58,092 bases of DNA from Chthonomonadaceae bacterium (GTDB taxonomy: Bacteria > Armatimonadota > Chthonomonadetes > Chthonomonadales > Chthonomonadaceae): the NCBI GenBank assembly GCA_027450145.1, contig DAIDKH010000021.1, positions 1-58,092 of the forward strand. Reading direction: 5' to 3'. The position numbers were made by a program, and so were the translations under genes. Below, in pieces: positions 1 to 58,092 of this stretch (the stretch's first letter is position 1; each line of letters begins with the position of its first letter). A model generated the notes under the pieces. That model saw only the letters and a list, made by a program, of their open reading frames with translations, was not told the DNA's origin and did no database searches.

Positions 1-1
1 C

Positions 2-466
2 AGCAACTGGTACGCCTACTGCGACAACAACCCGCTTGTGCGCGTTGACCCAACGGGACTAATTCCTTTCTGGAAGGAAATTGTCGAGGGAGCAAAGGAC
101 GTCGCCCGTGATATAAGCATTGATAAGATTAAGGATGGAGTCAATAAAATGTGGCGGAGGATCACGAAGAGTAAAGACGACGTTGAAAAATCCATAGAGA
201 AAGGCGACGACGACATTCGCCAGGACATTGATAATATTCGCCAGGACATTAATGATCTTCGTCAGGAAATCCAACAGCAGTTGTATGAGATGGAGCAACG
301 GATAATAGACTACATCGGAAAGCAGGGGGGGAACGCAACTGGGGGCAGCGGCACGACTGATCCGCCGCCACCGTCCGAACAGGACGGTGTACCAGAAGGT
401 TTTATAGGCCCGAACGGACAGATCATAGGGGGCGACGGAACCGTGGAAATACCAATAGATCTCTGA
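2..466 (+). CDS. RHS repeat-associated core protein, C-terminal end (5' truncated by window)
   Basis: The reading frame is open from base 2. It begins with SNWYAYCDNNPLVRVDPTG, the conserved end of the RHS/YD-repeat core (Y-Y-NNP-DPxG). RHS proteins are large secreted or surface shells whose variable tail after DPxG is often a toxin. The tail here is about 135 residues. It has a charged helical stretch with heptad-like repeats (DDIRQDID, DNIRQDIN, DLRQEIQ) predicted to form a coiled coil, then a Gly/Pro-rich, acidic end (TDPPPPSEQDG). I recognise no nuclease, deaminase or other toxin motif, so the tail may be structural. No immunity gene follows. A perfect 13-bp hairpin lies 14 bases after the stop. 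The family call is secure; the tail function is unknown. Confidence 0.8.
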   Translation, partial: SNWYAYCDNNPLVRVDPTGLIPFWKEIVEGAKDVARDISIDKIKDGVNKMWRRITKSKDDVEKSIEKGDDDIRQDIDNIRQDINDLRQEIQQQLYEMEQRIIDYIGKQGGNATGGSGTTDPPPPSEQDGVPEGFIGPNGQIIGGDGTVEIPIDL

Positions 467-480
467 TAAGTGCTACCAAT

Positions 481-517
481 GACGCGACCGGTCACTAATG
501 TTGCGACCGGTCGCGTC
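481..517 (+). terminator. Perfect 13-bp hairpin after the RHS gene
   Basis: The arms gacgcgaccggtc (481-493) and gaccggtcgcgtc (505-517) are exact inverted repeats with an 11-base loop. The hairpin starts 14 bases after the RHS stop. No T-run follows, so it may act as an mRNA 3' end, a weak terminator or a repeat element. Confidence 0.5.
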
Positions 518-746
518 AACTATTCTAGTGAATGGCGGTGGCACCTTCACCCGCGGGGTAACGTCCATCGTTCAACCCGGCGGTTCGGTTGTAAACTACG
601 CGTACAACGGTGATGACCAGCGCGTGGGTCAAGGTGGCGGCGGCGCGCTTACCGGTGAGCTGTACGCGGGGGCTTCGGCAGGCAGCACCGGCGACGCCTT
701 TTCAGTTTTCGGGCGCCAGCGACTACGGCCGCCGTGCCGTTCCTAG
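498..746 (+). pseudogene. Small RHS-like remnant
   Basis: An 82-codon frame encodes VQPGGSVVNYAYNGDDQRV (about 562-622), which resembles an RHS/YD repeat (Y-x-Y-[DN]-G-x-x-R-V). Downstream it becomes low-complexity Gly/Ala sequence with no RHS core. Its only ATG lies inside the hairpin loop at 498, and no ribosome-binding site is seen. It reads best as a decayed or displaced fragment of an RHS gene, such as an orphan 3' module left by recombination. The match is short, so confidence is low. Confidence 0.35.
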
Positions 747-1175
747 TTACCGCACATCAATTAGCGTGACCAGTTGTTTGAAGCTCTTTCCTTAAGCCAG
801 TGAGCTGTTTACACGCTGCGTGACCTACTACAGTTGGACGAGTCTTACACGTACACACTCTTCGGGCGGGTTTTTTGTTTGTGGTAGTGCTGAACGGCAG
901 GCACAGATGATACGCCAATCTACAATGTGCGTAAATTGCAATGGTTTTCTAAACCGATTGTTATAATTTTTTGAAAGATTAGCTGCGTGAAAATGATATT
1001 TGCTTGGATTCGATAACGGTTACGATAACACCTCATTGATAAAATGTGATTTGCAGATCATCAGTGCACCAGGAACTGGTTCCATATCAACAAATATACA
1101 CCAGGCTCACTAGCATCGTTCTTTTATGAGGGCGCACTGTTGACTGCAATGAAGCAGTGAACATACGAGGAGGTT
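747..1175. other. Non-coding stretch before the PEP-CTERM-like gene
   Basis: No convincing gene is present. It holds a C/G-rich segment ending in a T6 run (cgggcgggttttttg, about 863-877), the candidate promoter at 936-967, and a direct repeat cgataac at 1011-1017 and 1023-1029 (12-base period) that could bind a regulator. Confidence 0.4.
936..967 (+). promoter_or_regulatory. Candidate extended -10 promoter for the PEP-CTERM-like gene
   Basis: TATAAT at 962-967 is preceded by TGT (959-961), giving an extended -10. TTGCAA at 936-941 is the nearest -35-like hexamer, but the spacer is 20 bases. The leader to the gene would be about 200 bases. Confidence 0.4.
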
Positions 1176-3032
1176 ATGATGACAACTCCATTTTTGCGAG
1201 CACCCATTTTAGCTGTCTTGTTTTCTGTAGCCGCTGCAGTAGGGCCAGCCACCGGACTAGCTGAAGCTCAGACCTCAGCGTGGACAGGTACCTCGGGTGA
1301 TGGCCTGTTTACGACAGCCGGGAATTGGAATCCCTCCACTGTCCCAGGCGCGTCGTCTGATGTGGTGGACACAATTGGCGGCAACATCAATCTTAATGCC
1401 AATGGCAATCCGTTCACCATTGCAAGTCTCTCTACAGGCACCACGGATACCGTGAACACCACCAACGGCTCATTTAACGTCATTAACGGCGCGCAGCTTA
1501 ATGTGGCAGGAGACATTTCTGTCCTCAGTAGTGATCAATTGACCGTAGTCGGCGGCAGCAACGCATTCCCGCCTGTTGGGAGCGAACTGATTCAACAGGG
1601 AGGAACTCTAACGGTCGGCTCGCTTGCGGGCGACAATGCCGCATTGTACGTGGCAAGCAACCGTGGTACAGCAGGCACATTTACCTCCAATGCTTCTACC
1701 GTGAATATTGCAACGTATGGGAGTCAGCTCTACGCCAATAATGCCACAGTAAACCTAGACCCGAGTAACGCGAACAGCGTTCTGAACAACAGCGGCAATC
1801 TGTTTTCCGAAAACATGGCAATCCTTAATGTCGATTCTGGAATTGTTAACAACTCATCAATCGGAACGATAGCGGCGACGAATCAGTACCTGGGCTACGG
1901 GACTTTCATAAATGGCAACACCTTGAACAACGCAGGAACAATGTACAGCGATGGAGGTACTTCGAATCTCCCAACAATTCTCTCGATCTACGACAAAACG
2001 GTCAACAACACCGGATTCATTTTCGCTGGAGATGTGGGCGGGCCTGTGATAAATGATGCCACGGTAAATATTGGTACTACAAATTTCAACAACGTTCAGG
2101 ATACAAATACCGGTGCTATTGGCTTGGTTTCAGCTCAATTTGGCTCGCAGTTAAATCTTACTACTACGAACCTTACCAACAATGCCGGCATTGATTCGAG
2201 CAACGACTCCAAGGGCGTCTATTATGGCACGACTGTAAACCTAAACGTCTCGGGAAGTCTCCAGAATGGAGCAGCGGGTTCGATCGATACTTCCTATGGC
2301 GGGCAGCTAACCATCGATGGCGGTGGAACTGGTACCCTAAACAACGCTGGCGATATGGTCGCTGCCAACTTCGGAGCAATGCACAGCGCCACTATTACGG
2401 TTGAAAACCTTTCAAGTCCTGTGGTTAATACCGGCTCGTTGGAGGCACTTACGGGAGGTGATATCCAGATAAACGGTGACCTTACCCAGTCCTCGGGCCT
2501 CACCAAGGTGGACGGACAGATGGAAGTAACGGGTACCTTCCGGCTTGAGGGCGGTGTACTAAACGGGACAAATGGAACACTTACAGCGAATGTTGTTCAA
2601 ACGGGTGGAGTTTGGAACCCTGGCGAGGATCCGTCTTCTTTCAACCTGGTTGGTAGCTATACCCAGAATGTAGGCGGAATACTCCAGATGGACATCGCGA
2701 GCAGTACGAGCTTCGATACACTCAATGTTTCCAATGGGGTCACCCTAAACGGTGGCACTCTCAACCTGGATTTCTTAAGCGGCTATATCCCGACTCCCGG
2801 AACCTCCTGGCACTTTCTAACGGCCGGATCAGGAACGATGGGGAACTTTGGCAGCGTTACAAGCAATCTGACAGGCAAAAGTTTTCTGTTTGATCCCGCT
2901 ACAGGCATGGTATCTCTAGGTGGTGCGCCTCCTGTCCCCGAGACTGGCACCGCAACTGGCCTGATTACACTTGTTGGCGCTTCATTGCTGGGTATGTTAC
3001 CGAGTCGGCGGCGAACTAAGGTCACAGGGTGA
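1176..3032 (+). CDS. Secreted beta-helix-like protein with PEP-CTERM-like C-terminal sorting tail
   Basis: About 618 residues. The N-terminus has a signal peptide with a long Ala/Val-rich core ending near GLAEAQT. The body is rich in Asn, Gly, Thr and Ser with repeated short units (N-N-[AS]-G, VNNTG, TLNNAG). This is typical of right-handed beta-helix or autotransporter-associated strand proteins, beginning with a SAWTGTSGDGLF / AGNWNPSTVP segment common in such proteins. The C-terminus has VPETG, a hydrophobic helix (LITLVGASLLGML) and PSRRR. That is the layout of a PEP-CTERM or related exosortase substrate (P-E motif, membrane helix, basic end). No exosortase is in the window. GAGGAGG at 1167-1173 sits 2 bases from the first ATG and 5 from the second (1179), so 1179 is the likelier start. 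The ligand or surface role is unknown. Confidence 0.75.
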   Translation: MMTTPFLRAPILAVLFSVAAAVGPATGLAEAQTSAWTGTSGDGLFTTAGNWNPSTVPGASSDVVDTIGGNINLNANGNPFTIASLSTGTTDTVNTTNGSFNVINGAQLNVAGDISVLSSDQLTVVGGSNAFPPVGSELIQQGGTLTVGSLAGDNAALYVASNRGTAGTFTSNASTVNIATYGSQLYANNATVNLDPSNANSVLNNSGNLFSENMAILNVDSGIVNNSSIGTIAATNQYLGYGTFINGNTLNNAGTMYSDGGTSNLPTILSIYDKTVNNTGFIFAGDVGGPVINDATVNIGTTNFNNVQDTNTGAIGLVSAQFGSQLNLTTTNLTNNAGIDSSNDSKGVYYGTTVNLNVSGSLQNGAAGSIDTSYGGQLTIDGGGTGTLNNAGDMVAANFGAMHSATITVENLSSPVVNTGSLEALTGGDIQINGDLTQSSGLTKVDGQMEVTGTFRLEGGVLNGTNGTLTANVVQTGGVWNPGEDPSSFNLVGSYTQNVGGILQMDIASSTSFDTLNVSNGVTLNGGTLNLDFLSGYIPTPGTSWHFLTAGSGTMGNFGSVTSNLTGKSFLFDPATGMVSLGGAPPVPETGTATGLITLVGASLLGMLPSRRRTKVTG

Positions 3033-3126
3033 AAGCGATTTGAGAGTGTTTGATCAGCAATTATAACGGCCCCACAAAAAACCTTACTCAAAGGTGAACA
3101 GGATTTCCTGGTCACCATTCCGAGAC

Positions 3127-3160
3127 GCGGCACGGCGATACCGGAAGATCGCCGCGCCGC
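3127..3160 (+). terminator. GC-rich hairpin between convergent genes
   Basis: The arms gcggcacggcgat (3127-3139) and atcgccgcgccgc (3148-3160) pair with one mismatch over 13 bases. The sequence after it (tcgtcatttt) is only mildly T-rich. It sits between the stop at 3032 and the convergent ispDF stop at 3211, so it may serve both strands. Confidence 0.55.
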
Positions 3161-3210
3161 TCGTCATTTTAAGTAGACGCAATGATTATAGACAGTGTTA
3201 GGTATCTGTC

Positions 3211-4482
3211 CTACCGTGAGATGAGTGCAACCGCAGAAGCCTCAATACCCTCGCGCCTGCCTACAAATCCCAGCTGCTCGGAGGTCGTTGCCTTCACACT
3301 TACCTGGGAGGGTTCGATGTTTAGACAGTCGGCGATCGCCGCTTGAATTGCGCTTCTGTGGGGGAGTACACGTGGAGCTTCGGCGATAACTGTGGCGTCT
3401 ATGTTACTAACTGTCCAATTATCCGCTGCTAGTCTTCTGCCTACCTCTTCGAGAAGCTTGAGACTTGAGATGTTTTTATAAGCGTTATCTGTGTTGGGGA
3501 ATAACATGCCAATATCCCCTATAGAGGCAGCGCCCAACAGTGCATCACACACCGCGTGCAACAGCACGTCAGCATCCGAATGTCCGGCTAATCCTCGATC
3601 ATGCTCAATCTGTACACCACCTAGCCATAGTTTGCGGCCCTCCTCTGGTGCTGCAAAGGCATGGACATCATAGCCGAAACCTGTACGAAAGGTGGGGTTA
3701 GGGCTGTTCGCCCGCAGAAGCATCTCTGCCATTGCAACGTCCTCCTGCCGGGTTATCTTCACATTGAACGGGTCACCCTTTACCACGGTAACCGGGATCT
3801 GGGCGGCCTCGAGAAGCGAGGCCTCGTCAGTGGGCTCCATAGTGCCAAAGGGAAACTTGCGATAGGCATCAAGCAGAAGCTCTCGTCGAGCACCTTGCGG
3901 TGTTTGAACGGTAGTAAGATTGTTCGCTGTTCCCTCGGCCATGGCCATTGTTCGTTCCACGGTGCATATCACGGTTCCGGTGTTATCCACTCGTTTAACT
4001 GTATCGGAAACAGCAGTTCCTGGTACGGCGGCGCCATGCTCCGTTGCGCCTTTCAGCACATTGTCAATCACCTGCTTACTCACCAGTGGACGGGCGGCAT
4101 CGTGAACCAATACGATTTCAACATCCTCTGGAAGTGCTTTAAGGCCCAACAACACAGAGTCACACCTTGTATCACCGCCTGCAACTACATTTATCACCTT
4201 GTTGAAAGGCTTCATTGTAGCAGTTACAGCCTCAACCTCGCCAGGAGAGGCAGCGATAACGATAACGGTGACCTCGGGATGCGAATTAAAGGCTGCCACC
4301 GATCTGTAAAGGAGTGACAGCCCATCTAATTCGGTCCATATTTTGTTGAAACCAGCGTTAAATCTTTTTGCCTGCCCTGCCGCGGGAATAATCACCCCTA
4401 CGCGCTGCTGATGCAGGTTGTCCATCAAAGCGCGGTTGCTGGTTTCGCGCGGATCCGTTGTCACTACCGTAGGCCTCCTCAT
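3211..4482 (-). CDS. ispDF: Bifunctional IspD/IspF: MEP cytidylyltransferase + MECDP synthase
   Basis: This enzyme carries out steps 3 and 5 of the non-mevalonate (MEP) isoprenoid pathway. IspD forms CDP-methylerythritol from MEP and CTP, and IspF cyclises the later phospho-intermediate to MECDP with CMP release. Residues about 28-260 are IspD (GVIIPAAGQAKRF nucleotide-binding loop, LVHDAARPLV). Residues about 267-423 are IspF, with the metal-binding GYDVHAF, HSDADVLLHA and DIGMLFP motifs and KATTSEQLGF near the end. The 423-residue length fits a fused enzyme. The frame overlaps the end of the upstream PIN/TRAM gene by 125 bases from the ATG at 4482. An AGGAGG just inside that ATG sits 9 bases before an in-frame GTG at 4464. 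The ATG at 4425 also gives a normal IspD N-terminus. The exact start is therefore uncertain, but the function is secure. Confidence 0.95.
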   Translation of the reverse strand: MRRPTVVTTDPRETSNRALMDNLHQQRVGVIIPAAGQAKRFNAGFNKIWTELDGLSLLYRSVAAFNSHPEVTVIVIAASPGEVEAVTATMKPFNKVINVVAGGDTRCDSVLLGLKALPEDVEIVLVHDAARPLVSKQVIDNVLKGATEHGAAVPGTAVSDTVKRVDNTGTVICTVERTMAMAEGTANNLTTVQTPQGARRELLLDAYRKFPFGTMEPTDEASLLEAAQIPVTVVKGDPFNVKITRQEDVAMAEMLLRANSPNPTFRTGFGYDVHAFAAPEEGRKLWLGGVQIEHDRGLAGHSDADVLLHAVCDALLGAASIGDIGMLFPNTDNAYKNISSLKLLEEVGRRLAADNWTVSNIDATVIAEAPRVLPHRSAIQAAIADCLNIEPSQVSVKATTSEQLGFVGRREGIEASAVALISR

Positions 4483-5650
4483 CTGTGCTCGATCGGGCGA
4501 AAATCATCTTACCCTGTGCTGTCTGCAAGACACTGGTTACCACAACGCGCTGCGTAGTATTCATAAACCGCGCGCCGTCTTCCACAACAATCATGGTGCC
4601 GTCATCCAGGTACGCAACACCCTGTTCGGGATCTTTTCCTTCGCGCACAATGCCCACCATCATTGTTTCGCCAGGCAGTACAACCGGTTTTAGCGCATTT
4701 GCAAGCTCGTTTACATTAAGCACCTGCACACCTTGCAGGGCAGCAACCTTGTTTAGATTGAAGTCGTTCGTAACAATTATGCCATCTAAAGCTCGAGCGA
4801 GTTTCACAAGCTTGGTGTCTACCTCATCATTCACGGCACTCTTGTCCAGTGATTTATCCCAGGTACGCACTACGAGCGGTAGTTCCTTCTGCATGGTGTT
4901 GAGGATGTCGAGACCGCGTCGCCCTCTTGCTCGCTTAAGACCGTCGGCCGAATCGGCAATGTGCTGCAACTCCTCAAGCACAAAGCCCGGAATGTAGAGG
5001 GTTCCCTCCAGAAATCCCGTCCTGCACACGTCGGCTATGCGCCCGTCTATGATGACATTTGTGTCCAATATCTTGCAGTTTAGAGTGGGATTCTCTTCAA
5101 CTTCCTCGGTTTTAACCGGACCCCAAATCGGTATCTCGTTCTTCATTCCCAGCGTTGCTCTAACACCCAGGTAAATGAAGGCTACACTCAACAAGATGCT
5201 GAGAGTGATGCCGGGCCAGCCCGCCCGCGAGAGGAAGACGATGAACACAAGAGAGATTAGCGCGCCAATAATCGTACCAAGAATGACGGCTATCTTGTCG
5301 CGCGATGACATCTGGTCGAGTGCATTCCCTGCCTCTACCAGTTTTTGCGCGGAAACCTGTCCAATAATGCTGCCTAGAAGCAGGCCAATAACGCAGAACG
5401 CAAGCACCAGGTAGTACATGTATGCTGGTAGTGCGTGCTGCATATCCTTAAACGGAGTAAGGAAAACAGGTACGGATTTAGAAGTTATAAAGTACTCTCG
5501 AAGCGCCAAACCCAGAAACAGACCAATTAGACCCATGCCCAAGGTAACTATAATGCTGAAGACAGGCTTAAATCCCCGTTGAAAGAATCGCATAATAATC
5601 AAAACACTCCAGATTTTTCTATCACGAAGGCCCATCTTGGGTCGCAACAA
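4358..5650 (-). CDS. Membrane-anchored PIN/TRAM domain protein (YacL-like)
   Basis: About 411-430 residues. The N-terminal ~160 residues hold four hydrophobic segments. A PIN nuclease domain follows, with its acidic motif LDTNVIIDGRIADV, a central Glu in VLEELQHIADS, and IVTNDFNLNKVA near its end. A TRAM-like RNA-binding domain comes next (ETMMVGIVREGKDPEQGVAYLDDGTMIVVED), then a basic, disordered tail. YacL-family proteins of this layout are thought to be membrane-tethered ribonucleases and often sit next to ispD/ispF, as here. The ATG at 5593 (MRFFQRGF) lies just before the first membrane helix and has GGAG about 14 bases upstream. The longer start at 5650 lacks an obvious ribosome-binding site. 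The 3' end overlaps ispDF, implying co-transcription and coupled translation. The RNA substrate is unknown. Confidence 0.88.
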   Translation of the reverse strand: MLRPKMGLRDRKIWSVLIIMRFFQRGFKPVFSIIVTLGMGLIGLFLGLALREYFITSKSVPVFLTPFKDMQHALPAYMYYLVLAFCVIGLLLGSIIGQVSAQKLVEAGNALDQMSSRDKIAVILGTIIGALISLVFIVFLSRAGWPGITLSILLSVAFIYLGVRATLGMKNEIPIWGPVKTEEVEENPTLNCKILDTNVIIDGRIADVCRTGFLEGTLYIPGFVLEELQHIADSADGLKRARGRRGLDILNTMQKELPLVVRTWDKSLDKSAVNDEVDTKLVKLARALDGIIVTNDFNLNKVAALQGVQVLNVNELANALKPVVLPGETMMVGIVREGKDPEQGVAYLDDGTMIVVEDGARFMNTTQRVVVTSVLQTAQGKMIFARSSTDEEAYGSDNGSARNQQPRFDGQPASAARRGDYSRGRAGKKI

Positions 5651-5917
5651 CGTTTTAGACGTGGTTTCTTACGCGTCGTTGCAGGGAATTAGCGAAGAGC
5701 AGGAAACTTCTTTTTGCAAGGACCCTCATCCCTCTATACCGTCTAAGTATACCCCGCCGGTTCACGGCGCCCCAGGAAAACTACCGGTGCGGGTAAACAC
5801 CAGCTGCGGTTTATTGAGTGGATGAAAATCCCTGTGGTCAAAGCGGGGCACGTGATGCAATTCATGCAGTGGGTATATCCATCTAGCGGGCTTAAGAAAG
5901 TCAAAATTTAGAACAAA
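5651..5917. other. Intergenic region, nothing recognised
   Basis: This lies upstream of the PIN/TRAM gene and beyond the xylA hairpin. It contains no gene I can support. It presumably holds the promoter of the PIN/TRAM-ispDF pair, but I cannot point to convincing -35/-10 boxes. Confidence 0.3.
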
Positions 5918-5951
5918 CCCCCTGGCTCCTATTTGATTAGGAGCCAGGGGG
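5918..5951 (-). terminator. 14-bp perfect hairpin downstream of xylA
   Basis: ccccctggctccta (5918-5931) and taggagccaggggg (5938-5951) pair perfectly around a 6-base loop, 41 bases beyond the xylA stop. In the xylA direction only TTTG follows, so the U-tract is poor. Confidence 0.65.
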
Positions 5952-5992
5952 CAATATTGGCTGGCCTTTTTTGAGGGTTGTCGGAAAACGGT

Positions 5993-7159
5993 TCAGCGGG
6001 TTCCCAGCAACAGGTCAATTGTCAGTTGGTCAAGCCGCTCATAGCTGTACCCCCTTCGACCGAGCTGTTCGCGGTTGAAATCGGCCGATGCGATACGTTG
6101 TTGGCTCGCAGCGGAATACTTGGCGACTGCCTCAGTGTAGCCCTCTGCATCGGAGTGAACGTCCTTTAGAATCGCCTGTATTTCGGCATCTTCATTGAAC
6201 TGCCGCGCTTTCTCCTTCAAGATAAGGTAGGTGCGCATACAGCCCCTTGCAAAATCCCATACGCCTTCCTCGTCTTCGGTGCGGTAAGCATGGGCGTCAA
6301 AGTGCCTGCTGCCTGTGTAACCGCTGTCTTCCAGCAGCTTCACGAGGAAGAAGTTTGCTTTAATATCTTCAGCACCAAAGCGATAGTCCTGGTCGTATCG
6401 GCCAGGTTTCTGACCGTTCAGGTCGATGTGGAATAGCTTACCGGCATCCAGCGCCTGAGCGACCGCATGCACGAAGTTAAGGCCAGACATCGTCTCGTGA
6501 GCGTATTCAGGATTCACGCCGAATTTCTCGGGCTTGTCGAGAGTGGAAATAAAACCAATGGCGCTGCCAACAGTGGGCAAATAGATATCACCGCGGGGTT
6601 CGTTGGGTTTGGGCTCCAGCGCAAACTTGAAATTGTAGCCCTTTACGGCGTCGTACTCCGCAAGGTAGTTTAGGCATTCGCGGTAGCGCTTGATGCCGTC
6701 ACGTGCATCCTTGCTTGCATCAGTCTCTACACCTTCGCGTCCACCCCAAAATACATACACTTTTGCGCCAAGCTCTGCGCCTAAATCCATAGCGCTCATG
6801 GTCTTTTGCAGCGCATAGGCGCGCACCTTGGGATCGCTGCTGGTGAATGCGCCATCCTTAAAAGCCGGATCGTAGAACAGGTTCGTAGTCGCCATTGGAA
6901 CGACCACACCACTATCCGCCAGCGCCTTCTTAAAATCGTTTACGATGCGATCACGCTCGGCGGGAGTGGCGTCTATGGGTACAAGGTCGTTATCGTGAAG
7001 GTTAACACCGTAGGCTCCCAACTCGCCCAGTTTGGTAACAATACGTGTAGGCGCTATGGTATCGCGTACCGAGGTGCCGAACGGGTCGCGGCCAATGTTG
7101 CCAACGGTCCACAGTCCGAAGGTAAACAGGTCGCTCTTTTTGGGTTGATACTGGCTCAT
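5993..7159 (-). CDS. xylA: Xylose isomerase (class I, Streptomyces type)
   Basis: The cytoplasmic metalloenzyme interconverting D-xylose and D-xylulose (and D-glucose and D-fructose). At 388 residues it matches the shorter class I enzymes. Visible active-site motifs are [11 protein letters not shown] (His/Asp), [21 protein letters not shown] (metal Glu), [14 protein letters not shown] (Glu and His), FHIDLNGQ (metal Asp) and HFDAHAYR (metal Asp). The start at 7159 is preferred because GGAG lies about 11 bases upstream. A start five codons earlier (7174) would place that ribosome-binding site inside the gene. It is not in an operon with xylulokinase or transporters. A YceI gene lies upstream in the same direction. 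A ROK-family regulator, a class that includes xylose repressors, lies 14 kb away; a link is only speculative. Confidence 0.95.
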
Positions 7160-7460
7160 TAAACAGGTCTCCATTGGCAGCTAATTTAAGGCATTTCTCG
7201 CCACTGTGCTAAATATACACCAAACACCACCGTAATTCCTGCCCGGCAAACCGCTTTAGGAGATAATTTTTACGTTTCGTTAGAAAATAAGACCAACGGA
7301 AATTGAATGGATGCACGAAAAACACCCTGGCATCAATTGCATAATGGTTACACTGTGTTTTAATGCAGTTGTATCGGCTAGAGAGGTAGAGCGAAGGGCC
7401 GTGATGGGAACATGGAGTCCTGTGAGCCTGTCTTGAGGTCAATTACCATTTGCATGTATG
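7160..7460. other. Intergenic region upstream of xylA
   Basis: No supported gene. A 77-codon minus-strand frame (7209-7442) has no ribosome-binding site, no recognisable domain and a Cys/His/Arg-rich random-looking composition. The region is expected to hold the xylA promoter; no clear hexamer pair was identified. Confidence 0.3.
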
Positions 7461-7489
7461 CCAGAGAGCGGGCGCTCTACGCTCTCTGG
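7461..7489 (-). terminator. 9-bp hairpin after the YceI gene
   Basis: ccagagagc (7461-7469) and gctctctgg (7481-7489) pair perfectly around an 11-base loop, 19 bases past the YceI stop on the minus strand. No U-tract follows. Confidence 0.5.
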
Positions 7490-7508
7490 ACACGTAGCTC
7501 GTTGGGGC

Positions 7509-8060
7509 CTACTCGGCTTTGCGTATAAGCTGCAGGTCTAAGGTAAGTTCTACGTCATCACCCAATACCAGGCCGCCGTTCTCTAGCGTGCTGTTAAAGT
7601 GAACGCCAAAGTCTGAACGCTTTATCTGCCCGGTGGCCGTTGCTCCAACCCGCAGATTACCCCACGGATCCTTTACCTCACTGCTGGTTTCGTGAACGGT
7701 TAGTTGCACTCGCTTCGTTACCCCGTGGAATGTTAAGTCACCCTCCACGATTATGTTGTCGTTAAGTCCCATGCGAGCTGAAGAGGAAGTAAAGTTGATC
7801 ACCGGGTATTTTGTGGTATCCAGTATATCAGGGCTCTTTACGTGCTCGTCCCGCTGGGCATGGCCGGTAGTAATCGAGTCTGCATTGATCACCGCGGTGA
7901 CCTGCGTCTGTGTCGGCTCGGCTTCATTCCAGTTGACGGTGCCGTTCACCTCGCTGAACTCTCCGCGAGACCACGCAATCATAAAGTGCCGTATTGCAAA
8001 CCGTACAGAGCTTGCTACCGGGTCAATGGTATACGTTAGGCTGGTGGATGATGCTGTCAT
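7509..8060 (-). CDS. YceI-like family protein (lipocalin-fold isoprenoid-binding)
   Basis: 183 residues, full length for the family. It begins YTIDPVASSVRFAIRHFMI, the typical first strand of YceI proteins. It continues with SGEF-like WSRGEFSEVNGTV, a conserved DEHVKSPDILDTTKYP segment, GDLTFHGVTKRV and SDFGVHFN. YceI proteins form an eight-stranded antiparallel barrel that binds long isoprenoid or fatty amide ligands. Many are periplasmic, but this one shows no signal peptide and is probably cytoplasmic. The start is strongly supported by TCCGGAGGAACAA directly before the ATG. It lies upstream of xylA in the same direction but about 350 bases away, so the two are probably separate transcripts. 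Confidence 0.88.
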   Translation of the reverse strand: MTASSTSLTYTIDPVASSVRFAIRHFMIAWSRGEFSEVNGTVNWNEAEPTQTQVTAVINADSITTGHAQRDEHVKSPDILDTTKYPVINFTSSSARMGLNDNIIVEGDLTFHGVTKRVQLTVHETSSEVKDPWGNLRVGATATGQIKRSDFGVHFNSTLENGGLVLGDDVELTLDLQLIRKAE

Positions 8061-8435
8061 TTGTTCCTCCGGAAATTAAGTCACCGCTTGCAATAGTACA
8101 GGGCAGTGGTATTTCATTTTACGTGAATTATCGTGTGTTTCTCCTCGGGATCACGAGGTAAAACTGCCGAAGATTGAGCATTGTTACGCCTCTAGCCAAT
8201 CACATCCGTTCCCGTATGAGCCGTTCGCTGGCGCTGCTACTAACAGGCCGTTCCCTGCGGTGCAACCGGTAAGCGTTTGTGTTTGGGCTATCACTCCTTT
8301 TGAAGAGTACTTCGTTGCTGATGCGCAATGAACGTTGGCTGTAATATTGCATCATACATTTCGTCCTCAGCACTTTTGAGTGTCATAATAAACTATCGCC
8401 TTCTAATCGCGGCTAATCTGGCAGGAGTTGCCTAG
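8061..8435. other. Divergent intergenic region
   Basis: This separates the minus-strand YceI gene from the plus-strand PhyH gene. Both promoters should lie here. I see no convincing hexamer pair, repeat or RNA element. Confidence 0.3.
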
Positions 8436-9251
8436 TTGAACGTAACGGTAAAGTCGGCGCAAGTCGCCTATTTCAAACAGCATGGGTACCTCGCATTACC
8501 GCTTTTTTGGACAGCCAACGAGATTATGGCGATGCGGCATGAACTTGTCCGCTTGCAACTGGCAGGTCTGCTCACCAACGTTGCCACTAGCGGCGATGGT
8601 ATTACAGCGTCTCCCACCCATCAAAACTTGCAACTCTGCCCTATGAGCCCACATAGCGGGCTGTTTCGTGCAATGCCATTTGCACCAAAGGTTGTAAACC
8701 TGGTGCGTGCTCTCATCGGCGATCCTGCAGTATTGCACCTTGATCAAGTATTTCTAAAACCTGGGCGTACCGGTACGGCAACGAACTGGCACCAGGACAA
8801 CGCTTATTTCCACATCGACGATCCATTGAAGGGGATTGCGATTTGGACCGCAGTACATGACGCTGATCTTGCCAATGGAACCATTCATGTGATACCGGAT
8901 GCGTTCCGTGAGCAGCTTGAGCATTCCAGAGACCCAGACAGCAATCACCACATTCGGTGCTATCCCGATGAGGAAAAGGCGCTACCGCTAGTACTTCCTG
9001 CAGGAGGAATCGCCGTCTTTTGCTATGGCACGCCGCATCGCACCGGCCCAAATATTACAGATAAGGACAGGGCGGGTGTTGCACTGCACTTCTATAACGG
9101 TGATTGCACGGTCTCAGGAGGGTTTTCTGGGGATAATCCGCTTTACGTTTCTGGACCATACGCCGACAATGGGACGGCGCGCTTTGGCGTGGATCTTGCC
9201 TCGGATTGGGAGGTGCAGGTTCTGGACTCCTGCTTGAACGACCCAAATTAA
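8436..9251 (+). CDS. Phytanoyl-CoA dioxygenase (PhyH) family protein 1
   Basis: 271 residues. An Fe(II)/2-oxoglutarate-dependent oxygenase of the PhyH family, which hydroxylates small organic substrates using a double-stranded beta-helix fold. The iron-binding facial triad is visible: His119 and Asp121 in NWHQDNAYF, and His201 in GTPHRTGPN, with a later Arg (KDRAGVALHF) likely to bind 2-oxoglutarate. The N-terminus (YFKQHGYLALPLFW) is the usual PhyH opening. The start is a TTG at 8436 with AGGAG 8 bases upstream. It is followed after 46 bases by a second PhyH gene and then a Dabb gene, forming a likely three-gene unit. The substrate is unknown. Relatives act on secondary metabolites, sugars or compatible solutes. 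Confidence 0.88.
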   Translation: MNVTVKSAQVAYFKQHGYLALPLFWTANEIMAMRHELVRLQLAGLLTNVATSGDGITASPTHQNLQLCPMSPHSGLFRAMPFAPKVVNLVRALIGDPAVLHLDQVFLKPGRTGTATNWHQDNAYFHIDDPLKGIAIWTAVHDADLANGTIHVIPDAFREQLEHSRDPDSNHHIRCYPDEEKALPLVLPAGGIAVFCYGTPHRTGPNITDKDRAGVALHFYNGDCTVSGGFSGDNPLYVSGPYADNGTARFGVDLASDWEVQVLDSCLNDPN

Positions 9252-9297
9252 TGGTGGTACTCATCAGAATTGGACGTGTGAAAGAGGATAGGGCACG

Positions 9298-10065
9298 ATG
9301 AACAGTATAGTTGCGCTACATGCTCTTGGCGTTCGTAAAGACACGCTGACGGCAGAACAGAAGAGCCATCTTGATACGCAGGGATACCTTCATATCAAAG
9401 CAGTGCTTACGACAGACGAGGTGCAGGCCCTGCGAGATCGCATCGCAGAGCTTCATGCCGCTGAGGGCGCTGCCGCAGGAACAGAAGTGCACCAGGAAGC
9501 AGGTACCGACAGGCTTAGTGATCTCATTAACAAAGGGTCAATGTTCTGCGTAGTTTTGAGGAAGCGAAAGGTTCTTGCTGCTATCGCCCACGTTCTGTAC
9601 AGCGATATGAAGCTCTCCTCCCTAAACAGTAGAAGCGCGCTACCTGGTTACGGTCTGCAGGCGCTTCATGCAGATTGGGGCAAACTGGAGACGCCGGGCG
9701 ATTACCAGGTGTGCAACTCGATATGGCTGTTGGACGATTTTACACCAGATAATGGAGCTACCCGATTAGTACCCGGCAGTCATCTTCTGGAGACAACCGC
9801 CGCGGAAGCGATGGAGGATCCCCGTCAGCCTCATCCGGATGAGATCCAGCTGTTGGGCAAAGCCGGTGATGTCGTCGTGTTTAACGCGCACGTATGGCAC
9901 GGTGGTACCCTGAATACAACCGATAGTCCCAGGCGCGCAATGCACGGTTATTTTACTCGCAGGCACAGGCCGCAGCAGCTCGACCAGAAGAAGTATATCA
10001 AGCCCGAAACCGCTGCTTCACTGCGACTTGCCGAGTTGGTGTTGCTGGGAGTGGAGGGTGACTGA
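9298..10065 (+). CDS. Phytanoyl-CoA dioxygenase (PhyH) family protein 2
   Basis: 255 residues, divergent from its neighbour but of the same fold. It opens with HLDTQGYLHIKAVLTTDEVQ. The metal triad is His124 and Asp126 in LHADWGKLE, and His201 in VWHGGTLN, with Arg following in SPRRAMHGYFTRR. WLLDDFTPDNGATRLVPGSH is the conserved core strand. An intact triad predicts activity as an Fe(II)/2-oxoglutarate oxygenase. The ATG is preceded by AGAGGATAGGGCACG, with GAGG about 11 bases away. Its position between another PhyH and a Dabb protein suggests a small catabolic or biosynthetic cassette acting on one compound. The substrate cannot be read from the sequence. Confidence 0.87.
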   Translation: MNSIVALHALGVRKDTLTAEQKSHLDTQGYLHIKAVLTTDEVQALRDRIAELHAAEGAAAGTEVHQEAGTDRLSDLINKGSMFCVVLRKRKVLAAIAHVLYSDMKLSSLNSRSALPGYGLQALHADWGKLETPGDYQVCNSIWLLDDFTPDNGATRLVPGSHLLETTAAEAMEDPRQPHPDEIQLLGKAGDVVVFNAHVWHGGTLNTTDSPRRAMHGYFTRRHRPQQLDQKKYIKPETAASLRLAELVLLGVEGD

Positions 10066-10134
10066 TTAATGGGCGCCACTCTGATGAGCCAACGGCAAAT
10101 TGGGCAAATATTCATCTAGGAGTAAATAGGTACC

Positions 10135-10461
10135 ATGGTAACGTATGATACGCCTGGCTTTTTGCATGTCGTCTTCTTTTGGCTGCGCGAGCCAGCGCAG
10201 CCTAATGATGCTTCGGTTCTGGTAGAGGGTTGTAAACAGTATCTTTCTGCTATTCCGTCCGCGTTACGGCTTGAGGCTGGGGTTCCGGCCAACACCCCCC
10301 GCAAGGAAGTTGATAGCAGTTACGGGGTATGCCTGTTAGTAGAGTTTGCCGATGTTGCTGGTCATGACCTATACCAAACTCATCCTGATCACGTTGAATT
10401 TCAGCAAAAGTGTGGGCATTTGTGGTCGCGCGTACAAGTTTACGATACGATTATTTCTTAG
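10135..10461 (+). CDS. Dabb (stress-responsive A/B barrel) family protein
   Basis: 108 residues, the size of a single Dabb domain. It has the signature HVVFFWLRE near the N-terminus, a central VDSSYGVCLLVEFADVAGHDLY and the end HPDHVEFQQKCGHLWSRVQVYDTI. Dabb proteins are dimeric ferredoxin-like alpha/beta barrels. Some are cyclases or hydratases, but most have no known reaction. It follows two PhyH genes by 69 bases and is probably co-transcribed. AGGAG lies about 12 bases before the ATG. Confidence 0.82.
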   Translation: MVTYDTPGFLHVVFFWLREPAQPNDASVLVEGCKQYLSAIPSALRLEAGVPANTPRKEVDSSYGVCLLVEFADVAGHDLYQTHPDHVEFQQKCGHLWSRVQVYDTIIS

Positions 10462-10805
10462 TGCTGCGGGTGGTTCACCGTGGTAATTGCCTTCCTCGCC
10501 AACTTAGATCGTCATCGGTGGGGGCAAACCCGGTAACTCATTGCGGAAAGTACCTTGTTCGGTTATGTGCTGTAACTACCCAGTTTATTTAAATAAATTC
10601 TGTGCTTATTTCTACTAATATTGCTATTAGGGGTGTAGAATATAAGCATAGATACCTGATAATTCATACTGTAGTGCCTCCGCAGTGCTGTGATGCCTGC
10701 TGAGGCATTTGTTTTCAGGTAGTTCGAAAAATTTACTTTGCGTACGGTACAACCGAGAGACCGGATAAGCGGGCAACGCCTTCTGCATAAACGGAAACCA
10801 ACGCT
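10462..10805. other. Intergenic region before the ABC exporter genes
   Basis: AT-rich, no gene. It contains TATAAG-like sequence near 10641 and a small stem ATGCCT/AGGCAT (10693-10698 with 10703-10708) followed by TTTGTTTT. An overlapping alternative pairing of TGCCTC (10675-10680) with GAGGCA (10702-10707) is possible. This looks like a terminator or attenuator ahead of the ABC genes, but the stems are short. Confidence 0.3.
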
Positions 10806-12593
10806 ATGCACAACTTTATTAGATTTTTAAGAGAAGTACGTTCCTACTGGCGGTTACTGCTAATAATTGGATGCCTTACGCTTGTAACTTCTGCAATTAG
10901 TTTGCCTCCGCCGTATCTCATTAAGATCCTTACCGACAGCCTTTCCCCCAAAGCAGTAAGGCTAAATCTGCCAGTGCACCTCCTGCAGATATTCCTTGCA
11001 TTTGTCTTACTTGCAATTGCTGGTGCATTCACTGGTTACTGGCTGACCTACTCCATCACTCTGCTGGGGCAGCGATTTAAAATGGACATGCGTCGTAAGC
11101 TCTACGCGCATATGCAGACACTCTCCCTAGGCTTTTTTGAAAAGAGTAAGACCGGTAAGCTCATGAGCAACATCACGAATGATGTGGCTACACTAGACCA
11201 ACTCATAAGCGGCAGCTTCGTAAACGTACTACAAGATAGCGTGACGTTAGCAGCCGTTTTGGTTATCCTTTTTCGCCTAGACTGGAAGCTCGCGCTGGTA
11301 GCTTTGGCAGTCTATCCAATTTACGTTGCCAATTATCTCGTTTTTATAGGCCGCATTAAACAGACGAGCGCCGATGTACGCGAACAGCGCGAGCAGATTT
11401 ACGGGGACCTTCAGGAGAAGCTCTCTGGGGTGCAGGTTGTGAAATCCTATGCTAGAGAGCGGTATGAGGTTCTGCAGTTCACTGGTGAGACCCGCAGTCT
11501 GTTGGGCCTCAACGTTCGTGCGACCATGTTGAGTACCGCCCTTTGGACACTGGCCGAATTTATAGGCGCGCTGGGTACTGCCCTACTGTTGTGGTACGGG
11601 GGCAAGCAGGTCATGACAGGAAGGGTTTCGGCCGGAACGCTCATGGCATTTTACGGCTACATTGGTGGCTACCTGTATGCGCCCACACTTCGCATGATTC
11701 AGCTTAATGATGTAATCGCGCGCACCAACGCCGCGTTATGGCGAATCTTCCTTACTCTGGATACAAAACCCACGGTTACTGACAAAGCGGAGGCCATTAC
11801 TCTGCCGACAATCCGCGGCGCAGTGCGGTACAACAACGTCTGGTTTGAGTATCAGCAGGGCCAGCCCGTTCTTAAGGGGATAAACCTTGAAGTTGAGGCC
11901 GGGCAGATGATAGCGCTTGTTGGACAATCCGGTTCCGGCAAGACGACCACAGTCAACCTCTTGCAGCGCCACTACGACGTAACAGAAGGCTCAATCACCA
12001 TTGATGGTCACGATCTGCGCGATATCCAGCTATCGTCCTTGCGGGGTCAGGTGGGCGTGGTTATTCAGGAGACCATGCTGTTCAACACTACTATTTTGGA
12101 AAACCTGCGCTACGGAAGATTGAACGCTACGGATGATGAGGTAAAAGAAGCAGCGCGAATCGCTAACATTGCTCACGTGATTGAAGGGATGCCCAGGGGC
12201 TACGAAACACGATTGGGCGAGGATGGCGTGAAGCTTAGTGGGGGAGAGAAGCAGAGAATTGCGATCGCGCGTGCCGTTTTGGCCGATCCTCGCATCCTGA
12301 TACTTGACGAGGCAACTTCTGCACTCGACTCCGAAACTGAAGCGCTTATTCAGGAGGCGCTCGACCGGCTTATGCAGGGCCGCACATCATTTGTTATTGC
12401 ACACCGACTTTCAACGATAGTGAAAGCGGACAGGATTGTGGTGATGGAGAGCGGCAACATTCGTGAATCCGGAAGCCATGCGGAGCTGCTGGCCGCAGGC
12501 GGTGTTTACGCAGGGCTGTACTTGCAGCAATTTAAGGTTGCGTTGGAAGGTCACGACGATGCTGCCTCCGAATTACCGGCGCCGGCAGTCTAA
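10806..12593 (+). CDS. ABC exporter half-transporter, catalytically canonical subunit
   Basis: 595 residues: a six-helix type IV exporter membrane domain (about 1-320) fused to an ATPase domain (about 335-580). Motifs visible are Walker A GQSGSGKTT (373-381), Q-loop VVIQETMLF, signature LSGGEKQR (from 477), Walker B ILILDEATSALD with catalytic Glu502, and the H-loop AHRLST. It belongs to the MsbA/lipid-drug exporter group and would sit in the inner membrane. The next gene, 36 bases downstream, is a paralogous half-transporter with a defective catalytic residue, so the two very likely form a heterodimer. Its substrate (lipid, peptide or drug) cannot be told. The ribosome-binding site is weak. 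Confidence 0.93.
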   Translation: MHNFIRFLREVRSYWRLLLIIGCLTLVTSAISLPPPYLIKILTDSLSPKAVRLNLPVHLLQIFLAFVLLAIAGAFTGYWLTYSITLLGQRFKMDMRRKLYAHMQTLSLGFFEKSKTGKLMSNITNDVATLDQLISGSFVNVLQDSVTLAAVLVILFRLDWKLALVALAVYPIYVANYLVFIGRIKQTSADVREQREQIYGDLQEKLSGVQVVKSYARERYEVLQFTGETRSLLGLNVRATMLSTALWTLAEFIGALGTALLLWYGGKQVMTGRVSAGTLMAFYGYIGGYLYAPTLRMIQLNDVIARTNAALWRIFLTLDTKPTVTDKAEAITLPTIRGAVRYNNVWFEYQQGQPVLKGINLEVEAGQMIALVGQSGSGKTTTVNLLQRHYDVTEGSITIDGHDLRDIQLSSLRGQVGVVIQETMLFNTTILENLRYGRLNATDDEVKEAARIANIAHVIEGMPRGYETRLGEDGVKLSGGEKQRIAIARAVLADPRILILDEATSALDSETEALIQEALDRLMQGRTSFVIAHRLSTIVKADRIVVMESGNIRESGSHAELLAAGGVYAGLYLQQFKVALEGHDDAASELPAPAV

Positions 12594-12629
12594 ACAGCTC
12601 GCCTTTCTACCGCAGGAGATACGATTGCA

Positions 12630-14384
12630 ATGGGACAGTTTCCCAGATTAATCAGCTATTTAAAACCTTATCGCAAACGCGTAATTCTAGCAGTCATATT
12701 GCTGTTGTGCATTACTTTTACACCCATTGTAATGCCAAAGCTTATTGGCTACACCATTGATCGCGTACTTCCGCAACACAACTACCGTGCACTGGATTGG
12801 GTATTCTGGGGCATTGTTGGTCTGTACGCTTTCCGAGGAATCGTATCATTCTGGTTAAACTTTACAATTGGATGGTTAGGGCAGAGAATTGTTTTCGACC
12901 TCCGTTTTCAGTCTTACCGGCACTTAAACAGGCTTTCACTTGCATATTACGACAGTCGGCAAACCGGCAAAATCATGGCGCGCCTCATGGGTGATATAGA
13001 TTTTATTCAACAGATGATCTCCGGTGGGTTTGTTACGTTTATGGCAGATATGTTCAGTGTTATTGCCATTCTCATCGTTCTATTCATGATGCAATGGAAG
13101 CTCGCGCTGGTGGCCGTGGCAGGTATTCCATTTTACGTTATCAATTTCAAGTTGTTCATACGTCACATCCGTCCGTTGGGCATTGAGCTGCGTGATCGGT
13201 GGGACGCCATGCTTGGCGTGCTGCAGGAGAAGCTTGCGGGCATCGCCGTCGTCAAGGCATTTGCGCGTGAGGAATATGAAACGGAGCGGTTTGTAGACAC
13301 CATTCGCGATAACTTCACCATTGGCATGAAACAGATGCGGCTAAACCGTAAGCTGGGCGCAAATGCGCAGGTTATCAGGGCTATCTTCACTGGGATTATT
13401 CTGTGGTACGGCGGCGTCATCATACTGCACCACCATATGCTAATCGGCCAGCTGCTTGCCTTCAACGCTCTGGTCGCTCAGTTGTATGATCCCGCGGTGC
13501 GCATCGTCGATTTCAACGTGACTGTTCAATGGACCGTGGCGGCAATGGAGAGGGTGTTTGAAACTCTCGATACACTACCAGAGATAGTGGATGCGGAAGA
13601 AGCGATTACGATGCGTGATATGAAGGGCGCTGTGGAGTTTGATCATGTTACATTCGCTTATGAAAAGGGCAATCCAGTTCTACACGATGTCTCATTAAAG
13701 GTGAATCCGGGCGAAATGATTGCCATAGTAGGACCTAGCGGCTCGGGCAAAACAACGTTCGTTAACCTCATTGCACGGTTTTACGAAGTAACCAATGGAT
13801 GTGTGAAGGTTGACGATGTCGATTTGCGGCGGCTACGACTCGAGTCCATTCGACGACAGATCAGCATCGTTAGCCAGGAGAGCCTTTTGTTCTCGGTTTC
13901 ATTGCGCGAGAATATTAAATATGGCTTTCATGACGCTACGGATCTACAGATCATCCAGGCCGCCCAGCACGGCGACATGCACGAGTTTATCATGGCGCTT
14001 CCATTGAGCTACGACACAAAAATCGGCGAGGAGGGCATCAAACTCTCAGTCGGCCAGAAGCAGCGTATGTCAATTGCACGTGCAGCCATTACTGACCCAA
14101 AGATTCTGATCCTTGATGACGCTACATCTGCACTCGACAGCAAAACAGAGGCGAATGTGCAGGCCGCGCTCGAGCGCCTAATGAAGGGCAGAACAAGTTT
14201 TGTGATTGCCCACAGGTTGTCTACCATTGTGATGGCAGATAGAATCGTGGTAATGAGCGAAGGGCGGATTGTGGATGTAGGCACGCATCAGGAGCTGGTA
14301 GCTCGGCCCGGAGTGTATCAGACATTATACAATGAGCAGTTTCGATCGGCTCAGGAGAGTAACCTGGAAGCGTTGCTGGCGTAG
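12630..14384 (+). CDS. ABC exporter half-transporter, degenerate-site subunit
   Basis: 584 residues with the same layout: membrane domain about 1-320, ATPase about 335-575. Walker A is GPSGSGKTT (368-376) and the Q-loop is IVSQESLLF. The signature is LSVGQKQR (from 472) instead of LSGGQ. Walker B reads ILILDDATSALD, with Asp497 where the catalytic Glu should be. The H-loop AHRLST is kept. In heterodimeric exporters such as TM287/288, BmrCD and LmrCD, one ATP site carries this Glu-to-Asp change and is slow or inactive. With the preceding gene, this matches that class. GGAG lies about 12 bases before the ATG. The gene ends 12 bases from the convergent stop of the next gene. Confidence 0.93.
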   Translation: MGQFPRLISYLKPYRKRVILAVILLLCITFTPIVMPKLIGYTIDRVLPQHNYRALDWVFWGIVGLYAFRGIVSFWLNFTIGWLGQRIVFDLRFQSYRHLNRLSLAYYDSRQTGKIMARLMGDIDFIQQMISGGFVTFMADMFSVIAILIVLFMMQWKLALVAVAGIPFYVINFKLFIRHIRPLGIELRDRWDAMLGVLQEKLAGIAVVKAFAREEYETERFVDTIRDNFTIGMKQMRLNRKLGANAQVIRAIFTGIILWYGGVIILHHHMLIGQLLAFNALVAQLYDPAVRIVDFNVTVQWTVAAMERVFETLDTLPEIVDAEEAITMRDMKGAVEFDHVTFAYEKGNPVLHDVSLKVNPGEMIAIVGPSGSGKTTFVNLIARFYEVTNGCVKVDDVDLRRLRLESIRRQISIVSQESLLFSVSLRENIKYGFHDATDLQIIQAAQHGDMHEFIMALPLSYDTKIGEEGIKLSVGQKQRMSIARAAITDPKILILDDATSALDSKTEANVQAALERLMKGRTSFVIAHRLSTIVMADRIVVMSEGRIVDVGTHQELVARPGVYQTLYNEQFRSAQESNLEALLA

Positions 14385-14396
14385 TCGGCCGACCGT

Positions 14397-15266
14397 TCAG
14401 TGTTGTTCTTTATCTGGCCGAAGCAGCGCATCATCCGTAGGTGAATGGCTAGAGCCGGCAGGATGCAGCAGTTCATCGGTTGGAGATTGCGAGGGGCGCA
14501 ATAGAGCCTTACCCAGGCGCAGATGGTCGAGATGTTTTCGTAACTGCGGTAGCGCCGCTATTGCCGCTTCTCTCAGCTCGGCGTACTTTTTGCTGCGTGA
14601 CTCTGCCAACCGCTCCAGTAAACCCAGTGACCTATGGTCACCTACCTTACCAAGCGCTGTCACCACAGCAATGCCCAGCTCCTTTTCGCCCTTCTTCAAG
14701 GCGAGTGTAGTCAATATCTGGTTAAGCTGGCTGATGTGGGATGGTAGAAGGGTCTCTCGGTCCTCGGGCCGAACACGTGGCAACAGACGAATAAGAGCCT
14801 GACCAGCCGCCTGACGGTCTCGCTCCAACAGTTCTGTGACGGGCCCCAGAACTCGAATGTCGTCGAAGCGTGCAACTACATCGAGTACACGATTTCGCTT
14901 GCGCACCAGGCTTGCCAGTTTTAGCGGCAACATCACAAGGGCAGCTAGGTATAGAGACCAGATACCTACCATTGTAGTTGTGGAAATTGGATCTACTCCT
15001 GTCGTGTAGGTGTATAATGCGCAGAACACATTTAATGCAGTCAGCATAATACCGCCGTTTATAAGTGCAAAACTCGTGATTCTCTCCATGCGCCGTAATC
15101 GGGTGGAAATACTACGCATATGCTCAATAGCAGCATCGAGAGCCGGCGGACCAGCATGTATAAGCCGTTCTGCGCTCACGTCGGCATTTTCGGTTCCGCG
15201 GTCAATATGGTGCAGAGATTTGCGGATTAGCTCAGGATCCGTTGGCGTTTGATGAAGACTTTGCAT
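14397..15266 (-). CDS. Two-helix membrane protein with HEAT-like repeats, unknown function
   Basis: 289 residues, not recognised. The N-terminal ~70 residues are helical and soluble-looking. Two hydrophobic segments follow (ALINGGIMLTALNVFCALY and MVGIWSLYLAALVMLPLKLA). The next ~130 residues are alpha-helical with HEAT/Armadillo-like features: AVVTALGKVGDHRSLGLLERLAES, then LREAAIAALPQLRKHLDHL. The extreme C-terminus carries a short duplication (LLRPSQSPTDELLHP, then SHSPTDDALLRPD). The protein is probably a membrane-bound scaffold. It is convergent with the ABC exporter genes and has no operon partner. GGAAAG lies about 11 bases before the ATG. Confidence 0.65.
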   Translation of the reverse strand: MQSLHQTPTDPELIRKSLHHIDRGTENADVSAERLIHAGPPALDAAIEHMRSISTRLRRMERITSFALINGGIMLTALNVFCALYTYTTGVDPISTTTMVGIWSLYLAALVMLPLKLASLVRKRNRVLDVVARFDDIRVLGPVTELLERDRQAAGQALIRLLPRVRPEDRETLLPSHISQLNQILTTLALKKGEKELGIAVVTALGKVGDHRSLGLLERLAESRSKKYAELREAAIAALPQLRKHLDHLRLGKALLRPSQSPTDELLHPAGSSHSPTDDALLRPDKEQH

Positions 15267-15668
15267 ACATGTTTCTTTCCGCGTTTCATTGCAATTCGAC
15301 GTGCGAGCGCAAACAATTCAAGCCCCTACAACTACGACCTAGCTCTGGCAAGTTCAGCATAAAACACGACGTACCGTAGGCATTATAACCCAGCATACAG
15401 TGGTCGGCCACACACTACAATACACCCCCACTGCATTAACGCGAAAAGATGTCTACTTCAAAAGGAATTGGCAGTTACGGGGGTGAAGGTTATAGCGCTT
15501 ATTGGCGCGTGCGACGCCTGTTTGTCGGTCAGCTTGAAAATGGGTAACCTATGCTACACGGTTACATTACGTCGTCGAAATGAACCGGTCCGATGATTGT
15601 ACCGGTACACAGTGCATGATGCGATAGTACACTATACGTTTAGCAATCATTCAAGGGAGTTAATATTG
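15267..15668. other. Divergent intergenic region
   Basis: This separates the minus-strand HEAT-like gene from the plus-strand oxidoreductase. No gene, repeat or RNA element is evident. Upstream codons in frame with the oxidoreductase (from 15597) do not look coding. Confidence 0.3.
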
Positions 15669-16760
15669 ATGACGAGAAATTTTACATTCGGAATCGTGGG
15701 ATGTGGAGTGATAGCGCCCACACATGCCGGCGCGATCAAGCAGATACCTGGCGCATCTGTCATTGGGGCAGCTGATGTTGTTAGAGATAGAGCCGTTGAA
15801 TTTGCTCGCAAATTCGATATTTCAAGTGCATATGGATCGGTGGAAGAGTTGTTAAACGATTGTCCTTGTGATGCTGTATGTGTATGCACCCCCAGCGGTT
15901 TGCATGCAGACGTTGCTGTAAAGGCAATGCGCGCAGGTAAGCACGTTGTGATTGAAAAGCCCATGGATGTTACGACCGAAGCCTGTGACCGACTAATTAG
16001 AACCGCGAAAGAGACTGGGCGCAAACTAACGGTAATCAGCCAGCATCGGTTTGATCTCGGTACGAGGGTGGCGAAGCAGGCTATTGATAGCGGAAAGCTG
16101 GGTCGCATTGTGCTCGCCGACGCCTCCGTGAGATGGTACCGAACCCAGGAGTACTACGACTCGGGCGATTGGCGGGGAACCTGGGCGCTGGATGGAGGCG
16201 GTGCACTTATGAACCAGGGCGTTCATACTGTGGATCTTCTCCAGTGGCTCGCTGGCGATGTCTCGAGCATCACTGCACATACGAGTACGGCTACGCACGA
16301 ACGAATTGAGACAGAAGATATTGCAGTAGCGTTGTTGAAATTCGCAAATGGCGCATTAGGGTCCATTACGGCAACCACATCCGCGTATCCAGGATTTCCT
16401 GTCCGAATCGATATTTATGGAACGGAAGGAAGTTTAATATTAGAAGGTGATAGATTGCGGGAGATGCGCCTTAAGAACGGCGAGATCTATGAAGGAGAAC
16501 GTGCAGCGGCACACGCGCTTTCTGTGGCACAAGGTGGTACCAAGTCGGTTGAGGAGGAGGCTGTGCACGCAACTGGAGCCGCGTCGGATCCTGGTGCACT
16601 GTGGGGCGACTCTCATCGCGATCAGATTGTGGACTTTATCGCCGCTGTCAACGACGATCGCGCACCACTTATTGATGGCGAGGCTGCCCGAAAGCCGGTA
16701 GCGATTATTAAGGCAGTCTATTTATCCTCCAAAACAGGATCCTCAGTCTCGATCTCATAA
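15669..16760 (+). CDS. Gfo/Idh/MocA family NAD(P)-dependent oxidoreductase
   Basis: 363 residues. The N-terminal Rossmann domain has FGIVGCGVIAPTH (GxGxxx nucleotide-binding loop) and the family-defining EKP motif in HVVIEKPMDV. The C-terminal domain carries GGGALMNQGVHTVDLLQWL, whose Asp/His motif (G-x-H-x-x-D) is catalytic in sugar dehydrogenases. The family oxidises or reduces sugars and inositols, or deoxygenates them. The specific substrate is unknown. The ATG at 15669 is chosen because AAGGGAG lies 9 bases upstream and the protein then starts directly with the first Rossmann strand. Longer frames from 15597 lack support. It stands alone, with no transporter or isomerase next to it. Confidence 0.92.
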   Translation: MTRNFTFGIVGCGVIAPTHAGAIKQIPGASVIGAADVVRDRAVEFARKFDISSAYGSVEELLNDCPCDAVCVCTPSGLHADVAVKAMRAGKHVVIEKPMDVTTEACDRLIRTAKETGRKLTVISQHRFDLGTRVAKQAIDSGKLGRIVLADASVRWYRTQEYYDSGDWRGTWALDGGGALMNQGVHTVDLLQWLAGDVSSITAHTSTATHERIETEDIAVALLKFANGALGSITATTSAYPGFPVRIDIYGTEGSLILEGDRLREMRLKNGEIYEGERAAAHALSVAQGGTKSVEEEAVHATGAASDPGALWGDSHRDQIVDFIAAVNDDRAPLIDGEAARKPVAIIKAVYLSSKTGSSVSIS

Positions 16761-17200
16761 GGCTGGGAGTTCATATAGCACGAGAGACGGCCGCTGGGTA
16801 TCGGCACTAGACCAGATGGTTTTCACGTTTGCATGCCAAGACAATTGTTGCGTGAACATAGGCTAGCATGGTCATCGTTATTGCACGCTTTGGCACGATT
16901 AATGCACGCAAATATTTGTTGATTTTGGCGCAAGAGCGTTCAGCTCTCGTGCTGCACAAAATGTTATGTTCTACAATTACAAGACAACTGAGAGTAAGTA
17001 AATTCTGCATGCCTCTAGGAACCACGATCGGAAATTGAGGGTGTATTACTTAGGCGAAGCGTATGTAGATATTTGTTGACACATTCCGTTATTCGAGCGT
17101 TACGGGAGATTTTGACCCTATCAGATATCTAAAAGCTGTTTGTTGAAGATGCATTGATGTACTGCAAAATAACTGCACTGGTTGAAAGGGAGAAATCTAA
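16761..17200. other. Intergenic region before GloVer gene 1
   Basis: AT-rich, no supported gene. TTGACA at 17076-17081 could be a -35 box, but I see no matching -10 at normal spacing. A 72-codon minus-strand frame (16807-17025) lacks any feature of a real gene. Confidence 0.3.
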
Positions 17201-18991
17201 ATGAGATTTCATGTTAATGCTCTAAAATCTTTATGCCTGGCACTGGCGTTTACTGGGCTAGTATTACCGCAAGTTTGTCTGGCAGGGGCGGGAGGTGGAA
17301 GTGGAGTTGATGAGCCGTCGGTAATCCAGCACCTTTTTGGCCCACCTGCTTTGGACGGAACCAATGTGAATTCTACACTAGTTTCCGTCAACTCCGCTCT
17401 GTATGGCACGACTACGAATGGTGGTCCGGGAGAAGATGGAATTATCTTCAGCCTCACGCCCATAGGTCAGTATCAGATTGTTTACTCGTTTGGCGCATTA
17501 GCAACGGGCCCGTCGCGCCTGGTGACAGGTTATCAACCTCCTAAGGATCCAACTGGGCCTCTAGCAGCGGTTGGTTCGGTGATTTACGGGACTACAAAAT
17601 CTGGCGGATTCTACAATGGCGGCACTCTGTACAGCTATAACACGGCCACTGGCTCTCTTCAAATCCTGCATAATTTTGGTGGGTACGGCTCAGCAAGCCC
17701 TAACGGAGTGTCAACAGACGGTACAGTTGTTGTCGGTAGTATAACGACAGCGGGTGCACCGGCTAACACTGGTGGTCTGTTTTTGTACAATATTGCATCA
17801 AGAAAGTATTCTCTAGAGTCATTTAACGTATCGCAAATGCAGAATTCTATGCCCGCAGGTCCGCCAGTCCCGCTCAACAGTAGTACATGGGCAGGAGTAA
17901 CCACAGCGGGTGGAATGTATGGCGCCGGTACGGTGTACACATTTACGCCACAAAATGGGCAATTCTCGTACGTCCACAGCTTTACGGGCGTAGGCGCGGA
18001 TCAATCACCTGTAGGCGTTGCTGCAATTGCAGGTGCGTTATATGGTGTCACGGGGAGTTCAACCCAGCCGGGTGAGCTGTTCTCAATGTCCTTTAGCACA
18101 TCGGTTCCAAACAGTTTTTCCGTGTTACATCTCTTTGGAACGGCAGGTGGAACGGACCCGTCAGAGCCATCCGCTGCACCAACTGTCGTCACCACGCCGC
18201 TGGGACAGATGCTGGTTGGGTTATTGCGGGCAGGTGGAAATGGCTTTGGCGCGGTGTATACGGTTGGCTTGGATGGCTCAAATTACTCGATTATCCATAA
18301 CTTTAGCGGTTATGACTCTGGCATTCCGGACGGCGGCCTGGTAACCGGACCAGATGGTAACTTATGGGGCACTGGCAACCCACTCACATTCAAAGCTTCC
18401 GTATTTCGCCTTGGCCCGCAGATTAGTAATGCGGCGCCAATAACAACGGATGTTTACAATGGAGGACAGGGCGACCTGGTAGACGTTATCAATGGCACTG
18501 GATTTGCCACAAATGTTACGGCAATGTTTGATAAAACACCTGTAGAAGTGGAGGCTGGCGGCACATCCACGCAGGTCTCACTTAAGGTTCCTGCTTCGTT
18601 GCTCACCCAGGGTTCACACGTCATAACTTTGAGAGATCCTAACATTGGCAATGATTCGAACACTATTGTGGTGACCGTAGGAGGTGTTCATCTCCGTGTA
18701 TCGTTTGGTAATCCCAATAATGTAGACGGATTTCAAGACATAGTCACAATCGCGAATACAGGTAACAGCATAGCAACGAACGTTCAAATTGTATCCGCCC
18801 AGCTTATCTATTCCAATGGAGCCGTTGTTCCGCTGCAGGTTTATGGCAGCACTGCTGATATACAACCAGGGCAATCGTCTCAGTTTGCCGCGGTTTCCCC
18901 TACCGTGGTAGCAACTGGTTCACCTGTTCTCGTGGTTCACTGGGCATATACAGGTGGCAAGGGAGGTGCTGCGACTAGGCTGCACCTATAA
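17201..18991 (+). CDS. Secreted GloVer-repeat protein 1
   Basis: 596 residues. The N-terminal signal peptide has a hydrophobic core (LCLALAFTGLVLPQVCLA) ending near LAGAGG. Residues about 40-410 are tandem repeats of the Gloeo-Verruco (GloVer, TIGR03803-like) type, each containing an xYGTTxxGG...GxxFSxxP...YxxxxxF unit (for example LYGTTTNGGPGEDGIIFSL, IYGTTKSGGFYNGGTLYSY). They probably fold as a beta-propeller. An IPT/TIG-like Ig domain follows (about 415-495), then a final ~95-residue domain ending VLVVHWAYTGG...ATRLHL. The function of GloVer proteins is unknown; they are exported. A paralogue follows 450 bases downstream. AAAGGGAGAAATCTAA precedes the ATG. Confidence 0.85.
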   Translation: MRFHVNALKSLCLALAFTGLVLPQVCLAGAGGGSGVDEPSVIQHLFGPPALDGTNVNSTLVSVNSALYGTTTNGGPGEDGIIFSLTPIGQYQIVYSFGALATGPSRLVTGYQPPKDPTGPLAAVGSVIYGTTKSGGFYNGGTLYSYNTATGSLQILHNFGGYGSASPNGVSTDGTVVVGSITTAGAPANTGGLFLYNIASRKYSLESFNVSQMQNSMPAGPPVPLNSSTWAGVTTAGGMYGAGTVYTFTPQNGQFSYVHSFTGVGADQSPVGVAAIAGALYGVTGSSTQPGELFSMSFSTSVPNSFSVLHLFGTAGGTDPSEPSAAPTVVTTPLGQMLVGLLRAGGNGFGAVYTVGLDGSNYSIIHNFSGYDSGIPDGGLVTGPDGNLWGTGNPLTFKASVFRLGPQISNAAPITTDVYNGGQGDLVDVINGTGFATNVTAMFDKTPVEVEAGGTSTQVSLKVPASLLTQGSHVITLRDPNIGNDSNTIVVTVGGVHLRVSFGNPNNVDGFQDIVTIANTGNSIATNVQIVSAQLIYSNGAVVPLQVYGSTADIQPGQSSQFAAVSPTVVATGSPVLVVHWAYTGGKGGAATRLHL

Positions 18992-19010
18992 TCGCCCCAG
19001 ACTTGATCGA

Positions 19011-19046
19011 GGTTGTACACTTTCTAATTCACGAAGGTGTACAACC
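19011..19046 (+). terminator. Hairpin after GloVer gene 1
   Basis: ggttgtacac (19011-19020) and gtgtacaacc (19037-19046) pair perfectly, extended by a few T-A pairs. It lies 19 bases after the stop and is followed by CTTT only. Confidence 0.6.
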
Positions 19047-19440
19047 CTTTCCCATGGGCAAACAGTCTACCAAGGAAGTAAGACTGTCAGCGTGTGAAAA
19101 GGCCGCGCCACCTCTGGTTGATAACTTTTACGGACCAACTGCGGGATTAAGGATCTGTTGGGCACGAATTGTGCAGGTTTGTATTGTTAAAAGTTTAAGT
19201 TGCATGGTGTTGTAATTATCCGTTCTAACGATGTTAAGAAAAGTTTTCCTGACTGGTAAATGTTCGGTAAATTACCTGAAATGTTGGCGTACAACGGACA
19301 ATTATCGACGTACAGAAAAGTGGATCGGTCAGGCTTCATTTTAATTTCAGCCGACGGCCGAACAAAGTAAGCGTTTGAATGACGGATTAGTTAGTTTTGC
19401 GAAAGTAAATCAGTTTAAATTTGGGCGGAGGTCAGTTTTA
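19047..19440. other. Intergenic region between the two GloVer genes
   Basis: No supported gene. A 70-codon frame at 19003-19215 overlaps the hairpin and has no domain. It presumably holds the promoter of GloVer gene 2. Confidence 0.3.
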
Positions 19441-21231
19441 ATGAAAATTGGAATTAGCGCTCTGTCGGTCATGGTGGTCACGTTTATTGCGGGTGCAGTT
19501 CTGTGCCCAAAGGCCAGTAGTGCGAACTCGACACTCATCGACGAGCCGACACAAGTTATCCACAAATTTGGCGGTTCCTCATTTGACGGTAGTCTCTCAC
19601 GTTCTACCATGGTGGTAATTAACGGGGTGATGTATGGCACCACCACCAACGGCGGAACAGACGGGGTTGGATCCATCTTTCGAATTACGCCGCTAGGCAA
19701 TTACCAGGTGGTCTACAGCTTCCCTGCGCTACCTCAAGGCACGGGCGGGGAACTTGGGCCATCACCAACGAACGGCAGCAGTCCATCTGGTCCCCTTGCA
19801 GCAGTTGGTAGCGTCATCTATGGCACCACACAGCTTGGTGGCTTTCAGAACCGTGGTGTGTTGTACAGCTTCGATACCACCACAAAAACCTTTACTCTAC
19901 TTCACCAGTTTAGAGAGCATCATGCCGACACTGCGACGGGCGCAGTAACTGACGGCTCTTATGTAGTTGGGACCGTTGAGGTGGGTGGCGAAGGCACCTC
20001 CAGCGGTGTATATTACTACAACATCGCTACAGGTACTACCAAGGTAAAGAATTTTGAGGATGCATTTGGCAAGGCGATGACTTTTTCACCGCCAGTTAAG
20101 TGGGGATTGGCATTTGTAGGCACAACAACCACTGGCGGCGTAAATAACGGCGGCACGATTTACAGCTTCGTTCCTAACACGGAGGAAGGTACCTTAACCA
20201 TTCTTCATGAGTTTAGTGGTGTAGGTGCAGATGCCAATCCTCTAGCTGTGAATGTAATTAACGATGTGCTATACGGAGTAACCGGTAGCTTGATGGGCAA
20301 TAGCGGTGAGCTGTTTTCGGTAACGATGAATACATCCAGTGCGGTTCCGAATTTCTCAATCCTGCACGTATTTGGCGTAGATCCGGATGCCAGCGTACCG
20401 ATGAGCGCTCCAGTAATGGTGAATACGCCAGGAGGACAGAAGCTTATAGGCTTGCTGTCATCTGGTGGCGCCTTCGGGTTTGGTGCTGTCTACACGGCTT
20501 CACTTGATGGATCTAACTACTCCATTTTGCACTACTTTAACGGAACGGACTCTGGAACCAGCACCAATGGATTGGTAACTGGAGAGGATGGCAACCTATA
20601 CGGAATCGGCAATCCCAACACAGTGTTGAACACTATTCCCGCCTCCATTTTCCGTATCGGGCCGCAGATCGCATCTGTCAACCCTATGCACGTAAATCTC
20701 TACAATGGCGGAACAGATCTTACGGCTCAACTTATCGGCTCTGGCTTTGGCACCAATGTTACTGCTCAAATGGATGGCAAGACAGTTAGTTCATCAGTGA
20801 TTACCCCAGGCGTGGTACAGGTCGTTGTTCCTTCTGCATTAATTACGACCGGTTCGCATGTGTTTACACTGATAGATCCTAATATCGGTAACACAAGCAA
20901 TACGGTGGTAATGCTGGCCAATCAGGTAAGAATTGCAGCAACATTTGGAGCGATGAGCAACAGCGGTGCGTTCTCGCAGCAAGTTTCGTTATCTAATGTT
21001 GGTTTCGGTACTGCCTACAATGTCCATATTGTTAGCGCACAGGTTATCTACTCAAATGGCTCAACTGTAACGCTTTCGGTTCCCTCAACTACTGCAAATT
21101 TAACCGGTAGTGCGAGCCAGACCTACACCCTCACTGGCCCAGTTATCTCCACGGGGCTCAGCTCGGTATTGGTCGTGAAGTGGGCGTATTCGGGTGGCAC
21201 CGGTAGTGCTGCCACGCGGTTGGCGTTCTAG
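19441..21231 (+). CDS. Secreted GloVer-repeat protein 2
   Basis: 596 residues from the ATG at 19441, the same length as its neighbour. That start has GGAGG 9 bases upstream and gives a clean signal peptide (MKIGISALSVMVVTFIAGAV to ASSANS). A longer TTG start at 19375 is less likely. The domain order matches GloVer protein 1: repeats with YGTTTNGGTDGVGSIFRI, YGTTQLGGFQNRGVLYSF and similar; an IPT/TIG-like domain (GSGFGTNVTAQMDG, TLIDPNIGNTSNTVV); and a C-terminal domain ending VLVVKWAYSGG...ATRLAF. The two clearly arose by tandem duplication and have diverged, especially in repeat loops. No sorting signal is seen at the C-terminus. Confidence 0.85.
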   Translation: MKIGISALSVMVVTFIAGAVLCPKASSANSTLIDEPTQVIHKFGGSSFDGSLSRSTMVVINGVMYGTTTNGGTDGVGSIFRITPLGNYQVVYSFPALPQGTGGELGPSPTNGSSPSGPLAAVGSVIYGTTQLGGFQNRGVLYSFDTTTKTFTLLHQFREHHADTATGAVTDGSYVVGTVEVGGEGTSSGVYYYNIATGTTKVKNFEDAFGKAMTFSPPVKWGLAFVGTTTTGGVNNGGTIYSFVPNTEEGTLTILHEFSGVGADANPLAVNVINDVLYGVTGSLMGNSGELFSVTMNTSSAVPNFSILHVFGVDPDASVPMSAPVMVNTPGGQKLIGLLSSGGAFGFGAVYTASLDGSNYSILHYFNGTDSGTSTNGLVTGEDGNLYGIGNPNTVLNTIPASIFRIGPQIASVNPMHVNLYNGGTDLTAQLIGSGFGTNVTAQMDGKTVSSSVITPGVVQVVVPSALITTGSHVFTLIDPNIGNTSNTVVMLANQVRIAATFGAMSNSGAFSQQVSLSNVGFGTAYNVHIVSAQVIYSNGSTVTLSVPSTTANLTGSASQTYTLTGPVISTGLSSVLVVKWAYSGGTGSAATRLAF

Positions 21232-21294
21232 CATGCTGTTAATAGAGCTGCTAACAGGTTTGTAGCTGCACTTTAGCGAGAGCAATCGCGTGAT

Positions 21295-21330
21295 AAGCGG
21301 GAGCAAGTTTAGTTAACTTGTCTCCCGCTT
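21295..21330 (+). terminator. Long hairpin between GloVer gene 2 and the ROK gene
   Basis: aagcgggagcaagtt (21295-21309) pairs with aacttgtctcccgctt (21315-21330), 15 base pairs with one bulged base. It stands between convergent genes and may serve both. No long T-run on either side. Confidence 0.65.
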
Positions 21331-21380
21331 AACGAGTCTTTGGGTGAGAAGTTTGTTTCTGGTGAGTATACGAATTGTTG

Positions 21381-22613
21381 CTAGTGGTGAGATTTGCGTT
21401 CTTTTGGCGTGCCACCGGACGACATGGTACTCAACGATGGAGCAATGCCGTCTACTAGGTGCTCAATGATTCCTGCATGTGCTGCTTGAAGCTTGTTGGC
21501 TTGCGCTCGAACAATCTCGCAATCTGCAAATGATGGTGGCAGCGTACGCTTACGTACACGTTCTATAAGGTCATTAAAAATGTGATCACTAAGTTCGAAG
21601 AGGCGCCCATAGATAAATATCGCACCGGGATTGAATAGGTTCACAATGGCGGCTACGCCTATTGCAAGGTAATCTAACAGCCCCGCAAGCTCATCATCTG
21701 GCCAGTACTCACCCGAACGCGCCATTGCCAACACCTGTTCAATAGTGACATGGCAGTTGAGCTTTGTACTCACCTGCCGCGCCATGGCTGTATCACTGGC
21801 GACAGTTTCCAAGCAGCCTCGGTTACCACAGCCACATTGCCTCCCATCAGGATCTACGGTAATGTGTCCAATTTCACCGGCAAGCCCGCTATGGCCGCTA
21901 AGTATACGACCACCATCCATAACGCTAAGCCCAATACCCGTACTTATATCCAGTAGAGCAAAATCTTCGCGGCCGCGCGCAGCTCCATAACGAGACTCTG
22001 CCAGACACAACCCCTGAGTTTCGTGAATCATCACGCAGGGGAACGGCAGTACTGCTCCGAGATCCGCAGCGGGCGAGTGCCCGTTTGTTTGTGGTACGTT
22101 TGGCGACAATATAGAAAGGTTGTTACGAGCGTCAATAAGACCAGGAACGCTTATGCCAACGCCCAACGTTGAAATGCCGGTGTCACCCGTACAGCGGCTA
22201 ACAGCATCGGCACAGGCAGCAATAAGTTCGTCATATTTTGTTGGAGTGGCAAAATGTATGACCGAGTTGCTAGTGGCGCGGCCGTCCAGACCGGCAACCG
22301 ACACAGTGCACTCCTCCGCATCAATCACTACGCCTACCACCTGAGCTGAAACTCTGGCTAACCGCAACTTGCGAGCTGGTCGACCCGGAACCGCTTCGCG
22401 CGCGTCTATCTCTTCTAACAACCCTGCCTGCAGAAGACTCTCAACCGCCCTCGATACTGTGGGGGCACTTATGCCAGATGATCGCGCAATTTCTGCGCGA
22501 GATAGCTCCTGGCCGGGTTGCAAAACACGTAAAACCTGGTAGGCGTTAAGTTTGCCAAGTAGCGCCGGCTGTGCAATAGACGACCGCGTGCCAGAGCCTG
22601 GTCTGCGAAGCAT
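21381..22613 (-). CDS. ROK-family transcriptional regulator
   Basis: About 410 residues. The N-terminal winged helix-turn-helix is visible as LSRAEIARSSGISAPTVSRAVESLL. The rest is a ROK (repressor, ORF, kinase) sugar-kinase-like domain with GVGISVPGLID, an LDISTGIGLSVMDGG segment and the zinc-binding motif GHITVDPDGRQCGCGNRGCLE. ROK regulators of this form (NagC, XylR, Mlc) bind a sugar and usually repress sugar uptake or breakdown genes. The ATG at 22613 fits a GAGG about 12 bases upstream; an ATG at 22664 is also possible. It is divergent from a polytopic membrane protein gene, which is its most likely target. The ligand is unknown. Confidence 0.92.
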   Translation of the reverse strand: MLRRPGSGTRSSIAQPALLGKLNAYQVLRVLQPGQELSRAEIARSSGISAPTVSRAVESLLQAGLLEEIDAREAVPGRPARKLRLARVSAQVVGVVIDAEECTVSVAGLDGRATSNSVIHFATPTKYDELIAACADAVSRCTGDTGISTLGVGISVPGLIDARNNLSILSPNVPQTNGHSPAADLGAVLPFPCVMIHETQGLCLAESRYGAARGREDFALLDISTGIGLSVMDGGRILSGHSGLAGEIGHITVDPDGRQCGCGNRGCLETVASDTAMARQVSTKLNCHVTIEQVLAMARSGEYWPDDELAGLLDYLAIGVAAIVNLFNPGAIFIYGRLFELSDHIFNDLIERVRKRTLPPSFADCEIVRAQANKLQAAHAGIIEHLVDGIAPSLSTMSSGGTPKERKSHH

Positions 22614-23144
22614 GCTATTTAATTTCCTCGTTATATTATGCTTGTGGTTACAGCAACGATGCATTCCTAGCCTTGAAGAATACCTTATTAGTGAAGGCTA
22701 ACGATAGAATTGTTGATTCTGGTAGACTACTATAGCATTAATGACTGTTATTAACGGTTAGTTAGTTCTCCTTGCGAACTCATGACGCCCACGAGGTGTA
22801 TCCCGGTACCATCCTTCAACCCCGGCTAGCAAACCGAGGTTCAGCGGAACAGTCTCTACGCCTTCTCCTGATGTTGCCCGTGCTTCGCACATATTTGCGG
22901 CGACCGAGTACTCCGAATGGCCATTCGCCTACTTTACTTTTCGGTACATAAGGATGGTTACTTGCTTAATCGACGAAAAAGAGAAGGTATATTGATTAAT
23001 ATTCTATAACGTAGGGAACCATTGCATGATCCGTAAAAACATGGGACAACGGTATTTACCCGGGTATATAGGGAATGTTAAATACCTGATATGTGATGTT
23101 GCTAACGGCTGCGTTTCCAATTGTGACCTGCGAGTAGATGCCGA
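22614..23144. other. Divergent regulatory region, ROK gene / membrane protein gene
   Basis: No gene. It is AT-rich near the ROK start and carries the inverted repeat at 23051-23086 near the membrane protein start. TTAATGACTGTTATTAACGG (22738-22757) contains an imperfect TTAATNNNNNTTAA-type symmetry that could be an operator. Confidence 0.35.
23051..23086 (+). promoter_or_regulatory. Inverted repeat upstream of the membrane protein gene
   Basis: ggtattta (23051-23058) and taaatacc (23079-23086) are exact inverted repeats, 28 bases apart centre to centre and about 60 bases before the start codon. The arrangement suits a regulator-binding site, perhaps for the divergent ROK protein, or a 5' leader stem. 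Confidence 0.35.
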
Positions 23145-25145
23145 ATGAACGGTTTTTCAGGTATGCCCACGCGAGGTGGCAAGCCCACTTCCGAGGCACA
23201 GCTGCCCATTAGGTGGGTGAAACTTGCCATAGTTACCCTACCGCTAATAATCCTCAGCACTGGCTGGATTGCCAATTCAGAAATGAAGACGGCAGTCACC
23301 GAAATAACAATTTCCTCTCTATTTATGGGCGTAACCTTCATTCTCTTTGTCGTAACACTCGTAAATATGCTGGTGCGGCGGTATGCGCGTGATGGGTGGG
23401 CCCTTAATCAACCTGAAATGATGGCACTGTATACTATGCTCTCGATGGCGAGTGCAGTAGCCGGTGTAGGGAACTATGGATTTTTCTTACCGTTCCTCGC
23501 CAACCCTTTCTACTACAACACTACTTCTAACGGATGGAAGGGATGGTGGCCACTGCTGCCTAACTTCATGGGGCCACGAAGCAAGGCAGTTCTCAAACCC
23601 TTTTACCTCGGCCATTCTTCATTCCTACAGCCAGGAATTATGGAAGCGTGGGCACGACCGCTTATCATATGGTCACTGTTTTTCATGGTGCTTATTTGGA
23701 CCACGCTGTGCCTGGCGGCTATGCTAAGACGCGGGTGGGAAACCGAAGAATACCTTCCTTTTCCCGTAATTGCGCTGCCACTCGAGATGACGCGTCCGGG
23801 CGCCCCACTGTACGCAAACAGGATACTTTGGACAGGATTCGCTATTCCCGCAGTGCTCCACTCTGTTAACTCGCTCCATAGTATTTATCCCACACTGCCC
23901 TTTTTTCCAATTAACTCGGTACACGACGCCATTCCCAACTTTGGTTTAGGCACGCCGTGGACAGGCATGGGCTCGTTCTTTTACATGCTGCACCCTGCCG
24001 GCGTAGGCTTTGGATACCTAATTAATACCGATGTGTCGTTCTCACTATGGTTTTTCTACCTGCTAAAGAAGATTGTACTTGTTTGGGCAGTCACCATGAA
24101 CTATAGAAACGCTGCAACGGGTTGGGGTGTGGAAGCGAATGGGCAGTTTCCATACATTAATGCCCAAGGCTGGGGTGCCTGGATTGGCCTGGCTGTTATC
24201 GTGCTATGGAGTGGCAGACGACATTTGAAGGGCTATGTTGATCGCGCCATCCACGGTGACGCCGCGGGTGTCGATGTTGATGAAGCAATGAGTGCCCGAC
24301 TAGGTTTTTTTGGCTTCGTTTTTGGTTTTCTTGCACTGTGCACTTTTGTTTGGGCACTGGGCGGCTCGTGGTGGCTTCCACCTCTATTCTTTGGTATCTA
24401 CGTGCTTATAGTTATTACTTTATCGCGAATTAGAGCAGAAACAGCCGTGCTTTCAAGCGAGCTCGTGTGGGTGACACCGCAAAGCATAATTCCCGGTTTG
24501 TTAGGTACCAATCATATGTCCCAAACCGATATGGTCCACATGGCCACCTTATCATGGTTCAACACGGACTATCGCGCGGTACCTATGCCGCATATGCTAG
24601 AGGGCCTGGTAGGACAACATCGTTCCCGCGGACGGATGAGCAGCCTGGTGTGGGCTATCATGATAGCCGCAGCTGTTTCTATGGTCGCAGCCCTGTTATG
24701 GGACCTGCAACTGTACTACTCGCTTGGAGCGGCTACTGCCAAGGTGAACGCATGGAGAATATTAAAGGGTTCAGAACCTTGGAACAACCTGCAGACCTGG
24801 ATACAATCACCTAAGCCCCCTAGCTTTCCGATGGGGGTTGCTATGGTTTTCGGCGCCCTAATGACGGCGGCCCTTACCACGATGCGAATGAGGTTTGTAG
24901 ACTTTCCCCTGAACGCCGCAGGCTACGCGTTCAACATGACCTTTGCCAACGATTTTTTCTGGTGCGATATGTTTGTGGCATGGCTGCTAAAGACGCTCAT
25001 TATGAGGTACGGCGGCCGGGATCTTTATCGTAAATACCTTCCATTCTTCCTGGGCCTAATTCTGGGTGATTTTGTAACAGGCTCTATATGGTCTATAATC
25101 GGCACCATCCTGCATCTCAACCTGTTCCGTACCTTTTCAACCTAA
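23145..25145 (+). CDS. Large polytopic membrane protein (DUF6785/DUF6784-like)
   Basis: 666 residues with roughly 13-15 hydrophobic helices (for example VKLAIVTLPLIILSTGWIAN, LFMGVTFILFVVTLVNMLV, IIWSLFFMVLIWTTLCLAAM). It resembles, from memory, the DUF6785/DUF6784 proteins found in Armatimonadota and Planctomycetes, judged by PFPVIALPLEM, the Trp-rich loops and the TMRMRFVDFPLNAAGYAFN motif near the C-terminus. The function is unknown. The fold has been loosely compared with oligopeptide transporters, which I cannot confirm. It stands alone and is divergent from a ROK sugar-type regulator, hinting at a role in carbohydrate-related transport. No good ribosome-binding site is visible before the ATG, so the start could be nearby. 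Confidence 0.7.
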   Translation: MNGFSGMPTRGGKPTSEAQLPIRWVKLAIVTLPLIILSTGWIANSEMKTAVTEITISSLFMGVTFILFVVTLVNMLVRRYARDGWALNQPEMMALYTMLSMASAVAGVGNYGFFLPFLANPFYYNTTSNGWKGWWPLLPNFMGPRSKAVLKPFYLGHSSFLQPGIMEAWARPLIIWSLFFMVLIWTTLCLAAMLRRGWETEEYLPFPVIALPLEMTRPGAPLYANRILWTGFAIPAVLHSVNSLHSIYPTLPFFPINSVHDAIPNFGLGTPWTGMGSFFYMLHPAGVGFGYLINTDVSFSLWFFYLLKKIVLVWAVTMNYRNAATGWGVEANGQFPYINAQGWGAWIGLAVIVLWSGRRHLKGYVDRAIHGDAAGVDVDEAMSARLGFFGFVFGFLALCTFVWALGGSWWLPPLFFGIYVLIVITLSRIRAETAVLSSELVWVTPQSIIPGLLGTNHMSQTDMVHMATLSWFNTDYRAVPMPHMLEGLVGQHRSRGRMSSLVWAIMIAAAVSMVAALLWDLQLYYSLGAATAKVNAWRILKGSEPWNNLQTWIQSPKPPSFPMGVAMVFGALMTAALTTMRMRFVDFPLNAAGYAFNMTFANDFFWCDMFVAWLLKTLIMRYGGRDLYRKYLPFFLGLILGDFVTGSIWSIIGTILHLNLFRTFST

Positions 25146-25233
25146 TAACCCGCCCCAACTGCCGTGGGTATCTTCCTAAACTCACTAACGAGATTGGTGG
25201 TGTTCAGCTAGTTGGCGTCTAATTGCTAACCAT

Positions 25234-26181
25234 TCAGGGTACGAATACATTTGATCGGTGCCAGGCTAGTGCGGATAACGCTGGAGCGAGCCGTTCGTCT
25301 TGCGGCAGCAGAATGCGGTTTCCTGCGGGAACAAAGCGGTCTGAGGCAACTAGATGAGGAGACGTTACAAGCCTGTAGCCATCGTCAATTGCAAGCCCGC
25401 CATGGCGAAAGACAAATGCATGGTTGGCACAAAGATTTATTCCATTGCGCGGATCTTGATTGTGATAATAGTCTACCGGCAGAATGTGAACTGGGTTTGA
25501 TATAGAGTCGCCATTCGGCATCTCGGCACTCATGCTACAAATGGCACACCTGTCCATGTACAGACTGCGAATTGCATCGTCAAATACCCATTTAGATATG
25601 AAATAGGTGTCGTTACTGGGTTCGGCTACTCGGCGATATTTGAACAAGTCAAAATCCTGTTCCAGGTATCGCTTCAACGCCGCGACCTTAAGGTTTGTGG
25701 GAAGTGATTGAATCAACTGCTGAAGTGATATGTTGAAGTACTCATGCAGCAGTGCGGCACGCAGATAGTCCCGTTCCGACACGCCCTGTACGATGCACCA
25801 TAAGTCGTCGTTTAGAGTAGCAAACGCGCCCACTCTGTTTAGTCTAGCTATGGTGGGATTATCACCGATTACATCTTTAGGTAATGGTCCCCCGTCCTTA
25901 AGATGCAGCTTCCAAAAGCCCTCATACCCTAGAAAATAGAACGGGTTCGCCGGCCGTTGCAGCCAACTGTCACTGCCCACAAGCACGTCCCAGTGAGCAT
26001 TAAAACTGTAGACCAAATTGTTGTTGAGCTCTAATACGTTTTCAACAATCTGACCGGCTTCTATTTGCCATAGAACGGAAAGCAACATGATAGGCTTATG
26101 AGGCGCGCGATTACCTTTATTCACGTTGCAATGCAGGTGGCGAAAGCGCTTATAGTAGTTTTCTAATGCGGCTGAAGGCAT
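25234..26181 (-). CDS. Putative SBD-HNH restriction endonuclease (phosphorothioate-DNA type IV)
   Basis: 315 residues. The N-terminal ~150 residues hold GNRAPHKPIMLLSVLWQ and RPANPFYFLGYEGFWKL. These match the conserved APHKP and PFxxL segments of sulfur-binding domains (SBD), which read phosphorothioate-modified DNA in ScoMcrA-type enzymes. The C-terminal ~90 residues form an HNH nuclease: CAICS, VHILPVDYYHNQDPRNGINLCANH, then GLAIDDGYRL. Cys pair, catalytic His and Asn-rich core are all present. SBD-HNH proteins cut foreign phosphorothioated DNA as stand-alone type IV restriction enzymes. No dnd or ssp modification genes are in the window, in keeping with that role. It is the last gene of a long minus-strand run, which is unusual company for a defence gene. 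Confidence 0.78.
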   Translation of the reverse strand: MPSAALENYYKRFRHLHCNVNKGNRAPHKPIMLLSVLWQIEAGQIVENVLELNNNLVYSFNAHWDVLVGSDSWLQRPANPFYFLGYEGFWKLHLKDGGPLPKDVIGDNPTIARLNRVGAFATLNDDLWCIVQGVSERDYLRAALLHEYFNISLQQLIQSLPTNLKVAALKRYLEQDFDLFKYRRVAEPSNDTYFISKWVFDDAIRSLYMDRCAICSMSAEMPNGDSISNPVHILPVDYYHNQDPRNGINLCANHAFVFRHGGLAIDDGYRLVTSPHLVASDRFVPAGNRILLPQDERLAPALSALAWHRSNVFVP

Positions 26182-26243
26182 GGTGTCATCGCTTTGGATG
26201 TGAACTTGCGTAGCTCGTGGAGGGCGGTGAACTCCTGGTACGC

Positions 26244-26924
26244 CTAAATCGTGCTATACATCTGTAATGCCCGCAACCACGAATCCTTCTCCTCGCCTCT
26301 GGATTCGTGTTGAAATCGGTAGTCACTCTTGCGGACGATTTCGGCAAGCTGATCTCTTAGTATAATTACGCGACGTCTGTTCTCCTCGCGCAGTTCCACC
26401 GATTCCGACTCAGGTACAAGGCTACATAAAAGAGCGCTGTGCTTTACACAAAGGCCATACTTAGATTGCTTTAGCGCCTCTAAGAAGATGTGATCACGGT
26501 GCATACTTGCTGCTGCAGCCTTTAGATACCGCTTCTCGGCTCCTGCTTCATCCTCACAACAGAGGCATGTCTTCCCAAGTATTGGGGCTCGCGGCGTTGC
26601 GGGCCACCTGCGCGGCCTCAATTCGGCAGCATCCTTCTTAAGGAATCCCTCAACCACATCAATGTAAAGTATCGCAGTGCCCAACGGATCGCCCAGGCGT
26701 GAAGCGAGTTCGCTGTGCCTTTGGCAAAATCCATGGGTTTGCCTCCACCTCAGTCGCAGGTCATAGTCGTTGACCAGCTCGGTGTAGAGTGCCTTAATTG
26801 CTCGTTCTGCAGCGCGGTTCTTCAGGTAACAAAGAGCACACAGAGTACTGGGGGCAGCTGGCACATCTCGTAGGGCCTCAATGATCTCTTCCACTGAGGC
26901 TTCTAATGTGGGACGATGACGCAT
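26244..26924 (-). CDS. DUF6062-like Cys/His-rich protein
   Basis: 226 residues from the ATG at 26924. It has paired Cys/His motifs of likely metal-binding type: CALCYLKNRAAERAI, HGFCQRHSE, CLCCEDEAG and GLCVKHSALL, spaced along a mostly helical chain. This matches, from memory, the DUF6062 family. That family has no assigned function; the repeated C-x2-C...C-x2-H layout suggests two zinc sites. The ATG overlaps the stop codon of the upstream gene by one base (TAATG), so translation is coupled to the coiled-coil membrane protein. Confidence 0.7.
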   Translation of the reverse strand: MRHRPTLEASVEEIIEALRDVPAAPSTLCALCYLKNRAAERAIKALYTELVNDYDLRLRWRQTHGFCQRHSELASRLGDPLGTAILYIDVVEGFLKKDAAELRPRRWPATPRAPILGKTCLCCEDEAGAEKRYLKAAAASMHRDHIFLEALKQSKYGLCVKHSALLCSLVPESESVELREENRRRVIILRDQLAEIVRKSDYRFQHESRGEEKDSWLRALQMYSTI

Positions 26925-28159
26925 TACAGTTTCCGGAACCATTCGCGTGGATCCGCGCTTATGACGGGTTTGTGATCCGCCTTGCCAGAGTCGTCTACAG
27001 CCGTTTGAGCCGCCTCCTCGGGGGAGACCGCAACTGCATCACCAATTTCCGTAGGAGTGTCGTTGCCTGCGTGATTCTCATCACTGTTAAGTATCACGGA
27101 AGGAGACACAGACGAGTCCTCAACCCGCAGAGGCAACTCCTCGTTTGCTTTCTCAGCATCTATTTCGTTAGGCAGAGTATCCTGGTCTACTGCAGGGTAA
27201 TTGACCTCTTCGGGCCAGTGGAAGTCCGAGGTGCCATCCAGGGCTTCGGCGGACTCGGCAAAATCGCCATCAAGTACGATGGGGGCGGTCAGTAACGCGA
27301 TCTCCTCATTAGTCACGTAGGGGCTTTCCGAGGCGCCATTTAACCCGTATTGATCCTCCGAGGCAACAGACGCTGGTATCTCTTCGATTACGGGCATTTC
27401 AGGGACTGCATATATCGGATCCTGAGGTTGAACAACTGCCTCAGGGACGCACGGCTCCAGTACAAACTCATTGTCCGCAATAGGTTCATCCACAGTGGAT
27501 GCGTCTATAGTCTGCGGCTCTGCAATAACGGTTGTGGCAGCGTTAAGGGTAATTACGTCCAGATCGTCTGAATCCGGCTCTGGTACTGCATCTATCTCGG
27601 TTATCTGCCGCGGCGCGCCCTCGGCAGGACTTGCTATGGCTGTATGCTGCAGTTTAGCATTCACGTCGCGCAGCTGGTGGTTGACCTGCTGTAGGCCTGC
27701 ACGGTGATACTGTAAAGCGAGATGAATAGTATCGATTTGCCGATTTACTGCCGATAGGTGCTCGTTTAATGGAGCGGTAGCCGCTTGGCTGAAAGATCTT
27801 AATTCGGCGTTCATCTCATTCTGACGTAATACCGAGTCCTTCATTGCCGCTTGAGCATTGTCTAGCTGCTGCTTTAGTTTGGCCACTTCAGTACGTGACT
27901 CGTTGGCTGCCGCCTGCTGCTGCGCGGCCAGCTCTTTCTGAAGCTGCACCTGACTGTCCTGGTAGCTAGCAAATATGAAAGCCACCATAAGTATCAGTAC
28001 TGCACATCCATCGAGTGTCCAAAGCGCAGGTGTCTGCTTCTGAGCAGTGATCCAGCCGTTAAAAGTGGGCGTGGCGGAAGTCAGTGCCGTTTCCACAGCA
28101 ACTAGTGCGCCACAAAAAAAGAGGACAACAGCCAGCATAACAGACGAACGCGGTTTCAT
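26924..28159 (-). CDS. Membrane-anchored coiled-coil protein with long acidic tail
   Basis: 411 residues from the ATG at 28159, which has GAGGAG 5 bases upstream. Two hydrophobic segments occur near the N-terminus (VMLAVVLFFCGALVAVE and LDGCAVLILMVAFIFASY). A Gln/Ala/Lys-rich coiled coil follows (about 75-185). The rest, over 200 residues, is Glu/Asp/Pro-rich and probably disordered, ending WFRKL. No family is recognised. It lies 28 bases after mutY and is translationally coupled to the DUF6062-like gene. The layout suggests a membrane-tethered scaffold, but no function can be named. Confidence 0.6.
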   Translation of the reverse strand: MKPRSSVMLAVVLFFCGALVAVETALTSATPTFNGWITAQKQTPALWTLDGCAVLILMVAFIFASYQDSQVQLQKELAAQQQAAANESRTEVAKLKQQLDNAQAAMKDSVLRQNEMNAELRSFSQAATAPLNEHLSAVNRQIDTIHLALQYHRAGLQQVNHQLRDVNAKLQHTAIASPAEGAPRQITEIDAVPEPDSDDLDVITLNAATTVIAEPQTIDASTVDEPIADNEFVLEPCVPEAVVQPQDPIYAVPEMPVIEEIPASVASEDQYGLNGASESPYVTNEEIALLTAPIVLDGDFAESAEALDGTSDFHWPEEVNYPAVDQDTLPNEIDAEKANEELPLRVEDSSVSPSVILNSDENHAGNDTPTEIGDAVAVSPEEAAQTAVDDSGKADHKPVISADPREWFRKL

Positions 28160-28186
28160 AGTGTCTCCTCGTTGGGGGAGCATTGC

Positions 28187-29317
28187 CTACAAGTTAAGAG
28201 CCAGTTCAAAATTGCGTTTACCAGAATGAATGATTGCGTCGCGCAATTGCACCTGAGGTGCGGCAAGCGGGTAATCTTTTAAATCTTCAACAGACACAAG
28301 GTGAATTCCTTCACTTTCTCTGGGATCCTGGTGTGCCCTGGCGGTGCAGCCATGCAGCGTAATGCTGTAGCGCGTAACACTGTGTTTAACAACTGCAAAC
28401 AACCTGACATCTATCACATTTAACCCTAAGATCTGCTTAGCGGCACGTTCTGCAGCATCGCACGGTGTTTCCTCACCATTGCATACAACCCTGGGGAATT
28501 CCCATAAACCACCCCATAGGCCCCGGCTGGGTCGTTTTACCAGGTAAACACCTCCACGACTGTGATGCACGACAACGGAGCAGTGAGTCTCCTGCACAAC
28601 CTTCTTTCGTGCTGGTTTTAATGGCCAACGAGTAGGATCGGCAGTCTCAAATGCCTTACAATAACCTGCGGCAGGACATCTACCACAGGCTGGTTCAGCG
28701 GGGGTACACACCGTCGCCCCCAGCTCCATTAATCCCTGATTGAACAGACCTGGCTGGTACATTGGTACTAACAAGGAGGCAATTGCCCAAAGTACGTTTG
28801 TCCCGCGCGCCGAGTTGGGTGGCTCATCAAGCATAAACATACGGCTGAAAACCCTGGCGACATTGGCATCGACCAAAGGCACAGGCTGATGAAAAGCGAT
28901 CGAAAGTATTGCGCCCGCCGTGTAACGGCCTATACCGGGTAGCTTGACGAGCTCGTCGATGGTATTTGGAATGGTGCCGCCATACTGTGCAACAACCATC
29001 TTTGCGGCGAGGTGAAGGTTGCGCGCCCTCGCGTAATAACCGAGACCACTCCAGTGAGCAAGAACAGAGTCTTCGGACGCGGTCGCCAGGCATTCGACAG
29101 TGGGAAATGAGGCCATAAACCGATTGTAAAAATCAGTAACTGTAGCTGCCTGAGTTTGCTGGAGCATTGTCTCAGAAACCCACACAGAATAGGCATTTGC
29201 GCCGTGCCAATTCATGGGGCGCCTATTACGCAGATACCAATCTACGAGACGGTTGGAGAATTCATTACGGGGAAATGAATCGAGCTCATAATTCAAGGTG
29301 CATTTTGGCACGATCAA
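28187..29317 (-). CDS. mutY: A/G-specific adenine DNA glycosylase
   Basis: About 376 residues. It removes adenine mispaired with 8-oxoguanine or guanine in base-excision repair. The N-terminal domain shows the catalytic Glu in WVSETMLQQTQAATV, the helix-hairpin-helix LPGIGRYTAGAILS and the catalytic Asp in VDANVARVFSR. The iron-sulfur motif CTPAEPACGRCPAAGYC (C-x6-C-x2-C-x5-C) follows. The C-terminal ~130 residues form the NUDIX-like 8-oxoG-recognition domain (RPSRGLWGGLWEFPRV). The start is uncertain. A TTG at 29317, directly after the gmhA stop and preceded by GAGGG, fits reinitiation. An ATG at 29353 would overlap gmhA by 35 bases. Confidence 0.93.
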   Translation of the reverse strand: MIVPKCTLNYELDSFPRNEFSNRLVDWYLRNRRPMNWHGANAYSVWVSETMLQQTQAATVTDFYNRFMASFPTVECLATASEDSVLAHWSGLGYYARARNLHLAAKMVVAQYGGTIPNTIDELVKLPGIGRYTAGAILSIAFHQPVPLVDANVARVFSRMFMLDEPPNSARGTNVLWAIASLLVPMYQPGLFNQGLMELGATVCTPAEPACGRCPAAGYCKAFETADPTRWPLKPARKKVVQETHCSVVVHHSRGGVYLVKRPSRGLWGGLWEFPRVVCNGEETPCDAAERAAKQILGLNVIDVRLFAVVKHSVTRYSITLHGCTARAHQDPRESEGIHLVSVEDLKDYPLAAPQVQLRDAIIHSGKRNFELALNL

Positions 29318-29318
29318 A

Positions 29319-29930
29319 TTACCCTCGGGCGCAGATTTCGGCCTCGACCGCATCGCAAACGGCGTGCCATACTAGAAGGTGTGCCTCCTGTATGCGTGGT
29401 GTATGGTTACTTGGCGCACAGAAGCAGATTTGTGCAATGGATTTTAACTGTCCACCCCCGGCACCGGTAAAGCCAACGGTTACCGCACCTATCGCGTTAC
29501 CCGCTTCCACCGCGCGGAGTACGTTAGGTGAATTACCACTCGTGCTAATGCCAACAACAACATCGCCCTGTTTTGCAAGTCCTAAAACCTGCCGCTCGAA
29601 GATATGTTCGTACCCAAAATCATTGGACAGGGACGTCATTACAGCGCCATCACAGTTAAGAGCCATTGCTGGTAAGGGCTGTCGATCGCGCAGGAACCTG
29701 CCCACAAGTTCACAGGCTACATGTTGGGCGTCGCACGCGCTGCCTCCGTTACCACACAGTAGTATGCGGCCACCGGAGGTGAGCGCCTTTACAAACGCCG
29801 AGGTGATTTGGTAAAAAACCGGCGTGCAGGCAACCATGAGCTCCCGTTGTACCTCCATAGCATCGGCCAAGGCGCCTGCTAGGGGGGCCAGCTCATCAGG
29901 GGCTGCATGTGTGCCTGAATTTGAACTCAC
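29319..29930 (-). CDS. gmhA: Phosphoheptose isomerase (SIS domain)
   Basis: 203 residues, normal for GmhA, which converts sedoheptulose 7-phosphate to D-glycero-heptose 7-phosphate, the first step to LPS or S-layer heptoses. Diagnostic motifs are ILLCGNGGSACDAQHVACEL (phosphosugar-binding loop), SNDFGYEHIFERQV, GISTSGNSPNVLRAV and TPRIQEAHLLVWHAVCD with the catalytic Glu/His. It starts at a GTG whose GTGA overlaps the serA stop, so the two are translationally coupled. No other heptose genes (hldE, gmhB) are in the window, so the link to an outer-membrane heptose is an inference from the family. Confidence 0.92.
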   Translation of the reverse strand: MSSNSGTHAAPDELAPLAGALADAMEVQRELMVACTPVFYQITSAFVKALTSGGRILLCGNGGSACDAQHVACELVGRFLRDRQPLPAMALNCDGAVMTSLSNDFGYEHIFERQVLGLAKQGDVVVGISTSGNSPNVLRAVEAGNAIGAVTVGFTGAGGGQLKSIAQICFCAPSNHTPRIQEAHLLVWHAVCDAVEAEICARG

Positions 29931-31531
29931 AGTGATACCATTCGAGCACGTTCCATGCCCGGTATACGGCGAATCTGCTCCATAAGATCGGCAGGAACTT
30001 CTTCGTCTATCATAAGCACCATGATGGCTCGTCCGCCAGTTGCCTCCCTGCCAACATGCATTCCAGCTATATTAATACCGTTGTCACCGAGAAGGTTGCC
30101 TACCTTACCGATGATTCCCGGCCGGTCGGTGTGCTGTGTAATCACCATATTACCGCTCGGCACAATATCAACGTGGTACCCGTCAATATGAACGATGTGG
30201 GCAACATCGTTGTAAACGGTACCGCAAATGGTACGTTCACCGTCTGCAAGGTGAGCGCGCACCGAGAGTAAGCAGGTGTGATCTGGCGTTGCCTCACGCC
30301 GCTGTTCTACCACCTTGATGCCGCGCATTTCAGCAAGATACGGTGCATTTACCAGGTTCACCGAGCCCTCTGCCAGTGGAGTTAAGAGCCCTTTGAGAAC
30401 CGCACGAGTTATAGGGCCGGTTGGCAGGCCGCTGAACTCGCCGCTGAACACTACCTCAACGGCTGTGACCGGCTTTTTGTCGCTGCCATCGGTATTGTGT
30501 GCCAATTGGCTCTGGAGGCTACCAATTCTCGAAGCAAGTGTAATGTACGGTGCTAGTTTCTGTAGGTCGTCGGCGTCCATTTGAGGAAGGTTTACTGCGG
30601 ATCGCGCAGGTCGACCTGCAAGAACATCTACTACCTGCTCCGCCACGTCCACAGCAACCTTAATTTGGGCCTCGTGGGTGGACGCACCAAGATGCGGCGT
30701 AATTACGCTCTTTTCAATACCTAGAAGGGGATTGTCTGGAGCGGGTGGCTCTGTGGTGAAAACGTCAAATGCGAAACCGGCAACACGCCCATCACGGACA
30801 CAGTCCGCAAGCGCCTGTTCATCGATAATACCGCCTCGTGCTACGTTAACGATACGTACCCCCGGCTTGATTATCTCGAACTGCTTTGGGCCAATGAGCC
30901 CGCGGGTTTCTGGACTGAGCGGAGTATGAACGGTGATGATATCACTCTGGCGCAACAAATCATCTAGCGAAATGGGTTCCACACCTAATTGCCTGGTAGT
31001 TTCTTCGGGCACGAATGGGTTGTATGCAATGAGTTTTACCTGAAACCCCCGCAAGCGCTGAGCGACCGCGTAGCCAATACGGCCCAGACCCACAATCCCT
31101 ACCGTTTTACCAGAGAGTTCACTGCCGGTAAACTTCTTGCGATCCCATTTACCAGCCAACATCGTTGCGTTAGCGGCGGGAATGTTGCGCATTAGCGCTA
31201 GTATAAGGCCCACGGTGAGCTCTGCGGCAGCGAGAGTGTTGCCATCCGGTGAATTCACCACGACAACTCCGTGTTCTGTGGCGGATTTCACGTCGATATT
31301 ATCGACACCAACGCCCGCTCTACCAATAATCTGTAGCCGATGTGCCGCACTCAAAACATCGGCTGTAACCTTGGTCTCACTCCTCACAAGCAGGGCGTCG
31401 TAGCCACCAATAACTGATTTCAACTGCTCAGCAGTCAGTCCGGTTCTAACATCAACTTCAATTCCGGCTTCGGCTCTTAGTGGCGCAAGCCCAACTTCCG
31501 AAATTGGATCACTAACAAGCACGCGATGCAT
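29927..31531 (-). CDS. serA: D-3-phosphoglycerate dehydrogenase
   Basis: 534 residues from the ATG at 31531, the long form (about 525-530 residues) found in many bacteria. It oxidises 3-phosphoglycerate to 3-phosphohydroxypyruvate with NAD, the first step of serine synthesis. The NAD fold shows VGIVGLGRIGYAVAQRL. Catalytic motifs are NVARGGIIDEQAL (Arg) and VITPHLGASTHEAQ (His). After the catalytic part comes an intervening domain, then a C-terminal ACT domain (QHTDRPGIIGKVGNLLGDNG) that binds serine for feedback control. AAAGGAAAGCC precedes the chosen ATG. It lies 125 bases after lepA and overlaps gmhA. Confidence 0.95.
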   Translation of the reverse strand: MHRVLVSDPISEVGLAPLRAEAGIEVDVRTGLTAEQLKSVIGGYDALLVRSETKVTADVLSAAHRLQIIGRAGVGVDNIDVKSATEHGVVVVNSPDGNTLAAAELTVGLILALMRNIPAANATMLAGKWDRKKFTGSELSGKTVGIVGLGRIGYAVAQRLRGFQVKLIAYNPFVPEETTRQLGVEPISLDDLLRQSDIITVHTPLSPETRGLIGPKQFEIIKPGVRIVNVARGGIIDEQALADCVRDGRVAGFAFDVFTTEPPAPDNPLLGIEKSVITPHLGASTHEAQIKVAVDVAEQVVDVLAGRPARSAVNLPQMDADDLQKLAPYITLASRIGSLQSQLAHNTDGSDKKPVTAVEVVFSGEFSGLPTGPITRAVLKGLLTPLAEGSVNLVNAPYLAEMRGIKVVEQRREATPDHTCLLSVRAHLADGERTICGTVYNDVAHIVHIDGYHVDIVPSGNMVITQHTDRPGIIGKVGNLLGDNGINIAGMHVGREATGGRAIMVLMIDEEVPADLMEQIRRIPGMERARMVSL

Positions 31532-31655
31532 GGCTTTCCTTTCAATCAACCTGCTGCCACATGTGGGCCTGTCGTAATTCAGCAGGGATCAAATATGCCA
31601 AATTACGGCGCGCTAACTGTCAAACAAGCGCCGCTCACAGTCGCATTAGTGGATG

Positions 31656-33452
31656 CTAACTCAGTTTTAGCACGCTGAGGAAGGCTTCCTGTGGTATCTC
31701 TACGGAGCCTACCTGTTTCATGCGCTTCTTACCCTCTTTTTGTTTCTCCAACAGTTTGCGCTTGCGCGATATATCGCCCCCGTAGCATTTCGCTGTGACG
31801 TTCTTACGAAAAGCCTTAACGGTTTCCGCGGCCACCACTTTGCCGCCTATGGCCGCTTGTATACGAATGTCGTACTGCTGCCGGGGAACTACCTCTTTCA
31901 GTTTCTCTGCAATTGACTTGCCGCGGTCATACGCCTTTTCACGGTGTGTGATAAACGAGAGCGCGTCGACAATGTCGCCATTCATAAGAATGTCAATCTT
32001 CACAAGGTGGGATGTACGATAGTCGCCTAGTTCATAATCAAAACTCGCATAGCCCCGCGTTCGCGACTTTAACTGATCAAAGAAGTCCATCAGTATCTCG
32101 CTAAGCGGCAGTCTATATCGCAGCATTGCGCGATCCGGTGCTGGATATTCCATACTAACAAAATCGCCTCGGCGATCGCGGCAAAGCTCCATGATCGTAC
32201 CCACGTACCCACCCGGCATAATGATGGTTGCGTCCACATACGGTTCTTCAATGTGATCAATATATGTGGGATTTGGAAGTTGGGCTGGGTTGTCAATCTC
32301 ATCGATTTTGCCGTCGGTACGGAAGACTTTATAAACCACTGAGGGCGACGTTGCGATTAGACCTAGGTTGAACTCGCGCTCTAGCCGTTCCTGAACGACA
32401 TCCATGTGGAGTAGACCCAGGAAGCCGCATCGAAAGCCGAAGCCTAGAGCAGCGGAAGTTTCGGGCTCAAAGGAGAGCGCTGCGTCGTTCAACTGCAGTT
32501 TAAACAGGGCCTCGCGTAAGTCAGGATACTGAGATCCATCAAGTGGGTACAGGCCACAAAAGACCATGGGCTTGGCGGTGCGGTAACCCGGCAGGGCATC
32601 CTTTGCGGGGCGTTCGGCTAGAGTTACGGTATCGCCCACCTGAGCATCCCCAATCGTCTTGATGCCTGCAGAGAAGTAGCCTACTTCGCCCGTATTCAAC
32701 TGCTTTCCAGGTCGGCGCTCGGGTGCAAATGCGCCTACTTCAACCAACTCAAATTCCTTGCCGGATGCCATAAATCGTATGCGTTGGCCCATCTTTAAGG
32801 AGCCGTCTATAATGCGGACATAACATACCACGCCCAGATAGGTATCAAATTTGCTGTCAAAAATAAGAGCGCGGAGAGGAGCTTCAGGGTCCCCCTTGGG
32901 TGGCGGAATTTTGTGAACAACAGCTTCCAGTATTTCGGCGATGCCAACCCCGGCTTTTGCACTGGCAAGAATCGCCTCAGATGCGTCCAAAGTCAGTACG
33001 TTTTCGATCTCTTCTCGTACTCTCTCAGGATCGGCGGCAGGTAGGTCAATCTTATTAATTACAGGGATTAGTTCAAGATTATTCTGGTAAGCGAGATTAA
33101 CATTGGCCAACGTCTGAGCTTCCACACCCTGCGCCGCATCGACTACAAGCAGAGCACCCTCACATGCAGCCAGTGAACGAGAAACCTCGTAGGTAAAATC
33201 GACGTGACCCGGGGTGTCAATTAGGTTGAACTGGTATTCCTCACCATCACTGGCAGTGTAGTTCAGCCGTACCGCCGTCATCTTTATGGTAATACCACGT
33301 TCACGCTCGAGGTCCATAGTATCCAGGAGCTGTGCCTGCATATCTCGTTGAGCTATGGTATGTGTATTCTCAAGCAATCGGTCAGCCAGGGTTGATTTGC
33401 CGTGGTCGACATGGGCAATAATACAGAAATTACGTATGTGGCTCTGGTTCAT
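31656..33452 (-). CDS. lepA: Elongation factor 4 (LepA)
   Basis: 598 residues, full length. A ribosome-binding GTPase that back-translocates or remodels stalled ribosomes. The GTPase motifs are [15 protein letters not shown] (P-loop), [20 protein letters not shown] and [13 protein letters not shown]. The LepA-specific C-terminal domain is present ([20 protein letters not shown], near the end). It heads the seven-gene minus-strand run and is preceded by an extended -10 promoter about 65 bases upstream. Confidence 0.97.
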
Positions 33453-33513
33453 AAATTAAGCTGGCGTTACCTGTCGGGTGGAAATAGTGATTGCAATTTT
33501 CGAATCTAATCAC

Positions 33514-33522
33514 ATTATAGCA
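33514..33522 (-). promoter_or_regulatory. Extended -10 promoter of lepA
   Basis: On the minus strand TGCTATAAT reads from 33522 to 33514, an exact extended -10 element. No good -35 is seen at 16-18 bases. The same nine bases occur before rpsA. Confidence 0.6.
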
Positions 33523-33623
33523 CGGAGACAGGTAGACGAGGTGCCACGTCGCACCGGCTGTCCACGCATTCTAAAACTGACGCAATTACCCTAGATATCG
33601 CTGGTCCACCCTTTAGATCCGGT

Positions 33624-34856
33624 CTAAGCCACTAATATCAAGCCCTCTTCGCTGCCGACTATAAACTGATTACTTCTTTGGCGACTAGTGACGTTGGTGT
33701 ATGCTGTGTTTGTGCTCGCTTCGACTGCGGCTTTTGTCGGATTAGCTATCACCAGCCCGTGGGTGAACGTCCGTTGCCACAGACCATTCACACCTGTTTT
33801 GGCGGTACCCAAGGGAACACCCAATTTAGCATTGTATTCCGGATACCACCAGTGCTCACCGCGCCAGCGCGTATTAAGGTCAAACGAATAGTACGCGTCG
33901 GTTAGTAGTGCTGCGGCCAGGCCCAATCTCATTCTCTTTACTTGCACCTTGCCACTGTGCAACAACCGTGTCTGTTCAGCCTTAGGGAGGGACCAGGCAT
34001 TATAGGGCGGTACGACCCCGCTGCTGCATGATAGTGTTGTGGTGACTGGTCTACGGCAGTGACCAACCCACCAGGTACAGTCATCAAGCAGCTGTTTCCA
34101 AGTTCTGTTGCCATTCAAAAATGAGTCGACCCAGTCTTCAAGCAACACGCCATTAAGATATGGCGCCGTTTCATGACCGGGTTGGTTAGCCATGACGATA
34201 GCAGTGGGTCCAGAAAGCTCACGCACCCGGTGTGCCATGGATAGTTTAGCCTGGCGCCAGGTGGCGTTCAGCCATGCAAGGTCGTCGAACTTACCTGTTG
34301 GTACTCCTTGAAAATGGAGGACCTTGGTTCCAAAGAGGTTACATTCCCAGGCATCGAAACCGGCGCCCATGCTATCCAGGAACACGCCGTCAATGTCGAT
34401 TACCTTCATATGGCGCACAGCTTTCTGCGCGACCCATTCCACAACATCTGGATGAGCAAGGTTCAACATTGCGCTGCCGGGCCAGCCTGCGGCGATTGAA
34501 CCGTCGGCATATCTCAGCCAGGCATTAGCGGGCAGGTTATTTGTTGATGTACGCGCATCAGGAGCGGAGGTGTAGTCTACCAGTTTGAATTCTGGATTAA
34601 TCGCCCGAATTTTGGCGAGGTTGAGATTTGTCTTTTTAACTTGATCTGCGTCAGAATAGTTCAGGCTCAAGCCGCCAATACATAGGCAGCAACCCGCGGC
34701 ATACTCAATCTCCGCGGGACTCATATTAGGCCCAACACCCACGCCGTAGCAGTTAGTAATCCGAACGTCGTGCCGTGTGGTTCGGCGCTCGGGGCTAAAT
34801 CCATTTAGTCCTGCCAAGCCAGCAGTTAGCAAGAATTGTCTTCGGTTAAATTGCAT
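33624..34856 (-). CDS. Tat-exported putative glycoside hydrolase (GHL15-like)
   Basis: 410 residues. The N-terminus MQFNRRQFLLTAGLAGL is a twin-arginine export signal. The body resembles hypothetical glycosyl hydrolase families with a TIM barrel (GHL15/DUF-type). Acidic motifs that could be catalytic are IDGVFLDSMGAGFDAWE and GVLLEDWVDSFLNG, with LNLAHPDVVEWVAQK in between. The last ~70 residues are beta-rich. The substrate is unknown. The start overlaps the 3' end of the upstream PhyH gene by 11 bases, so the two are co-translated. I cannot settle the catalytic residues, so the enzyme call is moderate. Confidence 0.68.
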   Translation of the reverse strand: MQFNRRQFLLTAGLAGLNGFSPERRTTRHDVRITNCYGVGVGPNMSPAEIEYAAGCCLCIGGLSLNYSDADQVKKTNLNLAKIRAINPEFKLVDYTSAPDARTSTNNLPANAWLRYADGSIAAGWPGSAMLNLAHPDVVEWVAQKAVRHMKVIDIDGVFLDSMGAGFDAWECNLFGTKVLHFQGVPTGKFDDLAWLNATWRQAKLSMAHRVRELSGPTAIVMANQPGHETAPYLNGVLLEDWVDSFLNGNRTWKQLLDDCTWWVGHCRRPVTTTLSCSSGVVPPYNAWSLPKAEQTRLLHSGKVQVKRMRLGLAAALLTDAYYSFDLNTRWRGEHWWYPEYNAKLGVPLGTAKTGVNGLWQRTFTHGLVIANPTKAAVEASTNTAYTNVTSRQRSNQFIVGSEEGLILVA

Positions 34857-35775
34857 TTTCGAATTCCGTTTGCGCAGGATCGTCGCATCTATTCAGGATG
34901 TGGTACGGGCGAAACTCTAGCCAGTCCTCCAGTGTCGCCACATTGGCGGGGTCTCTTCTGCTCCTTGCAAGGAAACCCACGCCGTGTTGAGTCATCGGAT
35001 CCTGATCAATGGGTTGGTATCGTAGGTCAACGCTCCATCTTACCTGCGAGGATAGATTTGGTGTGGAGGAGTGAATACACCGATCGTTAAACAGTATGGC
35101 ACTTCCTTTAGTAACCGGAAGAGCAACAGGGTTTGTGCGTTTACGATGGCGTTCCAGATGCCTCTCATCCAGTTCTGTGTAGCCTGTGCCTGTTACCGCC
35201 TCCGTGTGATAGGATAGTATGGGAGTTCGGTGCGTCCTCGGCCAGATGTGCAAGCATCCATTTAGCGGCGTGGCGTCTACTAAGGGTATCCAAACAGTAA
35301 TTACGGGGTTAGATTTAGCACCGGGCCAGTATGACTTGTCCTGATGCCAGGGAACTGCGCCCGCAGCTACACCAGGTACCTTGGGACGAGTGTTGTACAC
35401 AGGATTCGAAAAGATTTCTCCACCTATTAGGCTCTCCACGGCATCCAGGATTTTTGGGTTAGCCATAAGGTGGAAGTAGCCAGGTCTTCTTTCCCGCCAT
35501 GAACGACCGAACTTTAGGAATTCACTATCTGCTAGACCTTTAAATAGAAGCGCCAACCTGTCTTCGAAGGGCGCATCTGCATGAGCGTCATTAATTAACC
35601 CATGTTGCAGCATTTCGGCAGCTATTTCCTCCACCTTCTGTTCCATTGCAACTTGGGCGGGCGCTAGGTCCTCAGAGGAGAGGAGATTGGGCAGAACTAC
35701 ATACCCTTCGGCGATGTAGAAATCAATTTGGGACTTGGACAGCGAACCGGAAACGTGCTTTGATTGAAGTGCCAT
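34846..35775 (-). CDS. Phytanoyl-CoA dioxygenase (PhyH) family protein 3
   Basis: 309 residues. It opens with DFYIAEGYVVLPNLLSSEDL. The Fe(II) triad is His144 and Asp146 in VPWHQDKSYW, and His235 in DRCIHSSTPN; Arg246 in QVRWSVDLRY fits the 2-oxoglutarate contact. The triad is intact, so it should be an active oxygenase. GTCAAAGGAGATACT directly before the ATG is a strong ribosome-binding site. It is the first gene of a two-gene unit with the Tat-exported glycosidase-like gene. Together with the pair at 8.4-10.1 kb this makes three PhyH genes in 58 kb. Substrate unknown. Confidence 0.88.
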   Translation of the reverse strand: MALQSKHVSGSLSKSQIDFYIAEGYVVLPNLLSSEDLAPAQVAMEQKVEEIAAEMLQHGLINDAHADAPFEDRLALLFKGLADSEFLKFGRSWRERRPGYFHLMANPKILDAVESLIGGEIFSNPVYNTRPKVPGVAAGAVPWHQDKSYWPGAKSNPVITVWIPLVDATPLNGCLHIWPRTHRTPILSYHTEAVTGTGYTELDERHLERHRKRTNPVALPVTKGSAILFNDRCIHSSTPNLSSQVRWSVDLRYQPIDQDPMTQHGVGFLARSRRDPANVATLEDWLEFRPYHILNRCDDPAQTEFENAI

Positions 35776-36137
35776 AGTATCTCCTTTGACTTACGCGGAT
35801 TAACGAAACCATTCATACATTTATCATTCGCTCTGATTGCCTATTTTCCTGCAACTAATTTCAATTGCCCACCATTAATTGATCAACTGTTATCTGCTGC
35901 ACGACTACCACCTGACTTACATTTAACTTATTTGTGTTACCATACACTCATGCTCCCACAGGTCCGCTACCACCCAATAAATCGCGTTCGCATTTTCAAA
36001 CTCACGCATACCAGGGTGTATTGGATGGCCCCCGCGTAACAGCTCGCGCTTTAGTGCGTAGTGCGATGTGTTACTGCCAGCTCAATGGGCACGTAAAGCA
36101 CCCACGCGAACTCGATGGGTGGTCATGAATGTCTATC
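35776..36137. other. Divergent intergenic region, PhyH 3 / secDF
   Basis: No gene is supported. It is AT-rich near the PhyH start and must hold that gene's promoter. The secDF promoter lies at its right end. Confidence 0.3.
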
Positions 36138-36167
36138 TTGACATGGTTGCAGGGGATAAAGCATAAT
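36138..36167 (+). promoter_or_regulatory. Consensus-like promoter of secDF
   Basis: TTGACA (36138-36143) and CATAAT (36162-36167) are separated by 18 bases, a near-consensus housekeeping promoter. It predicts a leader of about 55 bases before the TTG start. Confidence 0.65.
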
Positions 36168-36229
36168 ACCAGGAGTGTACGCGGCCAGATTGTATCTGAA
36201 CTGCAAGATAAACCGGGAGGTTTTCGTTC

Positions 36230-38836
36230 TTGACTGCCCAACAGAACCGACGGTGGCTCATAGGAATTTTAGTTCTAGCCATTATTTCGGCTTTCATCTC
36301 CTTTACCAACAGGTCGTTCAAGTTAGGTTTCATTCACCTGGATACCAAAGCTCATCTCGGTTTGGACATTCAAGGTGGTCTCAGGGTAGTCTTGCACCCG
36401 GAAGTAAGTGTCTATAATAAGCAGCACCCCAACCAGCCTTGGGGACCAAGCCAGCTGAACCTTGTTCGTAAGATCATTGAAAACCGCGTGAACGCCACCG
36501 GAGTTGCCGAACCGCTCATCATGACAAATGAGGCGGCTAACCAGGTAATCGTGGAGCTTCCAGGTGTAAAGAACAAGAAGCAGGCAATTGAACAGTTGCG
36601 CTCTACTGCAAGTCTGCAGTTTTATCTGCTACCTCAGCTAGGTAATTCAACCAACACCCGCCTTGCAACGTGGTCGCAGTCTACAGTCACTGATCCTAAA
36701 TCCGGCCAAACCCAGGATGTGTTGATTGATAACTCAACTGGACAGCCGGTTACTCCCGCGCAGCTTGAACAGCAAGTTTTCAGTAAGCCTGATCTGCTCG
36801 TTGCCACTGGCGCGGAGCTTTTGCCAAACTCTCGAGTGGTTCCAGATACAACACGCAACAATCAGCCCATAATTGAATTTTCGCTAGACTCAGCAGGAGC
36901 GCGCAGTTTCCGGGAGACCACGCGAGCACATATTCACGATTACCTGGGTATTTTCCTGGATGGGAAGCTGCTGACTGCGCCCTCCATAAATGACGTTATA
37001 TCTGATAGTGGTGAGATTAACGGGAACTTTACCATTGAGAGTGCCAAGAGCCTCTCTGATAACCTGAACGCCGGTGCACTACCTGTACCGCTGAAGCTGC
37101 TTGAAACCCGCGACCTTCAGGCCACCCTTGGGCGCGATGCTGTACGTACCACCATGGTAGCCGGTGCTGTGGGCCTTCTAGTCGTTCTTGCCTTTATGCT
37201 ATACAGCTACCGACTTCCGGGGTTCCTTGCAGATATCGCCTTGTGTCTTTACGCTATTTTCTCGTACGCTCTGTTCAAGATTTATCCTGTAACACTTACC
37301 CTTCCCGGCATCGCAGGCTTCATCCTGTCGATTGGCATGGCGGTAGATGCCAACATCCTGATATTTGAAAGGTTCCGTGAGGAGCTTAACGCTGGAAAGC
37401 CTTTGCGCACTGCAATTGACATTGGCTTTAAGCGTGCCTTCTCTGCAATCTTTGACTCAAATATCTGTACACTCATTACCTGTACGATGTTGTTCAACTT
37501 TGGCTCCGGGCCAATTCGCGGCTTTGCGCTTACCTTGGGTCTCGGCGTGGTTGTCAGCATGTTCACCGCAATCATGGTTACGAGGACATTCCTCTTCTCG
37601 TTGGTGAATTTGCCCTGGGCGCAGAATGTGAACATGTACGGACTAAAAGTGCATCAGTTCAACTTGCATGTCATGCGGCGGCCCTGGAACTGGCTTGCGT
37701 TTTCCACAATAATCATCGTTCCTGGCATTATATTGATGTTGCTGGGTGGCATTAAACCGAGTATCGACTTCAAGGGCGGTACAGAAATCACAATCAGCTA
37801 TGCATCGCCGCAGAGTTCCGGGTCTATTCAGAGTCAACTGTCTAAACTGGGGTACCAGGATAGCCGCGTCGTACTCTCCGATACGCCTTTTGCAACCAGC
37901 AACAAATACCTTGCGATTATTACCACTCGCAAGCTTTCAGACGAACAGCGCGCCGCCTTGGTCTCCTCACTTACTAACAATGGCGCACTGCTTGCCCCTG
38001 GTCAAACGCTTAGCAACGTGGAATATGCCAATGTTAGTGGTGTAATTAGCAAGCAATTGACTCTTGGTGCTGTCTGGACCGTAGTTGCGGCATCATTGCT
38101 CATTGTGTTGTATCTCACTGTGCGCTTTGCAATAGGCGGCTTCAAAGAAGGACTAAAGTACGGCGTTTGTGCTGTCGCTGCTCTCCTTCACGACGTCCTG
38201 GTAGTCATGGGTTTCTTTGCCCTGATGGGCAAGTTTTTGAACTGGCAGGTTGACAGTCTGTTCGTTACAGCGATGCTGACTGTTATTGGTTTCTCAGTTC
38301 ACGACACAATTATAGTCTTTGACCGAATTCGCGAGAACCTCCAACATCGCACAAAAGGCGAGACGTTTGCCGATTTAACCGATCGTTCCATAAATCAGAC
38401 GTTACTTCGATCCATTAAGACCTCGTTTACAGTTCTGATTGTCCTGACGATGCTGGTGATCTTTGGCAGTACTGAAATTCAGCATTTTTCCGCGGCACTG
38501 TGGGTTGGAATCCTTAGTGGTACATACTCGTCAATCTTCAATGCTAGCGTATTGCTGGTGATGGCAAAGCGAAACGATCCCGCTTTCACCATATCGCGCT
38601 CACCTGGAACCAGCGCTTCCACACGCACTCAGATTGCTTCGTCAGGCGATCGACCGCTCGTCCCAGCGGCTAGCGTGTCCGGGGCGTCGTCATCCGCGGT
38701 ATCAACCGCATCAGAAGTAAAACCAGGCGATTCGGGAAGTGACGGAGCAGCACCTAGCGCTGAGTCGGCCAGTAATGGCGCCGATCGTACCCCTAAGGCC
38801 CCAAGGCGACAGCCGGTACGTCGAAGGCGGATGTAA
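36230..38836 (+). CDS. secDF: Fused protein translocase subunit SecDF
   Basis: 868 residues. SecD and SecF in one chain, the proton-driven part of the Sec export machine in the inner membrane. The SecD half (about 1-450) shows the first helix (IGILVLAIISAFISF), LGLDIQGGLRVVLHPEV, a periplasmic head and a five-helix block with GMAVDANILIFERFREEL. The SecF half (about 480-780) shows IDFKGGTEITISY and LLHDVLVVMGFFALMG, then TVIGFSVHDTIIVFDRIREN. The last ~85 residues are Ser/Ala/Gly-rich and disordered, ending in a basic PVRRRRM. The start is a TTG at 36230 with GGGAGG 9 bases upstream. Export capacity is needed by the many secreted proteins encoded here. Confidence 0.95.
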   Translation: MTAQQNRRWLIGILVLAIISAFISFTNRSFKLGFIHLDTKAHLGLDIQGGLRVVLHPEVSVYNKQHPNQPWGPSQLNLVRKIIENRVNATGVAEPLIMTNEAANQVIVELPGVKNKKQAIEQLRSTASLQFYLLPQLGNSTNTRLATWSQSTVTDPKSGQTQDVLIDNSTGQPVTPAQLEQQVFSKPDLLVATGAELLPNSRVVPDTTRNNQPIIEFSLDSAGARSFRETTRAHIHDYLGIFLDGKLLTAPSINDVISDSGEINGNFTIESAKSLSDNLNAGALPVPLKLLETRDLQATLGRDAVRTTMVAGAVGLLVVLAFMLYSYRLPGFLADIALCLYAIFSYALFKIYPVTLTLPGIAGFILSIGMAVDANILIFERFREELNAGKPLRTAIDIGFKRAFSAIFDSNICTLITCTMLFNFGSGPIRGFALTLGLGVVVSMFTAIMVTRTFLFSLVNLPWAQNVNMYGLKVHQFNLHVMRRPWNWLAFSTIIIVPGIILMLLGGIKPSIDFKGGTEITISYASPQSSGSIQSQLSKLGYQDSRVVLSDTPFATSNKYLAIITTRKLSDEQRAALVSSLTNNGALLAPGQTLSNVEYANVSGVISKQLTLGAVWTVVAASLLIVLYLTVRFAIGGFKEGLKYGVCAVAALLHDVLVVMGFFALMGKFLNWQVDSLFVTAMLTVIGFSVHDTIIVFDRIRENLQHRTKGETFADLTDRSINQTLLRSIKTSFTVLIVLTMLVIFGSTEIQHFSAALWVGILSGTYSSIFNASVLLVMAKRNDPAFTISRSPGTSASTRTQIASSGDRPLVPAASVSGASSSAVSTASEVKPGDSGSDGAAPSAESASNGADRTPKAPRRQPVRRRRM

Positions 38837-38890
38837 GGGGTTGTAAATAGAACCTTAATGGGAACTTAACTGCATAGTTAATCTGTTTCA

Positions 38891-38899
38891 TGCTATAAT
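38891..38899 (+). promoter_or_regulatory. Extended -10 promoter of rpsA
   Basis: TGCTATAAT is an exact extended -10 element about 140 bases before the rpsA start. No matching TTGACA lies at 17 bases. TTAACT-GCAT-AGTTAA just upstream (38866-38881) is a small inverted repeat that might bind a regulator. Confidence 0.55.
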
Positions 38900-39041
38900 G
38901 GCAGTGGTAAATTAGGTGAGTTTTCGCTGACAACGTCCTCCGCCTAGTCGTACCAAAAAGAAAAGTGTTTGTTTCCTGTCGCGGAAATACGTCGAGACTC
39001 ATGAACAATCCGGCGCCGCGCTGAGAGGAGTGATCTATCGT

Positions 39042-40580
39042 ATGTCGTCTGATGAGAGGGTTCCGGAGAATACGGAGATGCCCGTAAGCGAAGACGCAGG
39101 GGCCAGAGTAGAGGCCGGCGTGGTCGAAGCGGCAGCATCTGCCGAGGCAGGTACGCCGGCGATTGAAACCCCGGTTACTGCCGCCGAACCTGCTCCGCCC
39201 GCCGCAACTGCCTCCAATAAGGCAAAAGTGGACGATGTCTCCATGGATGCCCTGGAGCAATATCGACCCATGCAGGCCGGAGATGTTGTCGTGGGTGTTG
39301 TCATGCGTGTCGATCGAGACAGCATCCTCGTAGACGTTGGCGCCAAAACCGAGGGCGTAATTCGAGCCTCGGAATTAACCCGCGAACCGAACGTGCTTCC
39401 CGAGAGCATTGTGAAAGTTGGAGATGAGATTCGTGTGATGGTTGTCGATCCGGAAGGACATGACGGCAATCCGGTTCTCTCCAAGAAGCGAGCGGATTTT
39501 GAGCAAGCGTGGTTCCAGCTTATGGATTCACGTGACCGCAAAGAGACCGTGCAAGGGAAAGTGTTGGAGCGGGTGAAGGGTGGCCTTCGCGTGGACGTAG
39601 GATTGCCTGGCTTTGTGCCGGCATCACATGTTGGCGCGACCGGACAGCGTGTAAATCTGGATCAGTTCGTTGGTCAAACCGTGCCGCTTAAGGTTCTCGA
39701 AGTCGATCGAGACCACCGCAAGGTGATTATGTCTCATCGGCTCGCTATGGAAGATGACAGGCTCGCCCGCAGCAAGGAGACTCGTGAGGGGTTAAGCGAG
39801 GGGCAAGTACGCAAGGGTGTCGTGCGACGACTGACTACTTATGGTGCCTTCGTCGATCTTGGTGGTATCGACGGCCTGCTGCACATTAGTGAGATGTCCT
39901 GGACACGGTTGTCGGATCCGCGTGAGGTGCTTCACGAAGGCCAGGAAATTGATGTGATGGTTCTAAAGCTTGACCTCAAGCAGAACCGAGTTTCACTGGG
40001 TCTTCGCCAGATCCTTCCAGACCCGTGGAAAGATGTTACTACACATTACAGCGAGGGCCAAGTCGTAACCGGAACCGTAACGCGGGTTGTGCCCTTTGGT
40101 GCATTTGTTCAACTTGAGGGCGGCATTGAGGGAATCATTCCAAATGCTGAGTTGCTCAGGACGCCCAACGGAAGGGGTAGTGTTCCCGTAGCCCAAGGGG
40201 AAGAGGTCACAGCAAAGATTCTCACTCTTCGCCCCGAGGAGCGAAAAATTTCACTGTCGTTGCGCGCGTTGGTTCCACAGGAGGAGGCAGTTGTCGCTCA
40301 GGTACCTGTAACGACCAACCCAGCGCCTCCGCGCGAGGGCAATCGGCGCGAGCGTAATCGTTCCCGCGATGAAGACCGCGAGGATTATGGTCGGTATGCG
40401 CCCAGCCGACAGGAAGAGCCACGCTTTACGATCGGTGATGCCTTTGCCGCCGCGCAGAAGCAGAAGAGCCGTCGCGAGCGTCGAGCGATGCTCGAACAGG
40501 AAGAGGAGTTCCTTGATGACGAACTCGTTTTGGAAGACGAGCCAGTAGAAGAGGAAATCGAAGAGACCGAGCAGGCGTAA
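39042..40580 (+). CDS. rpsA: 30S ribosomal protein S1 (four S1 domains)
   Basis: 512 residues from the ATG at 39042, which has AGAGGAG 11 bases upstream. It binds mRNA on the small ribosomal subunit and helps initiation. An Ala/Pro/Glu-rich N-terminal extension (about 1-70) precedes four S1 OB-fold domains at roughly 75-145, 165-235, 250-320 and 335-405. Hallmark strands include GDVVVGVVMRVDRDSILVDV, GLPGFVPASH, YGAFVDLGGIDGLLHISEMSW and FGAFVQLEGGIEGIIPNAEL. The tail is Arg-rich then acidic (EEEFLDDELVLEDEPVEEE) and probably disordered. Four rather than six S1 domains is common outside Proteobacteria. coaE follows 12 bases later and is probably co-transcribed. Confidence 0.92.
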   Translation: MSSDERVPENTEMPVSEDAGARVEAGVVEAAASAEAGTPAIETPVTAAEPAPPAATASNKAKVDDVSMDALEQYRPMQAGDVVVGVVMRVDRDSILVDVGAKTEGVIRASELTREPNVLPESIVKVGDEIRVMVVDPEGHDGNPVLSKKRADFEQAWFQLMDSRDRKETVQGKVLERVKGGLRVDVGLPGFVPASHVGATGQRVNLDQFVGQTVPLKVLEVDRDHRKVIMSHRLAMEDDRLARSKETREGLSEGQVRKGVVRRLTTYGAFVDLGGIDGLLHISEMSWTRLSDPREVLHEGQEIDVMVLKLDLKQNRVSLGLRQILPDPWKDVTTHYSEGQVVTGTVTRVVPFGAFVQLEGGIEGIIPNAELLRTPNGRGSVPVAQGEEVTAKILTLRPEERKISLSLRALVPQEEAVVAQVPVTTNPAPPREGNRRERNRSRDEDREDYGRYAPSRQEEPRFTIGDAFAAAQKQKSRRERRAMLEQEEEFLDDELVLEDEPVEEEIEETEQA

Positions 40581-40592
40581 GCTTCGCGCGCT

Positions 40593-41231
40593 ATGTTCCT
40601 CATTGGGCTAACCGGTGGGATAGCAGCGGGAAAGAGTGCAGCGATGCGCTGCCTTAGTGAGCTTGGGTGTATCTGCTTTAGTGCAGACGAAGCGGCTCGG
40701 GCCGTTTTGATACCCCAAGGTTCGCTATTGCAGCGCATCGCTTTTCGTTTTGGTGATGCTGTTTTTGCTGCTGATGGTACGCTGGATCGTAATCGTTTGG
40801 CTGGTGTTATCTTTGCAGACGCTGGCGCTCGCATGGACCTTGAACGGATAATGCATCCGGCAATCATTAATCTCCTTTTGGAGCAGGTTGCTTCAGTGGA
40901 ATGGGACTTTCCCTCAGACATCGTCGTTGCAGTCGAGATTCCCCTTCTTTTCGAGAGTGGACTTGAAGTTGACTTCAACCTAACACTTAACATCGAAGTT
41001 CCTGTCGAGACGCAGATCGCACGCCTTACGAAGCGGAATAAATTGACGCCCGAAGAGTCTCGTGGTCGGCTGGAGGCACAGCTGAGTAACGAGGAACGAC
41101 GGAAACGGGCGGCCGTTACAGTCACAAACAACGGGACCCTCGGTGAACTGTCCGCCGCACTTTTCGCTGTGTTGAACCGTCTTAACCTATCGATAGGCTC
41201 ATACGAGCGATACCGAGCAATAAACCCCTAG
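40593..41231 (+). CDS. coaE: Dephospho-CoA kinase
   Basis: 212 residues, normal length. It phosphorylates dephospho-CoA at the 3'-hydroxyl with ATP, the last step of coenzyme A synthesis. The P-loop GLTGGIAAGKSAAM is at the N-terminus. FSADEAARAV, IMHPAI and EIPLLFESGLEV are family motifs, and the lid has RLTKRNKLTPEESRGR followed by QLSNEERRKRA. The usual Asp pair in the CoA-site loop appears as SADEA. It is 12 bases after rpsA, so the two form an operon. Confidence 0.93.
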   Translation: MFLIGLTGGIAAGKSAAMRCLSELGCICFSADEAARAVLIPQGSLLQRIAFRFGDAVFAADGTLDRNRLAGVIFADAGARMDLERIMHPAIINLLLEQVASVEWDFPSDIVVAVEIPLLFESGLEVDFNLTLNIEVPVETQIARLTKRNKLTPEESRGRLEAQLSNEERRKRAAVTVTNNGTLGELSAALFAVLNRLNLSIGSYERYRAINP

Positions 41232-41329
41232 ACGTCGATTGACATCCGATTCTGGGAACTTTGTCTCACTCCGTCTGTTACTTGGTTTTAGATACCACGC
41301 TGATCTGCGATTCAACGAGAAAATAGTTC

Positions 41330-41358
41330 TTGCATTTTCCTATAGTGCATGTTATAAT
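41330..41358 (+). promoter_or_regulatory. Strong promoter of the secreted-protein cluster
   Basis: TTGCAT (41330-41335), a 17-base spacer, and an exact TATAAT (41353-41358) preceded by TGT form a near-ideal extended -10 promoter. It is about 350 bases before the first cluster gene, leaving a long leader. Confidence 0.65.
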
Positions 41359-41510
41359 CGCTGTGCTGAAAGGCGTGTGATGTGCCGGGCAACCAGGCAT
41401 ATCAGGTGTAAGTGGCGATAGCTTAGGTATGTTTTAATGGTCCGAGGCGACCTGCGCGCGGCCGATTAAAAGTCTACCGAACCCCCGTGAGCTAGCCAAA
41501 TAAGTGTTGC
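41359..41510 (+). promoter_or_regulatory. Candidate c-di-AMP (ydaO/yuaA-like) riboswitch in the leader
   Basis: Five short blocks appear in the same order as in ydaO-type c-di-AMP aptamers: CTGAAA (41366-41371), CGGGCAACCA (41386-41395), AGGTGTAAGT (41404-41413), AGGTAT (41425-41430) and CCGAACCC followed by CCGTGAGCTAGCC (41477-41497). The last resembles the conserved CCGUCAGCUAACC of the family (11 of 13 positions). CGCT (41359-41362) could pair with AGTG (41503-41506) to close a short P1. Against it: the closing stem is short, and if the promoter at 41330-41358 is real, transcription would begin inside the P1 strand. The comparison is from memory, so this is a candidate only. A further hairpin-rich segment follows to about 41540. 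Confidence 0.4.
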
Positions 41511-41709
41511 CGGGCTGAGTCCCCCTGAGCCTATGGCACTAAGCGCCCGTTACTTTCAGCTGGCGGACTGACGTCGCATGAAAATTTGACGTTTGGTGGT
41601 AGGGTGCGCCGACGCATGCGTTGCCTGCCGAAAGGGTGGTATTGCAGCCGCCTTTTTGTGCTACGCTAGTCGTAATGGCGTATTCCTAATTCAGGAGGTA
41701 GGACCTGCC

Positions 41710-44700
41710 TTGAACAGAGCTAGATGTAATAATGCCGTCCTGCAGTTGTTCCTGTTTGCCCTGACACTGATGCTGTGGTCAGGCGTAGCCGCAAAGGCCC
41801 AGGGCAGTGTACGGACAAGCCGCGCGACGCACCCGGTGTCGAAAATCGCGCCAACGCGTCAGGTTGGCGCGTACAATCACGCTTTCTTCCCGCCTAATAT
41901 GGCAAAGCTGCCGTCTTGGGTGACTTTGCGTCAGTGGAGTCCGAACGGAACCACTCGAGCCCCTGGTGACCAGATTGTGCCTCGGCAGACAATTCTCCTG
42001 AGTAAGTCTGTCCCAAGTGCGCAGTTCTCGGTCACGCCGGCTACCGCGGCTAGCGAGCATCCATTCTGGACCGCGGACGAGAAATACATCTACTTCGACA
42101 GCAATCGCGTGGATGCCACCGATACGGGAACCACACCTCGTCCAGACGGTATCTATAACATCTTTCGCATGTTCCCGGATGGTAGCGGAATTGTTCAAGT
42201 TCTTCCAGCAACTGTAAACCAGTTAGAGCCCGTAGTCTCGACTGATGGTGGTCGGCTAGCTTTTGTTGGCGGCGGTACCATTGTATCGGGTGCTGGAACT
42301 GCCCACATCGTCACATCAGGCTTTAACCTGTACCTGCTCAATCTCAATGCATCCAGCACTGCAGTTCCGCTTACAAATGTGAGTGGTGGGCCCTCATTCG
42401 CAGATGTTCAACACCCCACGTGGTCGCCAGGTGGGAACGCGATCGCATTTGCCGGAGAGCTGAGTGGGCAGACCGTTTACCACATCTTTACGGTCAATGT
42501 TTCTACTGGCCAGATTACCCAGCTGACAGGCGGCGCTGCCAACTCAGATAGCGCGCCTGCTTGGTCTCCCGATGGCAACGTAATTGCCTTTCAGTCCAAC
42601 GCCTCCAGTTTTCCCAACGGCGCCGCGCCGGCAGCGGCCCCCGGCACCAAGGCCAACTATGATATTTGGCTTGTAAGCACGAATCCCGCATCACTATGGT
42701 TTTCGCAAGCCTCGAACTTTTCAGTCAGTGGGCAATTTGCAAACAACTACAGTCCGGCGTGGTCCTCGCTCACCGTAGACCCACAAGGTGTTATCCCATC
42801 TGTGGCATCAGGTCCGGGTGCAAAATCCAGTCAGGAAATGCTGGCCTTCGCGACGGACCGCGAAGACACAAACAACGACGGTGTGGCGAATGCCATCAAT
42901 CCCAACCACTCTACTGACATATATTGGCTGGACACCACAATCACGCAATCTCAACCCGGCGAATTTATCGATTCAACACCGGAGTCCAATGGCAACGTTG
43001 CACACAAGCTACAAACCAGTCAACCTGATACGGCCATGAATCCGACCGAGCCAGATTATAATTTTGACCTGGCCCACACGACAAATGAGGACATGCCCAC
43101 ATGGCCCCAATATCAGCGCAGTTACCGGATCGCGTTCCAAAGTGACCGTGGTGGCGTCGAGCAGCTGTGGGCCGCTGAACTCATCGACATCAACGCTCCC
43201 ACGTTGCTAAAATATGATCAGAACAATAACGAGATAGTCCACGTCGCTCTGAACAGCACGCCTGACGTGGGCGCAAGGCAATTCAATGCCGGAGACACGG
43301 TCAGATTCCGTGTTCGCGCCGTAGATTATCAGAGCGGTGTCGAGTCTGTATTTCTCCAGATTAAGTGCCCATCGAGCGCAGAACGTAGTTCCGACGGAGT
43401 AGAGCATAAAGTCTTCGCTGCGGGTAATCTTCCGCTCAATAACAACGACACCATCCTGAATGTTCCGGTGGAGCGTGATTACCAGGCCGTAGACGCGCAA
43501 GTGGCCGACCAGCCTGCTGTAAACGCTTTACCTAAATTTAAGGCGACGGGGGTCAATGGCTCCCCTGCCGGCTGGCCGGGTGGCAACCTGTACACCCCGG
43601 GTAACGACGCCGTAGCGTTTACCGGGCTGCAAAATCCGCCGGACGTCGCGAACTGGGTTTCTCCCCTTGATCCCACCGCAGCGCCAGTCCAGCCAGCCGA
43701 TGGGCAGGGCGGAGCTTGGCTACAACTTTACGACGACGGCCCGACAACGTCGGGGGGGCATGAGCCCGCAGGCGAGGTGGCCGGTGACGGTGTCTTCACT
43801 GGCACCTGGACGACACCCGCAGCGTTCCCCAGCGACTGGGTGATAGATGTCATTGTTCGTGATCGGGCGGTAGATCCCTTCAACACTGCAAATGCGGTCA
43901 ACTGGAAGATCTACGACAACGTCTGGGGCTTTTCAACAAAGCCATTCCAATCTCGTAGCAATGTACTATTCGTTGACGACTATTGCTCCGGTCAGAAATT
44001 CCTTCGGAACAGGTTCGGTGTTGGTTCGTTCCGCAATGTGGGTACCATTCCTACTGAAAGCTGGATGACCGAGATATCACCGACACTGTTCCCAACGAAG
44101 TATCTTGCCGGAACTACGCAAGGAACCCTCATCGGTTGGCAGAACACCCTGGGGCAGTACTCCTACACGGACAACCTTGATAACGACGGGAGTGGAATTC
44201 CGCCGACGCAGCGCTACGACATATGGCGCATACAGTGCCGCGGGCCGCTGCCTGTCAACATACTCAATCTGTACGCACCATATACAGTTGCGAATCCGCC
44301 GGCATCGGTTTCGGCAGGAGCGCCGGCGACCGTTCAGGTAGCAGAACGGTGCGTTATCTGGGACTCGCCGTATTCTGGTGACCTCTTTGTCGGCCCTGGC
44401 ACACTTCTGGATCAATCAACCCAAACAGAGTTGACGAACTTTGTGCAAGCTGGCGGTCGCCTTTTCGTGTGTGGTCAGGATGTTGCATGGGGACTTACCC
44501 TAGGCGGAGGCTATCCTACTAATCCGTTCCTAACCACTGTGCTTGACTCGCAATACGTGGCGGATACGGCAACACCTAACGGTGATCAACAGATCAATTT
44601 GACAGGGACGTGGGGGGCCAATCCGATCTCCTACGAAACCTGGCAGCCTCCGATTTACCACAACTATCCGGGCACTGCGACCACAACCGATAATCCTCCG

Positions 44701-47583
44701 GGGCTTGCAGGCAACTTCCAGCTAGGCCCGAACGCACCCAAGCAGCTAGCGGACTCCGTCTCCGCTGACAATCAAAGCACACCTGATCAGATCTCATTCA
44801 CCGGAGCCGCCGGATCGAGCGGGATTGATGGTACTTACGATTACAATGGCTCACCCGCAATCGTGTGGAACACGAACACGACCAACGGCTCTCGCGTGGT
44901 GTATTCACCATTCGGTTGGGAGGCGATTGTTCCGTCGGCCTTTGCGCCCACAGGATCGACAAACGTTCTATTCATGCAGAACTGGAGAACGGAACTCCTT
45001 CACAATGTTCTCGATTACCTGCGAACGGGCAGAATAATTGGTACTGCGCGAGTTATCAACTCGCAGACTGGTGCAACCAGCGCCCTTGCCGGAGTATTAG
45101 TTAGCGCGATCTCACCGAAGACCGGAGCGGTTGTGTCAGCGGCGGTTACTCAATCTGATGGAACCTACGATATCCAGGGCCTTCCACCGGACGGCATCTA
45201 TACGGTGATCGCGGTAAAATCGGGCTATGTAACCCAGCACGTTCCTGGAAGCGCCTTCCACGGTGGATACCAGAGCACGACTGATTTCTACATGACGCAG
45301 GCACAGCCCGGGACAATTACCGGCCATGTCTTGACACAAACGACGAACCTGCCGGTTGGGCAAGCAGTGGTTACCGCGACGGATACGACTGATCCGACTA
45401 ACCCGTCGCCTGCTACGTTCACGGCTGTTTCCAACCCTACCGATGGGTCCTACTCCATACAGAACGTGCCAGCCAACGCAACCTACAGCCTGGCAGTTAC
45501 CAATGCTGCCGCACTAGGCTACAGCGGAACCGTCGAGGGGACATATACTGGGATTGCTGTAACCCCGCAGGGTGTGGTCAGTGGAAAAGACTTCCACATG
45601 AAACAGCAGCCGGGTTCCATATCCGGTTTTGTCCACATTGCAACAACGTCGGGAACTGATACAGGGACACCGATCGCTGGTGCCACTGTTACCGCAACGG
45701 GTGCTGCGCCAAGTGGTGGAGGTACTGCGCCGACGTTCACTGCGACCACAGCCACCGACGGTACATACACGATTAGCTCGGTGGATGTGGGTACTTACAC
45801 AGTCGTGGCCACGGCGAGCGGCTACGCAGCTAGTGCGAGTGCCTCCGCGACAGTGGCAAGCCAGCAAAACACGCCAAATATCAACTTCCTGTTGAAGGCG
45901 GTTCCCGCGGGTTCGATAACTGGTCTGGTAGAAACATCGACAGGAATACCTGTCAGCGGTGCGACAGTAACGGTGACAACAAGTTCTGGTGGAACGCTAA
46001 CCGCCACTACCGGAGCTGTACAAAATGGCACGGATACCAACGGCAATGCCATTACTTATAACTACACGGTTCCCAATGTACCGGCAGGAACGACCGTCAC
46101 GGTCTCGGCGGCAAAGTCGGGATATACAGCGGCCGCACCCACTAGCGTTACAGTCACGATCACACCTGGAACCGCATCCAATGGGGTCAACTTGATGCTC
46201 AACCCGTTGGCGATATTTAGTAATGGACTGTCGTTAGTGTCCTCGCCGTATACATACACTCTGGCGGGAGCACCGGAGGACGTAGCGACGCTGCTATCGG
46301 TCCCGCAGTCGGATGTTGCCGATGGCGCCTTCCAGTTCATATATTGGAGTAGTGCCTCACAGCAATACGTTTCCCATCCGACGCCGCCGGCGGATACGTT
46401 CCACTTGGGCAACGGTTACTTCATGTTGGACACAAACAGTGCAACAGCGCTGGCACTGACCACGCTGGGTACACCAGCACCACAGACTGGCGGTGTTTAC
46501 AATGACTTCGATATTCCGCTGACGACGGGATGGAATATGATTGGGTGTCCGTTCACGTCACCAGTTGACTTCACTAAATTGCAAGTGAAGTTGCCTAGTG
46601 GGCAGCTGGAAGACATGCTCACAGCGCAAAGTGGTCCAAATCCCGTCCTTGGCGCGGCCTTGTGGACGTTCCAAAACGGAGCCTACGGTGTTGTCTATAC
46701 CCTTGATCCATACCGAGGGTACTATCTCCAGGCTTTCCAGCCGTGTACACTGGTGGTTCTCAGCAGTGCTCAACAGTCTCGTGGAGTTGCCTCCAAGTCG
46801 ACCGGTCGTGCACTGGAATATGCAACTACGACCACCGGTAGTTGGAAACTGGACCTCGTAGCATCTACGAGTTCGGCCGTAACTTCGCGGGCAGTGGCCG
46901 GGCAGTACGGGTTGGCAACAAACGGTTATGACGTCTACAAAATGCAGGCACCGCCGGCAGCGTCCAACCGCAATGTGTCGATTTCGTTCCAGGAAACCCA
47001 ATGGGGTACAAAGAGCGGAAACTATGCGGTAGATGTAAGGTCAACGGCAGCCAATACGTGGCACTTTACCGTACAAAGCAACGTTCCGAATGCACCTGTA
47101 ACGATCACCTGGCCAAATCTGGCAACCATTGGGCGACGTACGTTAACGGCGACGGATCTTCAGACTGGCCAGACGTTCAACCTGGCCGATCGTGCGGCAT
47201 ATGTAATACCTGCTGGACCAACGGGTGTGACGAGACAGTTCACGCTCTCTGCGGAGCCCGGAAGTCGAGGAATGTTGCAGGTCCTAGACCTAGCTACAAA
47301 CCTCGCGTCAACGCGAGCCGATGGAGCGGTCTCTGCCGCCAACATCACGTGTACGCTTACTCGTGATGCCTCGGTGACTGTGAACATCATGCATAATGGT
47401 GAGCCGATCCGGACATTGGTGGCCGGGCAAACACGTGCAGCCGGTCCCGTGACGGTCACGTGGGACTTGAAAGATAACTCGGGTATCAGGGTGCCTACCG
47501 GTAGCTATCAAGTGCAGCTTACTGCTGTTGATGCAAATGGTCACCGTGTTCCGATGTATGTACCGCTGGTAATCACGAGATAG
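41710..47583 (+). CDS. Giant secreted protein: PD40 beta-propeller, carboxypeptidase-regulatory repeats, FlgD-like C-terminus
   Basis: About 1957 residues from a TTG at 41710 with AGGAGG 11 bases upstream. This start gives a signal peptide ([22 protein letters not shown]) that earlier in-frame codons would disrupt. Domains in order: a TolB-like PD40 propeller ([49 protein letters not shown]); a long central beta-rich region; about four carboxypeptidase-regulatory/Cna-B-like Ig repeats ([49 protein letters not shown]); then the ~400-residue C-terminal module shared with two downstream genes, with [21 protein letters not shown] and a FlgD-like Ig fold ([34 protein letters not shown]), ending VITR. 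It is probably a cell-surface protein. No catalytic site was recognised. It is the first gene of the cluster. Confidence 0.8.
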
Positions 47584-47593
47584 GTTAGACCTG

Positions 47594-47617
47594 GTGCGGG
47601 CAGGTTTCTGCCCGCAC
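47594..47617 (+). terminator. Perfect 10-bp hairpin after the giant gene
   Basis: gtgcgggcag (47594-47603) and ctgcccgcac (47608-47617) pair perfectly around a 4-base GTTT loop, 10 bases after the stop. No T-run follows, so downstream genes may still be read through. Confidence 0.65.
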
Positions 47618-47773
47618 GGTACAGGCCAAATTAAATCTATGCAGAAATCAACTACACTTGTAAATTTCGAGCGCAACTACCTTCCAGGGCAGTGCAGCCT
47701 GGCTGCATGCATCCTGCGCTCCACCGCCCGGCTGCCTCTGCGGCGCGGTAACTCTGAAGGAGGAGACGAAAGA

Positions 47774-50149
47774 GTGAACACCAATCGCAGGAGCCCGGCA
47801 GTATTAGCCGCATACAGGTTGCTGCCGACGGCCCTGATCGTACCGCTGATCTTGTTGGCTGGGGTGCGTGCGAAAGCGCAAACCCTCCAGCAGACGACCT
47901 CCGTGATAGTCGGTGACATCACGGACGAGGGCAGCAAGACTGCTTCAACGCCGTTAGCCATTGCAGCGAAGAAGGACATCTACAACGAGTTGATCTCAGC
48001 TGGCGCCGGTAAATTCAATCCGGTCTCCCCAGGTTCTGTGATCGCGCAGGCCCAGCAGCTTACTCCACCGCTGCCAGCCCCGACAGATCCGTACGGCGCT
48101 TACAACTACGACAAGTTCGATTACTTCAGACTTGCCGCTGCCACGTCTGCGGATGCAGTGCTCACGGGTTCGGTCAAAGTATATCCGTCGCGTGCGGGTG
48201 GCTCAGTCGCTCTGCAGCTCGTAATGACCGACGTTGCATCTGGCGAACCGATCAACGGTACTCAGCAGATCGTCCGGATTCACACGATGCCTGGCGAGAG
48301 TGCGACTTCCCAAGAGGCGATACTTAAGACCCTTGACGACGCCTCACTTGCTGCTGTGACCTCCATGGTCCAGAACCAACTGGTTACAGCAACAGTCCTT
48401 CAGATCAACCAGAACGTTGTCCTCCTTAACAAGGGCACACGCGACGGGATCAAGGTTGGGGATGACCTGGTCGTTCTGCGTCGATCAGCCGCCGGGACGA
48501 TGACCAAGGTTGGTACCATTCGGGTCGCGCGGGCCTATGCCACAGACTCTGAATGCGACGTTCGAACTAACCTAACCGGTATCTCGCCCGAAGATGTGGC
48601 CCGGGTACTCTACCGACCAGAATTCGTTTATCTCCCTGGGGGTGGTGTTTCGGAGCGCAAGGTTAATACCAGGATCAACCTAAGTACCATTGGCCGAACG
48701 CTGTCTGTTCTTGGCTTGGGAGTTTTGGTGGCTGCCGCGGTAAAGGGTGGCCAAACATCGACCATGAATGTTACGGCTGAGCCGACTTCACTGGATGGCG
48801 TTACTCCTGTGGTGCGGATCTCTTGGGCAGACAATATCTTTGGGCAAGCTGGTGTCTTGCAGTATAAGATTTACAGGGGTCCTGATTTTCCTCCTGGTTC
48901 GCCAGGCTCGGGAAATACTTCAACCAACAACGGTAGTAATACCGGCACTGGTACTGGGACAGGTACCGGGACAGGTACAGGAACTACGAGCTTCATCGGC
49001 GGTGTTCCAATTGGGGTTACCACAGGTAATTTCCACTACTTCTATGATCAGCCATCTCCATACTTCCCGTTTGCGAAGGCTGGCGGCTTCTACACTGCTA
49101 GCTCGAACGGTGGTAACAACACGGGTGGTTCATCTTCGACAACCGGCACCGGCACCGGCACAGGCACTGGAACCGGAACGGGCACAGGAACTTCCACGCA
49201 GGGCTGTGGAACGGGCGTTTATCTCGGTGATACGGGCTTCACAGCTGGGAACCAGTACACGTACTATGTGACCGCGATCATATTGCGGCAACCGACTGAG
49301 ACCGGCGCAACCTCGGGTACCGGCACAGGTGGCCTTGGTGGTGGAGGTATTGGCGGTGGCACAGGAGGTATTGGAGGCGGTACAGGAACCGGTACGGGCA
49401 TCGGTGGTGGCACCGGTACTGGAACGGGAACTGGGACTGGTAACACGGGAAATACTGGCAATGTCAACGGTGGCGTGTGCATTGAGACTGATCCGGTTGC
49501 GTCTAATTTCGCTACACCGATCACTCCGGCAATCGCCCTGTCTCCTGCTGCGAACTCGGTCGTACAGTTAACCTCGTTTGCACCAACTTGGACTAGCCGA
49601 CGCGGTGCCGACCTGTTCGTTGTCGAGGTATCTTTGGATAGGTCGTTCAAGAATGCAAGCCAGATCTATCAGATCCAAGCGTTCTCGACAGCACCAAACC
49701 AGGATGGGGTTACTCAGCAGCTACCATCACCCATCAACCTGGAAACGGCGGCTCCATTGCTCCTAAACCCTGCGTTTAAAGCGTTCGTATCACCTCTGGC
49801 GGGTACTACACCGGCGACCCCGACAATGTACTATCGTATCGGTGCGCGACACGATGAGGACGTACCGGGTCCGGTGAGCGCTATCACAGGCAATTCCGGA
49901 GATAGTAGTCGACAGTTCCGGTATGTTTATGACCAGCCAGTTGCCTTCCAGCCAGTGGCCACTCCGCCGCCACCGCCTGGTAAGGGCGTAAGTATGGCAG
50001 CGAACAGTCTTAATCAGGCTGCGCTTACTCGCGGTGCCGCTCTCATCCATCCGGCAATGCCACGTTCAGTAGGTGTTGCGCAGGCTGGTGTGGGGCATCC
50101 AACGACGCCTCAAAACGTACTCAATGGTCGGGGACGAACCCGCCACTAG
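47774..50149 (+). CDS. Secreted FlgT-C/CsgG-like protein with Gly-Thr repeats
   Basis: 791 residues from a GTG at 47774 with AGGAGGAG 8 bases upstream, which gives a clean signal peptide ([18 protein letters not shown] ending VRAKAQ). Residues about 25-180 resemble the periplasmic domain of CsgG/FlgT-type proteins ([20 protein letters not shown]). Then comes [20 protein letters not shown], the FlgT C-terminal-like fold found in outer-membrane assembly proteins. A hydrophobic segment follows ([14 protein letters not shown]). The second half has fibronectin-III-like strands interrupted by three GTGTGT-type low-complexity tracts and ends [16 protein letters not shown]. It could be a periplasmic or outer-membrane component assembling the neighbouring proteins. 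That is an inference; no family covers the whole chain. Confidence 0.7.
48941..49452 (+). repeat. Three in-gene Gly-Thr codon tracts
   Basis: GGNACN-type repeats encode (Gly-Thr)n at 48941-48985 and 49141-49192, and a mixed Gly/Thr/Ile tract at about 49315-49452. The codons vary (ggc/ggt/gga with act/acc/aca), so the amino-acid pattern, not the DNA, appears to be under selection. They probably form flexible linkers. Confidence 0.75.
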
Positions 50150-50161
50150 GGTGTATAATTG

Positions 50162-50193
50162 GCAGGTGGATGTGGCATAGCCCATCCGCCTGC
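50162..50193 (+). terminator. Hairpin after the Gly-Thr-repeat gene
   Basis: gcaggtggatg (50162-50172) pairs with catccgcctgc (50183-50193) with one G-U pair and a 10-base loop, 12 bases after the stop. No U-tract. Confidence 0.6.
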
Positions 50194-50299
50194 TATCTGC
50201 CGCAATTTTGAACACTTATCTTTCGACGCTCCCTCCGCGCGAAGAGAGAATCGCCCGGGCTAGGCCCATCTCAAGGCCGCCGGTCAAGGAGATGCCATT

Positions 50300-53200
50300 A
50301 TGTTTCGTAGGCTAAGGCTTCCTCATATTGCCGCCTGCTTTGTAGGGGTGGCATTGTGTGGCGCGCCAATTGCGGCGCGGGCAGCTCAAGCGCCGAGCTT
50401 CGTCAATGGGTCGATCGTATTGTACTGCCAACCGGGTACACCGATTACGACCGTTAATGCTCTCGCAGCAAAAGTAAACGGTACGGTAACGCCGCTATTA
50501 CTGGCAGATTGTTACAAATTGGTTCTTCCTGTGGCCCAGCAGGATAGTGCAGACACGCTAAATGCCGTGGCCACGCTGAAGACCGATCCGAATGTCCGGT
50601 TTGTCTCGCCAGACACAATTTTTACCACAAACGCCAGTACGGCAGCATCGGTGACGCCGAATGACCCTCTGTACCCTAGTCAGTGGGGCTTGCCCCAAAT
50701 TAACATGCCACAGGCGTGGGTATTGCAAAAGGGTTCAGCGAATTGTGCGGACATTGATCAAGGTTACGATATTACCCATCCTGACCTTATTGGGCAGTAC
50801 CTTCCGGATAGTTACAATGTCGTAACAAATTCGAGCAACGGGGCGCCCAGTGGGCCAGACCCAGAGAATCAACACGGTGTATCAACCAGCAGCGTAATTG
50901 ATGCTCTCACGAATAATGGTATCGGGATGGCGAGCGTTTGTGGCTGGGGGACAACCAAGGTCCTTGGCATAAAAGCAGGATCCGGTGGCACGTTTGCGAT
51001 TACGGACCTGATAAATGCGCAGAATTATGTTCTTCAAAAAGCCACAACGGACAATATCGTCGCATGCAATGAGAGTTACGCTGGCCCCGGAGACCCCACG
51101 AACACCGCGGATCCTATGTATGTGTCGACGCAGCTGCTAACGCAGGCCGGCGTGGTTGTTGTTGCTGCAGCGGGGAACTCCTCGGCTGACGACCATACCT
51201 CTACACCGGCTGGCTATGTATTTCCGAATTTCCTTACGGTCGCGGCTCTCAATCGCAATTCCCAGCCAACGTATTACACCGACTACGGAAAGATTGATAT
51301 CTCTGCACCTGGTGGGGAGCAGTTTTCAAATAACGATCCGAACGGATTGGTAGTCGCAGTCAATGGCTCCTATGCATTCGAACAGGGAACGTCGTTTGCA
51401 GCACCCATGGTTACGGGCGTTGTAACACTCCTGCGCTCGATCAAGGGCGTAACGCCAGCGAAGGCTGTTTCGCTTATCGAGTCGACCGCGAACCATACCG
51501 CTACTGGTCAGAGCACTGTGCCCGATACGCGATTTGGATATGGCGATGTCGATGCGTACGCTGCATTGTTGCCTGTATCATTCACGGCTTCGGTAATTTC
51601 TCCACTCGGGCTCAATGCTGCGGGTCAAACGACCGACCCGACCGGTGCGGCGCCGCCTGCCATCGAGAGCCTTAAGCCGACGTTGCAATTCCAGGTCAGC
51701 AATATTCCCATCGCTAACGTGAATGTCAATATCATCAATAGTGATAACACTACGACGCCAATCATCAGCGGGGGAGTCCCTGTAGCGGCGGTTACTAACT
51801 TTGTAGTAACAGGTGACCAATCAGGCCTCAATGGCCCCTACACGATCTCACTTAGATATCCGTTTAATGCTCCTCTTGCGACGCAAAACGTAACTGTTCA
51901 GATCACGGCTCAACCCACAGATACGACAATCGCCCCTGTGGTAGACACGCGTACCTTTACGATACAGCCGCACACATTCAACGGCGGTCTTAACTTTGTA
52001 TCGTTCCCGTATAACGAAACGGCCGCAGACTCACCGTCCGGTACAGTGCGATCCATAGGTCAGTTACTTTCTGCCACGGATACCGTTCTTTATCGGTATG
52101 TGCCGCAATTGTTGCCTGGCAATCTCTCGCCCTACGCGGTAAGTAGCGCGTCCACTGCCCCGGTGCTCCCGACGGAAGCGAGTCTGGATCCGCCGAGTAT
52201 TAATCAGAACAGGCCGGCAGATCTAGGGCCTGTAGGCGTGGGCTACTGGATGAAGACGACGGCGAGCACCCGGTTCACCACTTACGGAACTGATTACAGT
52301 AACCAAACTGTCAATGTTCCGCTGCACGAAGGTTGGAATATGGTTGGCGATCCGTTCCCATTTGCAGTTGGGTTCGGTTCTATCGAATTCCAGACGCCTG
52401 CCGGCAACCTGTTGACGGCTGCAAATGCTGCAGCACAGGGTGTTATTCTCCCATACATCTACACGTACGCGGGCGGGCAATATTCCTTCTCCCAACTGCC
52501 CGGTGGTTCCTTCCTTCCCTGGCAAGGAGCCTGGATCTATGTGGTGCCGGCAACCAGTGGAACCATAGCCCAATCTAGCAACGTTCTCACGATGATTGTT
52601 CCCCCTGCTGGAAGCCTGGAGGGGTCATCGTTTAGCCGGGCTAGTGGAAAGAGTAATTACTCCGCGCCAGCGCCTTTATGGACTCTTAACATAGAGGGCG
52701 TGAGAGCTGGAGTACCCGCCACTGGTGTCACAATTGGACTTGGAAGCGGTTCCACAGCCGGACGTTCAGCTGGGGCCCCTGTTCCCCCAATGGTTGGTCA
52801 CTATGTAGAGGTTGCATCTGCACCCAGTGGGCCATCCGGTCTCGCTTATATGCAAGATATACGCTCTGCTTCCGGCACTCAGACTTGGAAACTAGCGGTG
52901 TCGACGGACAAAGCCACTGGTGCACCTGTGACTATCAGTTGGCCCGGTATTGTTCATGTCCCTCGGACATACAGTTTAACTCTTACCGATCCGTCTACTG
53001 GCGCGGTCGTTGATATGAGAAGGAATAGCTCGTACCAGGTTTCCATGCCTGTAGGGACCACGACCCGCTCTCTCAGCATCTCAGTCAACCCGGATCCTAC
53101 GATGGGGCGCGCGGTTCTCTCTGGTCTCACAATCAACGAACTTGCTGCAGCTCGCGGTACCGCCGGTCATACCTTCGACATTGCGTACAATATCTCTCGG

Positions 53201-53425
53201 TCAGCACAAGTGAGTGTCAGTGTCGTGGGCCTGAACGGAAACAATCTGGGTGAGATCTCAAACACCCGAGCGGCATCTGTGGGAACTAACCACGTAACTT
53301 GGAATGCTGCCGATGGCAATGGGCGTCTGCTTCCAGCAGGTGTTTACACCATTGTGGTACGTGCAATTACGAGCACTGGTCAGGTTAGCAGGGTAACGTA
53401 TCCGGTCACCCTTACCGGACGCTAG
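50300..53425 (+). CDS. Subtilisin-like (S8) serine protease with FlgD-like C-terminal module
   Basis: 1041 residues, secreted (signal peptide with PHIAACFVGVALCGAPIAAR, ending near ARAAQ). Residues about 36-108 form an inhibitor-I9/fervidolysin-like prodomain. The S8 catalytic domain spans about 120-415. Asp153 is in ADIDQGYDITHPDL and His192 is in ENQHGVSTSS. The oxyanion Asn293 is in VVAAAGNSS, and the nucleophile Ser365 is in QGTSFAAPMVTG. The catalytic motifs are intact, but HGVSTS replaces the usual HGTHVA and DQG replaces DTG/DSG. Then come Ig-like strands and the C-terminal module shared with the neighbours: EGWNMVGDPFPF, APVTISWPGI, a FlgD-like fold (NHVTWNAADGNGRLLPAG) and the end TLTGR. 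It may process or mature the co-encoded proteins. AAGGAG lies 9 bases before the ATG. Confidence 0.88.
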   Translation: MFRRLRLPHIAACFVGVALCGAPIAARAAQAPSFVNGSIVLYCQPGTPITTVNALAAKVNGTVTPLLLADCYKLVLPVAQQDSADTLNAVATLKTDPNVRFVSPDTIFTTNASTAASVTPNDPLYPSQWGLPQINMPQAWVLQKGSANCADIDQGYDITHPDLIGQYLPDSYNVVTNSSNGAPSGPDPENQHGVSTSSVIDALTNNGIGMASVCGWGTTKVLGIKAGSGGTFAITDLINAQNYVLQKATTDNIVACNESYAGPGDPTNTADPMYVSTQLLTQAGVVVVAAAGNSSADDHTSTPAGYVFPNFLTVAALNRNSQPTYYTDYGKIDISAPGGEQFSNNDPNGLVVAVNGSYAFEQGTSFAAPMVTGVVTLLRSIKGVTPAKAVSLIESTANHTATGQSTVPDTRFGYGDVDAYAALLPVSFTASVISPLGLNAAGQTTDPTGAAPPAIESLKPTLQFQVSNIPIANVNVNIINSDNTTTPIISGGVPVAAVTNFVVTGDQSGLNGPYTISLRYPFNAPLATQNVTVQITAQPTDTTIAPVVDTRTFTIQPHTFNGGLNFVSFPYNETAADSPSGTVRSIGQLLSATDTVLYRYVPQLLPGNLSPYAVSSASTAPVLPTEASLDPPSINQNRPADLGPVGVGYWMKTTASTRFTTYGTDYSNQTVNVPLHEGWNMVGDPFPFAVGFGSIEFQTPAGNLLTAANAAAQGVILPYIYTYAGGQYSFSQLPGGSFLPWQGAWIYVVPATSGTIAQSSNVLTMIVPPAGSLEGSSFSRASGKSNYSAPAPLWTLNIEGVRAGVPATGVTIGLGSGSTAGRSAGAPVPPMVGHYVEVASAPSGPSGLAYMQDIRSASGTQTWKLAVSTDKATGAPVTISWPGIVHVPRTYSLTLTDPSTGAVVDMRRNSSYQVSMPVGTTTRSLSISVNPDPTMGRAVLSGLTINELAAARGTAGHTFDIAYNISRSAQVSVSVVGLNGNNLGEISNTRAASVGTNHVTWNAADGNGRLLPAGVYTIVVRAITSTGQVSRVTYPVTLTGR

Positions 53426-53435
53426 ATAGGAAATC

Positions 53436-53469
53436 GATCAGTTTGGGCTAAACTACACCCAAACTGATC
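53436..53469 (+). terminator. Perfect 12-bp hairpin after the protease gene
   Basis: gatcagtttggg (53436-53447) and cccaaactgatc (53458-53469) pair perfectly around a 10-base loop, 10 bases after the stop. TATCG follows, with no U-tract. Confidence 0.65.
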
Positions 53470-53594
53470 TATCGAATCCCGGTAGGCGGGACCGGAAGGT
53501 GATTATAAATGATTTCTAATTCAGGTTCTGGCAACGGTGCGGTGGTTCCCCCAGCCGTGCCGCGATTGAACAAAGTATCAGGGAGGTTCTCCTA

Positions 53595-56500
53595 ATGGGG
53601 TGGATTAAATCACTAACTATTGGGGCCAAGCGGCTAACTGCCCTCACCGTAGCCGGAAGCGCACTGCTGATAGGCATCGGAATGGCTGCCAATGCCCAGG
53701 GCGGTGGTGACCCCTACGGCAGCGGCTACGCGTACTACACGGGTACCTCAGCTGCTGACCTGCTTTTGACTGCTACGAATAACGTACTTGCGGTCACTAT
53801 AGGGGTGGGGGCTAATCAGGCAGGGTCGCTAGCAGTCTATAATCAGGGCGGTGTTCCCGGTGAACCCACGCCCAACCCAATCATGGCGCCCTATTTCCCA
53901 CGCGCGGCTGTGAAAGTTACAGACCTGCTGGGCAATAGTTTCACTGCTTACCTTGGTTCTCACCTGTTCCTGCGGGTGGATGGTGGTACGCCGAATTACC
54001 AGAATGGCGGCTGGGACTACACAGTCGGCAGCTCGAACTTTGGGAACTGGATAGAAGCGCCAACGCCTGTAGGTAAACATATTGAAGCACGTTGGGCAAC
54101 CTTTTTGGCCGGCACAACCACGGGCACGGGTGGAACTGGAGGCACCGGTGGCAGTGGTGGTACAGGAGGGACGGGTGGAACCGGCGGCACAGGTACCGGT
54201 ACAACGGTTGGAACCACGCCGATCATCAATCCACAGATTGAAGTTGACATGACTATTTACCTGGTCCACGATCAGGCACGGTTTTCTTTTCATGTCATAA
54301 ATAACGATACTCGCGGGCACCAGGTGGGACTGGCCTTCGTACAAGAGATTCAGCCAGATCCCAACAACATCTTCGGCCTAGACACGCCCATTCGCTTTCC
54401 GGGATCGCCCTATCTTCATTACGAGACGATTCTGCAGGGCAGCCAGATACCGTCGTACTACTACACTCAGATGCCGGTGAGCGCCAGCGAGAACCACACA
54501 ATTCGCGGGCAGATGCAGCCGTGGGTTGCTGGCGGGGCTGAGCCGACACCACCTACGCGGATGGTTGTTGGCAAGTTGCTGGCGCTTGACGGGAACCTGA
54601 TTGATCCCACCAGTGGTGATTACCTGTCTAGCCCAACTCCACGCTCATTTCAGAACGTCTGGAACTATGCAGGCCCAGAGTATCCGCTCACACTGTTAAC
54701 TCCGCCCAATAATGCTCCTCTTCTGCAACCAACACAGCGAATAGATACGCAGAGCAATAACGCTCAAATTGAGGCAGTGGCGCTTCTTTGGGATCCTCAG
54801 ACGATTCAGCCGGGACAGACAATACCCATTCGGACTTACATCGGAAGCGATGCGTCATCCGCCGATGACGGAACTCCGTTGAGCCTTACTGTATCCTCGC
54901 CGCAGTCGCTGGGAGTATCGACGACTGCTAACACATCCAGTCCGTCGACGTTCAATATAAGTGCCTGGGTAGACAATCTCACGGACCTTCTGCCGAGCGG
55001 TGGAGTTGATATTGGTCCCGTTACACTCACTGTCAGCCTTCCATCGGGACTTCAGCTAGCGGCCGGGCAATCGATTACCCAGACCGTGAACTCGTTGCTA
55101 CCAGGTGCGGAACAGGGCGTAACGTGGCAGGTAACGCCGACCGGCTCAGTAAATGGTTCGCTACCGTTTACGGTTACGGCGTCCCCTGCATTCGGTAATG
55201 CACGCACCGTTCAACGATCCATTCAGGTACCGGCACAAACCGGAATATTCTTGCGTGGCGCGAATACGTCACAAGGCAACTACCAGTTCATAAGCATTCC
55301 GCTCCAAACTGGGACTGCGCTTGCCTCTACAGTTCTTTTCCCAGGACTGCCATCGGCTCAAGCACTTCCCAACCTGGCATTGTGGAATCAGGTGGCAGGG
55401 ATATATCAGAGTGTGTCGCAGTTCAGCCCGGGCGTAGGTTACTGGATCCACAATGTATTGCCCAACGATCAAACGTGGCCCATTGACCCCAACAAGTACC
55501 CACCGCTGTTAACCACGCAGCAGTTCAAACTTCCGTTAAGCCAGGGTTGGAATCAGATTGGTGACCCGTACCTTTACCAAATACCGTTCTCCGAAGTTCA
55601 GGTATTTGATGCGTCCACCATCGCTCAGTACTCCACCGTGCAAGCGGCTCAACCAACACCGGGCCTTATTTATCCGGTGCTCTTCAGCTACGATACGACG
55701 TCCTCGGATCCGACGCAATGGCATCTCGTTAGCCAGACCAACTTTGGTTTCCAGATGCAGCCGTACACCGGGTACTGGATCTATTGCTCACAGCCAATCA
55801 CTTTGGTGTTCAATGGCGTGGATACGCAGGGAGCAAGCGTCACGAAGGCGACGACGGTTGCGGCTACCAGCAATCTGGCAGTCGGATCGAAGTCCACAAC
55901 TGACTGGCGTTTAAACCTTGTTGCGCAAGCTGATACCGGCTACGATAACCTGGACGTGATAGGAGTGGCACCTGCTGCTACGAATGGTCGCTCGGTTAAC
56001 TTGGTTGCCAAGCCGCCTGTTCCTAACAAGCAGCTCCAGCTATCGATTGTGGATACTAATGGCCGTTCAACAGGCAACTATGCATTCGACATTCGACAGC
56101 CCAGCGCAAGCAGTCAGACCTGGAACCTGGTCGTTACCTCACCAAAACCTAACGACAAGGTGATGATAGCCTGGCCGGAGTTGGCAGCGACGGTTCCGCA
56201 TGGTGTTCAGCTTACGCTGAAGGATCCGTCTACCGGTGCAACGGTGACCATGCAAAACAGCCTGGGATATCGCGTCACTACAGATAGCAATGGAAGGGCA
56301 GTTCTCTCGGTGAGTGCGCAATCGGTTAATGCCGCTGCGATGACCCGCGTTGTGAACTTCCAGTTACTACCTATTAGCCGTGCCGCCGGGCAGGCCCCGA
56401 CGGCCGTTTCCCTACAGTACACGCTCTCTGGGGCGGGTACTGCTCAGGTGAATATCGTCAACTCTAAGGGACAGGTCATCAAGACGCTTGTGCCGTCGCA

Positions 56501-56663
56501 AACACGGGCGGCAAGTGGTAACACCTCCGGCACAGCGGTATGGGATATGACCACCCAGCAGGGTGTTGGAGTTGCCACGGGTCTCTACTCCATAGAGCTC
56601 AACGTGGTTTCACCGGACAAGCAACAGACCAGGGTTACGCGACCATTCGTTGTAACTCGCTAG
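53595..56663 (+). CDS. Large secreted protein with shared FlgD-like C-terminal module
   Basis: 1022 residues. The signal peptide (LTVAGSALLIGIGMAANAQG) follows an ATG with GGGAGG about 9 bases upstream. The N-terminal ~180 residues are beta-rich without a recognised family, then come a Gly-Thr-Gly linker (54115-54207) and a beta-sandwich-like region (HDQARFSFHVINNDTRGHQ). A domain of unknown type with Ig-like strands follows (TLTVSLPSGLQLAAGQSITQ). The C-terminal ~400 residues match the giant protein and the protease: SQGWNQIGDPYLY, YTGYWIYCSQPITL, KVMIAWPELAATVP, then a FlgD-like fold ending PFVVTR. No catalytic motif is visible. Its place among the cluster genes suggests a surface or matrix protein. 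Confidence 0.78.
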   Translation: MGWIKSLTIGAKRLTALTVAGSALLIGIGMAANAQGGGDPYGSGYAYYTGTSAADLLLTATNNVLAVTIGVGANQAGSLAVYNQGGVPGEPTPNPIMAPYFPRAAVKVTDLLGNSFTAYLGSHLFLRVDGGTPNYQNGGWDYTVGSSNFGNWIEAPTPVGKHIEARWATFLAGTTTGTGGTGGTGGSGGTGGTGGTGGTGTGTTVGTTPIINPQIEVDMTIYLVHDQARFSFHVINNDTRGHQVGLAFVQEIQPDPNNIFGLDTPIRFPGSPYLHYETILQGSQIPSYYYTQMPVSASENHTIRGQMQPWVAGGAEPTPPTRMVVGKLLALDGNLIDPTSGDYLSSPTPRSFQNVWNYAGPEYPLTLLTPPNNAPLLQPTQRIDTQSNNAQIEAVALLWDPQTIQPGQTIPIRTYIGSDASSADDGTPLSLTVSSPQSLGVSTTANTSSPSTFNISAWVDNLTDLLPSGGVDIGPVTLTVSLPSGLQLAAGQSITQTVNSLLPGAEQGVTWQVTPTGSVNGSLPFTVTASPAFGNARTVQRSIQVPAQTGIFLRGANTSQGNYQFISIPLQTGTALASTVLFPGLPSAQALPNLALWNQVAGIYQSVSQFSPGVGYWIHNVLPNDQTWPIDPNKYPPLLTTQQFKLPLSQGWNQIGDPYLYQIPFSEVQVFDASTIAQYSTVQAAQPTPGLIYPVLFSYDTTSSDPTQWHLVSQTNFGFQMQPYTGYWIYCSQPITLVFNGVDTQGASVTKATTVAATSNLAVGSKSTTDWRLNLVAQADTGYDNLDVIGVAPAATNGRSVNLVAKPPVPNKQLQLSIVDTNGRSTGNYAFDIRQPSASSQTWNLVVTSPKPNDKVMIAWPELAATVPHGVQLTLKDPSTGATVTMQNSLGYRVTTDSNGRAVLSVSAQSVNAAAMTRVVNFQLLPISRAAGQAPTAVSLQYTLSGAGTAQVNIVNSKGQVIKTLVPSQTRAASGNTSGTAVWDMTTQQGVGVATGLYSIELNVVSPDKQQTRVTRPFVVTR
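54115..54207 (+). repeat. In-gene Gly-Gly-Thr codon tract
   Basis: About 30 codons of a GGT/GGS-type repeat encode TTTGTGGTGGTGGSGGTGG-like sequence. It is the same kind of linker as in the gene two upstream, and again the codons are mixed. Confidence 0.7.
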
Positions 56664-56671
56664 GCAATATG

Positions 56672-56706
56672 CCCTGCCGATCCTCTAGTTGAGTGTATCG
56701 GCAGGG
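56672..56706 (+). terminator. Perfect 10-bp hairpin before the OstA-like gene
   Basis: ccctgccgat (56672-56681) and atcggcaggg (56697-56706) pair perfectly around a 15-base loop, 8 bases after the stop at 56663. No U-tract follows; the next start codon is 20 bases downstream. Confidence 0.6.
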
Positions 56707-56725
56707 TGCCTACCATCGTAAACAC

Positions 56726-58092
56726 TTGAACAAGAATATTATCGGGGCACTGCGTGCCATCACTATTCTTCTTATTTTCCTCATGACAGCAGCGACTGCG
56801 TACGCTTCGCAGTCGCTTGTATCTCTTCACGCCACTCGCGATATCATCCTGGCAGATGGTAAACAGCAGACTATCATTATCGCTGAGGTACGGGATGCCT
56901 CGGGCAATCCACTGAATGGCGCTGTTGTACAGTTTCAAACAAGCTCGGGCACGCTTTCCGAGAGTCGTGTGAGCACGATCAACGGGGTGGCGCGGACCCG
57001 GCTCACTAGCTCCACAATTCCCGGTATCGCCTATGTAAATGCTGTGGCCTACGGCGGTGCTGAGGGTGCTTCGGATGCGCTGCAGATTGAATTTACAAGC
57101 GATCCCGCAGCAACAGTCGCTGGTAATGACTATGTGGTAGTAACAGGCAAATATGTTGCCTATAGTGCTACGGATCATACTATTGTTGCCGCTGGAGCTG
57201 GTGGTCAGGCGTCGCTTACATTCCGAAACTTCAGTGTCCATGCAGACATGCTGCAGTTGGCGGCACTTAAGGGCAATGTCATTAAGGCTGAAGGCAACGT
57301 CGTAATGAAGCGCGGGCAGTACACAGTCCACGCTCTCAGCGTAAACTACGGTATGGAGACTGGTCGGGGCTACGCAGTCGCAACCCTCAACGGACAAGTG
57401 CAGCAAGTTGAAATATCCGGCACGGACCTTCATCTCACGCATCCGCGGTTTTACGTTCCTCCTGCATATTTGCGGTTAGACAACCTGCAGACGAAGCTCG
57501 TGGTGGTTTGTAAATCGATAACGTACTTCCCTGGGCAAAAATTGCAGTTTCGATCCCCGCGCTTTTTTCAGGACAAGACTCAGATACTCGCCCTTCCGTA
57601 CTACGAAATGGGGTTAACGGATCATCAACTATTTAGTGACCATTTCATCAGTTTGGGCACGGCGGGGTTGGGCCTTAAAGTCCCCTTCTATTACGATTTG
57701 AGCCCGAGAACTAGTGGTGTTGTTGTGCTTCGGCATCAACAACAACTGGGGCGTGGCTACTTTAGTACTGATCCAGGTTGGTCGCTTGACATTTTGCAGG
57801 GATACTCCGGTGGTACAAATTCGCCGTACCAAGGGTCCTACGGTTTTACGGGCCTTACGCACGGTGATTGGGGATTCCACTGGTCTCATACGCAGTCATT
57901 CGGGGATGCCACACAGGCAGCTTTTTATCTGGACTTTCCTCAGCACTCGGGCATGTTTGGCGATGCAAATCTGTCCACGCAGACGAAGCAGTTGAGCATG
58001 GGTTTCGATTTCTCTGCGGGGCAGTCCTTCACGTCGCTTACTGGCTCGTCGATCAACACGGACATATACACAGAGACGCTGCCACATGCATT
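56726..58092 (+). CDS. Big_1-like Ig domain + OstA/LptD-like outer-membrane protein (3' truncated by window)
   Basis: At least 455 codons, open to the window edge. It was found by translating the plus strand directly. A TTG at 56726 gives NKNIIGALRAITILLIFLMT, then ATAYASQS, a clear signal peptide. Residues about 25-125 form a bacterial Ig-like domain of the invasin/Big_1 type (IAEVRDASGNPLNGAVVQFQ, then SSGTLSESRVSTINGVARTR). Residues about 130-235 match the OstA/LptA-like beta-jellyroll (LAALKGNVIKAEGNVVMKRG). The rest shows alternating aromatic-hydrophobic beta-strands like the LptD barrel (LGLKVPFYYDLSPRT, QGSYGFTGLTHGDWGF). LptD inserts lipopolysaccharide into the outer membrane. The added Ig domain and the gene neighbourhood suggest a specialised relative. 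The start is uncertain; no good ribosome-binding site is seen. Confidence 0.75.
   Translation, partial: MNKNIIGALRAITILLIFLMTAATAYASQSLVSLHATRDIILADGKQQTIIIAEVRDASGNPLNGAVVQFQTSSGTLSESRVSTINGVARTRLTSSTIPGIAYVNAVAYGGAEGASDALQIEFTSDPAATVAGNDYVVVTGKYVAYSATDHTIVAAGAGGQASLTFRNFSVHADMLQLAALKGNVIKAEGNVVMKRGQYTVHALSVNYGMETGRGYAVATLNGQVQQVEISGTDLHLTHPRFYVPPAYLRLDNLQTKLVVVCKSITYFPGQKLQFRSPRFFQDKTQILALPYYEMGLTDHQLFSDHFISLGTAGLGLKVPFYYDLSPRTSGVVVLRHQQQLGRGYFSTDPGWSLDILQGYSGGTNSPYQGSYGFTGLTHGDWGFHWSHTQSFGDATQAAFYLDFPQHSGMFGDANLSTQTKQLSMGFDFSAGQSFTSLTGSSINTDIYTETLPHA

What the first reader, a model, noticed from the sequence alone, without database searches (positions are those of the whole stretch)
25234..26181. 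Solitary SBD-HNH protein: likely phosphorothioate-dependent type IV restriction
APHKP and PFYFL segments plus a C-terminal HNH core with Cys pair match the ScoMcrA/SprMcrA group. It is the last gene of a housekeeping run, not in a defence island, and there is no dnd or ssp cluster in the window.
Basis: partly seen in the sequence, partly recalled or inferred. Interest (0 to 1): 0.5.

Follow-up and report, generated by a model that had tools for sequence, protein, structure and literature searches.

The report
Sulfur-DNA reader with dismantled nuclease
This bacterial gene belongs by descent to enzymes that recognise DNA with sulfur in its backbone and cut it, but in this genus the residues that hold the cutting metal have been replaced and the replacement is strongly conserved, so the protein probably still grips sulfur-marked foreign DNA without cutting it.

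Summary
[quoted passage not shown] Sulfur-pocket residues H28, K29 and P80 are kept. No phosphorothioate (PT) writer was found in the genome (control), as expected for a solitary type IV enzyme. But the HNH active site is dismantled: the second HNH histidine and a downstream aspartate, metal ligands needed in TagI (PMC6212794), are Ala255 and Arg259. The congener G001 has the same pair; the 86 other distinct SBD-HNH sequences collected that reach this region all keep His and Asp. The altered core, residues 227-262, is the best-conserved stretch between the two species (32 of 36; SBD 67%), so it is not decaying. The gene follows DUF6062 in the three genomes of the genus and in none of the 11 other family genomes with a DUF6062 match. 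Most likely it is a PT-DNA reader that binds without cutting. Weak cutting remains possible: SprMcrA is H-N-R and still cuts (PMC7461809). New variant of a known kind.

The parts
25234..26181 (-). SBD-HNH gene, 315 aa plus stop
25702..26181 (-). sulfur-binding domain, residues 1-160
   Evidence: 8h0l match: phmmer E 3.6e-11, VIA-align Z 19.9 over residues 4-152
26095..26100 (-). sulfur-pocket residues H28-K29 (equivalent to ScoMcrA H116-R117)
   Evidence: alignment to 5zmo; pocket from PMC6224610; H, K and P80 all present in 86 of 89 distinct sequences
25933..25947 (-). sulfur-pocket segment N79-P80-F81-Y82-F83 (P80 equivalent to ScoMcrA P165)
   Evidence: P80 in 95 of 95 rows
25567..25701 (-). 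linker, residues 161-205 (mostly low-confidence part of the model)
   Evidence: pLDDT blocks
25237..25566 (-). HNH-fold domain, residues 206-315
   Evidence: TagI 6ghs Z 14.6 over residues 195-315
25396..25503 (-). remodelled beta-beta-alpha core, residues 227-262; strand-strand-helix predicted intact
   Evidence: secondary structure; 32 of 36 identical to the congener, top of 279 sliding windows, tied with two overlapping ones
25486..25488 (-). H232, first His of HNH, retained (TagI H229)
25417..25419 (-). A255 in place of the second HNH His (TagI H254, metal ligand)
   Evidence: PMC6212794 section read
25405..25407 (-). R259 in place of the metal-binding Asp (TagI D258)
25420..25431 (-). second half of the structural zinc site, C251-x-x-H254, retained (first half C212/C215 at 25537-25548)
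   Evidence: Zn site described for TagI
26244..26942 (-). DUF6062 gene immediately upstream; neighbour in the three genomes of the genus

Best explanation
A genus-specific SBD-HNH protein that has lost catalysis but not selection. The SBD is expected to insert the Rp sulfur of phosphorothioated DNA into the H28/K29/P80 pocket, as its solved relatives do (inferred from conserved residues and fold). The HNH fold and its structural zinc ligands are kept, but the catalytic metal site is replaced by Ala255 and Arg259, so it should not cleave (inferred from TagI biochemistry). I propose that the HNH half serves as a dimerising and backbone-gripping clamp, with Arg259 taking the charge role of the metal. 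The protein would act by occupying PT-marked incoming DNA and hindering its replication or expression, or by handing it to another factor. Because the host seems to make no PT of its own, such binding would be specific for foreign DNA. Shown: sequence, predicted fold, residue losses, conservation, synteny, no PT genes found in the assembly. Inferred: PT binding, lack of cleavage, clamp mechanism.
For: SBD identity and pocket. Metal-ligand loss: TagI H254 and D258 align with A255 and R259; the TagI paper reports both as metal-coordinating and needed for activity. Shared loss: window and G001 both have Ala/Arg; of 89 distinct SBD-HNH sequences, 86 have His/Asp, 2 Ala/Arg, and 1 is cut off before the site. 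Not decay: HNH 79% against SBD 67% identity between the two species, pN 0.127 against pS 0.75 in the HNH; the altered core is the best-conserved 36-residue stretch. HNH conservation at this SBD divergence lies within the range of pairs that keep the catalytic residues: SBD 0.66-0.70, HNH 0.62-0.83. Same site in 3 of 3 genus genomes. No PT writer found in the genome, with a working control.
Against: SprMcrA naturally has H-N-R catalytic residues and still cuts (PMC7461809), so losing the second HNH His alone is not proof of inactivity, and the TagI paper notes that the Asp is not present in all enzymes of that family. Only two species show the Ala/Arg pair; the third congener's gene breaks off at a contig end before the HNH. 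Synonymous sites are near saturation, so omega values are not usable. PT binding itself is untested, and base-reading residues vary in this family. Asn79 stands where the ScoMcrA lid Tyr is, although the congener fragment L005 has Tyr and other members vary. The long stem branch (1.18) also allows loss of PT specificity. The sample is capped: 80 of 447 or more confirmed relatives were returned.
Confidence: 0.52

Rival explanations
1. An ordinary PT-dependent type IV restriction endonuclease (EcoWI/SprMcrA type) that still cleaves, using H232 and substitute ligands for the metal.
For: Full domain order and pocket conserved; H232, N246 and zinc ligands kept; no PT genes found in the host, in line with the published figure that fewer than 3.6% of such genes lie near a dnd cluster (PMC7461809 section read); SprMcrA H-N-R is active.
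Against: Both metal ligands are lost together, Asp to Arg being a charge reversal; H254 and D258 are each needed in TagI; 86 of the 88 distinct sequences that reach the site keep both, the two others being this genus.
Confidence: 0.22
2. A repurposed DNA-binding protein of the genus that no longer depends on PT, for example a regulator or nucleoid protein next to a housekeeping operon.
For: Long stem branch before the genus (1.18); same site downstream of DUF6062 in 3 of 3 genomes; no PT genes found in the host.
Against: Sulfur-pocket H28, K29 and P80 are all retained in the window, G001 and the G002 fragment.
Confidence: 0.18
3. A restriction gene in decay.
For: Active-site residues lost.
Against: No stop or frameshift in G000 or G001; HNH pN 0.127 against pS 0.75; the altered core is the most conserved stretch; the loss is shared by two species whose proteins are 71% identical.
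Confidence: 0.05

Closest known systems
SBDHga1 (PDB 8h0l), sulfur-binding domain of Hga solved with PT-DNA
   Same: Fold of residues 4-152 (Z 19.9), PHK segment and pocket proline
   Different: Only the SBD is in the entry; 28-30% identity
EcoWI / SprMcrA group of SBD-HNH PT-dependent endonucleases (NCBIfam NF045808)
   Same: Domain order, pocket HK and P, CxxC...CxxH zinc ligands, first HNH His and Asn, compared with the E. coli plasmid protein of that name
   Different: Second HNH His and the FD aspartate are Ala and Arg; 77 bits against the curated 180
TagI (PDB 6ghs), SRA-HNH modification-dependent endonuclease
   Same: HNH fold, Z 14.6 over residues 195-315
   Different: TagI has an SRA reader and an intact metal site H254/D258
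ScoMcrA (5zmm, 5zmo)
   Same: SBD fold (Z 13.1) and pocket residues
   Different: Extra head and SRA domains; HNH H508/N522/H531 reported critical
SBD-HNH-like genes directly after dndC in G022 and G228 (L025, L026)
   Same: SBD and HNH relatives in the same phylum
   Different: They keep His and Asp at 255/259 but lack part of the zinc site, and sit in dnd loci

Membership tests
Sulfur-binding domain (SBD) | SBD fold | tested here: met
   8h0l Z 19.9, 7ccj 13.2, 5zmo 13.1
Sulfur-binding domain (SBD) | Sulfur pocket: His, Lys/Arg, Pro (ScoMcrA H116, R117, P165) | tested here: met
   H28, K29, P80; residues from PMC6224610 passages
Sulfur-binding domain (SBD) | Lid residue Tyr (ScoMcrA Y164) | tested here: inconclusive
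   Asn79 in the window; the paper says this site is conserved in only 7 of 23 homologs and it varies
Sulfur-binding domain (SBD) | Binding of Rp PT-DNA | not testable with these tools
   needs a shift assay
SBD-HNH PT-dependent type IV endonuclease (EcoWI/SprMcrA) | N-terminal SBD, C-terminal HNH with zinc site | tested here: met
SBD-HNH PT-dependent type IV endonuclease (EcoWI/SprMcrA) | Intact HNH metal site (second His and Asp of the HH..FD motif) | tested here: not met
   A255 and R259
SBD-HNH PT-dependent type IV endonuclease (EcoWI/SprMcrA) | NCBIfam NF045808 curated cut-off | tested here: not met
   77 of 180 bits; four relatives with an intact motif also fall short, 85-135 bits
SBD-HNH PT-dependent type IV endonuclease (EcoWI/SprMcrA) | No PT-writing system in the same genome | tested here: met
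   control; assembly 96.65% complete, so a missed locus is not excluded
SBD-HNH PT-dependent type IV endonuclease (EcoWI/SprMcrA) | Cleavage of PT-DNA | not testable with these tools
   needs purified protein

The most novel reading that the evidence does not exclude
A naturally evolved, selectively maintained PT-DNA reader without a nuclease: an SBD-HNH protein in which Ala/Arg replaced the metal site and the HNH became a non-cutting DNA clamp, giving a PT-free bacterium a way to block or sense sulfur-marked foreign DNA by binding alone.
Probability: 0.42. Interest if true: 0.66.

Novelty: new variant of a known kind. Interest (0 to 1): 0.47.

Why it matters
SBD-HNH proteins are read as 'cut PT-DNA' enzymes and are named so by annotation. 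A lineage that removed the metal site yet conserves the altered core above all other parts suggests that PT recognition can be useful without cleavage. The authors of PMC7461809 raised restriction by tight binding as a possibility; here is a natural protein in which that can be tested directly. It would also give a ready-made non-cutting PT-binding reagent.

Tried and rejected
Recent arrival on a phage or plasmid: among 50,697 phage records 3 matched, none over 80% or more of the query; among plasmids 27 records matched, all under 60% identity; a viral-contig scan with the genus pair gave no relative. With the same site in three congeners, recent mobility is disfavoured.

Loss of the Asp that supports the first His (TagI D241; here Q242, His in G001): noted but not used as strong evidence, since EcoWI-like rows have Cys there and others Asn.

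A second, active copy in the genome that could pair with it: not found. The other two hits in the own genome are at E 0.013 and 0.1, and the profile search gave one match at 1e-8.

So '86 with His/Asp' holds for those plus the phylum's own, not for all relatives. In the viral scan one of the two search patterns itself asks for the His at 255, so its rows (19 of 22 plasmid/viral loci reach the site, all 19 His/Asp, 18 distinct sequences, two of them without an SBD match) are biased towards that state and are not counted as support.

Omega estimates: synonymous sites are saturated, so only pN against pS is used.

Literature. Searches listed no paper on a naturally nuclease-dead SBD-HNH protein; they cover open-licence PMC only. 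Seen: PMC7461809 outline and seven sections, PMC6212794 passages and one section, PMC6224610 passages, PMC7470945 outline and one section, passages of PMC10853773, PMC12839542 and PMC7145662. The original SprMcrA paper was not seen; its H-N-R result comes through PMC7461809. PMC10853773 reports SBD(wHTH)-SRA-HNH proteins inside many dnd loci, so an SBD nuclease is not always solitary.

Full report
What is there. The ORF at 25234-26181 on the minus strand encodes 315 aa. NCBIfam's 'phosphorothioated DNA-binding restriction endonuclease' model matches residues 11-313 at E 1.3e-21, 77 bits, under its curated 180. Four intact-motif relatives from other genomes score 85-135 bits, also under the cut-off, while an E. 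coli plasmid protein of that name scores 446. The PDB sequence search finds SBDHga1 (8h0l, E 3.6e-11). An AlphaFold2 model from 52 sequences has mean pLDDT 87. The second-look aligner places residues 4-152 on 8h0l at Z 19.9 and residues 195-315 on the TagI HNH at Z 14.6; the best chains outside these restriction enzymes score about 8. So the SBD-HNH call is right.

The sulfur pocket. PMC6224610 (passages read) defines the pocket of ScoMcrA by H116, R117 (Lys in most homologs), Y164, P165 and A168. The profile alignment to 5zmo puts these at H28, K29, N79, P80 and F83. His-Lys-Pro at 28, 29 and 80 is present together in 86 of 89 distinct sequences, this one included. N79 and F83 fall at variable sites. 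The pocket is therefore kept as far as sequence can tell; binding was not tested.

The active site. PMC6212794 (section read) describes TagI as using H229 (activates water), N245 (structural), H254 and D258 (bind the catalytic metal), and reports all four as needed for activity; it adds that the Asp is not present in every enzyme of that family. These align with H232, N246, A255 and R259. Of 95 rows of at least 230 residues, six are second copies of loci already present, leaving 89 distinct sequences: 86 have His/Asp at 255/259, two have Ala/Arg (window and G001), and one is cut off before the site. The sample is the phylum's own members plus the best 80 of 447 confirmed relatives. The zinc ligands C212, C215, C251 and H254 are kept, and the strand-strand-helix (228-232, 247-251, 252-259) is predicted intact. 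The fold stands; the metal site does not.

Not decay. Between G000 and the congener G001 the protein is 71% identical, without stops or frameshifts. The HNH (79%) is more alike than the SBD (67%), with pN 0.127 against pS 0.75; synonymous sites are near saturation, so no omega is quoted. Residues 227-262, the altered core, are identical at 32 of 36 sites, the highest of 279 sliding windows, tied with two overlapping ones. At similar SBD divergence (0.66-0.70), pairs that keep the catalytic residues have HNH identities of 0.62-0.83, the genus pair 0.78. In contrast, the genus is further from seven phylum relatives in the HNH (mean 0.37-0.39) than those relatives are from each other (0.47-0.53), and the FastTree tree gives the genus a long stem (1.18) inside a nine-member phylum clade with support 0.996. 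This fits a burst of change followed by constraint.

Place in the genome. DUF6062 is matched in 14 of 17 family genomes. A relative of the coiled-coil gene lies upstream of it in 10 of those 14, and in G010 a MutY relative too, the loci being cut at about 1.5 kb. SBD-HNH follows DUF6062 in the three genomes of this genus (G000, G001, G002; in G001 the DUF6062 gene is split over two contigs) and in none of the other 11. In other genera with the protein (G007, G010, G011) its neighbours differ. It was probably gained at this site by the genus's ancestor and kept.

Host PT status. DndC: none of the family's 17 genomes passes the cut-off, one (G016) has weak partial matches, and 4 of 291 in the phylum pass it. 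SspB/DUF4007 is found in 16 of 291, not in G000 or G001; G002 has a weak 24-bit match. PF01507 gives one hit in the own genome, beside an APS-kinase-like gene and CysH-like by its sequence (these names are my reading). The same search hit a PAPS-reductase domain at the dnd or ssp locus in 9 of 9 genomes shown to hold such genes. So the host very probably does not mark its own DNA; the assembly is 96.65% complete.

Mechanism. The simplest account is a reader without scissors: the SBD recognises PT in incoming DNA, and the HNH half dimerises and holds DNA, with an Arg in the place of the metal-binding Asp. Harm to the invader would come from occupancy or recruitment. PMC7461809 (section read) mentions restriction by tight binding as possible. 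The main reservation is in the same paper: wild-type SprMcrA is H-N-R and still cuts, about 40-fold better when the Arg is changed to Asn. Here two ligands are lost and one is charge-reversed, so I place active cutting at about one in five.

Compared with the known. By descent this is an SBD-HNH protein; by the tested active-site criterion it is not a PT-dependent endonuclease. I call it a new variant of a known kind.

Noticed in passing
L045, L058, L065 (Poribacteria MAG contigs): Two SBD-HNH genes close together on each contig, both with intact His/Asp.
   Followed up: no
L025 and L026 (G022:C577 and G228:C43): SBD-HNH relatives directly after dndC; catalytic His/Asp kept but zinc ligands partly replaced (C215T, C251S, H254A).
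   Followed up: partly
G202, G203, G190, G226, G183, G186, G047: SBD-like matches lie within about 6 kb of SspB/DUF4007 genes, possibly SspE-like effectors.
   Followed up: no
L002 (G000:C5:95756-96169): Another HNH protein in the own genome whose second HNH His position is Arg while the Asp is kept.
   Followed up: no
L024 (G031:C48) and L011 (G012:C186): An SBD-HNH copy with an in-frame TAA in the matched frame, and a fragment in which the pocket His is Leu.
   Followed up: no
window:26244-26942: DUF6062, unknown function, cysteine-rich, preceded by a coiled-coil gene in 10 of the 14 family genomes that have it.
   Followed up: partly
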